A stretch of 33,713 nt of DNA from Candidatus Sulfotelmatobacter sp. (GTDB lineage Bacteria; Acidobacteriota; Terriglobia; Terriglobales; Acidobacteriaceae): positions 1 through 33,713 of the forward strand of contig JASHNX010000320.1 in assembly GCA_030041415.1 (NCBI GenBank), in the 5' to 3' direction. The notes under the pieces were generated by a model. It worked only from the letters and a program-made list of their open reading frames with translations. It had not been told where the DNA came from and did no database searches. Position 1 is the first letter of the stretch; each line of letters begins with the position of its first letter. Of this stretch, positions 1-33,713 are shown piece after piece. Position numbers and translations under genes: made by a program.

Positions 1-2
1 AG

Positions 3-212
3 GTTTCGCAAGTGAGTGTGCTGCTCGAGAGATTCATCGCGGCATTGCCCGACAAGTTGCGTGAACCCCTGATCCTATCGACGGTAGAAGAAATGTCGCC
101 GCGTGAGGCTGCGGCGGCGTTGGGGATCAGCGAGGCAGCAGTGCGCTCGCGCGTATTCCGGGCGAGACAGGTTTTGCGGGAGAAGCTTGGACAGCGAATT
201 GGCGGGAAGTAG
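3..212 (+). CDS. ECF RNA polymerase sigma factor, C-terminal part (partial at window edge)
   Basis: The open frame enters from the left edge and ends with TAG at 210-212, so only about 70 C-terminal residues are present. They match sigma-70 region 4: LPDKLREPLILSTVEEMSP is followed by a helix-turn-helix with AAALGISEAAVRSRVFRARQ, the part that contacts the -35 element. Region 2 must lie upstream of the window. The next gene begins directly after the stop and encodes a membrane protein, the usual sigma/anti-sigma pairing. The target regulon cannot be read from this fragment. The family call is firm; the exact ECF group is unknown. Confidence 0.85.
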   Translation, partial: VSQVSVLLERFIAALPDKLREPLILSTVEEMSPREAAAALGISEAAVRSRVFRARQVLREKLGQRIGGK

Positions 213-851
213 GTGATGAGTATGAACGGCGACAGTGGAGAAGAAAGCGGTTCGCATCAGCAGAGCTGGCGTAGCGCGAACGAATCGACAGAAGGGGATG
301 CGCTCGATCGCGAACTCGGCGCGGTCCTGGCAAAGTACGCGGCGGTCGAACCACGAGCGGGACTCGAAGACCGAATTCTGGCGAGCCTGCTGGTACAGCC
401 GGACGCAAGCATGGCACGGGGTTGGTGGGGGTGGGCGACAGCGGGCGCTGTGGCGCTATTGGTGCTGGCGGTTGGAATGGCGTTGTTTCGGACGACAGAA
501 CGGCCCGGCCTTGCAAAACCTCCAGATCAGGCGGCGCAGCGAGGCGGCCACGTCCAGGCCGAACACTCCCCTGTAATTTCCGTGATACCGGCGCGACCTG
601 AGGCGTCGATCGCTATGAGGGCAAAGCGCTCGCGGCGGTCTTCGGCAGTTGTGGCGAACACACCGCGCTTGCCGCAGTTCCCTTCGCCCGAGCCGCTGAC
701 AGAGCTGGAAAAGACGTTGGCGCGGTACGTCGCGAAATATCCCGAGCACGCGGCGCTGATTGCCGAAGCGCGGACAGAAGAGTTGCGCCGCAATGAGGAA
801 GAGATGGCCGAACCTATGAGCGGAAATGAAAGCTCCGGAGAACAGCAATAA
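213..851 (+). CDS. single-TM protein, probable anti-sigma partner of the preceding ECF factor
   Basis: Begins at GTG 213 or ATG 216, directly after the sigma stop codon (zero spacing), so the two are very likely co-translated. The protein is about 212 aa. It has an acidic, polar N-terminal cytoplasmic part of about 70 residues, one hydrophobic segment (about residues 72-90, containing AVALLVLAVGMALF), and a Pro/Ala-rich, charged C-terminal part of about 120 residues. No zf-HC2 Cys/His motif is visible, so it is not a classical ZAS anti-sigma factor. The role as membrane anchor and inhibitor of the sigma factor is inferred only from position and topology. Starts at 216 and 222 are also possible. 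Confidence 0.6.
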   Translation: MMSMNGDSGEESGSHQQSWRSANESTEGDALDRELGAVLAKYAAVEPRAGLEDRILASLLVQPDASMARGWWGWATAGAVALLVLAVGMALFRTTERPGLAKPPDQAAQRGGHVQAEHSPVISVIPARPEASIAMRAKRSRRSSAVVANTPRLPQFPSPEPLTELEKTLARYVAKYPEHAALIAEARTEELRRNEEEMAEPMSGNESSGEQQ

Positions 852-893
852 TCAAGAGTCAGAAAATAGCAATCAAAGTTTAAGGAGACGACC

Positions 894-1418
894 ATGCTGA
901 AGAAAATCGTCGTGGCATTGATGCTGAGTTTGATGTGTGGATGGGGGATCGGCAACGCAGCGGCACAGGAAGCAAACACGGCGAAGCCGACGCCGGACGC
1001 GGAAAAGGCGGTGAATGCATATCGCCTGGACTTTTCCGTCACTGAATTGGAAGACGGCAAAAAGATCAATGCGCGGCAATACTCGATTTACATGAATAAC
1101 GACGACTCCAACGAGATTAAAATCGGCACGCGCGTTCCCGCCGAGGTGAAGCAGGGAGAGTTGCAATATCTGGATGTCGGCACCAACATCTGGTGCAGGA
1201 TCGAAGAGCGCGCCAACGGCCTGGCGATCCACGTGCGCGCGGAGATCAGCAACTTTGCCACGCCAGAGCAAGACCAATCGCGGCCGGTGTTGCGGCAGTT
1301 GTCGATCAAGGCCAGCAGCCTGGCGCAGCTGGGCAAGCCGCTGGTGCTGGGGAGCGTGGACGATCCTAATTCAAGAAGGCAGTTTCAACTGGAAGTGACG
1401 GTGATGAAGCTGAAGTGA
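894..1418 (+). CDS. secreted hypothetical protein
   Basis: ATG 894 is preceded by a strong Shine-Dalgarno AAGGAG at 882-887. The 174-aa product has a clear Sec signal peptide (MLKKIVVALMLSLMCGWG, cleavage expected near AAAQ at about residue 25). The rest is a beta-rich domain with alternating polar and hydrophobic residues and the stretches IKIGTRVPAE and YLDVGTNIWCRIEE. I do not recognise a named family; small secreted proteins with similar DVGxNI strands occur in Acidobacteria. It lies 42 bp behind the putative anti-sigma gene and is probably in the same operon, so it may act in an envelope response. Function unknown. Confidence 0.75.
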   Translation: MLKKIVVALMLSLMCGWGIGNAAAQEANTAKPTPDAEKAVNAYRLDFSVTELEDGKKINARQYSIYMNNDDSNEIKIGTRVPAEVKQGELQYLDVGTNIWCRIEERANGLAIHVRAEISNFATPEQDQSRPVLRQLSIKASSLAQLGKPLVLGSVDDPNSRRQFQLEVTVMKLK

Positions 1419-1502
1419 GCCTGGGCGAGGAAATCTGGACTGGGTTGGGCGCATCTCGTTACCCTCCTCGTTGCCCGTGGTTCATAGGTTAGAGGCGCCA
1501 CC

Positions 1503-2351
1503 TCAGCTCGTGACCCCGGATTTCGCTGGTCGAACCCCACTCTTTGGGGTGAGGTGCGACGAGCCGCCCGGCGGCGCCCCGATTGATTCATCGGCAAATT
1601 TTGCCGCCTGCTTGAATATCTCGACAAACATTTTTCGCGTGAGCTTGCCAGTCTGCGTGTTCTGGTTCGAGGGGTGGTAGGAAGCGAGCAACACCTTGCC
1701 ATCGGGCATGCGGTAATGGGCACCGTGTTTGAAGAGATAAGAGCCGCGGCCTTGCAACATTTTCTTGCGCTTCAAATAATTCAGATAGGCATCGAACCCG
1801 ATCTTGCCCAGGGCGACGACGACTCTTACTTTGTTCAATCCGGCGATTTCGCGATCGAGAAACGACGAGCAGTTGGCGAGTTCCTGAGGAGTAGGTTTGT
1901 TTGCCGGAGGGGCGCAGCGCACGGCAGCTGTAATATAAAGGTCTTTGAGCTTGAGTCCGTCGTTGCGATCGGTGGCGTTGGGCTGGTTGGCAAAACCGGT
2001 TTCATAGAGCACGGGATACATGAATTTGCCGGAAGCATCGCCGGTGAACGGGCGTCCGGTGCGGTTCGAGCCGTGCGCGCCGGGAGCGAGGCCGAGAATC
2101 AGCACGCGGGCGTCGGGATCGCCGAAACCGGGAACGGGCTTGCCCCAATATTCACAATTGCGATAGGCACGGCGCTTTACGCGCGCGATCTGCTCGCGAT
2201 ATTCAACCAGACGCGGGCAACGGGTGCAGGCGATGAGTTCGCGGTCGAGAACGGTGAGCCAGTGGGGGGTACTTGCTCCGTTCGGAGCATGGGACGGCGG
2301 GTTGCGATTACGTGAATCTTCAGGCGCGTGGGCAGTTTGCCGGGGATGCAT
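1503..2351 (-). CDS. uracil-DNA glycosylase, family 5 (UDGb type)
   Basis: A 282-aa DNA repair enzyme that should excise uracil, and possibly hypoxanthine, from DNA to start base-excision repair. Family signatures are present: motif GLAPGAHGSNRTGRPFTGD (about residues 87-105), whose GLAPGAHG without the usual catalytic Asp is typical of family 5, and C-terminal motif HPSNQNTQTGKLT. Cys42 and Cys45 (CTRCPRL), plus Cys residues in VRCAPP and NCSSF, should bind the 4Fe-4S cluster. The first 30 residues and the Gly/Ser/Pro-rich C-terminal tail look non-conserved. The last codons overlap a small DNA hairpin (1534-1550), so the tail may be a recent extension. The start is uncertain because no strong Shine-Dalgarno is visible. 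Confidence 0.9.
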   Translation of the reverse strand: MHPRQTAHAPEDSRNRNPPSHAPNGASTPHWLTVLDRELIACTRCPRLVEYREQIARVKRRAYRNCEYWGKPVPGFGDPDARVLILGLAPGAHGSNRTGRPFTGDASGKFMYPVLYETGFANQPNATDRNDGLKLKDLYITAAVRCAPPANKPTPQELANCSSFLDREIAGLNKVRVVVALGKIGFDAYLNYLKRKKMLQGRGSYLFKHGAHYRMPDGKVLLASYHPSNQNTQTGKLTRKMFVEIFKQAAKFADESIGAPPGGSSHLTPKSGVRPAKSGVTS

Positions 2352-2473
2352 CGACTGATCTTATCAAGGGTATCGCCGTGTGCTCCGGCGAAGCGAGAGG
2401 AGCGTAGAGAATGTCTCGGCCGGCCGCGCGGGCTGGCGATCGCAAAAGTAGGGGGGATCCGTTACGGTACACC

Positions 2474-2489
2474 TACAGTGTTTACTGTA
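2474..2489. promoter_or_regulatory. perfect 6-bp inverted repeat upstream of the first histidine kinase
   Basis: TACAGT, a 4-nt spacer GTTT, then ACTGTA. It lies in a 256-bp gap about 120 bp before the kinase start and just downstream of a G-rich run (AGTAGGGGGGATCC). It could be an operator for a dimeric regulator or a short RNA hairpin. No promoter elements could be assigned with confidence, and I saw nothing else in this gap. Confidence 0.3.
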
Positions 2490-2610
2490 TGCGAAAAGCC
2501 TAGTGATGAAAATTAGGATTAATAACGCAGGTGGCTGAGTCTTTATAGAAGACATCCGAGAAAATATAACCCCGCCGTGGTGTGCTGATGCTCTGGAGGA
2601 AAGCGATTTG

Positions 2611-4452
2611 ATGACTGGAGTTCACAAACCCGTTGAGGAGGCCCTAGAAGAGAAAGCGCGGCTGCTCGATTTAAGCAATGACGCGATTCTGGTGCGAGAC
2701 GCTTCAGACCGAATCACCTTTTGGAATAAAGGCGCGACCGACATGTATGGCTTCAGCCGAGAGGAGGCCATCGGGCGAGTGAGCCACGATTTGTTTCGCA
2801 CTGAGTTTCCCGAGCCAATCGAGACAATCACACAGATATTGCTCCAGGAGGGGCATTGGGCTGGAGAGCTGCGACACACTTGCGCGACGGGCGCCATAAA
2901 AACTGTATCTACCCGGTGGGTAGTTGAGCGCGATGCGTCCGGAAACATTTGTTCGATTCTAGAATCCAACCGGGACATCACCGAGGTCAAGCACGCCGAG
3001 GAGGCACAAAATCAGCTGGCGGCGATTGTGGAATCGTCCGATGACGCAATCATCTCCAAGAAACTCTCCGGCGTCATCATCAATTGGAACAACAGCGCGG
3101 AACGGATGTTCGGCTTCACTGCCGCGGAAGCAATCGGCAAGCACATCACGCTGATTATTCCCGCTGACCGTCTTAAGGAAGAGGACGAAATACTAGCCCG
3201 CCTGCGACGAGGAGATCGGATCGATCATTTTCAGACGGTGCGCCGACGCAAAGACGGCCGACTCATTGACGTCTCGGTCAGCATCTCTCCGCTCAGGGAT
3301 TCAACCGGCAAGATCACCGGCGCTTCCAAGATCGCGCGGGACATCACGGCACAGAAACAGGCCGAGCAGTCGTTGCGCGAGAGCGAACAGCGGTATCGCA
3401 CGGTTACCGACGCCGCGCCGATCATGGTGTGGATGTCCGGGACTGACAAGCTTTGCTTTTACTTCAACAAGGGGTGGTTAGATTTTGTCGGGCGCACTCT
3501 CGAAGAGGAGGCAGGATGCGGCTGGGCAGCGAATGTGCATCCCGACGACGTTGACCGTTGCTGGCAAACCTACAGCAGTAACTTCGATGCTCGCCTGCCA
3601 TTTGAGATGGAGTATCGGCTGCGGCACCACAGCGGACTGTATCGCTGGATTTTTGATCGAGGAGTGCCTCGCTTCGCGACCGATGGAGCGTTTGAAGGAT
3701 TTGTTGGCGGCTGCCTTGACATACACGATCGAAAAGAGGCGACGGAAAAAATTCGCATGGCGGACGAAAGTTTGCGCCTGATCAAGGTGCAAGACGAGGA
3801 ACGACGGCGCATTGCGCGGGAATTTCATGACAGCGCCGGCCAGACGCTGACGGTTCTTGGATTGAATCTCGCGCAACTGGTTCAAGACATGAAGATCATC
3901 TCGCCCGAGTTAGCTAGAGAAGGAAAGCAGATCGAAGAGGTGGTTCAACAACTTCATCGTGAGATACGCACGGCGTCGTATCTGCTGCATCCGCCGCTGT
4001 TGGACGAAGCTGGAATAAAGGCGGCATTAAGCGGGTACATCCAGGGAGTTGGGGAACGCAGTGGCATGGCAATAGAGCTCAACATTTCCGAAGATTTCGG
4101 GAGGCTGCCTGGCGACCTGGAGCTTGCGATATTTCGAATCGTGCAGGAATGCCTAACGAACATCCACCGCCACGCAGAGAGTAAAACCGCCTGGATCCGA
4201 GTAGCGCGTGAAAACACAAATGTCCTTATCGAAGTGCGAGATGAGGGCAAGGGTATGTCGCCCGAGCGCCTGACGGAAATCCGGTCGCACGCCTCGGGTG
4301 TTGGTATCACGGGAATCCGAGAGCGCTTGCGACGATTTGGGGGCGAAGTCACGATTGAATCCAATGGTTCAGGAACAGCCGTTTACGCGAAGATCCCAAT
4401 TCCGAATGAAGACCCCCTCGCCGATGTCGAGCCGTTACGGGCGGCCGTCTAA
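2611..4452 (+). CDS. multi-PAS sensor histidine kinase (NarL/HisKA_3 type)
   Basis: A soluble sensor kinase of about 613 aa. ATG 2611 (or TTG 2608) follows GGAGG at 2595-2599. Three PAS domains come in order: residues about 15-130 (SNDAILVRDASD), 130-255 (SSDDAIISKKLSG) and 260-385 (WMSGTDKLCFYFNKG, PAS_3-like). Then comes a HisKA_3 dimerisation domain with phospho-acceptor His about 406 in REFHDSAGQTL, and an HATPase_c domain with N-box Asn about 517 (ECLTNIHRHA) and DEGKGM box about 544. No transmembrane segment or signal peptide is visible, so the signal is probably intracellular (ligand, redox or light). It is followed by a second kinase of the same class, and no response regulator is encoded nearby, so the partner is unlinked. 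Confidence 0.9.
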   Translation: MTGVHKPVEEALEEKARLLDLSNDAILVRDASDRITFWNKGATDMYGFSREEAIGRVSHDLFRTEFPEPIETITQILLQEGHWAGELRHTCATGAIKTVSTRWVVERDASGNICSILESNRDITEVKHAEEAQNQLAAIVESSDDAIISKKLSGVIINWNNSAERMFGFTAAEAIGKHITLIIPADRLKEEDEILARLRRGDRIDHFQTVRRRKDGRLIDVSVSISPLRDSTGKITGASKIARDITAQKQAEQSLRESEQRYRTVTDAAPIMVWMSGTDKLCFYFNKGWLDFVGRTLEEEAGCGWAANVHPDDVDRCWQTYSSNFDARLPFEMEYRLRHHSGLYRWIFDRGVPRFATDGAFEGFVGGCLDIHDRKEATEKIRMADESLRLIKVQDEERRRIAREFHDSAGQTLTVLGLNLAQLVQDMKIISPELAREGKQIEEVVQQLHREIRTASYLLHPPLLDEAGIKAALSGYIQGVGERSGMAIELNISEDFGRLPGDLELAIFRIVQECLTNIHRHAESKTAWIRVARENTNVLIEVRDEGKGMSPERLTEIRSHASGVGITGIRERLRRFGGEVTIESNGSGTAVYAKIPIPNEDPLADVEPLRAAV

Positions 4453-4615
4453 CAGTTATCTCAACTTTCCCGATGGCACATAAGTGATCGTTTCCTCGTC
4501 CACAGAGGAACCGATTGCTGCGGCTACAGTATTTACCTTAGACCGTCGGGGGAATAGTCTCGATATCATATTGGTAAAGTCTCTGCGCCCCCTCGGCCTT
4601 ATAGGAAGTCAAAGA

Positions 4616-6256
4616 ATGGAAAGTGCATCTACCAGCGGGGTGCGACAACAGACTCGCCAAAGTCCCAGACATAAATCTGCAGCCGTGCGATATTCCGTGG
4701 CGGTGCTGGTAACGGTTGCCGCGCTGGGGCTGCGGTTCCTGCTCGCGCCGTTATTTGGAGCACACGCTCCATTCGTAACGTTTTGGGCTGCGATCATTTT
4801 TTCGGTGTGGTGGTGCGGGACGGGGCCGTCGATCATTACTGCGTCGATTGGGTTGCTCTCTGGATGGTATTGGTTTCTCGCCCCGGCTCATTCCCTCGCG
4901 CTGAAGGACCCGAAGACCGGAATTGCCATCATGACTGGATACTCCGTTCTGTCGGCTCTGGTGATCACTTTCGGGCATGTGGAGAGGCGATCACACACCA
5001 GATTGCAGGAACTGGAACGAGAGCAACGGCGGTTGAAAGAAGACGCTGTCGCCGCTACGGCCAAATTCCGAGCGGTGTTCGAACAAACCACGCAGTTTGC
5101 GGGCGTGATGACCCTGGACGGCACGTTCATTGACGCTAACCGCTTGTGCCTGGAGGTTTGCGGATACCGCGCCGAGGAGGTGCTGGGCAAGCCATTCTGG
5201 CAGACAGCATGGTGGCGCAACCATCCCGAGTCACAAGAAAAGATTCGCGCGGCAACACCGGAAGCGGCGGAGGGCGCTCCCTACCGCGAGACTCTTCTAT
5301 ATTCGTTCGCGGACGGAAGCGAACACATCGTGGATTTCGCGCTGTACCCGATCCGCGATCCCGAAGGCAGGGTTCTTTTCCTGCATCCGACGGGAGTTGA
5401 CATCACCGATTTAAAGCGCGTGGAGACTGAACTTCGCCATTCGCAGGGAGAACTGGAGCGGAGGGTGGAGGAGCGTACGCAGGCGCTGGCGACAAGCCTG
5501 GCGAGCCTGGAATCTGAAGTCGCGTTGCGGAAGGTGACCGAGAAATCTCTCCGCGAACTCTCGGCTCGAACACTTCGCCTGCAGGACGAAGAGCGGAGGC
5601 GTTTTGCGCGCGACCTGCACGACAGCACCGGGCAGACGCTGGCGGCATTAAAGTTGTCGCTGGCTTCGCTTACGCAAGTCATATCGGGCGTCTTGAAAGC
5701 GCCCGGATTGCTGGATGATCTGGATGCGCTGGCCGAGCAAGCACTGACGGAGATCCGCACCACTTCTCATTTGCTGCATCCGCCGATGCTCGATGAGGTT
5801 GGATTTTCGTCCGCCGCGCAGTGGTATGTGGACGGTCTGAGCAAGCGAAGCGGCATCAAGACGAACCTGGAGCTTGCGGTTCGGCCGCAGCTGACAAAAG
5901 ACGAGGAGCTAGTTTTTTTTCGCGTGCTGCAGGAAAGCCTGACGAATGTTTTGCGGCATTCGGGGAGTCCAGCGGTGGACATTCGACTGGATGCGGACGA
6001 GAAAGACGCGCTTCTTTCGATTAAAGACTACGGAAAGGGCATTCCTCCGCACACGCTCGACAGTTTTCGGCAGACGGCGGCCGGGGTCGGCGTGGGGTTG
6101 GGGGGAATGAAGCAGCGCATCCGCGAACTGGGCGGCCATCTTACCGTGGAGAGCGACGAGAAAGGAACGTGCGTTACGGCAACGCTGCCACTCACCAAAG
6201 CAACCTCGGTAAGCGAGGGTGAGCCTGCCGAAGACCGGACGATTGCCGCAGACTGA
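4616..6256 (+). CDS. membrane PAS sensor histidine kinase (DUF4118-like + PAS + HisKA_3)
   Basis: ATG 4616 is preceded by AGGAAG (4603-4608, 7-nt spacing). The frame is open back to a GTG at 4484, but that stretch has no ribosome site and unlike composition, so 4616 is preferred (546 aa). Residues about 22-120 hold four hydrophobic segments resembling the KdpD-type DUF4118 domain, then a short coiled coil, a PAS domain (about 140-270), a second coiled coil, a HisKA_3 domain with His335 in RDLHDSTGQTL, and HATPase_c with Asn444 (ESLTNVLRHS) and Asp471 (DYGKGI). It shares the kinase core (HLLHPPMLDE versus YLLHPPLLDE) with the upstream gene, 163 bp away, suggesting an old tandem duplication with different sensors. 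No response regulator is adjacent. Confidence 0.9.
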   Translation: MESASTSGVRQQTRQSPRHKSAAVRYSVAVLVTVAALGLRFLLAPLFGAHAPFVTFWAAIIFSVWWCGTGPSIITASIGLLSGWYWFLAPAHSLALKDPKTGIAIMTGYSVLSALVITFGHVERRSHTRLQELEREQRRLKEDAVAATAKFRAVFEQTTQFAGVMTLDGTFIDANRLCLEVCGYRAEEVLGKPFWQTAWWRNHPESQEKIRAATPEAAEGAPYRETLLYSFADGSEHIVDFALYPIRDPEGRVLFLHPTGVDITDLKRVETELRHSQGELERRVEERTQALATSLASLESEVALRKVTEKSLRELSARTLRLQDEERRRFARDLHDSTGQTLAALKLSLASLTQVISGVLKAPGLLDDLDALAEQALTEIRTTSHLLHPPMLDEVGFSSAAQWYVDGLSKRSGIKTNLELAVRPQLTKDEELVFFRVLQESLTNVLRHSGSPAVDIRLDADEKDALLSIKDYGKGIPPHTLDSFRQTAAGVGVGLGGMKQRIRELGGHLTVESDEKGTCVTATLPLTKATSVSEGEPAEDRTIAAD

Positions 6257-6282
6257 ATGTAAACCGGGTTATCCCTCAGAAC

Positions 6283-6663
6283 TTAGGGCTTCAAGGTCTG
6301 CAAATGCTTTCGGATCCAGCTTAGTATTTGTGCGAACCGGAACTCCCCGCGCTCCATCGAACCGGTGATGAAATCGAACCCGGCTCTCGCGCCGATTTCA
6401 ATGCAATAACCATTCCTCCGCAGGAAGACGTCGGTCGCCGCGAAGGCGATGCGCTTATTGCCATCGATAAAACCGTGGTTGTTGGCCAACGATTCCATGA
6501 GCGCAGCAGCTTCTTCTTCAACCGAGTTGTAGTAACCCGTTTGCGGACGAAAAACAGCTGCCTCGACCGCACCCTGGTCGCGAATGCCCTGCAACCCGCC
6601 AAAGAGTTCAATCAAGCGGTGCTGCATCTGGTAGACCTCCGCAACCGTCAAGAAATCTGACAT
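6283..6663 (-). CDS. doc: Doc/Fic-family toxin (death on curing)
   Basis: A 126-aa Fic-fold protein with the Doc-type motif HGFIDGNKR at residues 63-71. In this family the His is catalytic, Lys and Arg bind phosphates, and the Doc branch phosphorylates elongation factor EF-Tu and stops translation. The length matches phage P1 Doc (126 aa). Its ATG (6661-6663) directly follows the TAA of the upstream antitoxin gene with no spacer, so the two are surely co-translated. It converges on the histidine kinase gene with a 26-bp gap. Substrate identity (EF-Tu kinase or AMP transferase) cannot be told from sequence alone. Confidence 0.9.
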   Translation of the reverse strand: MSDFLTVAEVYQMQHRLIELFGGLQGIRDQGAVEAAVFRPQTGYYNSVEEEAAALMESLANNHGFIDGNKRIAFAATDVFLRRNGYCIEIGARAGFDFITGSMERGEFRFAQILSWIRKHLQTLKP

Positions 6664-6894
6664 TTATTTAGCGAGACGTTCGAGCAGGTCGCGGTTCTTG
6701 GCGACCGACTGTTCAAAGGCATTCATGACTTCTGGACGCACCAGCCGCTGGGAAGGGACGACATTGCGAAGGTAGAAGGTAAGTGCCTGCTCAAGCACGT
6801 ACCTTTGGGATTGGCCATTGCGCTTGGCAACGGAGACGAATTCTTTGTAGAGCTTAACGTCGATTTCAGGGGTGAACTTCTTGGTGGCGGACAT
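6664..6894 (-). CDS. RHH-like antitoxin of the Doc module
   Basis: A 76-aa protein starting MSATKKFTPEIDVKLYKEF. A short beta strand is followed by two helices, as in ribbon-helix-helix DNA-binding domains, and then a C-terminal region (about residues 50-76, ending NRDLLERLAK) that would wrap the toxin. It sits immediately upstream of doc in the usual antitoxin-first order. ATG at 6894 is chosen over a TTG at 6918 because a near-perfect promoter (6901-6928) overlaps the latter. It should neutralise Doc and autorepress the operon. Family assignment rests on predicted fold and context; it is not a typical Phd protein. Confidence 0.75.
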   Translation of the reverse strand: MSATKKFTPEIDVKLYKEFVSVAKRNGQSQRYVLEQALTFYLRNVVPSQRLVRPEVMNAFEQSVAKNRDLLERLAK

Positions 6895-6900
6895 AGATAT

Positions 6901-6928
6901 ATTATATCGGTCGCCCAAGAAAAATCAA
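6901..6928 (-). promoter_or_regulatory. sigma-70-type promoter of the antitoxin-doc operon, leaderless
   Basis: On the minus strand TTGATT (6923-6928) is separated by 16 bp from a perfect TATAAT (6901-6906). The expected start of transcription, 7 nt downstream, coincides with the A of the antitoxin ATG at 6894, so the mRNA would be leaderless. There is no Shine-Dalgarno, which agrees. Confidence 0.6.
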
Positions 6929-6996
6929 GGTTAATCTTGGGAACGGTTGAGCGCCCGCTGAGCACGGGGGTGGGATGGCGGCCACAAGAATACTTA

Positions 6997-7031
6997 CCCA
7001 CCCTGTCGTCAAAAGGCGCGACAAGGGTGGG
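6997..7031. repeat. intergenic hairpin, CCCACCC...GGGTGGG
   Basis: CCCACCCTGTCG (6997-7008), a 10-nt loop, then CGACAAGGGTGGG (7019-7031): a 12-bp stem with a single bulged base. It is flanked by further G-rich sequence and lies in the 294-bp divergent gap between the antitoxin and tig. It is too strong to be random, lacks a U-tract for termination in either direction, and resembles hairpin repeats I recall from acidobacterial intergenic DNA. Only one copy is seen in this window. Confidence 0.5.
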
Positions 7032-7151
7032 GTCAACCTCCAGCCTGCTGTGATGGGGGCGGACGGAAAAGCCGGTTCCTCACCGCACCTTCGGATCGGT
7101 TCGGAATGACATCGCGAAACATTCAGTTTGTGCAAGGAGCGGCTCCGGCGT

Positions 7152-7181
7152 TTGACGCTTCTCTTCCCTACTCTTTACACT
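7152..7181 (+). promoter_or_regulatory. putative tig promoter, leaderless
   Basis: TTGACG (7152-7157), an 18-bp spacer, then TACACT (7176-7181). Transcription would start at about 7188-7189, on the GTG start codon of tig, which has no Shine-Dalgarno. The match is 5/6 plus 4/6 to consensus, so moderate. Confidence 0.4.
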
Positions 7182-7188
7182 TAGCGAT

Positions 7189-8559
7189 GTGAGCCCCACA
7201 GAAACTTCCGATACGGCGAAGGCCGACGCCAAGCAGCCAGAGGCTAATAAGCCTGAGGCTAATAAGCCTGAGGCCAATAAGAAAGATACGAAGCGAGAGA
7301 TTTCGGTCGAGATTCCGGCCGAAGAAGTCGCCCGCGAGACCGAAGTGCAGATTCGGCGCTATCAGAAGAGCGCGCGGTTACCGGGATTTCGCTCCGGGCA
7401 CGTGCCTCCTTCCATCATTCGACAGCGATTTGGCGAAGGCATCAAGAGCGATGTGGCTGAGGCGCTGATTCCGAAATATTTCCGCAAAGAAGCCGAAAAA
7501 CAAGGGCTGGTTCCCGTCTCGCAGCCGCGGGTGAGCGATCTGCATATTCACGATGGCGAGCCGCTACGCTTCAAAGCAAGTTTCGAAGTGCTGCCTGAAA
7601 TTCCCGTTGAAGGTTACAAAGAGCTGCGCGCGGACAAACCGGAAATTTCCGTTTCCGATGAAGAGGTCGAGCAGACACTGAATAACGTGCGCGAGCAGCA
7701 TGCTGCCTATGCGAATGTGGAAGGCCGGACGTTGCAGGAAGGCGACTTCGCGCAGGCGTCATTACAGGGCAAACCAAAAGAAGAGGATGGCAAACCGAAA
7801 GATAGCGCCGACGCGGACGCGAAGCCGGTGCACATGGATGATGTGCTCATTGAGATTGGCGGGAAAAATACGGTGCCGGAGTTTACGAAGAATTTGACCG
7901 GGGCATCGGCGGGCGAAGAGCGAAGCTTCGATGTGGTTTATCCGGAAGACAGTACCGACAAGCGGCTCGCCGGAAAAACTTTCGTTTACACGGTCAAAGT
8001 AAACGGGATCAAGCAGAAGAATCTTCCTGAGTTGAACGATGACTTCGCCAAGGAGCTTGGAGAATTCACCAGCCTCGACCAGGTGCGGAAACAGATTCGC
8101 GAGAACATTCTGGCCGAAAAGAGCCATACCGCTCAGCGTGAAGCCAAGGATAAGCTGGTGAATGAACTGGTGAAGCGCAACGATTTTCAGGTTCCGGAAT
8201 CTTTAGTCGATCGGCAGATCGATTTGCGGCTGGAGCGCGGGCTGCGCGCGCTGGCGGCGCAGGGCATGAAGGTAGAAGACATGAAGAAGATGGACCTTCC
8301 CAGGCTTCGCGCAGGGCAGCGGGAGCAGGCGGTACAGGATGTGAAGTCGTCGCTGTTGCTGGAACGCGTGGCCGATCTCGAGAAGATCGGAGTCAGCGAT
8401 GACGAGTTGAACCAGGAGATCGAATCGCTCGCCAAGCAGTCAAAACAGACGCCGGAAGCGGTTCGCGCACGATTGACACAGGATGGGGGCCTCGATAGAA
8501 TCCGGATGAGAATCCGCAGCGAAAAGACCCTCGACTTTCTTTATCACCAGTCCGCGTAA
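7189..8559 (+). CDS. tig: trigger factor, ribosome-associated chaperone
   Basis: A 456-aa protein that binds the ribosome exit tunnel and shields nascent chains. After a low-complexity N-terminus (about 30 residues, Ala/Lys/Glu-rich) comes the ribosome-binding domain with the signature [10 protein letters not shown] (about residue 65). Next is an FKBP-type prolyl isomerase domain (about 170-270) carrying an acidic Lys/Asp/Glu insertion around 197-215, then the helical C-terminal substrate cradle. GTG 7189 is the only start after an in-frame stop at 7153. It heads the tig-clpP-clpX-lon block, an order common in bacteria that couples folding with degradation. The N-terminal repeat (7240-7284) is absent from typical trigger factors. 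Confidence 0.97.
7240..7284 (+). repeat. three tandem 15-bp units inside tig
   Basis: The units begin at 7240, 7255 and 7270. The first two are identical (GAGGCTAATAAGCCT) and the third diverges at its end. They encode repeats of Glu-Ala-Asn-Lys-Pro in the disordered N-terminus, ahead of the ribosome-binding domain, and are probably a slipped-strand expansion that can vary in number. Confidence 0.85.
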
Positions 8560-8583
8560 ATCAAGCGCGGACACTTCGACCCT

Positions 8584-8611
8584 CCCCGAAAAGCAAGTGG
8601 TGGTTTCGGGG
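8584..8611 (+). promoter_or_regulatory. 8-bp inverted repeat between tig and clpP
   Basis: CCCCGAAA (8584-8591), a 12-nt loop, TTTCGGGG (8604-8611). It sits 25 bp after the tig stop and just before the candidate clpP start codons, with no U-tract. It may act as an mRNA stability or attenuation element, or mask the clpP start. It is unlikely to be an efficient intrinsic terminator. Confidence 0.4.
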
Positions 8612-8651
8612 CGGAGTGTGGCAGGTGCACGTGAAAAATAACGATCCACAT

Positions 8652-9251
8652 ATGATGCTGGTACCGATGGTCATCGAGCAGACCGGGCGGGGCGAACGCG
8701 CCTACGATATTTATTCCCGGCTGCTCCGCGACAACATTATTTTTATCGGCACGCCGATTGACGACAACATCGCCAACCTGGTAATTGCGCAGATGTTGTT
8801 TTTGGCGCAAGAAGATCCGGAGAAAGACATCCAGCTTTACATTAACTCTCCGGGCGGGTCGATCACCGCCGGCATGGCGATCTATGACACCATGCAATAC
8901 GTAAAGAACGACGTAATGACGCTGTGCGTGGGGCAGGCGGCGTCAATGGCGGCGTTGCTGCTTTCGGCGGGCGAGGCGAAGAAACGGCTGGCGCTGCCGA
9001 ATTCGCGCATTTTGATTCATCAGCCTTCGATGGGGGGCTTATCCGGGCAGGCGACCGACATCGATATTCACGCCCGGGAAATCCTCCGAATGCGGGAAAT
9101 CACTAACCAGTTACTATCGAAACATAGCGGACAGAAACTGGATAAGGTAGAAAAGGATGTAGAGCGCGATTTCATCATGAACGCGCAACAGGCGAAGGAG
9201 TACGGAATCATAGACGATATCATCTATAAGACCGGAAAGGCTGTAGGATAG
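8652..9251 (+). CDS. clpP: ATP-dependent Clp protease proteolytic subunit
   Basis: The serine protease subunit forms the double-heptamer barrel that degrades proteins fed in by ClpX. The catalytic triad is visible: Ser98 in GQAASMAA, His123 in [10 protein letters not shown] and Asp173 in ERDFIMNA (numbering from ATG 8652). The NSPGGS oxyanion motif is at 65-70. About 199 aa is normal for the family. The frame is open upstream with GTG codons at 8616 and 8631, but family proteins start close to LVPMVIEQT, so 8652/8655 is preferred. No strong Shine-Dalgarno precedes any candidate. It lies between tig and clpX, 37 bp from the latter. Confidence 0.96.
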
Positions 9252-9288
9252 GCCTTCGCGTGGTGACAAGCAAAAGGAGTAGAGCTGA

Positions 9289-10563
9289 GTGAAAACCAAG
9301 TCTTCGGACGAGATTTTGCGTTGTTCGTTCTGCCATAAATCGCAGGATGCTGTTGCCAAGCTGATCTCATCCCCCAGTGACTACCCCCGCGCTTATATCT
9401 GCGACGAGTGCGTCGCGGTTTGCAACTCCATCCTGGAAGACGACCGCACGGCGACGCCGCAAACAGCGCCACCCAACCAACTGCCCAAACCGCAAGAGGT
9501 CAAGACATTCCTCGACGAGTACGTCATCGGGCAGGAACAGACCAAGAAGAAGCTAGCAGTGGCGGTTTACAACCATTATAAGCGTATCTTCATGAACCGG
9601 CAGAAAGGCACGGACGGGATCGAGCTGAGCAAGTCGAACATCATGCTCATCGGCCCGACGGGCACCGGCAAGACGCTGCTGGCTCAGACGCTCGCCCGGA
9701 TGCTGGATGTACCCTTTGCCATTGTAGACGCGACCACGCTCACGGAAGCGGGGTACGTGGGCGAGGACGTCGAGAACATCATTCTTAAGCTACTGCAGGC
9801 TGCGGAGGGCGATGTAAGCCGCGCCCAGACCGGCATCATCTATATCGATGAGATCGACAAGATCGGGCGCAAAGATGAGAATCCTTCGATCACTCGCGAT
9901 GTTTCCGGCGAAGGCGTGCAACAGGCGCTGCTGAAGATTCTTGAAGGAACGATCGCGAATGTGCCGCCGCAGGGCGGGCGGAAACACCCGCACCAGGAAT
10001 TTACCCCGGTCGATACGACGAACATTTTATTCATCTGCGGCGGGGCGTTTGTTGGACTGGAAAAGATTATCGGGCGACGGATTGGGAAGAAATCGCTCGG
10101 CTTCCGCAGCGGAGAAGAAGCGGCCAAGGAAGATCTTGCCGTATCGCGCAAGCGAAATTTTGAACTGCTCAGCGAGATTCAGCCGGAAGACCTGATCAAG
10201 TTCGGGCTGATCCCGGAATTCGTCGGCCGGCTGCCGGTAGTTGGCATGTTGGAAGATCTGGACGAAACGGCGCTGATTGAGATCCTTACGCGGCCCAAGA
10301 ATGCGATCGTGAAACAGTACCAGCGGCTATTCGAGTTCGAGAACGTGCGCCTGAAATTCAGCGATGAGGCGCTGCGGGCAGTCGCGCGGCAGGCAATGGC
10401 ACGAAAAGTAGGCGCGCGCGGCCTGCGCATGATTCTGGAAGAACTGATGCTTGATTTGATGTTCCACCTGCCGAGCCAGAAAAAGTTGAAAGAGTTCGAA
10501 GTGACGCGGGAGATGGTAGAAAAACGCAGTGCTTCGATGGCCGCGCTGGAGAAGGCCGGGTAG
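9289..10563 (+). CDS. clpX: ATP-dependent Clp protease ATP-binding subunit ClpX
   Basis: A 424-aa AAA+ unfoldase that recognises tagged or native substrates and threads them into ClpP. GTG 9289 is preceded by AAGGAG (9274-9279). It has the N-terminal zinc-binding domain with Cys12, Cys15, Cys38 and Cys41. Walker A is GPTGTGKT (122-129). The pore loop is GYVG, Walker B is [10 protein letters not shown], and the RKH loop GGRKHPHQE that contacts substrate is present. The C-terminal arginine-sensor region [14 protein letters not shown] is intact. It directly follows clpP, so stoichiometric co-expression is expected. Confidence 0.98.
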
Positions 10564-10575
10564 TAAGATAGTAGC

Positions 10576-10662
10576 GTGCAGGATAAGTACCAGAGCCTGA
10601 CAACGATTGGCATTCTGCGTACGATGATTGAGACGTTTCTAGAAACCAGGGAGACCGAGTGA
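10576..10662 (+). CDS. possible 28-aa small ORF between clpX and lon
   Basis: GTG 10576 to TGA 10662 encodes [20 protein letters not shown] and eight more residues. It fills the 95-bp clpX-lon gap, and its stop overlaps the lon start by 4 nt (GTGA), the pattern expected for translational coupling. There is no clear Shine-Dalgarno ahead of it, and the ORF covers the lon ribosome site, so it could equally be chance. Not recognised. Confidence 0.25.
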
Positions 10663-13073
10663 CCACATCCAAGGAAAAGTTCGAAACCAAAAAGCTGCCG
10701 ATGATGCCCATCCGCGACGTGGTCATCTTTCCTTTCATGATGACTCCGTTCGTTGTGGGACGCGAATCGAGCGTTCGAGCCCTGGAAGAAGCTCTCGCGG
10801 CAGACAAGAAGATTTTCCTGGCCACGCAACACGATGCGTCGATCGATGAACCGAAAGCGAACGAGATCTACCAGGTGGGAACGGTTGTAAATATCGTGCA
10901 GAGCCTGAAACTGCCCGACGGAAACATTAAAGTTCTGGTTGAAGGGATTGAGCGCGGCAGGCTGTTGCAGGCGACAGATGCCGACGGTTATATGCAGGCT
11001 TCAGTGCGGCTGGCGCGATACCCCACGGAGATGAACCCGCAAATCGAGGCCAGCATGCAGCGGGTAACGACGCTTTTCGAGCAGTACGTGAAGCTGTGCC
11101 AGGCTCTGAATTACGAGACCATGATTTCTGCGGTGCGGATGGAAGATCCCGCCAAGTTGACGGACATTATCGCTGCCAATCTGCAGCTTTCGATTGAAGA
11201 AAAACAGGAACTGCTGGAAATTTTTGATCCCGCCGAGCGACTGAACCGCATCGCAGACGTGCTCGATGTGGAAATCGAGAAACTGAATGTTGACCGGACC
11301 ATCCAGTCGCGCGTCAAGCGGCAGATGGAAAAGGCGCAAAAAGAGTATTACCTCAACGAGAAGATTAAAGCCATTCAGAAAGAGCTAGGACGCGGCGAAA
11401 AGAGCGAGTTCGACGAGCTGAAGAAGAAAGTCGAAGCCGCCGGCATGCCGAAAGAAGTAAAAGATAAGGCTCTGCAGGAACTGAAGAAGCTTGAGGCTAT
11501 GCCGCCGATGTCGGCCGAGTCGACGGTATCGCGCAATTATCTGGATTGGCTGCTGGCTGTGCCGTGGAAAAAACGGTCGAAGGAAATCCGCAATATCTCG
11601 CGGGCCGAAAAAGTTCTGAATGAAGATCATTACGGGCTGGAGAAGATCAAGGAACGCATTCTGGAGTTTCTGGCGGTGCGGCAGCTGGTGAAAAACCCCA
11701 AGGGATCGATTCTGTGCTTCGTTGGACCTCCGGGAGTGGGAAAGACTTCGCTGGGCATGTCGATCGCGAAGGCTACGGGGCGAAAGTTCGTGCGCATGTC
11801 GCTGGGCGGAGTACGAGATGAAGCCGAGATCCGCGGACATCGGCGCACGTACATTGGGGCGCTGCCGGGACAGATCATTCAGATGATGAAGAAGGCGGGA
11901 ACGAAGAATCCAGTCTTCATGCTCGATGAAGTCGACAAGATGTCGATGGATTTTCGCGGTGATCCGTCGGCCGCGCTGCTGGAAGTTCTTGACCCGGAAC
12001 AAAACTTCATGTTCGTCGATCATTACCTTGACGTGGAGTACGACCTGTCGCAGGTTTTCTTCGTAGCTACGGCGAACGTGCTGCACACGATTCCTCCTGC
12101 GTTGCAGGACCGCATGGAAGTGCTGCGGCTGCACGGATACACCGAGCAGGAAAAAGTCGAGATTGCAAAGCAGTTTTTGGTGAAAAAGCAGATGGCGCAG
12201 GCGGGATTGTCGGAGAAGAACGTGAAGTTTTCCGATGACGCGATTACGACGCTGATCCGCGCTTATACGCGCGAGGCGGGAGTGCGCAATCTGGAGCGCG
12301 AGATTGGCAACGTTTGCCGGAAGATCGCGCGTAAGGTCGTGAAAGAGGGCGCGGATTATACGGTCGATGTGACCGGCGACAACGTGAAGGAATTTTTGGG
12401 AGTGATCAAGTTCCGCGACACGCTGGCGCATGAAAAGAGCGAAGTCGGCCTAGTGACTGGCCTGGCGTGGACGGAAGTTGGCGGATCGATCCTCAGCACG
12501 GAAGCTACGGTTGTCGATGGCAAAGGCAAGTTGACGCTGACGGGGAAGCTGGGCGACGTAATGCAGGAATCGGCGCAGGCCGCTCTTTCTTATGTACGTT
12601 CCCGGGCGAATCGTCTTGGACTGAATCGCGATTTCTATCGCAATCTCGACCTGCACGTACATGTGCCGGAGGGAGCAATTCCGAAGGACGGGCCGTCGGC
12701 GGGAATTACCATCGCGACCGCGATTGCCAGCGCGTTGAGCAAGATTCCGGTTCGGCGCGATCTGGCGATGACCGGCGAAATTACTTTGCGGGGCAAGGTT
12801 CTGCCGATCGGCGGATTGAAAGAGAAATTGCTGGCCGCGCATCGCGCAGGACTGTTTGAAGTGATCCTTCCGCAGGAAAACGAAAAAGACTTGGCTGAAG
12901 TTCCGGAGAACCTGCGCAACGCGATGAAATTGCACTTCGTGGATACGATGGATCAGGTGCTGCAGATTGCGCTGGAGGGTCCATTGCCCACCATCGGCGA
13001 AGAGGTGCCCACGCAGCCGATGGCGCCGCCGCTTACCTCGAGCACGGGAGATGCTCCAACGGCGCATCAGTAA
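10659..13073 (+). CDS. lon: ATP-dependent protease Lon
   Basis: An 804-aa protein, standard LonA length, which degrades damaged and short-lived regulatory proteins in the cytosol. In order: N-terminal substrate-binding LON domain (about residues 10-205, [15 protein letters not shown]), a coiled coil (about 210-300), the AAA+ module with Walker A GPPGVGKT (Lys362) and Walker [10 protein letters not shown], and the C-terminal peptidase with the Ser680/Lys723 dyad ([18 protein letters not shown]). GTG 10659 follows AGGGAG at 10648-10653. A Pro/Thr-rich tail of about 25 residues ends the protein. It is the last gene of the proteostasis block. Confidence 0.98.
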
Positions 13074-13099
13074 ATGAGTTCGCCAATGGTCAGTTATCA

Positions 13100-13116
13100 G
13101 CTCCGGCACCCGGAGC
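13100..13116 (+). terminator. possible terminator hairpin after lon
   Basis: GCTCCGG, loop CAC, CCGGAGC: a perfect 7-bp GC stem 26 bp after the lon stop. No U-tract follows, so any termination would be partial or factor-assisted. Confidence 0.35.
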
Positions 13117-13288
13117 CTCGCCGGTTCGACCACCAGGTTTAGGGGACGCGCGAGATTCCTCGTCCGGCTGGAGAATACGCAAGACTTCGGAATGACGGTC
13201 GGGTTCTCAGCAGTGTTTTCCATTTTTGCTGCATATCCAGATTCCTCTCCGTGCTTGCGATTTTTTTCTCCTCATTGCAAACTTGAGC

Positions 13289-13903
13289 ATGAGAGTTCTG
13301 GCGCGATTTCTGGCGGCGGCTACGGATGTCGCGCACTTCCCTGCTCCCAATCTGCCCGAAGTTGCCTTTCTTGGCCGTTCAAACGTTGGCAAATCGAGCG
13401 TGATCAATTCGCTCGTGGGAACGAAACTGGCGCGCACCAGCTCTACTCCCGGGCGGACCCGCAGCATCAATTTTTTCGAGGTGCGATGGCCGGGGAAACC
13501 GCGACCGGAAGTCATTTTTGCCGACCTGCCGGGCTACGGCTACGCGAAAATTTCGCGCGAAGTTTCGCAGGAATGGCCGCGATTCATCGAGCCGTATTTG
13601 AATGAACGTCCGGCGCTGGCGCTCTGCCTGGCGCTGATCGATATCAATGTTCCTCCGCAAGAGAGCGACCGACAGCTCCTGGATTTTCTGAGCCATTCCA
13701 AACGTGAATTCGTTTTGATTGCAACCAAGTGTGACCGGCTCTCGAACAACCAACTGCACAGCGCCATGCAGAGCATGAAGAAAAGTTATCCCGCCGCCAG
13801 CGTGATTCCGTTCTCGGCCAAGACGGGCACGGGGCGCGATGAGGTCTGGAATCGAATCCGGCAGGCGGCCGAGACGTATCGGATGCCGGCGCTTCAATCC
13901 TGA
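13289..13903 (+). CDS. engB: ribosome biogenesis GTPase EngB/YsxC
   Basis: A TRAFAC-class GTPase needed for late 50S ribosome assembly. ATG 13289 gives 204 aa, the usual family length; an upstream TTG at 13226 in the same frame would add a non-conserved leader and is not favoured. G1 is GRSNVGKS (29-36), switch I lies around TPGRTRSINFF (Thr57), G3 is DLPGYG (79-84), G4 is TKCD (146-149), and G5 is in PFSAKTG. It follows lon by 215 bp, as in many bacteria, but the intervening repeat-like DNA and possible terminator suggest a separate transcript. Confidence 0.95.
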   Translation: MRVLARFLAAATDVAHFPAPNLPEVAFLGRSNVGKSSVINSLVGTKLARTSSTPGRTRSINFFEVRWPGKPRPEVIFADLPGYGYAKISREVSQEWPRFIEPYLNERPALALCLALIDINVPPQESDRQLLDFLSHSKREFVLIATKCDRLSNNQLHSAMQSMKKSYPAASVIPFSAKTGTGRDEVWNRIRQAAETYRMPALQS

Positions 13904-13998
13904 AGGCTTTTCCTGCCGCAATTTCTCGTGACGCCTTACGCGGGTTCTCTTCGCACAACTGAGTCACCTCAAGAAATGCAGCGTGGTTGTTATGATGA

Positions 13999-14961
13999 AT
14001 GGCTATGGCTCGTTACCTGATCACGGGAATTGCCGGGTTTATCGGCTCCACGCTGGCGGGAGAACTTCTTAAGCGCGGAGAAAAAGTTCGTGGGGTCGAT
14101 AACTTTTCGACGGGGAATAAAGAAAATCTCGCAGAGCTTTCGGGCGAGATTGATTTTGGCGAGGCAGACTTGCTCGATCTCGATGCCATGAAGCTGGCCT
14201 GCTCGGGAGTGGATTATGTTCTCCATCAGGCTGCGATTCCTTCGGTGCCGAAATCGGTACTCGATCCGATCGGAAGCAACCGGACGAATGTGGATGGAAC
14301 GGTGAATCTGCTGGTCGCGGCGCGGGATGCCAAAGTGAAGAGGGTGGTTTACGCGGCTTCGTCGTCGGCATATGGGGATACGCCGACATTACCGAAACAC
14401 GAGGACATGACGCCGGATCCCATTTCGCCTTACGCGGTGGCCAAACTCACGGGTGAGCATTACATGACTTCGTTTTACCGCTGCTACGGATTGGAGACGG
14501 TGTCGCTGCGGTACTTCAATATTTTCGGGCCTCGGCAGGATCCGTCTTCGCCTTATTCGGGCGTGCTGGCAAAATTCATTACGCAAATGCTGAAGGGCCA
14601 ACAGCCCACGATTTTTGGCGACGGCGAGCAGAGCCGGGATTTTACCTACGTCGACAACGCGGTCGAGGCGAACCTGCTGGCGTGCAAAGCGCCAGGAGAA
14701 CAGGTTGCGGGCAAGGTTTTCAATGTGGCTACGGGGCAGCGCGTCACGCTCAACGAAACTTTCAAGCTGCTGCAAGGGTTGACCTCGTATTCGGGGAGCG
14801 CGATTCATGGCGCGGAACGGGGTGGGGACATTAAACACTCGCTGGCGGATATTTCTCTGGCGGAAAAACATCTTGGGTACAAGCCGAAAGTAAATTTCGA
14901 GGAGGGATTGCGGCGGACAGTGGGGTGGTATCGAGAGCAGATCGCTGGCGACCGGCATTAG
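13999..14961 (+). CDS. NAD-dependent sugar epimerase, WbpP/GalE-like (SDR)
   Basis: A 320-aa extended short-chain dehydrogenase fold. The NAD-binding motif TGIAGFIG is at 9-16, and DNFSTG supplies the acidic residue binding the adenine ribose. The catalytic Ser123 (SSSAYG) and the Tyr145-x3-Lys149 pair (SPYAVAK) are present, and the sugar-binding RYFNIFGPRQDP segment follows. The overall pattern (VLHQAAIPSVPKSV, YAVAKLTGEHY, RQDPSSPYSGV) is closest to UDP-GlcNAc/GalNAc 4-epimerases such as WbpP, which feed O-antigen or capsule synthesis. No other polysaccharide gene is nearby, so the substrate is inferred. No Shine-Dalgarno is visible before ATG 13999. Confidence 0.9.
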   Translation: MAMARYLITGIAGFIGSTLAGELLKRGEKVRGVDNFSTGNKENLAELSGEIDFGEADLLDLDAMKLACSGVDYVLHQAAIPSVPKSVLDPIGSNRTNVDGTVNLLVAARDAKVKRVVYAASSSAYGDTPTLPKHEDMTPDPISPYAVAKLTGEHYMTSFYRCYGLETVSLRYFNIFGPRQDPSSPYSGVLAKFITQMLKGQQPTIFGDGEQSRDFTYVDNAVEANLLACKAPGEQVAGKVFNVATGQRVTLNETFKLLQGLTSYSGSAIHGAERGGDIKHSLADISLAEKHLGYKPKVNFEEGLRRTVGWYREQIAGDRH

Positions 14962-14999
14962 ACTACGAGGCGCTAGGGGCGGTACTTGTCAGTCGGGGT

Positions 15000-15030
15000 T
15001 ATGAGTGTGGTCGCCTGTTAACAACAGTTA
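15000..15030 (+). repeat. interspersed palindrome family, copy 1 (right half)
   Basis: TATGAGTGTGGTCGCCTGTT followed by AACAACAGTT matches the right arm of the family described at 22838-22905. No left arm is recognisable upstream. It lies 40 bp after the epimerase stop. This is the leftmost copy in the window. Confidence 0.7.
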
Positions 15031-15158
15031 ATTTCCGGTCAGCCAATAATTGGGCACTTACACAGGAGCCTTGACCACAGGCTTGCGGCAGCCTATGATC
15101 CGTCTGCTCAATCCGGGCGAATCCCAAAAATTCCAAACGGACTGCGGAGGAATGACCC

Positions 15159-15755
15159 ATGAGGACAACTCTATCCATCGGGGCAGTGATCATCGTCGCA
15201 CTGGTGCTCGCCGTCGTAGGCGGCATGTCCGGCTTTGCGCAGGATAAAGACAAGCAAGACAAGTACACTCTGCAAATTCCGGGCGGGCTCGCATTCTCTG
15301 AGGTAAAGGGATACGAACAATGGCAGGTAGTCGGCCCCAGCCTCACCGAAGCCGCAAACGTGATCCGCGTGATCGTAGCCGATCCGGTGATGATCAAAGC
15401 CTACCAGGAGGGCGCTCCCGGCAATGGCAAGCCCTTCCCCGAAGGCTCCAAGATCGTGAAGATTGAGTGGAGACCGAAGAAGATAACCGATCTTCCTTTT
15501 TCCGAGAAGACCCCGGACACGGTGCCTGGCGACCTGGCGCAGGTCGAGTTCATCATCAAAGACAGCAAGAGGTTCTCCGACACGCACGGATGGGGCTACG
15601 CGATGTTCGATTTCAACCCCTCCTCCGGAACTTTCGCCCCAGCCACCAAGGCCAGCAACCCGCCGGTGAATAACGACGCCAAATGCGGCGCCGCCTGTCA
15701 CGAGATCGCGGGGGCGTCCAGGGATTACATTTTTACGGCTTACCCCAAAAGGTGA
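15159..15755 (+). CDS. secreted cytochrome P460-family haem protein, CX3CH motif
   Basis: A 198-aa protein with a signal peptide or anchor (MRTTLSIGAVIIVALVLAVV, cleavage near GFAQ28). ATG 15159 follows GGAGG (15146-15150). The mature part is the compact beta-rich cytochrome P460 domain, with conserved WQVVGP, IVKIEWRPKK, VEFIIKDSKRF, HGWGYAMFDF and C-terminal DYIFTAY. The haem-attachment region reads CGAACH (Cys176, Cys180, His181), one residue longer than canonical CXXCH and unlike the CFPCH of its downstream paralogue. Family members oxidise hydroxylamine or bind NO; the physiological substrate here is unknown. It is probably periplasmic and co-transcribed with the next gene. Confidence 0.85.
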   Translation: MRTTLSIGAVIIVALVLAVVGGMSGFAQDKDKQDKYTLQIPGGLAFSEVKGYEQWQVVGPSLTEAANVIRVIVADPVMIKAYQEGAPGNGKPFPEGSKIVKIEWRPKKITDLPFSEKTPDTVPGDLAQVEFIIKDSKRFSDTHGWGYAMFDFNPSSGTFAPATKASNPPVNNDAKCGAACHEIAGASRDYIFTAYPKR

Positions 15756-15785
15756 GTTCACAGAGGCCTTCGAGTGAGGAACTTT

Positions 15786-16325
15786 ATGAAACGGATTGCC
15801 TTTTTGTTGGCTGCAGTTGCAATCGTGGCGGGTATTGTCGTCTTCATACCGCGGGCATCCGGGCACGCCGAGGAAGACGCCTCGCCGATCTATGGCGTTA
15901 AAATCCCCGCCGGATACCGCGATTGGCAATTAATCGCTGTGAAGCAGCTCCATTTCGCGGGCAAAGGCGAGCAATTGCGCGCTCAGGTCGGAAACGATCT
16001 AGCACTCAAGGCGTTTAAGGAAGGGACGCTTCCGTTCCCGGACGGCGCTATCATTGCGGCGATTCATTGGACTCGGGAACCGTCGGAGGACAACAACAAA
16101 GTTTTGGACATTCCATTTCCCGGCACTCAATCTTTCGTGATCGGGTCGCGCGTAAATGTTCAGTTCATGGTCAAGGACTCAAAGAAGTACCAAGCTACCG
16201 GCGGCTGGGGGTTCGCTGACTTTAAGGACGGAAAGCCGGGCGACGAGGCGCTGCACAAGACCTGCTTCCCCTGCCATTTACCTGCGAAAGATCGCGACTA
16301 TGTCTTCACCCGTTATGCGCCTTGA
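15786..16325 (+). CDS. secreted cytochrome P460-family haem protein, CXXCH motif
   Basis: A 179-aa paralogue of the preceding gene, 30 bp downstream. ATG 15786 has GAGGA five bases ahead and gives a good signal peptide (MKRIAFLLAAVAIVAGIVVF, cleavage near SGHA); a GTG at 15774 is possible but less likely. The P460 core is present (GYRDWQLIAV, IIAAIHWTREP, VQFMVKDSKKY, GGWGFADF, DYVFTRYAP), with the canonical haem-c site CFPCH (Cys160, Cys163, His164). The gene ends 13 bp inside the convergent zinc-ribbon gene. The tandem pair suggests two haem proteins with related but distinct roles in nitrogen-oxide or redox chemistry. Confidence 0.87.
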   Translation: MKRIAFLLAAVAIVAGIVVFIPRASGHAEEDASPIYGVKIPAGYRDWQLIAVKQLHFAGKGEQLRAQVGNDLALKAFKEGTLPFPDGAIIAAIHWTREPSEDNNKVLDIPFPGTQSFVIGSRVNVQFMVKDSKKYQATGGWGFADFKDGKPGDEALHKTCFPCHLPAKDRDYVFTRYAP

Positions 16326-16828
16326 TGATTAAGGCCAGCTCTCGTCGCCGGCTCGGGAAGTTGCTGTCCGCAATACGCGCAATTCACCCAATTCAGCTCG
16401 AGGGGCTTATTACATTTCGGGCACGTTGGATGCAGCAAAGCGCCGCAGTGCGGACAGAATGGGAGTTTTAACTTTTCGAGATGTCCGCAGCTGGGGCACG
16501 TCTTGGGCAGAGGGTCACGGAGAATGAAGTACAAGATCATCCCGATCGCATGGGGAACGAAGGTCGCCAGCAGCGTCCACATTACGTACCGCATCTGCCG
16601 CCGCTTCGCATCGCTATAGATGTATCCGATCAGCGCAACCCAAGCCACCAAGAGCAGTGAGAATCCGTAAATCAGCAGCGCCTGCTCCCATCGCGGCAGT
16701 TTGCGCATCGCCGGATCCGTTGGTGCGACAAAGAAGAACAACGGCACTGAGACGCACAAATAGGCGAACCATGCAGTGATCCATGCTGGTTTTGGAATCA
16801 CGCGCAATTCCTTTGTGAAGCGGCTCAC
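16313..16828 (-). CDS. membrane protein with double zinc ribbon, third gene of the sigma operon
   Basis: A 171-aa protein. The GTG start at 16828 is preceded by AAAGGAGG and overlaps the upstream anti-sigma stop (GTGA). Three hydrophobic segments (about 17-35, 48-70, 82-104) are followed by a cytoplasmic double zinc ribbon with four CxxC knuckles: CPSC (111-114), CPHC (125-128), CPKC (136-139) and CAYC (150-153). The third hydrophobic hairpin resembles phospholipase-D-nuclease N-terminal segments. Its role is unknown; the operon position suggests an accessory to anti-sigma sensing. Its 3' end overlaps the convergent P460 gene by 13 bp. Confidence 0.85.
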   Translation of the reverse strand: MSRFTKELRVIPKPAWITAWFAYLCVSVPLFFFVAPTDPAMRKLPRWEQALLIYGFSLLLVAWVALIGYIYSDAKRRQMRYVMWTLLATFVPHAIGMILYFILRDPLPKTCPSCGHLEKLKLPFCPHCGALLHPTCPKCNKPLELNWVNCAYCGQQLPEPATRAGLNHQGA

Positions 16829-17328
16829 GCCAACCTCCTTTCGTTGCGATGCCGGATTGCGAGCATCACTGCGGCCACAGCTCCCGCGAGCCACTCCAGG
16901 GCGGTGAACGCGGCAAAACTGATCCATGTTTGACCAAACAATGTTTGACCGAACTGGGTATGGCTGAACTGCGGCTCGAGCAAGCTTCCGAAACGTCCGC
17001 TCACAAAGTGAAAAACCGGCCAGCTCGCAATCGTCAGCAGCCACGCAAACGCCACGACAACAATCATTAGGTTGTGGTTCCAATCGCGCTCGGCTTGTTC
17101 CGTGAACTTCGCCTCGGCACGCGCCAGCGTGGCCTGCACCAGCCACGAAGAAGGCTGCGGCGTCGGCAATCGGCGGAGTTCGCTCGCAATCGGCCGCCAA
17201 GCCTCCAATTCGTTCGAGCAGGTGATGCAGGACCGCACATGCTCCGCAACCTGCTTTTCTTCCGCGCTCGACAGCGCGCCGGCTGCGGCCAGCGCCAGCA
17301 GTTCTCGAATCTTGTCGTGCTCGCTCAT
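16825..17328 (-). CDS. anti-sigma factor with zf-HC2 domain
   Basis: A 167-aa protein. ATG 17328 overlaps the sigma stop codon (ATGA), with GGAGG nine bases upstream. Residues 1-50 form the zinc-binding anti-sigma domain with the H-x3-C-x2-C motif His30, Cys34, Cys37. Two membrane segments follow (about 87-108 and 136-158), separated by a loop with a short Phe-Gly-Gln-Thr repeat. In this family the N-terminal domain holds the cognate ECF factor at the membrane until a signal, often redox or envelope stress, releases it. The partner is the gene directly upstream. Confidence 0.9.
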   Translation of the reverse strand: MSEHDKIRELLALAAAGALSSAEEKQVAEHVRSCITCSNELEAWRPIASELRRLPTPQPSSWLVQATLARAEAKFTEQAERDWNHNLMIVVVAFAWLLTIASWPVFHFVSGRFGSLLEPQFSHTQFGQTLFGQTWISFAAFTALEWLAGAVAAVMLAIRHRNERRLA

Positions 17329-17939
17329 TGCCACATACCTCCGGGATACCGCGCTTCGAGCGCGTAACGTAATTGTTCAAGCGAACGCCGCAGCCGCGAC
17401 TTCACCGTTGATACCGGAACCGCTGTAACCTGCGCGATTTCCTCAATCTTCATCTCATCCTCAAACCGCAAAGTCAGGACTTCGCGATATATCATCGGCA
17501 GCCCCGCCATCGCTTCGCTGATCTCTCTTCGGCGCTCGGCCGCGAGCGCGTGATCGAGCGGCGCGTGGTCTTTACCCGGAATCCGGTCCGCCACGTTTTC
17601 GCCATGCCAGCTGTTGGAGAGCGGCGCGTCCAGGCTCTCCGGGCGAATCCGGCGCAAATGATCGATCGCGAGGTTGCGCGCCAGCGTGAACAGCCAGGCG
17701 TCGAAATTGCGGCTTGCATCAAACGAGCGAATTTTCTCGACCACTCTCAACCATGTTTGCTGGAACAGGTCTTCAGCCTCGGCGGGCTGACGCACCATGC
17801 GCAGCAGGTAACGATACAGCCGATTCTGGTACCGGGTAATCAGTTCCGAGAGAGCGTTCAGGTCGCCTCGGCGAAGCCGGACCACGTCCGCATCCACGGC
17901 CACAAGACCCTCCAGCGATAATGCGGTCGTCCCCACCAT
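17325..17939 (-). CDS. ECF RNA polymerase sigma factor
   Basis: About 204 aa from ATG 17939; the frame is open to 17975, but that extension is not conserved-looking. Region 2 is seen as LITRYQNRLYRYLLRMV, then DLFQQTWLRVVEKIRSF and FDAWLFTLARNLAIDHLRR (-10 recognition). Region 4 is YREVLTLRFEDEMKIEEIA with helix-turn-helix VPVSTVKSRLRRSLEQL. It heads a three-gene operon with overlapping stop/start codons, so sigma, anti-sigma and zinc-ribbon protein should be made in fixed ratio. Autoregulation is usual for such operons but no operator could be confirmed. The gene is divergent from the small membrane protein at 18164. Confidence 0.92.
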   Translation of the reverse strand: MVGTTALSLEGLVAVDADVVRLRRGDLNALSELITRYQNRLYRYLLRMVRQPAEAEDLFQQTWLRVVEKIRSFDASRNFDAWLFTLARNLAIDHLRRIRPESLDAPLSNSWHGENVADRIPGKDHAPLDHALAAERRREISEAMAGLPMIYREVLTLRFEDEMKIEEIAQVTAVPVSTVKSRLRRSLEQLRYALEARYPGGMWQ

Positions 17940-18163
17940 ACTCGTTATACGGATGAGTGCCCCAAAAAGACGCAAGAGATGCAGTTGCTGGATTTGGTGT
18001 TACGGGGTGTCTCAATCACAGTAATTTTCGGATACTCCCTCGTACCTTGCGTCCTTTTGATCGTCTCGCCCGTATTCCCAAAGTGCCCAGATGCCACAGT
18101 ACAGAGCGCAGGAGGGCAACTCAGATCCTGCATTGCTCTTCATTTCTCTTCCGGGAGGTTGAT

Positions 18164-18604
18164 ATGCATGACACAAAAGCGCGGTTGTCTCTGTTTTGGA
18201 TCTTCGCGTTATTGAACTACCTGTATGCGGACGTCGTTGCCCTGTTTGCTATTGTTGGCTCGCCAAATCTAGCCGACGCCCCACATCTTTCCCCATGGGC
18301 TCTGATGGGTTCAGCGGTCTTGATGGAAATACCCATTGCGATGATTCTGGCATGTCGACTGCTTCCGTTTAGAGCGAACCGGCTAGCAAATATAATCGCG
18401 GGGATCGTTCTAACCCTAATAAACGGTTTCCTGACCTTCGTTCCGCCTGTGGCGGGATGGGGCAGGCCGCCTGCTCTTCCTGAGTACTTGTTCTTCGCGA
18501 CGATCGAAACTGTATGCACCTCGATCATCGTCTGGAAGGCGTGGACTTGGTCAGGGGTTGAAGCCGCCGTTAGTTCGGGGCTGATCGTCCGCCAAACGGA
18601 TTGA
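18164..18604 (+). CDS. small four-helix membrane protein (DUF6326-like)
   Basis: ATG 18164 follows an ideal GGGAGG (18153-18158), giving 146 aa; the longer upstream frame is rejected. Four hydrophobic helices are visible (LFWIFALLNYLYADVVALF; MGSAVLMEIPIAMILACRL; ANIIAGIVLTLINGFLTFV; YLFFATIETVCTSIIVWKAW). The N-terminal pattern LFWIFALLNYLYAD recalls the uncharacterised DUF6326 membrane family, an assignment from memory. Function unknown. A copy of the interspersed palindrome begins 25 bp after its stop. Confidence 0.75.
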   Translation: MHDTKARLSLFWIFALLNYLYADVVALFAIVGSPNLADAPHLSPWALMGSAVLMEIPIAMILACRLLPFRANRLANIIAGIVLTLINGFLTFVPPVAGWGRPPALPEYLFFATIETVCTSIIVWKAWTWSGVEAAVSSGLIVRQTD

Positions 18605-18629
18605 GCGTGCCTGCCCGTTAGAGAGGGAT

Positions 18630-18706
18630 TGTTGGCGTTAAAATCCTGATTTCACTCATTGACCTGTCGGCGGGATTTTGAGTGCTAACGCCTGATTGCT
18701 GCAGTT
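18630..18706 (+). repeat. interspersed palindrome family, copy 2
   Basis: Left arm GTTGGCGTTAAAATCCTG then ATTTCACTCA; right arm TTTTGAGTGCTAACGCCTG then ending GCTGCAGTT. Full-length copy between the small membrane protein and the Ser/Thr kinase gene (tail-to-tail genes). It belongs to the GAGTGCTAACGCC subtype, with 11 (32673-32751). Confidence 0.75.
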
Positions 18707-18761
18707 ACTCGCAAATGCGGTCGACGTGGTAAAAGAAAAAACCATCAGACGTGGAACGGGC

Positions 18762-21413
18762 TTACGGGAGCTGGAGGTCGAAGGCATAGATTTCCTGGGC
18801 GCTGATGTCGCGGGTAAACAGGGGAATCTCGCCGGGAGCCAGGCCGCTCCAATAAGAGCCGCCGCTGAATAAGTCGGGGAATCGCCGGATGTTTTTCAAG
18901 TCGGTAATTTTCTCCAACTTCAAATCGTTCACTCGCAGACGGTAGAAGCCATTGCTCGTGCCAATGATGATGTCGAAGTATATGTACGAACTGTCGGGCG
19001 ACCACGTCAAATATCCAAACGAATCGAGACCGGGGGTATCCAGTTTCTTCCATGAACTTTTCTGGCAGTCGTACAGCATCAGCGTATTGCCGTCGGCGGT
19101 GAGCCCAAGAATGTAGCGGCCATCGGGGGACCAGCGCGGACCGAAGATTCCGTCGGAGCCGGGCAGCTTCGAGATCTGACGGGTATTCCAATCGAACAAT
19201 GCAGTCGAATACTGAGGCGTGGCGTCATCCACCGATCCAAAGGCCAGTTTTGTTCCATCCGGGGACCACGTCGGATCGGTAGCCCATAGCTTCGGGTCCG
19301 ATGCAATGCGCTCTGGGCTTCCACCGTCTTTGGAGATCACGTACACGCTCCAGACAGTTTCCGATGGGGTGGCCGCAAAGGCAATCCTCTTGCCGTCAGG
19401 CGACCAGTGCGCCAAGGCTGCCTTCATCGGAGGAAAGGTAAGTTGGACGCGTTCGCTTCCATCAGCCTTGCTGCGCCACAGGGTATGGTCGGAATCGTTG
19501 ATGTAGGTAAGCCACTGGTTGTCGCGGGAGAACTCCACGTCGCTGGCTGAGATGCCCCCGAGGAACGGCAGAAAGTCCTGGGATTTTGCGTCGTAACGGA
19601 CGAGCTCCGACCGCGGCTGAGTTCCGACGACGAAGAGTTGCTTTCCGTCACGACTGAGAGCCGGACGGCTGTATTGCAACGGACCGGTGGTGAGTTGAAC
19701 CGGCTCGCGCGAAACCTTCTTCCACCAAGCGATTTGATCGGCCACGATCCAAATATCGCTTGTGCCCTGGCGCACGCTTTGGAAGATGTAGTAGCTGCCA
19801 TCGGGAGTCCAAGACCCGTAGCTTTCATCGGAGGGGTGATTCCACCCGGCAAGGAAGGGATGCAGATGGCTGCCATCGGCTTGCATCTCCCACAACGTGT
19901 GGGTGTAGTCGGCTGGATTAAAGGTGGTGAATCGAATTGTCTTTCCGTCTGGAGAAAAAACGAACAAGTATGGCAGATCCACAGAGGTAGCAAGCTTCCG
20001 CGGGTTGGCCCCGTTGTGATCTGCGAGGTAAATGTCATGTCCTCTGCTCAGCATCATTTGGCCATTCGGTGTCCATCTGGCACCGAATGCAGTCACACCC
20101 AGAGGACGCGCTGAGCCTGCCGGAACTGGAATCGACCACAATGGACCATTCGCGGTAACGATCCATGCCAAATCCTGGCCGATCAATAATTCTGAAGACT
20201 GCGGGGAAATATCGAACAAAGTGGCGCCGGGAAAAGGAAGTTCAATCTGGGCCGCTTCGCCTCCGGTCGTGGAAATTTCGTTGACCGTCAAGCGGCCGGG
20301 CGCATTCTCCCCGAAATAGATACGGTTGGCGTCGGTGACGAGAGTATCCTTTGGCAAGCCGTCGTTAGTAATCTGCTTGACGGCCCCGAGTTTCGGTGGC
20401 GGGAGCGGCGAGCGCAAAACGATGTCAAGAATAGCCAGCACGGCCAGAATGCCGACCACCACCCCAATCAACCAGCGTGGCCGGTTGCGTGACGGGCGCT
20501 CTGCGTGCTCGGTGGCTTCGAGAGCCGGCGCTCTGCCCGACTCGGTGTCGCGTTTCAAGCGCTTGAGGTCAGTTTCCAGGTCAGCGGCGGAACGGTAGCG
20601 CAGATCGCGATCTTTTTCGAGGGCCTTGTTGATGAGGCGTTCGAGCCCAGCGGGCACACCGGGGTTCAAGCGCACGGGCGCGACGGGAGCGCGGTTCACG
20701 ATCGCTTCGCAGATCATCGCGGAAGTCTCGCCGCGAAACGGCAGTGCTCCAGTTGCCATCTCATACAAGACCGCGCCAAACGAGAAAAGATCGGTACGAG
20801 CGTCGAGCTCTTTGCCGCGCACTTGCTCGGGCGACATATAAGCGACCGTTCCCACCATGGTGCCAGGGCTGGTAAGGTGCGCATCGTCCAACGACTGCGT
20901 CTGAGTATTGATGGCGGCAATCTGGCTGGAAGAAACCGCGGGGGACGCAACTTTTGCGAGGCCGAAGTCGAGAATCTTGGCATGGCCGCGCTCAGTGACG
21001 AAGATGTTGGCGGGCTTGATGTCGCGATGGACGATGCCTTTGCTGTGCGCGGCATCGAGGGCGTCCGCGATCTCAACGGCCAAAGGTAAAAGAAGCTCGA
21101 GATCCAGCGCCCTACCCGCGATGCGATGTTTCAGGGTTACACCGTCGAGAAACTCCATAGCGATGAACGCATGACCGTTTTCTTCCCCGATGTCGTGAAT
21201 GGTGCAGATGTTGGGATGGTTCAGTGCAGAAGCCGCCTGCGCCTCGCGTTGAAAACGAGCCAGAGCTTGCGGATCGCGGGCCACATCATCGGGCAGGAAT
21301 TTAAGAGCGACGTAACGGTGAAGACGAGTGTCTTCAGCCTTGTATACCACGCCCATCCCACCGCCGCCCAATTTCTCGACGACGCGGTAGTGAGAGATCG
21401 TCTGCCCGATCAT
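18762..21413 (-). CDS. membrane Ser/Thr protein kinase with C-terminal TolB/WD40-like propeller
   Basis: An 883-aa PknB-type kinase. Residues about 9-285 are the kinase domain: glycine loop [14 protein letters not shown], Lys38 in VALKFL, catalytic HRDIKPAN (His129-Asp131), DFG (149-151), and SPEQ in place of APE. A juxtamembrane linker follows, then one transmembrane helix (314-333). The extracytoplasmic part of about 550 residues has repeated PD40/TolB-like blades ([45 protein letters not shown]). This architecture is common in Acidobacteria and suggests a signal-sensing propeller. The gene stands alone between repeat copies 2 and 3. The start has no Shine-Dalgarno but [16 protein letters not shown] is the usual N-terminus. 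Confidence 0.95.
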
Positions 21414-21483
21414 GGGCTGAAATGTTAGGACTGGGAGCAGGGCAAGTCAACGAATGTGTGGGAGTTGGTTGTCAACAGCGGAG

Positions 21484-21551
21484 TCAGTTGGCGACAAATC
21501 CCCATAGCACTCAACACTCCTCGACGAGGGCGAACGCTGCTTGCTTCGACG
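21484..21551 (+). repeat. interspersed palindrome family, copy 3 (degenerate)
   Basis: Left arm TCAGTTGGCGACAAATCCCC then ATAGCACTCA is clear. The right arm (GGGCGAACGCTGCTTGCTTC) is diverged but aligned with copies 11 and 12. It lies upstream of both the minus-strand kinase gene and the plus-strand small membrane gene. Confidence 0.6.
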
Positions 21552-21592
21552 ACACGGGTATTGCTTGCTGTTGGCTATGAATTTGGCCTACG

Positions 21593-21979
21593 ATGTCGCC
21601 GGGCAAACAATCTAACGCTATGACAAAGCGAGTGAGAGCTTGTTGTAGCTCGCCAGCAGCGATCTGCTATTGGTTCATCGTGTCGCTCGTGGCTTGGGGA
21701 GTTCTAAGCCTTATAGGGACGTATTGGCGTCCTCTCCGTGAAGCATCGGAGGCAACGTGCCTTTTCGCCATGACCATCGGTTGCCTGGCCAACTGGCTTA
21801 GAAATCGCACTTTTCACTGTGCGATCACGGCCCCACTATTTCTGATTGGTGGCGTCCTGTTCCTGCTCTCGGGAGCGCACGTGATCCACGTCAACGCACG
21901 TTGGGTCTGGCCTTTCGTTCTCATCGGCGTCGGCATCGCATTTCTGCTGGAATGGCTTTACGGGCAACGGGCGACGTAA
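21593..21979 (+). CDS. small hypothetical membrane protein
   Basis: 128 aa from ATG 21593, or 119 aa from ATG 21620; neither has a convincing Shine-Dalgarno. There are three to four hydrophobic segments (ICYWFIVSLVAWGVLSLIG; TCLFAMTIGCLANWL; TAPLFLIGGVLFLLSG; WVWPFVLIGVGIAFLLEWLY), a short basic N-terminus and a C-terminus ending GQRAT. No family recognised. Its TAA stop (21977-21979) overlaps the first bases of palindrome copy 4. It is likely a real gene because of its consistent membrane pattern, but this is unproven. Confidence 0.5.
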   Translation: MSPGKQSNAMTKRVRACCSSPAAICYWFIVSLVAWGVLSLIGTYWRPLREASEATCLFAMTIGCLANWLRNRTFHCAITAPLFLIGGVLFLLSGAHVIHVNARWVWPFVLIGVGIAFLLEWLYGQRAT

Positions 21980-22010
21980 CTGGCGTAACATCCCGATTAC
22001 GCTCAAAATC
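21978..22010 (+). repeat. interspersed palindrome family, copy 4 (left half)
   Basis: AACTGGCGTAACATCCCG followed by ATTACGCTCAAAATC is a clear left arm whose first bases form part of the upstream TAA stop codon. The right arm is absent or destroyed; a vague remnant may be ATGAGAGAGGGCCTATTG at 22033-22050. Confidence 0.7.
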
Positions 22011-22056
22011 TTTGCTCTGGGGGAGATGCATTATGAGAGAGGGCCTATTGGGGACA

Positions 22057-22067
22057 GTGTCTGACAC
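22057..22067. repeat. short palindrome GTGTC-T-GACAC in a GGGGACAGTGTCTGACAC motif
   Basis: The sequence TTGGGGACAGTGTCTGACAC (22049-22067 region) holds a perfect 5-bp inverted repeat. It matches, from memory, a motif often seen in bacterial intergenic DNA near REP-associated transposases. It lies between palindrome copy 4 and the L,D-transpeptidase signal peptide. Confidence 0.35.
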
Positions 22068-22089
22068 ACATCCGCGAGATCATCTAGAG

Positions 22090-22836
22090 ATGATGAATCT
22101 TAGACTCTTGCTAGTGGTCCTCTTGTCAATTCTCGCGGGAAAAGCGGGTGGACAGGACAAGAGCATTTGGCGAGCCTGGGAACAGGAAAAAAAACTTGTC
22201 GTTGTCACGACGCCGGATTGGAATGCGGTACAGGGAACACTTACGCGGTACGAACGCAATGATCGCGTATGGGTAAAAGTCAGCGAACCCATTCCCGTGG
22301 TTGTCGGGCGAGCAGGGCTGGCGTGGGACCCCGAGCTCACGCGGCAGAATCCGGACCGCTATCCTGGTCCAATCAAACGCGAAGGTGATGGCCGCTCGCC
22401 AGCGGGGCTTTTCCAACTCAAGAGGGGAACGTTCGGGTTTGCGAGTGAACTTCCCGGTTCGCGCTTGTACATCCCACTGACACCGACGATCGAATGCGTA
22501 GATGATCCCAATTCACGCTACTACGGCCGCATTGTCGATCGCGCAGCCGTCGATCAGGTGGACTGGAAAAGCTCCGAAAAGATGCGGTCGATTCCGGAGT
22601 ATCGGTGGGGAGTGATTGTGAACTACAACATGGACGAGCCGGTCGCTGGAGATGGGTCGTGTGTCTTCCTTCACGAGTGGACTGGGCCCGCCAGCACCAC
22701 CGCAGGATGCACGGCTATGTCACCTCAAGATATCGAGGTTCTCGTTCGGTGGGTAAACGGCGATGGGCGTGCCGCTCTGGTACAGCTCCCCGAAATCGAA
22801 TACCGACGGCTCCGTTTCCACTGGCAGCTTCCCTGA
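22090..22836 (+). CDS. L,D-transpeptidase (YkuD-type catalytic domain), secreted
   Basis: 248 aa from ATG 22090, with signal peptide MMNLRLLLVVLLSILAGKAGG. The catalytic region holds His195 (CVFLHEW) and Cys207 in TTAGCTAM, the HX...S/TxGC(T/R) pattern of YkuD domains that form 3-3 peptidoglycan cross-links or attach proteins to the wall. A preceding RSPAGLFQL segment is also typical of the fold. An alternative in-frame ATG at 22033 has a better ribosome site (GGGGGAGA), but its extra 19 residues come from repeat-derived DNA. Periplasmic. The stop codon is followed after one base by palindrome copy 5. Confidence 0.88.
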   Translation: MMNLRLLLVVLLSILAGKAGGQDKSIWRAWEQEKKLVVVTTPDWNAVQGTLTRYERNDRVWVKVSEPIPVVVGRAGLAWDPELTRQNPDRYPGPIKREGDGRSPAGLFQLKRGTFGFASELPGSRLYIPLTPTIECVDDPNSRYYGRIVDRAAVDQVDWKSSEKMRSIPEYRWGVIVNYNMDEPVAGDGSCVFLHEWTGPASTTAGCTAMSPQDIEVLVRWVNGDGRAALVQLPEIEYRRLRFHWQLP

Positions 22837-22837
22837 G

Positions 22838-22905
22838 TGGTTGGCGCAACATCCCCATTGCACTCATTGAGGGTCAATGAGTGTAATCGCCTGGTTGCAA
22901 CAGTT
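22838..22905 (+). repeat. interspersed palindrome family, copy 5 (best full copy)
   Basis: Outer arm TGGTTGGCGCAAC pairs imperfectly with GGTTGCAACAGTT. The unpaired segment is ATCCCC on the left and CGCC on the right. The inner arms are ATTGCACTCATTGA and TCAATGAGTGTAAT with a GGG loop; the core 10 bp (22861-22883) is perfect. It starts one base after the L,D-transpeptidase stop and may also act as an mRNA 3'-end hairpin. It serves as the reference for all other copies. Confidence 0.88.
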
Positions 22906-22986
22906 GACGTGGGTTTGGCCGTGTCTCGGGTACATTCTGCGGCAATTTCTGGGAACATCTCTGTGGCTTCCTGCGTAGACGAACCC

Positions 22987-23916
22987 ATGAAACCCGCCGC
23001 TTTTTCAACTCTGGTAGGAACCCTGCTCTTAGCTTGGAACGTCGTCCTTTCGCAACAGCCCTGCAAGTCGACTGTGGTCGGCGATCTTCATATTGCGCAT
23101 CTTCGGAGCAAGATGTACGGAGAGACTTTTGGAGTGCGCGTCTGGTTGCCTCCCGGTTACAGGAATGCAGACAACGCCAAACGAAAATACCCGACGCTCT
23201 ACATGCTTGACGGGCAGACTCTGTTCGACGAGTGCACAGCGTTTCACGGAGAGCACGAATTACGGGTGGACGAAACGGTTACCAAACTGATCGGCGAGCA
23301 CGCAATACCTCCAATCATAGTGGTCGGAGTCGATAGCACACATCATCGGGATTACGAGTATTCTCCTTACCCAAGCTCGGTCACCGATCCTGCCGCTCCC
23401 GAACCAATCGGGAAACGCCTCCCACGCTTTTTCGCCGACGAAGTCATACCGTTTGTTTCCGCGCGCTACCGCGTTACCGATGATGCTGCACACACCGGCA
23501 TTGGAGGAGTTTCGTTGGGCGGTGCGGCCGCTCTGTGTGTAGGACTCAACCGCCCAGATCTGTTCGGACTCGTGCTGCTTGAAAGTCCCACTCTCCTGCT
23601 GGGCAATGGTCAGTTCTTACGCGATACAACTTTGTTGGCGCGAGGGCCGGACCGAATAGCAATAGGTGTGGGAACAGCGGAACTAGACTTTCCGGATATT
23701 GAAAAGTGGCTTGCCCCAAGACGCCTGAAGCAGTCCGAAGTGGAGTCCGGAATGGTGGCCATGGCACAGGCGCTCGCGTCGAATCTGAGGGGCGCGTATA
23801 TCAACCGGCCCAAGGTTTTGCTGGTCGTCGAACCCAACGCCAACCACAGTTCTGCGTCTTGGGCTAGGCGCATGCCAGAGGCGATTAAATTCCTATTCGA
23901 GGATTCTACCCATTAG
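22987..23916 (+). CDS. secreted alpha/beta-hydrolase, esterase D/Fes-like (PF00756 type)
   Basis: 309 aa from ATG 22987 with signal peptide MKPAAFSTLVGTLLLAWNVV. The same frame runs back to 22837 but would translate palindrome copy 5, so it is excluded. The fold is seen in VRVWLPPGYRN, KYPTLYMLDGQTLF, IIVVGVDSTHHRDYEYSP and the nucleophile elbow GIGGVSLGGA (Ser176). The C-terminal His is in VEPNANHSS (about 284). Relatives hydrolyse esters of siderophores, acyl-thioesters or trehalose mycolates; the substrate here is unknown. Single gene between palindrome copies 5 and 6. Confidence 0.85.
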   Translation: MKPAAFSTLVGTLLLAWNVVLSQQPCKSTVVGDLHIAHLRSKMYGETFGVRVWLPPGYRNADNAKRKYPTLYMLDGQTLFDECTAFHGEHELRVDETVTKLIGEHAIPPIIVVGVDSTHHRDYEYSPYPSSVTDPAAPEPIGKRLPRFFADEVIPFVSARYRVTDDAAHTGIGGVSLGGAAALCVGLNRPDLFGLVLLESPTLLLGNGQFLRDTTLLARGPDRIAIGVGTAELDFPDIEKWLAPRRLKQSEVESGMVAMAQALASNLRGAYINRPKVLLVVEPNANHSSASWARRMPEAIKFLFEDSTH

Positions 23917-24013
23917 TAGCGAGCGGCACCCGCATGGTGGAACTCTCTAAGCGGCTTCTAGAACCGCCTGAATTGGCCGGAGCGGTCCCTGTTGGACTAT
24001 CGTCCCCACGACC

Positions 24014-24050
24014 AGGGTCAATGAGTGTAATCGCCTGGTTACAATAGTAT
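24014..24050 (+). repeat. interspersed palindrome family, copy 6 (right half)
   Basis: GGGTCAATGAGTGTAATCGC followed by CTGGTTACAATAGTATT closely matches the right arm of copy 5. No left arm is visible upstream. It ends directly against the stop codon (24051-24053, minus strand) of the RDD gene. Confidence 0.8.
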
Positions 24051-24704
24051 TCAGGTGTTTTGCTGCGCTATGTGTGGCGGGGACTCTAATAAATCATCGG
24101 CAACCTGCTGCTGCGACAGCTTTTGCTGCAGCGCTTGATAGCTGCTCTCGGTCACCACGATCGTCTCGGCAAGGCGATCCTGCGCGCAGCGCCGGTAGGG
24201 ATGAATGAAAAACTGCACAAACCCGAACCCTAGCTCCAGCGCAGCCGCTCCATAACCCAATGCCCGCTCAACCGCATGCCACAATGTTATGTGTCGATGG
24301 GCCAGCGAGACGACCCTGATCTTTAGCAGCCGCTTGCCCGGAGTCCGGCCTTTGCCCGCCCACAGAAAAACGCCACAATACAGTACCGGCACGACCACCG
24401 TGGCCGCTACATGAATTACCTCGTTGCCTTCGATGTTGATTACTTGGACTTTCATGCCCCCATCGGTCACGGGAACCCGAAGCTCCTTCAAGACTGGCAA
24501 ATGATACTCGGCCGGGCCTGAATTCCCCCGCATCTGGCGGAGATATTGCAATCCATTGAATCCGAGCGTCGTCAGCACGCTAAGAAGAACAGCCATGAGA
24601 AAACAGTCGATCAGGAACGCAACGGCTCGCCGCCAAAACCCAGCGAGTTCCAGTCCGTCAAGCTCGCGCAACAACTCCGTCTCACGCGCCGAAAATATCT
24701 TCAT
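24051..24704 (-). CDS. RDD-family membrane protein
   Basis: 217 aa. The RDD signature is present: Arg in GFWRRAVAFLID (about residue 26), Asp33, and the C-terminal CAQDRLAETIVV. Membrane segments are at about 27-50 and 100-117, with a third near LGYGAAALELGFGFVQFF; GRTPGKRLLKIRVV is the typical cytoplasmic loop. RDD proteins are poorly understood; some act in ion transport. A long periplasmic loop (about 55-95) sits between the first helices. Gene is opposite in direction to its neighbours and bracketed by half-copies 6 and 7 of the palindrome. Confidence 0.88.
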   Translation of the reverse strand: MKIFSARETELLRELDGLELAGFWRRAVAFLIDCFLMAVLLSVLTTLGFNGLQYLRQMRGNSGPAEYHLPVLKELRVPVTDGGMKVQVINIEGNEVIHVAATVVVPVLYCGVFLWAGKGRTPGKRLLKIRVVSLAHRHITLWHAVERALGYGAAALELGFGFVQFFIHPYRRCAQDRLAETIVVTESSYQALQQKLSQQQVADDLLESPPHIAQQNT

Positions 24705-24847
24705 AGGTTAGAGTGTAATGTAATTGCCTTTTTCCCTTCCCGGTGATCGGCTCCGGTCTGCTTCGTGCCATGCTCGACGCAGGCACTAAGCGTGTGAATA
24801 GCAAGGTATCCGCTTAGGTTGTCAAGAAAAACGTCGCGCTCTGGGAT

Positions 24848-24877
24848 AGTTGTTGCAGATCCCGATTACACTCAAAA
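24848..24877 (+). repeat. interspersed palindrome family, copy 7 (left half)
   Basis: AGTTGTTGCAGATCCCG followed by ATTACACTCAAAA matches the left arm. No right arm is seen before the nucleotidyltransferase gene that starts 36 bp later. Confidence 0.75.
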
Positions 24878-24913
24878 TGCCTCGTCTGCATTTCCTCTGT
24901 CAAAATAGAAGCC

Positions 24914-25435
24914 ATGACATCGGCGGATGTGATCGATATCTACTCGGCCTTGGCTGGGCAAGGCATCGACATCTGGATCGACGGTGGATGGGGTGTCGAT
25001 GCACTCCTCAAAAGGCAGTCTCGCCCTCATAAAGATCTGGATATTGTGATTGAAGACCGGCACTTGGCGCGGCTTGAGCGATTCTTGGTAGCGCAGGGCT
25101 ATGATCGGACGAAACGTGAAATTGAGAGGCCATTCAACTTCGTTTTGGCGGATCGCGTTGGCAGGGAAATCGATGTTCATGTGATCTCGCTAGACGAAAA
25201 TGGCAACGGCATCTTTGGTCCCCCTGAAAATGGTGTCGCGTATCCGGCGGATTCGTTGACGGGTACCGGCACGATCAGTGGCAGAACGGTTCGCTGCATC
25301 TCCCCACAATGGATGGTGAAATTCCATAGCGGCTACGAACTGACTGAGAAGGACTACCGAGACGTTTCAGCAATCTGCGAAACATACGGTATAGCCCTAC
25401 CGGGGGAGTATTCCCGGTTTAAGGATCATTCTTGA
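24914..25435 (+). CDS. nucleotidyltransferase of the aminoglycoside/lincosamide resistance type
   Basis: A 173-aa protein with the ANT(2'')/Lnu-like nucleotidyltransferase fold: IWIDGGWGVDALL (residues 20-32) followed by RPHKDLDIVIED, where Asp41 and Asp43 are the expected metal ligands. These enzymes adenylylate hydroxyls of aminoglycosides or lincosamides; many chromosomal relatives have unknown substrates, so resistance cannot be claimed. ATG 24914 has only a weak ribosome site (GAAG). The TGA stop (25433-25435) lies inside the start of palindrome copy 8. Such genes are also frequent integron cassette cargo. Confidence 0.85.
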   Translation: MTSADVIDIYSALAGQGIDIWIDGGWGVDALLKRQSRPHKDLDIVIEDRHLARLERFLVAQGYDRTKREIERPFNFVLADRVGREIDVHVISLDENGNGIFGPPENGVAYPADSLTGTGTISGRTVRCISPQWMVKFHSGYELTEKDYRDVSAICETYGIALPGEYSRFKDHS

Positions 25436-25494
25436 TTGGCGTAACATCCCCATTACACTCATTAGCGGGTTAATGTAATCGTCTGACGGAAGTA
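25433..25494 (+). repeat. interspersed palindrome family, copy 8
   Basis: TGATTGGCGTAACATCCCC then ATTACACTCATTAG gives a full left arm; the right arm (GGTTAATGTAATCGTCTGAC) has lost the GAGTG core. The first three bases are the stop codon of the nucleotidyltransferase gene. Confidence 0.75.
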
Positions 25495-25534
25495 TGCACT
25501 TTGCGTAAGGCCTGTGAAAAGGAGAACCAACGAT

Positions 25535-25966
25535 ATGATACGGCCCCTCAGTATTTGCTTGTTAGCATGCTGCGAGATCGTCTTGGCGGGGTCTCAACCT
25601 CCGCAGAAAACTTCGATGGAAGGTTCGCGCGCCAACCGATCGCAAGTCACGATTGAGGGCCTGGTGCGAGATATGGCATGCCCAATTCAGAACCTCGATG
25701 GCAACGCGACCAGCCTGAGTCTCAAGTGCGCACGGGCATGCGTGAGGACCGGTTCGCCCATCGCCATTCTGACCAGGGATGGCGACCTCTATCAACCTAT
25801 CTCCGACAAAATGCCCGACTACAGTCAGATGAAAAAGCTGATGCCCTTCGTGGGCAAATATGTGCGGGTCAAGGGAACCGCGTTTGAGCGCAACGGAACG
25901 CGCGCGATCGTCATCGCGGAGATTCAGGAAATGAAAGAGGTGCACGTGACGATTGATGAGGAATAG
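25535..25966 (+). CDS. secreted Cys-containing hypothetical protein
   Basis: 143 aa from ATG 25535, with AAGGAG at 25519-25524. The N-terminus MIRPLSICLLACCEIVLAGS is a signal peptide; LLAC could be a short lipobox. The mature domain has three conserved-looking cysteines in MACPIQN and LKCARACVRTGSPIAILTRDG, then a strand-rich part GKYVRVKGTAFERNGTRAIV that resembles an OB-like barrel. I recall similar secreted proteins in Acidobacteria but no named function. It lies alone between palindrome copies 8 and 9. Confidence 0.7.
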   Translation: MIRPLSICLLACCEIVLAGSQPPQKTSMEGSRANRSQVTIEGLVRDMACPIQNLDGNATSLSLKCARACVRTGSPIAILTRDGDLYQPISDKMPDYSQMKKLMPFVGKYVRVKGTAFERNGTRAIVIAEIQEMKEVHVTIDEE

Positions 25967-26013
25967 GTGCGGCGGGAATCTATCGCAGGTGTAAATCAAC
26001 GCCACTGGAAAAG

Positions 26014-26092
26014 ATGACTGTTGCAAAATCCTGATTACGCTCAAAATCCCCCGGCGGGGGTCAATGAGTGTAATCGCCTGTTTTCGCCAATC
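26014..26092 (+). repeat. interspersed palindrome family, copy 9
   Basis: Left arm GACTGTTGCAAAATCCTG then ATTACGCTCA, tip with CCCCC/GGGGG pairing (26048-26060), right arm TCAATGAGTGTAATCGCCTG then TTTTCGCCAATC. Full copy, 48 bp after the preceding stop codon. Confidence 0.85.
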
Positions 26093-26362
26093 GGACTTCC
26101 GGTTTGTGGCAAACCAGAAACTACGCACACGCTACCAAGCGACGATACACCAGCGAGCTGGCGATACGAAGGAGCGCATTGCGGATGCGAACAAACAGAA
26201 CGAGGAGCAGCGCAACGCCCAGATCCAGTGCGCCATGAAACGCGAAAGTTCATGATCACTGGGGAGTGTTGAGCCATTTGCGGATGAAAGATATTGGATA
26301 CTTTTCCAGCGAACTGAGAAACGCCCAAGTCGCGAGCTTGAGCAGCCTTTAGCAAGAAGCAA

Positions 26363-26390
26363 ACAAGCCGTGGCGTGAGCCACGGCTTGT
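26363..26390 (-). terminator. intrinsic terminator of the TonB receptor gene
   Basis: A perfect 12-bp stem ACAAGCCGTGGC / GCCACGGCTTGT with a 4-nt loop. On the minus strand it lies 18 bp past the receptor stop codon and is followed by a T-rich run (TTGCTTCTTGC). Confidence 0.75.
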
Positions 26391-26407
26391 AGGCGGAGCA
26401 AGTTCCT

Positions 26408-29400
26408 TTAGAAGGTCAAGTGCAATCCAAATTCGACCTGACGCGGCGAACCCAAGGTATAAACGCCGGTGCCGGCGCCCACGCGGTTGGCGAAGTGGCC
26501 CGCGTACGTGGTGCCATTGATGCTACCGGGCTGACCGTTAAGCAGGCCTGACATTTCACTCGTCGGCAGGTCGAAGTTGACGAAGTTGAACAGGTTAAAA
26601 GCCGCTACAGATGGTGTAATCGTAACCCTCTCCTTGATTTTATAGTTCCAGGAGAGAGTCGTGTCGAAAGTCCGCAGCCACGACATGTTGACTTGGCCGG
26701 CAGGAGCGAGAGCCAACGGAACGCCGCCGTTGTATGTGGCTCCAATGGCTGCCAGTTGCGATTGCGTGAACAGGCCGTTCTGAATCAGAACATTGCCCGC
26801 CGGAGTGGGTGTATGTACCGCGACCAAATTGTTGAAATTGGTGATGGTTTGATTGATGTTGCCGGCATTGATGCCTCGATCGAAGCTGCCGACGTGGGTC
26901 CCCGGGAGGGGATCCTGAGTCACGCCGCTGCCTTCGAAATCGGTGCGGAAGATCTCACCTGCACCAATGGCGGTATTAGGCACGGTTAGGGTGTTGGGGA
27001 ACGGGCTATCGAAGTGGCCGATGACTCCCCACTGGATTCCGCCACGGAAACGCAAGTAGCCGCCAAACGAGAGTTGGTTGGTGCGGTCGAGGGTGGAAGG
27101 CCCAAAATACTCGTTGACGTTCGCATTGTCCAGAGCCGGAATAATGAAGTCCTGGTCGCCGCTGGCAGCGGTCACGGCACTGTCGGCACCCACGCCTCCG
27201 CCAGTGTTCTCGAACCTCGACAGGGCATAAGAAATCTGGAAGTTCGCGACGGCTGCGCCGCGGAACGGATTGTTTACGTTCTCGACCAGCTTAGTCTGTA
27301 GACCGCTATAGAGCGACCGCCCAACGGGTGACAGAAAACCAAGAGGAGGCGAAAGAGGGTTGATGCCACCGAAGGCGCACTCGTAACCCAACGCTGCCAG
27401 GCAACTTTCGCCGCCCATGTCGCTGGAGGAACCTAAGCCATTGCCGGCATAGTTGCTCATGGTTGCTCCGGCGGCGATGGCACAGTTTATGCCTGCGACC
27501 CCCGCTGGGCAGCCAAACAAGGTATTTGTAGCTGTAATCGCATCGAGCGCACCCGCTTTATTGAAGAAGCGAACGTCTCCGGCATGATTCTGATCCACGC
27601 CTAAAAGGTAATGGGTTTGGACATTGCGTACGTAATCTGCGCTGAACACCATCCCGTTGCGGATTTGGCGCTGGATGCCAATGTTCATCTGCACCGAACG
27701 AGGAGTTCTGTAGTTCGGACTGAACATCGAATCACCCGACGCGAAAAAGCAGTTCGAACCATTCGTACAACCCGTGAGGTACTGTCCCGCATAGGAAGGA
27801 TTGGCCGCCTGAAGGTTGAACGGCGTGAGGGACGCAAATTGCTGCTGCAATGCGATCAGAGGAGCAAGCGTATTGCCAATCAACGGGAAAACGGTGGCGC
27901 CTGCCGGGCCGCAGATAGCAGTCGCAGATGCGCTTCCGGGTGTGTTAATAGCGCCAGAGGGAGTTTGCAACACGGTAGGAGTTCCCGGAGCTGCGCAGGC
28001 TGAGAAGAATTGAAGGAAAGCGCCAGTTTTCTCGCGGAAAGGCCCGTCGAAGAGGACGTTGTTCCAGATGGCATTCTCATAGAACAGGCCGATGCCGCCG
28101 CGGATTGAGGTCTTGCCGTTTTTCCATGGGTCGTAAGTAAAGCCAGCCTGCGGAGCAAAGTTCTTATTCGGCTGGTTGACTGCATCACCTAGCCCAGGGA
28201 TCAAGGCGCTAAGCTCTGGAATTGGGGCGAACTGGCTGTCACTGCGGCCAGTGTCGCGTTCATAACGCAAACCATAGGTCACCATCAGATTCGATTTGAT
28301 CTTCCATCCATCACCCAGGTAGAGCAGGATTCGGTTGTCCGGGCCAAGACCGCCTGCCGGGAAGCCCAGAGCGGGATCGGTAAAGGAATAACCCAGTTCG
28401 TTCGTCAGAGTAGTGAAATCCGTCGGATAGTTGAACGGGTTGGCGGAGCCGCCAGGGAAGGGACCGGTTGCGGCCGAAGCGACCTCGCTGGGCAGAACGG
28501 CCGTACCAATCTGCGGGCCGTTTTTGAAGAAGGAAGCAAAACCGCCGCCTCGGAGATGGTTAAATGCGCCTCCGAAACGGATCATGTGCGAACCCCATAT
28601 TTTGCCGCCGTCGTACTTGATCTCGTGGTCGCTTTGCGGCGTACTCTGTGGCGCCAAAAGATTGGGACCGGCAACCAGATTTCCAGCGAAGAGTTCCGCG
28701 TGCAAATCGTCAAAAGGCAGGGCGCTGTTGCCGGTGGTCGCGTCTACGATTTGATTCTGGAACTTCAAAAACGAGAAGCGGATTGAATGAGTGAAACTCC
28801 CGGTATTGAAATCAAGCCCTACAAGCTCGTTTCGCGTGATATCAATATTGTCGTAGAGCGAGAATCCGTATCCGAAGGTGGCACCAAGATCGTTCTTGAA
28901 ATATGAGAAGCGGTCAAAAAGCCGAGCAGTCTTGGTGAGTTGGTAGTCCACGCGGGCCAGTAAATTGCCCTCGTGAAAGGGATCGGCGAATGTACCTGAA
29001 TACGATTCAAAGGGGGCATCGACGGGCACTGGAACCTGAGTGTGCTGGACGGTGCGCTCGCCGTCCAGAAAGTAATACAACTTATCCTTGAGGATCGGGC
29101 CGCCGAGGCTGCCGCCGTACTGGCTACGCTGGTAGGGCGCCGAAAAACCCACAGGCGTTGGCAGTTGCGACGAGAATGCGCTGTCGCGGAATGCGCCAAA
29201 AGCTTCGCCATGGATGGCATTGGTTCCCGACTTGGTGGTCACGTTTACCGACCCCGACGAGGTTAGTTCGCTTGACATATCCAGGCTTGACTGACTGACC
29301 TGAAACTCCTGGATAGCGCTGGCTGGGATATCAGTAGTGGTTGTACCCACAGTTTCGTCGGAGACGTCAACACCATCGACTTCGATGCGGGCAGTGCGAC

Positions 29401-29992
29401 CGAAGCGTCCGCCGAACGAAATTGAGGAGTAGCCAGCCTTGGTGGGATCGAAGTTCTGGCCATCCTGAATCTGGACGCCGGGTTCCAGTTGGGCCAGATC
29501 AAGGAAGTTGCGGCCGTTTACTGGTAGATTCTCGATTTGAGTAGCCGTCAGCACGCCTTGAACGGTGGCCTGCTCGGTATTGACTTGAACCTCGGTCCCC
29601 TGAACCTCAACGACTGTGCTTTCCTGGCCAATCTCCAACTTTGTACTCCCATTCGCCGTATTACCGATCTGGACGGTAATGAGCACTTGCGTAGTCTTGA
29701 AGCCCTTGGCTTCGACGCGCAGCGTGTAAACACCGGGAATCAGGGCGCCGGCGGAGAAGACACCTGACTGATTAGTTGTCACGTGAATCGTTTGCCCAGT
29801 TGAACCAGTAATCGTGGCTTTAGCATTGGGCAAGACTGCACCAGAAGAGTCGGTTACCGTGCCGGAGATGCTTCCGGTCGAAATTGAGGTCTGCGCAAGT
29901 ATCGACGAAGAAAAACGAGGAGATATGGAAAGAACCATCAGAATCGATCCCAAAATGAATGCCCGGGAGCGGATGGGATCAAGGTTAAGCAT
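26408..29992 (-). CDS. TonB-dependent outer-membrane receptor, Oar-like, with carboxypeptidase-regulatory domain
   Basis: 1194 aa from ATG 29992, with AGGTAGGTG upstream; a frame extension to 30232 has no signal peptide and is rejected. The signal peptide ends near SSSILAQ (residue 34). Residues about 38-130 are a CarboxypepD_reg-like beta-sandwich (SISGTVTDSSGAVLPNAKAT). The plug follows (about 140-270; LPVNGRNFLDLAQLEPGV, RIEVDGVDVSD), then a long beta-barrel with Asn/Gly/Phe-rich strands, ending in Phe (VEFGLHLTF) as needed for Bam insertion. This class is greatly expanded in Acidobacteria and thought to import plant-polymer breakdown products or other large ligands. No SusD-like partner or hydrolase is adjacent, so the substrate is unknown. 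Confidence 0.95.
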   Translation of the reverse strand: MLNLDPIRSRAFILGSILMVLSISPRFSSSILAQTSISTGSISGTVTDSSGAVLPNAKATITGSTGQTIHVTTNQSGVFSAGALIPGVYTLRVEAKGFKTTQVLITVQIGNTANGSTKLEIGQESTVVEVQGTEVQVNTEQATVQGVLTATQIENLPVNGRNFLDLAQLEPGVQIQDGQNFDPTKAGYSSISFGGRFGRTARIEVDGVDVSDETVGTTTTDIPASAIQEFQVSQSSLDMSSELTSSGSVNVTTKSGTNAIHGEAFGAFRDSAFSSQLPTPVGFSAPYQRSQYGGSLGGPILKDKLYYFLDGERTVQHTQVPVPVDAPFESYSGTFADPFHEGNLLARVDYQLTKTARLFDRFSYFKNDLGATFGYGFSLYDNIDITRNELVGLDFNTGSFTHSIRFSFLKFQNQIVDATTGNSALPFDDLHAELFAGNLVAGPNLLAPQSTPQSDHEIKYDGGKIWGSHMIRFGGAFNHLRGGGFASFFKNGPQIGTAVLPSEVASAATGPFPGGSANPFNYPTDFTTLTNELGYSFTDPALGFPAGGLGPDNRILLYLGDGWKIKSNLMVTYGLRYERDTGRSDSQFAPIPELSALIPGLGDAVNQPNKNFAPQAGFTYDPWKNGKTSIRGGIGLFYENAIWNNVLFDGPFREKTGAFLQFFSACAAPGTPTVLQTPSGAINTPGSASATAICGPAGATVFPLIGNTLAPLIALQQQFASLTPFNLQAANPSYAGQYLTGCTNGSNCFFASGDSMFSPNYRTPRSVQMNIGIQRQIRNGMVFSADYVRNVQTHYLLGVDQNHAGDVRFFNKAGALDAITATNTLFGCPAGVAGINCAIAAGATMSNYAGNGLGSSSDMGGESCLAALGYECAFGGINPLSPPLGFLSPVGRSLYSGLQTKLVENVNNPFRGAAVANFQISYALSRFENTGGGVGADSAVTAASGDQDFIIPALDNANVNEYFGPSTLDRTNQLSFGGYLRFRGGIQWGVIGHFDSPFPNTLTVPNTAIGAGEIFRTDFEGSGVTQDPLPGTHVGSFDRGINAGNINQTITNFNNLVAVHTPTPAGNVLIQNGLFTQSQLAAIGATYNGGVPLALAPAGQVNMSWLRTFDTTLSWNYKIKERVTITPSVAAFNLFNFVNFDLPTSEMSGLLNGQPGSINGTTYAGHFANRVGAGTGVYTLGSPRQVEFGLHLTF

Positions 29993-30681
29993 GGCGCACC
30001 TACCTTTCGGAGTTCCTGGCGTAGATTTTTCGACATTCGAGCACTTCGGTCTGGAGCCCGCAGCCAATTTGAAAGAATCGTGGTCCAACAGACTGGAAAA
30101 AATGAAACAGAACCTAGTCAAGAAGAATCCGAGCGATGATCTCGAATCGAAACTAGATCTGTGGGTTGTGGCAATTTCAGAACCATCAAGCGGATGGGCC
30201 AAGAAGTCGATGGATACAACCTTATAAATCAATGTGTTAGCTGGCTATTTAAAGACAAAATACGAAAACTAGGATAGTTGGGTTTGTGTATAACAATACG
30301 CGATATCATAGTTTTGTTATGAATAATATTGGTTCCTTTGGGGATAGGCAGTACAAAAAACTGTATCCTTGTTGTGAAAAAGAGAACAGCAGTGCCCACC
30401 GGGCATCGCATCAAGAACACATCGGGAGAGCAGTTATGGTCAACTGACGTAATATCCCCATTACACTCATTGGCTCCCGACCGGGAGTTTTCAGTGAAAT
30501 CGCCTGTTTACATCAAATTATCCGGCTGCCATTGACCACTCGCTCCCCGCATAGGATAATCCCAGCCTGCCGATGAGGCACCTTCCCCTTGTCGCCGATC
30601 TGATCGAAGGAATCGATCCCGCGTATTGCTTAGGTTTGCCCATGCGGATCTCGCAACCTTTGCGTTAGGGAGGGATTGCCG
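29993..30681. other. 689-bp divergent intergenic region, AT-rich centre
   Basis: It separates the TonB receptor (minus) from the repeat protein (plus). The centre (about 30225-30410) is clearly more AT-rich than the rest of the window (TTTTGTTATGAATAATATTG and similar) and should hold one or both promoters; several -10-like hexamers exist, none assignable. Palindrome copy 10 is at 30440-30524. No gene seen. Confidence 0.6.
30440..30524 (+). repeat. interspersed palindrome family, copy 10
   Basis: Left arm CAACTGACGTAATATCCCC then ATTACACTCATT, tip hairpin CTCCCG-AC-CGGGAG (30474-30487), right arm CAGTGAAATCGCCTGTTTAC then ATCAAATTA. Full copy with its own extra stem at the tip. Confidence 0.8.
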
Positions 30682-32202
30682 ATGACAAAAATATGTGGAT
30701 TAAAAAAGGTCAGCGTTGCGTTTCTGCTCTGTGCCGGGACTGCGATTACCACTCCCGCGCAGACATTCACGACGCTGTACAGCTTCAACGGCACGGACGG
30801 CGAATACCCCCAAGCGGCCCTGGTCCAGGGCACCGATGGGAACTTTTACGGAACAACCGAGGGTGGCGGGCCCAAGGCGCCCTATGGGACAGTCTTCAAA
30901 ATCACCCCGGACGGCACGCTGACCACGCTTTACAACTTTTGCTCGCAAAGCGGCTGCGCAGACGGCGAATACCCCTACGCGGGGCTGATCCAGGGCACCG
31001 ATGGGAACTTCTACGGGACAACATTTGAGGGCGGGGCCAACGGGACGCAATGCGACGGCGACGCTTGTGGCACGGTCTTCAAAATCACCCCGGAGGGCAC
31101 GCTGACCACACTGTATAGGTTTTGCTCCCAATTCAATTGTCCGGACGGCGCACAGCCCCAAGTGGGGCTGGTCCAGGGCATCGACGGGAACTTCTACGGA
31201 ACTACCAGTCAAGGCGGAGCCTACTTTGGGGGAACGGTCTTCAGGATCACTCCAAGCGGCACGCTGACTACGATCCGCAGCTTCAAACCCCCGTGGGGCG
31301 AGGGCCCCATGGGAGCACTGGTTCAGGGCACCGACGGGAACTTCTATGGGACAGCATCTGATAGCAGCAACCCCTACAAAGTAGGTGCGGGTGCCGTGCT
31401 CAAGGTCACTCCGAATGGTGCGCTAACCACGCTGTATAGCTTTTGCTCCCAAAGCAATTGCACGGACGGCGAATACCCTCAAGCGGGGTTGGTCCAGGGC
31501 ACCGATGGGAGCTTCTACGGAACAACACTCATAGGCGGGGGCAACGATAGCAGCTACCCGTGCAAAAAAGGCGGCTGCGGCACGGTCTTCAAAATCACTT
31601 CGAGCGGCACGCTTACCACGCTTTACAGTTTTTGCCCCGACGGTTGCGAGAACGGCGCTTTTTCTCAGTTGCCGCTGGTCCAGGGCACCGACGGGAGCTT
31701 CTACGGCATAACCGAGGAGGGCGGTGGCGTTTCCTCGTGCTGGGGCGACGGTTTGTCTGGCTGCGGGACTATCTTCAAGATCACTCCCAGTGGCACCCTC
31801 ACGAGGGTTTACAGCTTTTGCTCCGAGGGCGCTTGCACCTATACCAACTACCCTTCAGCCGATGCCGGGCTAATGCAGGCCACCGACGGGAACTTCTACG
31901 GGACAACGCGTAATGGCGGAGCCTACAACGATGGCACTATCTTCAGCTTGTCGGTTGGGTTGGCCCCGTTTGTGGAAACACAGCCCGCCATCGGTAAGGT
32001 GGGAAGACCCGTCAAGATTCTCGGGACCAATCTGACCGGCACGACCAGCGTCACGTTTAACGGCATGGACGCTACGTTCACAGTGGTCAGCAGTTCCCTA
32101 ATTGCGACCACTGTTCCAGCTGGGACCACGACCGGCTACGTCACGGTGGCCACGCCGGGCGGGGCGCTAACCAGTAACGCTCCGTTTAATGTGATCCCGT
32201 AG
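30682..32202 (+). CDS. secreted protein with seven TIGR03803-like repeats and an IPT/TIG domain
   Basis: 506 aa from ATG 30682, after GGGAGGG (30668-30674). The signal peptide ends near TTPAQ (about 25). Residues about 28-425 contain seven repeats built on LVQGTDGNFYGTTxxGG followed by GTVFKITPSGTLTTLYSF, probably beta-propeller blades; several have paired cysteines (FCSQSGC). Residues about 430-506 form an IPT/TIG immunoglobulin-like domain (VGRPVKILGTNLTGTTSVTF). TIGR03803 repeats occur in large exported proteins of Verrucomicrobia, Cyanobacteria and Acidobacteria; function unknown, probably surface binding. The repeats are similar at DNA level, so copy-number change is plausible. Confidence 0.88.
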   Translation: MTKICGLKKVSVAFLLCAGTAITTPAQTFTTLYSFNGTDGEYPQAALVQGTDGNFYGTTEGGGPKAPYGTVFKITPDGTLTTLYNFCSQSGCADGEYPYAGLIQGTDGNFYGTTFEGGANGTQCDGDACGTVFKITPEGTLTTLYRFCSQFNCPDGAQPQVGLVQGIDGNFYGTTSQGGAYFGGTVFRITPSGTLTTIRSFKPPWGEGPMGALVQGTDGNFYGTASDSSNPYKVGAGAVLKVTPNGALTTLYSFCSQSNCTDGEYPQAGLVQGTDGSFYGTTLIGGGNDSSYPCKKGGCGTVFKITSSGTLTTLYSFCPDGCENGAFSQLPLVQGTDGSFYGITEEGGGVSSCWGDGLSGCGTIFKITPSGTLTRVYSFCSEGACTYTNYPSADAGLMQATDGNFYGTTRNGGAYNDGTIFSLSVGLAPFVETQPAIGKVGRPVKILGTNLTGTTSVTFNGMDATFTVVSSSLIATTVPAGTTTGYVTVATPGGALTSNAPFNVIP

Positions 32203-32241
32203 TTTTGCTCGAGCCAGAACTCAAGGCCGCCACTCCTGAGC

Positions 32242-32265
32242 AGCGGAGTCGACATCGACTCCGCT
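32242..32265. terminator. hairpin between convergent genes
   Basis: AGCGGAGTCG, loop ACAT, CGACTCCGCT: a perfect 10-bp stem lying 39 bp after the repeat-protein stop and 49 bp after the stop of the convergent small gene. No U-tract on either side, so any termination would be bidirectional and perhaps incomplete. Confidence 0.5.
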
Positions 32266-32314
32266 TATGAAAGTCCTCAAGGCGCGAAGCTAGCTCAAGA
32301 ATCCAGCTATTGGA

Positions 32315-32587
32315 TTACTTTTTCACCGCGTCGTCGGTCTTCTCTGCGGCTTTCTTTACCTCATGCCCCGTGGCCTTCGTCGCCTTCTTGACGCCGCTGC
32401 CGGTTTTCTTTGCAACTTTCTCGGTGCCTTTCGCGGTGTCTTTGGCCGCTACTTTGGTGTCGTGGCCTGCCGTGTCGGCTGCCTTCTCGGTGCCTTTCTT
32501 CACATCCGTGGCAGCGTCTTGAGCCAAAATCACGGGAACTGCGCTTAACAATACCGCCGCCAGAATAGTCTTCAGACGAAGATGCAT
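32315..32587 (-). CDS. secreted Lys/Ala-rich repeat protein (LEA-like)
   Basis: 90 aa; ATG 32587 has GGAGGAAAG upstream. Signal peptide of about 22 residues (MHLRLKTILAAVLLSAVPVI). The mature part consists of Lys, Ala, Thr, Asp and Glu with near-repeats of about 11 residues (KGTEKAADTAG, KGTEKVAKKTG, KATKATGHEVK, KAAEKTDDAVK), as in amphipathic-helix LEA or histone-H1-like proteins. Such proteins may protect against desiccation or bind acidic surfaces; the function here is inferred only from composition. The strict composition makes homology assignment unreliable. Confidence 0.75.
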   Translation of the reverse strand: MHLRLKTILAAVLLSAVPVILAQDAATDVKKGTEKAADTAGHDTKVAAKDTAKGTEKVAKKTGSGVKKATKATGHEVKKAAEKTDDAVKK

Positions 32588-32672
32588 AACACTTTCCTCC
32601 TAGGGAACGTTGTCGGGAACGGTAATGGAGTATGCACCATCGAAACACATCTTGCCAAGTGCGTTTCGCCTT

Positions 32673-32751
32673 CAACTGCTAAACATCCCGTTTACGCTCA
32701 AAACGCAACCGGCGGGGTCGGTGAGTGCTAACGCCTGCTTTCGTCAACTAT
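32673..32751 (+). repeat. interspersed palindrome family, copy 11
   Basis: Left arm CAACTGCTAAACATCCCG then TTTACGCTCAAAA, tip CCGGCGGGG, right arm GTGAGTGCTAACGCCTGC then TTTCGTCAACTAT. Full copy, 38 bp before the GNAT gene and 85 bp upstream of the minus-strand LEA-like gene. Confidence 0.82.
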
Positions 32752-32788
32752 CAATTGAGGTATTATCCGTCGTTGACAGGCTGAGAGA

Positions 32789-33298
32789 ATGATTGTCATC
32801 CGGTCCCGACGACTGCAGCTCACCCAGTTCCAGATGACGGACGCACAAGAGGTTTTTGGATGCATCACGCCCGCAATCGCCAAATTCATGCCGTGGGAGC
32901 CACCATCGTGGAGCGAATACGTAGCGCGATGCGAGAAGAGAGTGCAGGCGCCGGAATCGAACAACTTTTCTTTCGTCATCCGGCGGCTCGACAACGGGGA
33001 GTGCCTTGGCATGGCCTCGTTCGAAGGCGCGGATTCTGTTTCGCCCGAACTCGGCCTTTGGCTCAAGGAAAGCGCGCACAGGCATGGTTTTGGCGGGGAA
33101 GTCGTGGCCGCACTGGTTGAGTGGGGCCATGCTACTTTTGGCAAAGAAAGTTTCCTCTATCCAGTGGCCGTCGAAAATACCGCCAGCAGGCGTATCGCAG
33201 AGAATCTTCACGGCGAGATCATCGGCAACCTCAAGAAGCCAAAATATGACTCGGTGGTCTACAAGATTCCCGTCTATGAACCGCCGCCGGGAACTTGA
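32789..33298 (+). CDS. GNAT-family N-acetyltransferase (RimJ/RimL-like)
   Basis: 169 aa starting MIVIRSRRLQLTQF, the usual RimJ/RimL opening. The acetyl-CoA-binding region is HRHGFGGEVVAALVEWG (about residues 93-109), a variant of the Q/RxxGxG/A motif, followed by VAVENTASRRIAENL, the conserved Asn-x2-Ser segment, and EIIGNLKKPKYDSVVYKI at the end. The substrate may be a protein N-terminus or a small molecule and is not predictable. The stop codon (33296-33298) is the first three bases of a TGAGTGTAAT palindrome fragment. Single gene between palindrome copies 11 and 12. Confidence 0.88.
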   Translation: MIVIRSRRLQLTQFQMTDAQEVFGCITPAIAKFMPWEPPSWSEYVARCEKRVQAPESNNFSFVIRRLDNGECLGMASFEGADSVSPELGLWLKESAHRHGFGGEVVAALVEWGHATFGKESFLYPVAVENTASRRIAENLHGEIIGNLKKPKYDSVVYKIPVYEPPPGT

Positions 33299-33315
33299 GT
33301 GTAATGATTTCGACA
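33296..33315 (+). repeat. interspersed palindrome family, fragment 13
   Basis: TGAGTGTAAT followed by GATTTCGACA matches the start of the right arm with the central CGCCTG part missing. It supplies the TGA stop of the GNAT gene. Short, so tentative. Confidence 0.4.
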
Positions 33316-33351
33316 GTGACCCTTTTGCAGAATCCCTGAGGGCGAGAAGAG

Positions 33352-33425
33352 CTAAGGCTAAATCCGGATTACACTCAAAATGCCACGGCGTCGTGAGTGC
33401 TTACGCCTGTTTGCGTCAGTTAGTT
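33352..33425 (+). repeat. interspersed palindrome family, copy 12
   Basis: Left arm AAGGCTAAATCCGG then ATTACACTCAAAA (outer part eroded), tip CCACGGCGTCG, right arm TGAGTGCTTACGCCTGTTTG then CGTCAGTTAG. It lies between the GNAT gene and the truncated gene at the window edge. Confidence 0.8.
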
Positions 33426-33483
33426 CCACTTGCACCGGATTTACCAGCCTATATACTTCCGCACGTGTTCCACGGAGGGAGCT

Positions 33484-33713
33484 ATGAACTTCAAACGGAC
33501 CGCGAACATTGGGGTGCTCTTGCTGGCCATCGCGGTGGGCACACCTGCTGGTTTTGCTTCTGACAAGAGCGAGGTAGCAGATGCGGTGCACCGCTTCTTG
33601 GACAATCTCGATCCTGACCACCCCGAGAAAGTAAAGATCGCCCTTAGCATGTGCGACTCGGAGATTTCCATCCTCGACGAATTTCCACCGAATGAGTGGC
33701 ACGGCCCAAACGC
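33484..33713 (+). CDS. secreted SnoaL/NTF2-like protein, N-terminal part (runs off the window)
   Basis: ATG 33484 follows GGAGGG (33474-33479); the frame is open to the window edge (76 complete codons). A signal peptide, MNFKRTANIGVLLLAIAVGT, ends near GFAS. The mature start (SEVADAVHRFLDNLDPDHPE) and the later ISILDEFPPNEWHG resemble the first helix and strand of SnoaL-like/NTF2-fold proteins, which are small cone-shaped enzymes or ligand binders. Only about one third of the expected length is present, so the function is open. Confidence 0.7.
   Translation, partial: MNFKRTANIGVLLLAIAVGTPAGFASDKSEVADAVHRFLDNLDPDHPEKVKIALSMCDSEISILDEFPPNEWHGPN

What the first reader, a model, noticed from the sequence alone, without database searches (positions are those of the whole stretch)
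6283..6928. Doc toxin with an RHH-like antitoxin on a predicted leaderless mRNA
The Doc motif HGFIDGNKR is intact, but the partner looks like a ribbon-helix-helix protein rather than Phd. TTGATT-16 bp-TATAAT places the transcript start on the antitoxin ATG, and toxin translation then depends entirely on read-through coupling from a TAA/ATG junction with no spacer. Leaderless antitoxin translation would respond differently from leadered mRNAs when ribosomes are impaired by the toxin.
Basis: partly seen in the sequence, partly recalled or inferred. Interest (0 to 1): 0.5.

Follow-up and report, generated by a model that had tools for sequence, protein, structure and literature searches.

The report
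Doc toxin with hybrid leaderless antitoxin
A soil acidobacterium carries a known kind of growth-stopping toxin whose antidote seems to join an unusual DNA-binding head to the usual toxin-blocking tail, and the message for the antidote probably begins exactly at its start codon, unlike in most close relatives.

Summary
6283-6663(-) is a Doc toxin (TIGR01550 over cut-off; Doc-fold Z 17.5). 6664-6894(-) is a 76-aa antitoxin with a predicted ribbon-helix-helix head, not Phd. TTGATT-16-TATAAT ends 6 nt before its ATG; the stop|start junction has no spacer. Of 37 homologous promoters (window included), the -10 lies 16-31 nt before the start in 34, 6 nt here and in L105, and 8 nt in L088. Same-locus relatives keep a leader with a GAGG core, so the leaderless arrangement looks derived. 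-10-like boxes at 6 nt are also enriched elsewhere in this genome. The claimed consequence is weak: Doc inactivates EF-Tu, which every mRNA needs, and leaderless toxin-antitoxin operons are known in M. tuberculosis. The most useful result was not in the finding: the antitoxin ends in a tail that recurs behind several antitoxin head types upstream of Doc, and whose spacing matches the six hot spots mapped in Salmonella Phd. Best reading: a hybrid type II toxin-antitoxin module, RHH head plus Phd-C-like tail, probably leaderless. A new variant of a known kind; nothing was tested at the bench.

The parts
6283..6663 (-). Doc-family toxin gene, 126 aa, HGFIDGNKR motif, stop TAA
   Evidence: Pfam Fic 47.1 bits (cut-off 24); TIGR01550 42.9 bits (cut-off 38.65); phrog_577 Doc-like toxin 2.9e-28; Doc part of the model Z 17.5 to 3dd7_A
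6664..6894 (-). antitoxin gene, 76 aa, ribbon-helix-helix-like head plus C-terminal tail
   Evidence: phrog_3180 Arc-like repressor 1.3e-4; RHH_1 16.7 bits, below cut-off 20.5; model matches RHH proteins over residues about 7-50 at Z 3.2-4.4
6667..6714 (-). codons 61-76 of the antitoxin: most of the putative Doc-blocking tail (positions F60, S63, V64, N67, L71, L74; F60 is the codon 6715-6717)
   Evidence: leave-one-head-group-out score 22.9, reached by 0 of 657 control C-termini; register of published hot spots
6661..6666 (-). zero-gap junction: antitoxin TAA directly followed by toxin ATG
   Evidence: sequence; zero-gap stop|start in 25 of 42 homologous loci, window included
6901..6906 (-). 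-10 element TATAAT, 6 nt before the ATG
6923..6928 (-). -35 element TTGATT, spacer 16 nt
   Evidence: conserved position in homologues
6914..6941 (.). inverted repeat CCCAAGA-14-TCTTGGG spanning the -35: candidate operator
   Evidence: an AAGATTTATCTTGA-like block around the -35 is conserved in relatives
6896..6908 (.). small palindrome GATATA-A-TATATC over the -10; possible operator or chance of A+T-rich sequence

Best explanation
A hybrid type II toxin-antitoxin operon. The toxin is a Doc kinase that would stop translation by phosphorylating EF-Tu (inferred from family). The antitoxin is a dimeric ribbon-helix-helix repressor that binds repeats over its own -35 (inferred). Its last 17 or so residues form a kinked helix that lies in the Doc groove and neutralises it, as the Phd tail does (inferred from sequence, hot-spot register and a model). 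Transcription most likely starts on the antitoxin ATG, so the antitoxin is read from a leaderless mRNA, and ribosomes ending at TAA restart on the abutting toxin ATG (predicted). Same-locus relatives keep a leader with a GAGG core, so the leaderless state here arose by loss of about 14-16 nt between -10 and start.
For: Doc; Z 17.5 to P1 Doc against 9.3 for the best Fic protein outside Doc. RHH head; helices 13-25 and 30-45, then tail helix 54-75. Tail: 71 of 72 tails in seven head groups exceed the 99th percentile of 657 control C-termini, and 70 of 72 that of their shuffles, with their own group left out of training; positions -14, -11, -10, -7, -3, 0 correspond to Salmonella Phd Phe56, Ile59, Met60, His63, Leu67, Leu70; the tail profile finds the E. 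faecalis antitoxin 9vzc_B 49-76, weakly (E 0.1, sixth in the list); in the read-through model the tail helix breaks at residue 67, near the position of the Phd kink at Gly64. Leaderless; same-locus relatives L085, L103, L104, L106 have 20-22 nt and a GAGG core.
Against: No transcript, protein or toxicity data. RHH_1 is below its Pfam cut-off here; Foldseek gave no match at E 0.001 or better for the antitoxin; RHH Z-scores are only 3.2-4.4, a level the tool warns may mean a common arrangement; the best-ranked PDB matches of the family profile were designed repeat proteins, with RHH chains at E 0.0024 and weaker. The operator half-site is weaker here (1, mean 2.20). L105, the other 6-nt case, has Arg in place of the catalytic His. 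The exact TATAAT at 6 nt occurs 3 times against mean 0.61, with 3 also the background maximum. The read-through model joins the two proteins artificially. Hydrophobic spacing is partly what any amphipathic helix gives, and positions -4, -5 and -8 are conserved without being hot spots.
Confidence: 0.7

Rival explanations
1. Same hybrid module, but leadered: a second, unrecognised promoter further upstream makes the main transcript, and the TATAAT box is minor or chance.
For: No start site has been mapped. Promoter-like sites occur by chance (2 found, shuffle mean 0.6). The -10 signal at 6 nt is 14 against 4.55 in 4,491 starts, so most genes of this genome are not leaderless by this test.
Against: The -35/-10 pair stands where 36 other loci have theirs, with spacer 16-18 (in L099 and L112 the picked -35 is not TTGA-like), and DNA more than about 25 nt upstream of the -35 is not conserved. 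No Shine-Dalgarno core precedes the ATG.
Confidence: 0.22
2. A decaying module: the toxin is being lost in this lineage and the leaderless promoter is relaxed rather than adaptive.
For: Of 42 loci, 11 gave no in-frame Doc with the motif; of these 4 have a full-length frame with a changed motif, 2 are broken, 4 showed no Doc within 480 nt, and 1 (L125, itself a fragment) was not looked at further. Two same-locus relatives (L085, L109) keep the antitoxin without a whole toxin.
Against: In the window both frames, the Doc motif, the tail and a consensus -10 are intact.
Confidence: 0.15
3. The antitoxin is of the Phd/YefM fold, and the RHH call is wrong.
For: The toxin is Doc, whose best-known partner is Phd; the tail resembles that of Phd.
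Against: Predicted helices at 13-25 and 30-45 after an extended N-terminus; RHH proteins fill the top structural rows over residues about 7-50; Arc-like repressor profile 1.3e-4. The one Phd/YefM partner of Doc that I gave to Pfam was recognised at 4e-10 (L043).
Confidence: 0.04

Closest known systems
Phd-Doc of phage P1 and of Salmonella (3dd7, 3k33, 3kh2)
   Same: Doc fold and motif; C-terminal helical tail of the antitoxin; tail positions in the same spacing as the six Salmonella Phd hot spots (PMC9207808, passages seen); antitoxin gene first, toxin next.
   Different: The DNA-binding head is ribbon-helix-helix-like, not Phd/YefM; predicted leaderless mRNA.
TasA-TasB (MazE-Doc) and E. faecalis 'Phd'-Doc (9vzc)
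   Same: Doc with a non-Phd head; in E. faecalis the tail is a bent helix in the concave surface of Doc (PMC13034048, passages and section 13 seen; PMC1626090, passages and section 8 seen).
   Different: AbrB/MazE-type head instead of RHH.
PanA with Phd-C element and Doc (C. doosanense)
   Same: A Phd-C element attached to an unrelated domain neutralises Doc; exchangeable linear neutralising elements are proposed (PMC10440598, passages seen).
   Different: Panacea domain instead of RHH; there tested by experiment, here predicted.
Leaderless toxin-antitoxin operons of M. tuberculosis
   Same: Toxin-antitoxin gene pair on a leaderless mRNA (32 of 37 pairs with a primary start site; PMC3898074, passages seen).
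   Different: Another phylum; there measured, here predicted; here most relatives of the same operon keep a leader.

Membership tests
Doc (death-on-curing) toxins, Fic superfamily | TIGR01550 above curated cut-off | tested here: met
   42.9 bits, cut-off 38.65
Doc (death-on-curing) toxins, Fic superfamily | HxFx(D/N)(A/G)NKR motif | tested here: met
   HGFIDGNKR; motif as given in PMC13034048
Doc (death-on-curing) toxins, Fic superfamily | fold nearer to P1 Doc than to other Fic proteins | tested here: met
   Z 17.5 (3dd7_A, rmsd 1.8 over 119 residues) against 9.3 for VbhT, the best row outside Doc
Doc (death-on-curing) toxins, Fic superfamily | EF-Tu kinase activity, growth arrest | not testable with these tools
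   needs bench work
Ribbon-helix-helix (RHH) antitoxins | Pfam RHH family above cut-off | tested here: not met
   RHH_1 16.7 bits, cut-off 20.5. Of 16 relatives in A1, 8 match Antitox_RHH and 6 RHH_1 at E up to 0.1, best 5.9e-5; L011 and L013 stay under the Antitox_RHH cut-off. So it works like an RHH head by model, but is not a curated Pfam member
Ribbon-helix-helix (RHH) antitoxins | strand, helix, helix in the first 45 residues, matching solved RHH proteins | tested here: inconclusive
   helices 13-25 and 30-45; the strand is drawn as coil in the monomer model. 29 of the 30 best rows are RHH proteins by my labelling (7vp6 unlabelled), Z 3.2-4.4; phrog_3180 Arc-like repressor 1.3e-4. Points to RHH, but Z is low
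Ribbon-helix-helix (RHH) antitoxins | dimer binding operator repeats at its own promoter | tested here: inconclusive
   repeats over the -35 in relatives, 2.20 half-sites a locus against 0.39 in shuffles over 35 loci, 1 in the window; binding not testable
Phd antitoxins | Phd/YefM fold of the head | tested here: inconclusive
   Pfam listed no Phd/YefM family for this protein at E up to 1; the model fits RHH better
Phd antitoxins | C-terminal Doc-neutralising element with six hot spots and a kink | tested here: inconclusive
   register and spacing fit and the helix breaks at 67 in the read-through model; Ser63 and Asn67 stand where Phd has Ile59 and His63; no binding data
Leaderless mRNA | transcription start within 5 nt of the start codon | not testable with these tools
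   predicted from the -10 position; no RNA data
Leaderless mRNA | TANNNT about 12 bp upstream of the start codon (PMC3160421) and no Shine-Dalgarno core | tested here: met

The most novel reading that the evidence does not exclude
Doc toxins are neutralised through one portable peptide: about 16 residues with six fixed contact positions sit behind antitoxin heads of at least three unrelated folds (Phd/YefM, MazE/AbrB, RHH-like) and several unnamed head groups, so heads can be swapped while the lock stays the same. And in this acidobacterial family one such operon has lost its leader more than once, which gives natural pairs of leadered and leaderless versions of one toxin-antitoxin operon in which to ask what leaderless initiation does to the antitoxin:toxin ratio.
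Probability: 0.5. Interest if true: 0.55.

Novelty: new variant of a known kind. Interest (0 to 1): 0.42.

Why it matters
If the tail is one shared peptide, the partner of a Doc toxin could be predicted from a 16-residue motif, and unnamed Doc antitoxins could be recognised. The idea of exchangeable neutralising elements (PMC10440598) would gain a case that is measurable in sequence, with published hot spots to test it. The leader difference between same-locus relatives would allow a clean test of leaderless initiation in a toxin-antitoxin operon outside mycobacteria.

Tried and rejected
Considered and dropped. A Phd fold for the antitoxin (no Phd chain stood among the fold rows shown, which excludes nothing). 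A defence-system reading: PADLOC matched the toxin only, to candidate-system models (PDC-M59B 9.2e-11, PDC-S23 3e-9 best), probably through the shared Fic domain. A recent plasmid or phage origin: phages 35 records, plasmids 111 records, all under 60% identity, best 52% in acetic acid bacteria. One clade for the leaderless state: the tree has few columns for its rows; in 0 of 200 bootstrap trees were window and L105 one clade, but the well-supported branches do not rule out a single origin. P1 Phd as a direct control of the tail score was not obtained; P1 is not among the 30 of 35 phage rows listed. A Phd-like partner (L043) against the PDB gave no useful match. The tail profile against the PDB ranked five mitochondrial mS25 chains above 9vzc_B, all at weak E-values.

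What could mislead. Promoters are the best-scoring pair and starts the first in-frame ATG (else GTG or TTG) near the expected place, chosen by script. Of 43 antitoxin places given as loci (L082-L100 and L101-L125 without doubles), L101, L102, L123 and L125 were left out beforehand and L118 had no start; 39 rows remained, 37 with a promoter (L095 and L109 none). L002 and L095, and L003 and L089, appear to be the same loci from two collections. In one search, 78 of 80 Doc loci gave an upstream ORF (L004 and L068 none); L048 and L066 did not end in the motif; the pick for L021 was in a wrong frame, and L005 is frameshifted. That pick preferred ORFs ending in L[ASG] where several were on offer, which favours the tail. 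In one search I scored 72 tails: the window and 71 of the 78; left out were L005, L008 (near copy of L007), L020, L021, L066, L070 and L071. In one search, tails are anchored on the Leu, so its conservation there is by construction. Head groups were assigned by me from Pfam hits of 10 representatives and by eye; 'BactX' and 'CyaX' are my labels.

How a Phd-type tail neutralises Doc is itself not settled: PMC13034048 argues for toxin dimerisation with the motif left exposed, PMC10440598 for contact with the active site, PMC9207808 for locking an inactive form (passages seen).

Claims of what is not in print rest only, in one open-access library, with listings cut (25 of 44; 10 of 33). One search (death-on-curing with ribbon-helix-helix) found 0 papers. 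A marine survey lists 3 Doc/DUF6290 pairs that I could not place.

Full report
What is there. On the minus strand, 6894-6664 encodes a 76-residue protein and 6663-6283 a 126-residue protein; the TAA of the first abuts the ATG of the second. They lie between a PAS-domain histidine kinase gene (4484-6256, plus strand) and the divergent run trigger factor, clpP, clpX, lon (7189-13073, plus strand). The host genome (4.8 Mb, 350 contigs) is taken as acidobacterial because the nearest named loci are Terriglobia and gp1 Acidobacteria. It holds one Fic-domain match and one match to this antitoxin.

The toxin. It passes the cut-offs of Pfam Fic (47.1 against 24 bits) and TIGR01550, the death-on-curing family (42.9 against 38.65), and matches phrog_577 Doc-like toxin at 2.9e-28. 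By sequence its best solved relatives are the E. faecalis Doc 9vzc and P1 Doc 3k33, 3dd7 and 3kh2. In the predicted structure the Doc part aligns with 3dd7_A at Z 17.5 (rmsd 1.8, 119 residues); the best row outside Doc is VbhT at 9.3. HGFIDGNKR fits HxFx(D/N)(A/G)NKR. That it phosphorylates EF-Tu is inferred from the family (PMC13034048 and PMC4803016, passages seen).

The antitoxin head. Sequence evidence for RHH is weak protein by protein (RHH_1 16.7 bits, under its cut-off of 20.5), better with the Arc-like repressor profile (1.3e-4, residues 4-42) and across 16 relatives (Antitox_RHH in 8 of 16, RHH_1 in 6 of 16, Rv0623-like in 9 of 16 at E up to 0.1). A profile of the 16 against the PDB ranked designed repeat proteins first, with RHH chains such as 6iya and 4me7 at E 0.0024-0.0036. 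AlphaFold with 16 sequences gave mean pLDDT 77.3, helices 13-25, 30-45 and 54-75. Foldseek found nothing at E 0.001 or better. In the second aligner's list the 30 best rows, Z 4.4 to 3.2, are RHH proteins in 29 cases by my labelling, over residues about 7-50: MatP, Rv0298, AtaR, CopG, PutA, CdbA, Arc and others. Such Z-scores are low, but the list is one-sided. Pfam listed no Phd/YefM family for this protein at E up to 1. I take the head as RHH, short of a curated cut-off.

The tail. In 80 Doc relatives from named genomes (best of 435), 78 have an upstream ORF close to the Doc start, and 76 of the 78 end in L[ASG] followed by at most four residues. The ORF pick preferred that ending where several ORFs were on offer, and one of the 76 (L021) is a wrong-frame pick. 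The heads differ: among 10 representatives Pfam names Phd/YefM, MazE (two) and RelB at or over cut-off, RHH-type (three) and DUF2281 (one) below it, only weak odd matches for L018, and nothing for L023. I sorted 72 tails into seven head groups by hand and scored each group with a matrix trained on the other six. Tails above the 99th percentile of 657 C-termini from this genome: RHH 16 of 16, Phd 8 of 8, MazE 21 of 22, RelB 3 of 3, BactX 10 of 10, CyaX 11 of 11, DUF2281 2 of 2, in all 71 of 72; above the 99th percentile of their own shuffles 70 of 72. The window tail scored 22.9, which no control reached. Counted from the anchoring Leu (0), the positions richest in hydrophobic residues are 0, -3, -10, -4, -14 and -11, and -7 is mostly Asn, Asp or Tyr (43 non-redundant of 74 tails).

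The tail against experiment. An alanine scan of the Salmonella Phd tail found six hot spots, Phe56, Ile59, Met60, His63, Leu67 and Leu70, with Phe56 and Leu70 as gatekeepers and, in a model, a kink at Gly64 (PMC9207808, passages seen). Setting Leu70 on our Leu 0 puts them at -14, -11, -10, -7, -3 and 0. Mean hydrophobic fraction at these six positions is 0.78, against 0.43, 0.39 and 0.13 for shifts of -1, +1 and -2; 0.17% of all six-position sets do as well by hydrophobicity and 0.65% by conservation. Against a perfect match: -4, -5 and -8 are among the six most conserved positions and are not hot spots. Helix periodicity explains part of the fit, so these figures are a guide and not a proof. 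In the window the six are F60, S63, V64, N67, L71 and L74. I folded antitoxin and toxin as one chain by reading the TAA as Gln, with 10 other such pairs and 18 Doc rows. Mean pLDDT was 87.2, pTM 0.65, and the tail helix broke at residue 67 (54-66, 68-74), where the antitoxin alone gave one helix (54-75). A bent helix in the concave surface of Doc is what 9vzc shows (PMC13034048, section 13). I saw no coordinates or error map, and the join is artificial, so docking is suggested only.

The promoter. TTGATT-16-TATAAT ends 6 nt before the ATG. In 39 homologous loci with a start codon, window included, from genomes of the same family and genus, 37 gave a promoter pair: spacer 16 in 16, 17 in 15, 18 in 6; -35 beginning TTGA in 34. 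The distance from -10 to start was 6 nt in two (window, L105), 8 nt in one (L088, GTG start), 16-17 in ten and 20-31 in 24. A Shine-Dalgarno core was seen in 23 of 39, in none of the three short ones, but also not in 13 others. Antitoxin and trigger-factor genes lie within about 3 kb, divergent, in six of the 22 genus genomes with the antitoxin: G000, G161, G201, G206, G210, G218 (coordinates; three relatives also seen). Of these same-locus relatives, L085, L103, L104 and L106 have TTGATT-16-TAGAAT, then 20-22 nt with a GAGG core; L109 gave no promoter. So the promoter stayed and the leader shrank. In its genome L105 is on another contig than trigger factor, and its Doc has Arg for the catalytic His. 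A tree of 39 antitoxins is poorly resolved; it does not group window with L105 (0 of 200 bootstrap trees), yet a single origin is not ruled out by its well-supported branches. Loss of the leader more than once is therefore likely, not shown.

Is leaderless initiation normal here? Among 4,491 candidate starts of 1,197 ORFs of at least 100 codons in 1,426,750 bp of this genome (the 76-aa antitoxin is excluded by its length), TATAAT-like hexamers with at least 5 of 6 matches stand at 6 nt 14 times, against mean 4.55, sd 2.18, max 11 at 12-55 nt. For ATG alone 7 against 2.05, for GTG 6 against 1.20, for TTG 1 against 1.30; the control codons CTG and ATC gave 1 against 1.77 and 0 against 1.41. With at least 4 of 6 matches the peak is at 7 nt (38, at 6 nt 31, mean 18.36, max 27); exact TATAAT gave 3 at 6 nt, mean 0.61, max 3. 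Starts and ORFs were picked mechanically. That suggests about 1% leaderless genes of this type, at the spacing of our locus. PMC3160421 uses the same signal, TANNNT about 12 bp upstream (passages seen).

Operator. Around the -35 the relatives share AAGATTTATCTTGA-like repeats: 2.20 half-sites a locus against 0.39 in shuffles, 35 loci; L083 and L099 have none. The window has one half-site, with CCCAAGA-14-TCTTGGG across the -35 and GATATA-A-TATATC over the -10. Self-repression by the RHH head is the likely use; it is inferred.

How it most likely works. Shown by sequence: gene order, junction, promoter match, Doc motif, tail motif. Predicted by model: RHH head, Doc fold, bent tail. Inferred: repression at the -35, start at the ATG, leaderless translation of the antitoxin, termination-reinitiation into the toxin (no Shine-Dalgarno core in the 18 nt before its ATG; zero gap in 25 of 42 loci), neutralisation by the tail, EF-Tu as target, release when the antitoxin is degraded. 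The neighbouring Clp and Lon protease genes are a tempting link, but nothing here ties them to it.

Known or new. Doc with non-Phd antitoxins is known: TasA-TasB, with ten further groups of upstream genes (PMC1626090, passages and section 8); AbrB 55, xre 22 and yhfG 11 as Fic/Doc neighbours, RHH not among them in the table seen (PMC2701414, passages); and PanA with a Phd-C element (PMC10440598, passages), where exchangeable linear neutralising elements are proposed. PMC13034048 reports no significant similarity between E. faecalis and P1-type Phd, which fits a motif too short for pairwise search. I did not find the cross-head tail motif or an RHH-Doc pair described, but this library lacks most subscription journals. 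Leaderless toxin-antitoxin mRNAs are known in M. tuberculosis (PMC3898074). Hence a new variant of a known kind.

Verdict on the finding. The reading as a leaderless RHH-Doc operon is supported as a prediction. The proposed consequence under the toxin is not, because Doc acts on elongation. Interest is moderate, mainly for the shared tail and the natural leadered/leaderless pairs.

Noticed in passing
L002-L081 (Doc loci from named genomes): One C-terminal motif behind several antitoxin head types upstream of Doc genes, with positions matching the spacing of published Phd hot spots.
   Followed up: yes
L085, L109 (same locus as the window) and L108, L119, L123: Antitoxin or antitoxin-like gene without a whole toxin; L109 retains only the first codons of Doc, the others showed none within 480 nt.
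   Followed up: partly
L087, L093, L094, L105: Full-length Doc frames with a changed motif (GNMR, GNKP, GNRR, and Arg for the catalytic His in L105): toxins perhaps inactive beside intact antitoxins.
   Followed up: partly
window 7189-13073 (+): Trigger factor, clpP, clpX and lon follow divergently from the toxin-antitoxin operon; in six of 22 antitoxin-bearing genus genomes the antitoxin lies within about 3 kb of trigger factor.
   Followed up: partly
L231, L264 and other own-genome stretches listed: Other candidate leaderless genes of this genome with a -10 box exactly 6 nt before the start, among them what look by eye like thymidylate kinase and lpxB.
   Followed up: no
window 18762-21413 (-) and 26408-30232 (-): A protein kinase with WD40-like repeats, and a 1,274-residue outer-membrane barrel protein with a carboxypeptidase-regulatory-like domain.
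   Followed up: no
L005: Antitoxin gene apparently frameshifted upstream of a Doc frame with the motif.
   Followed up: no
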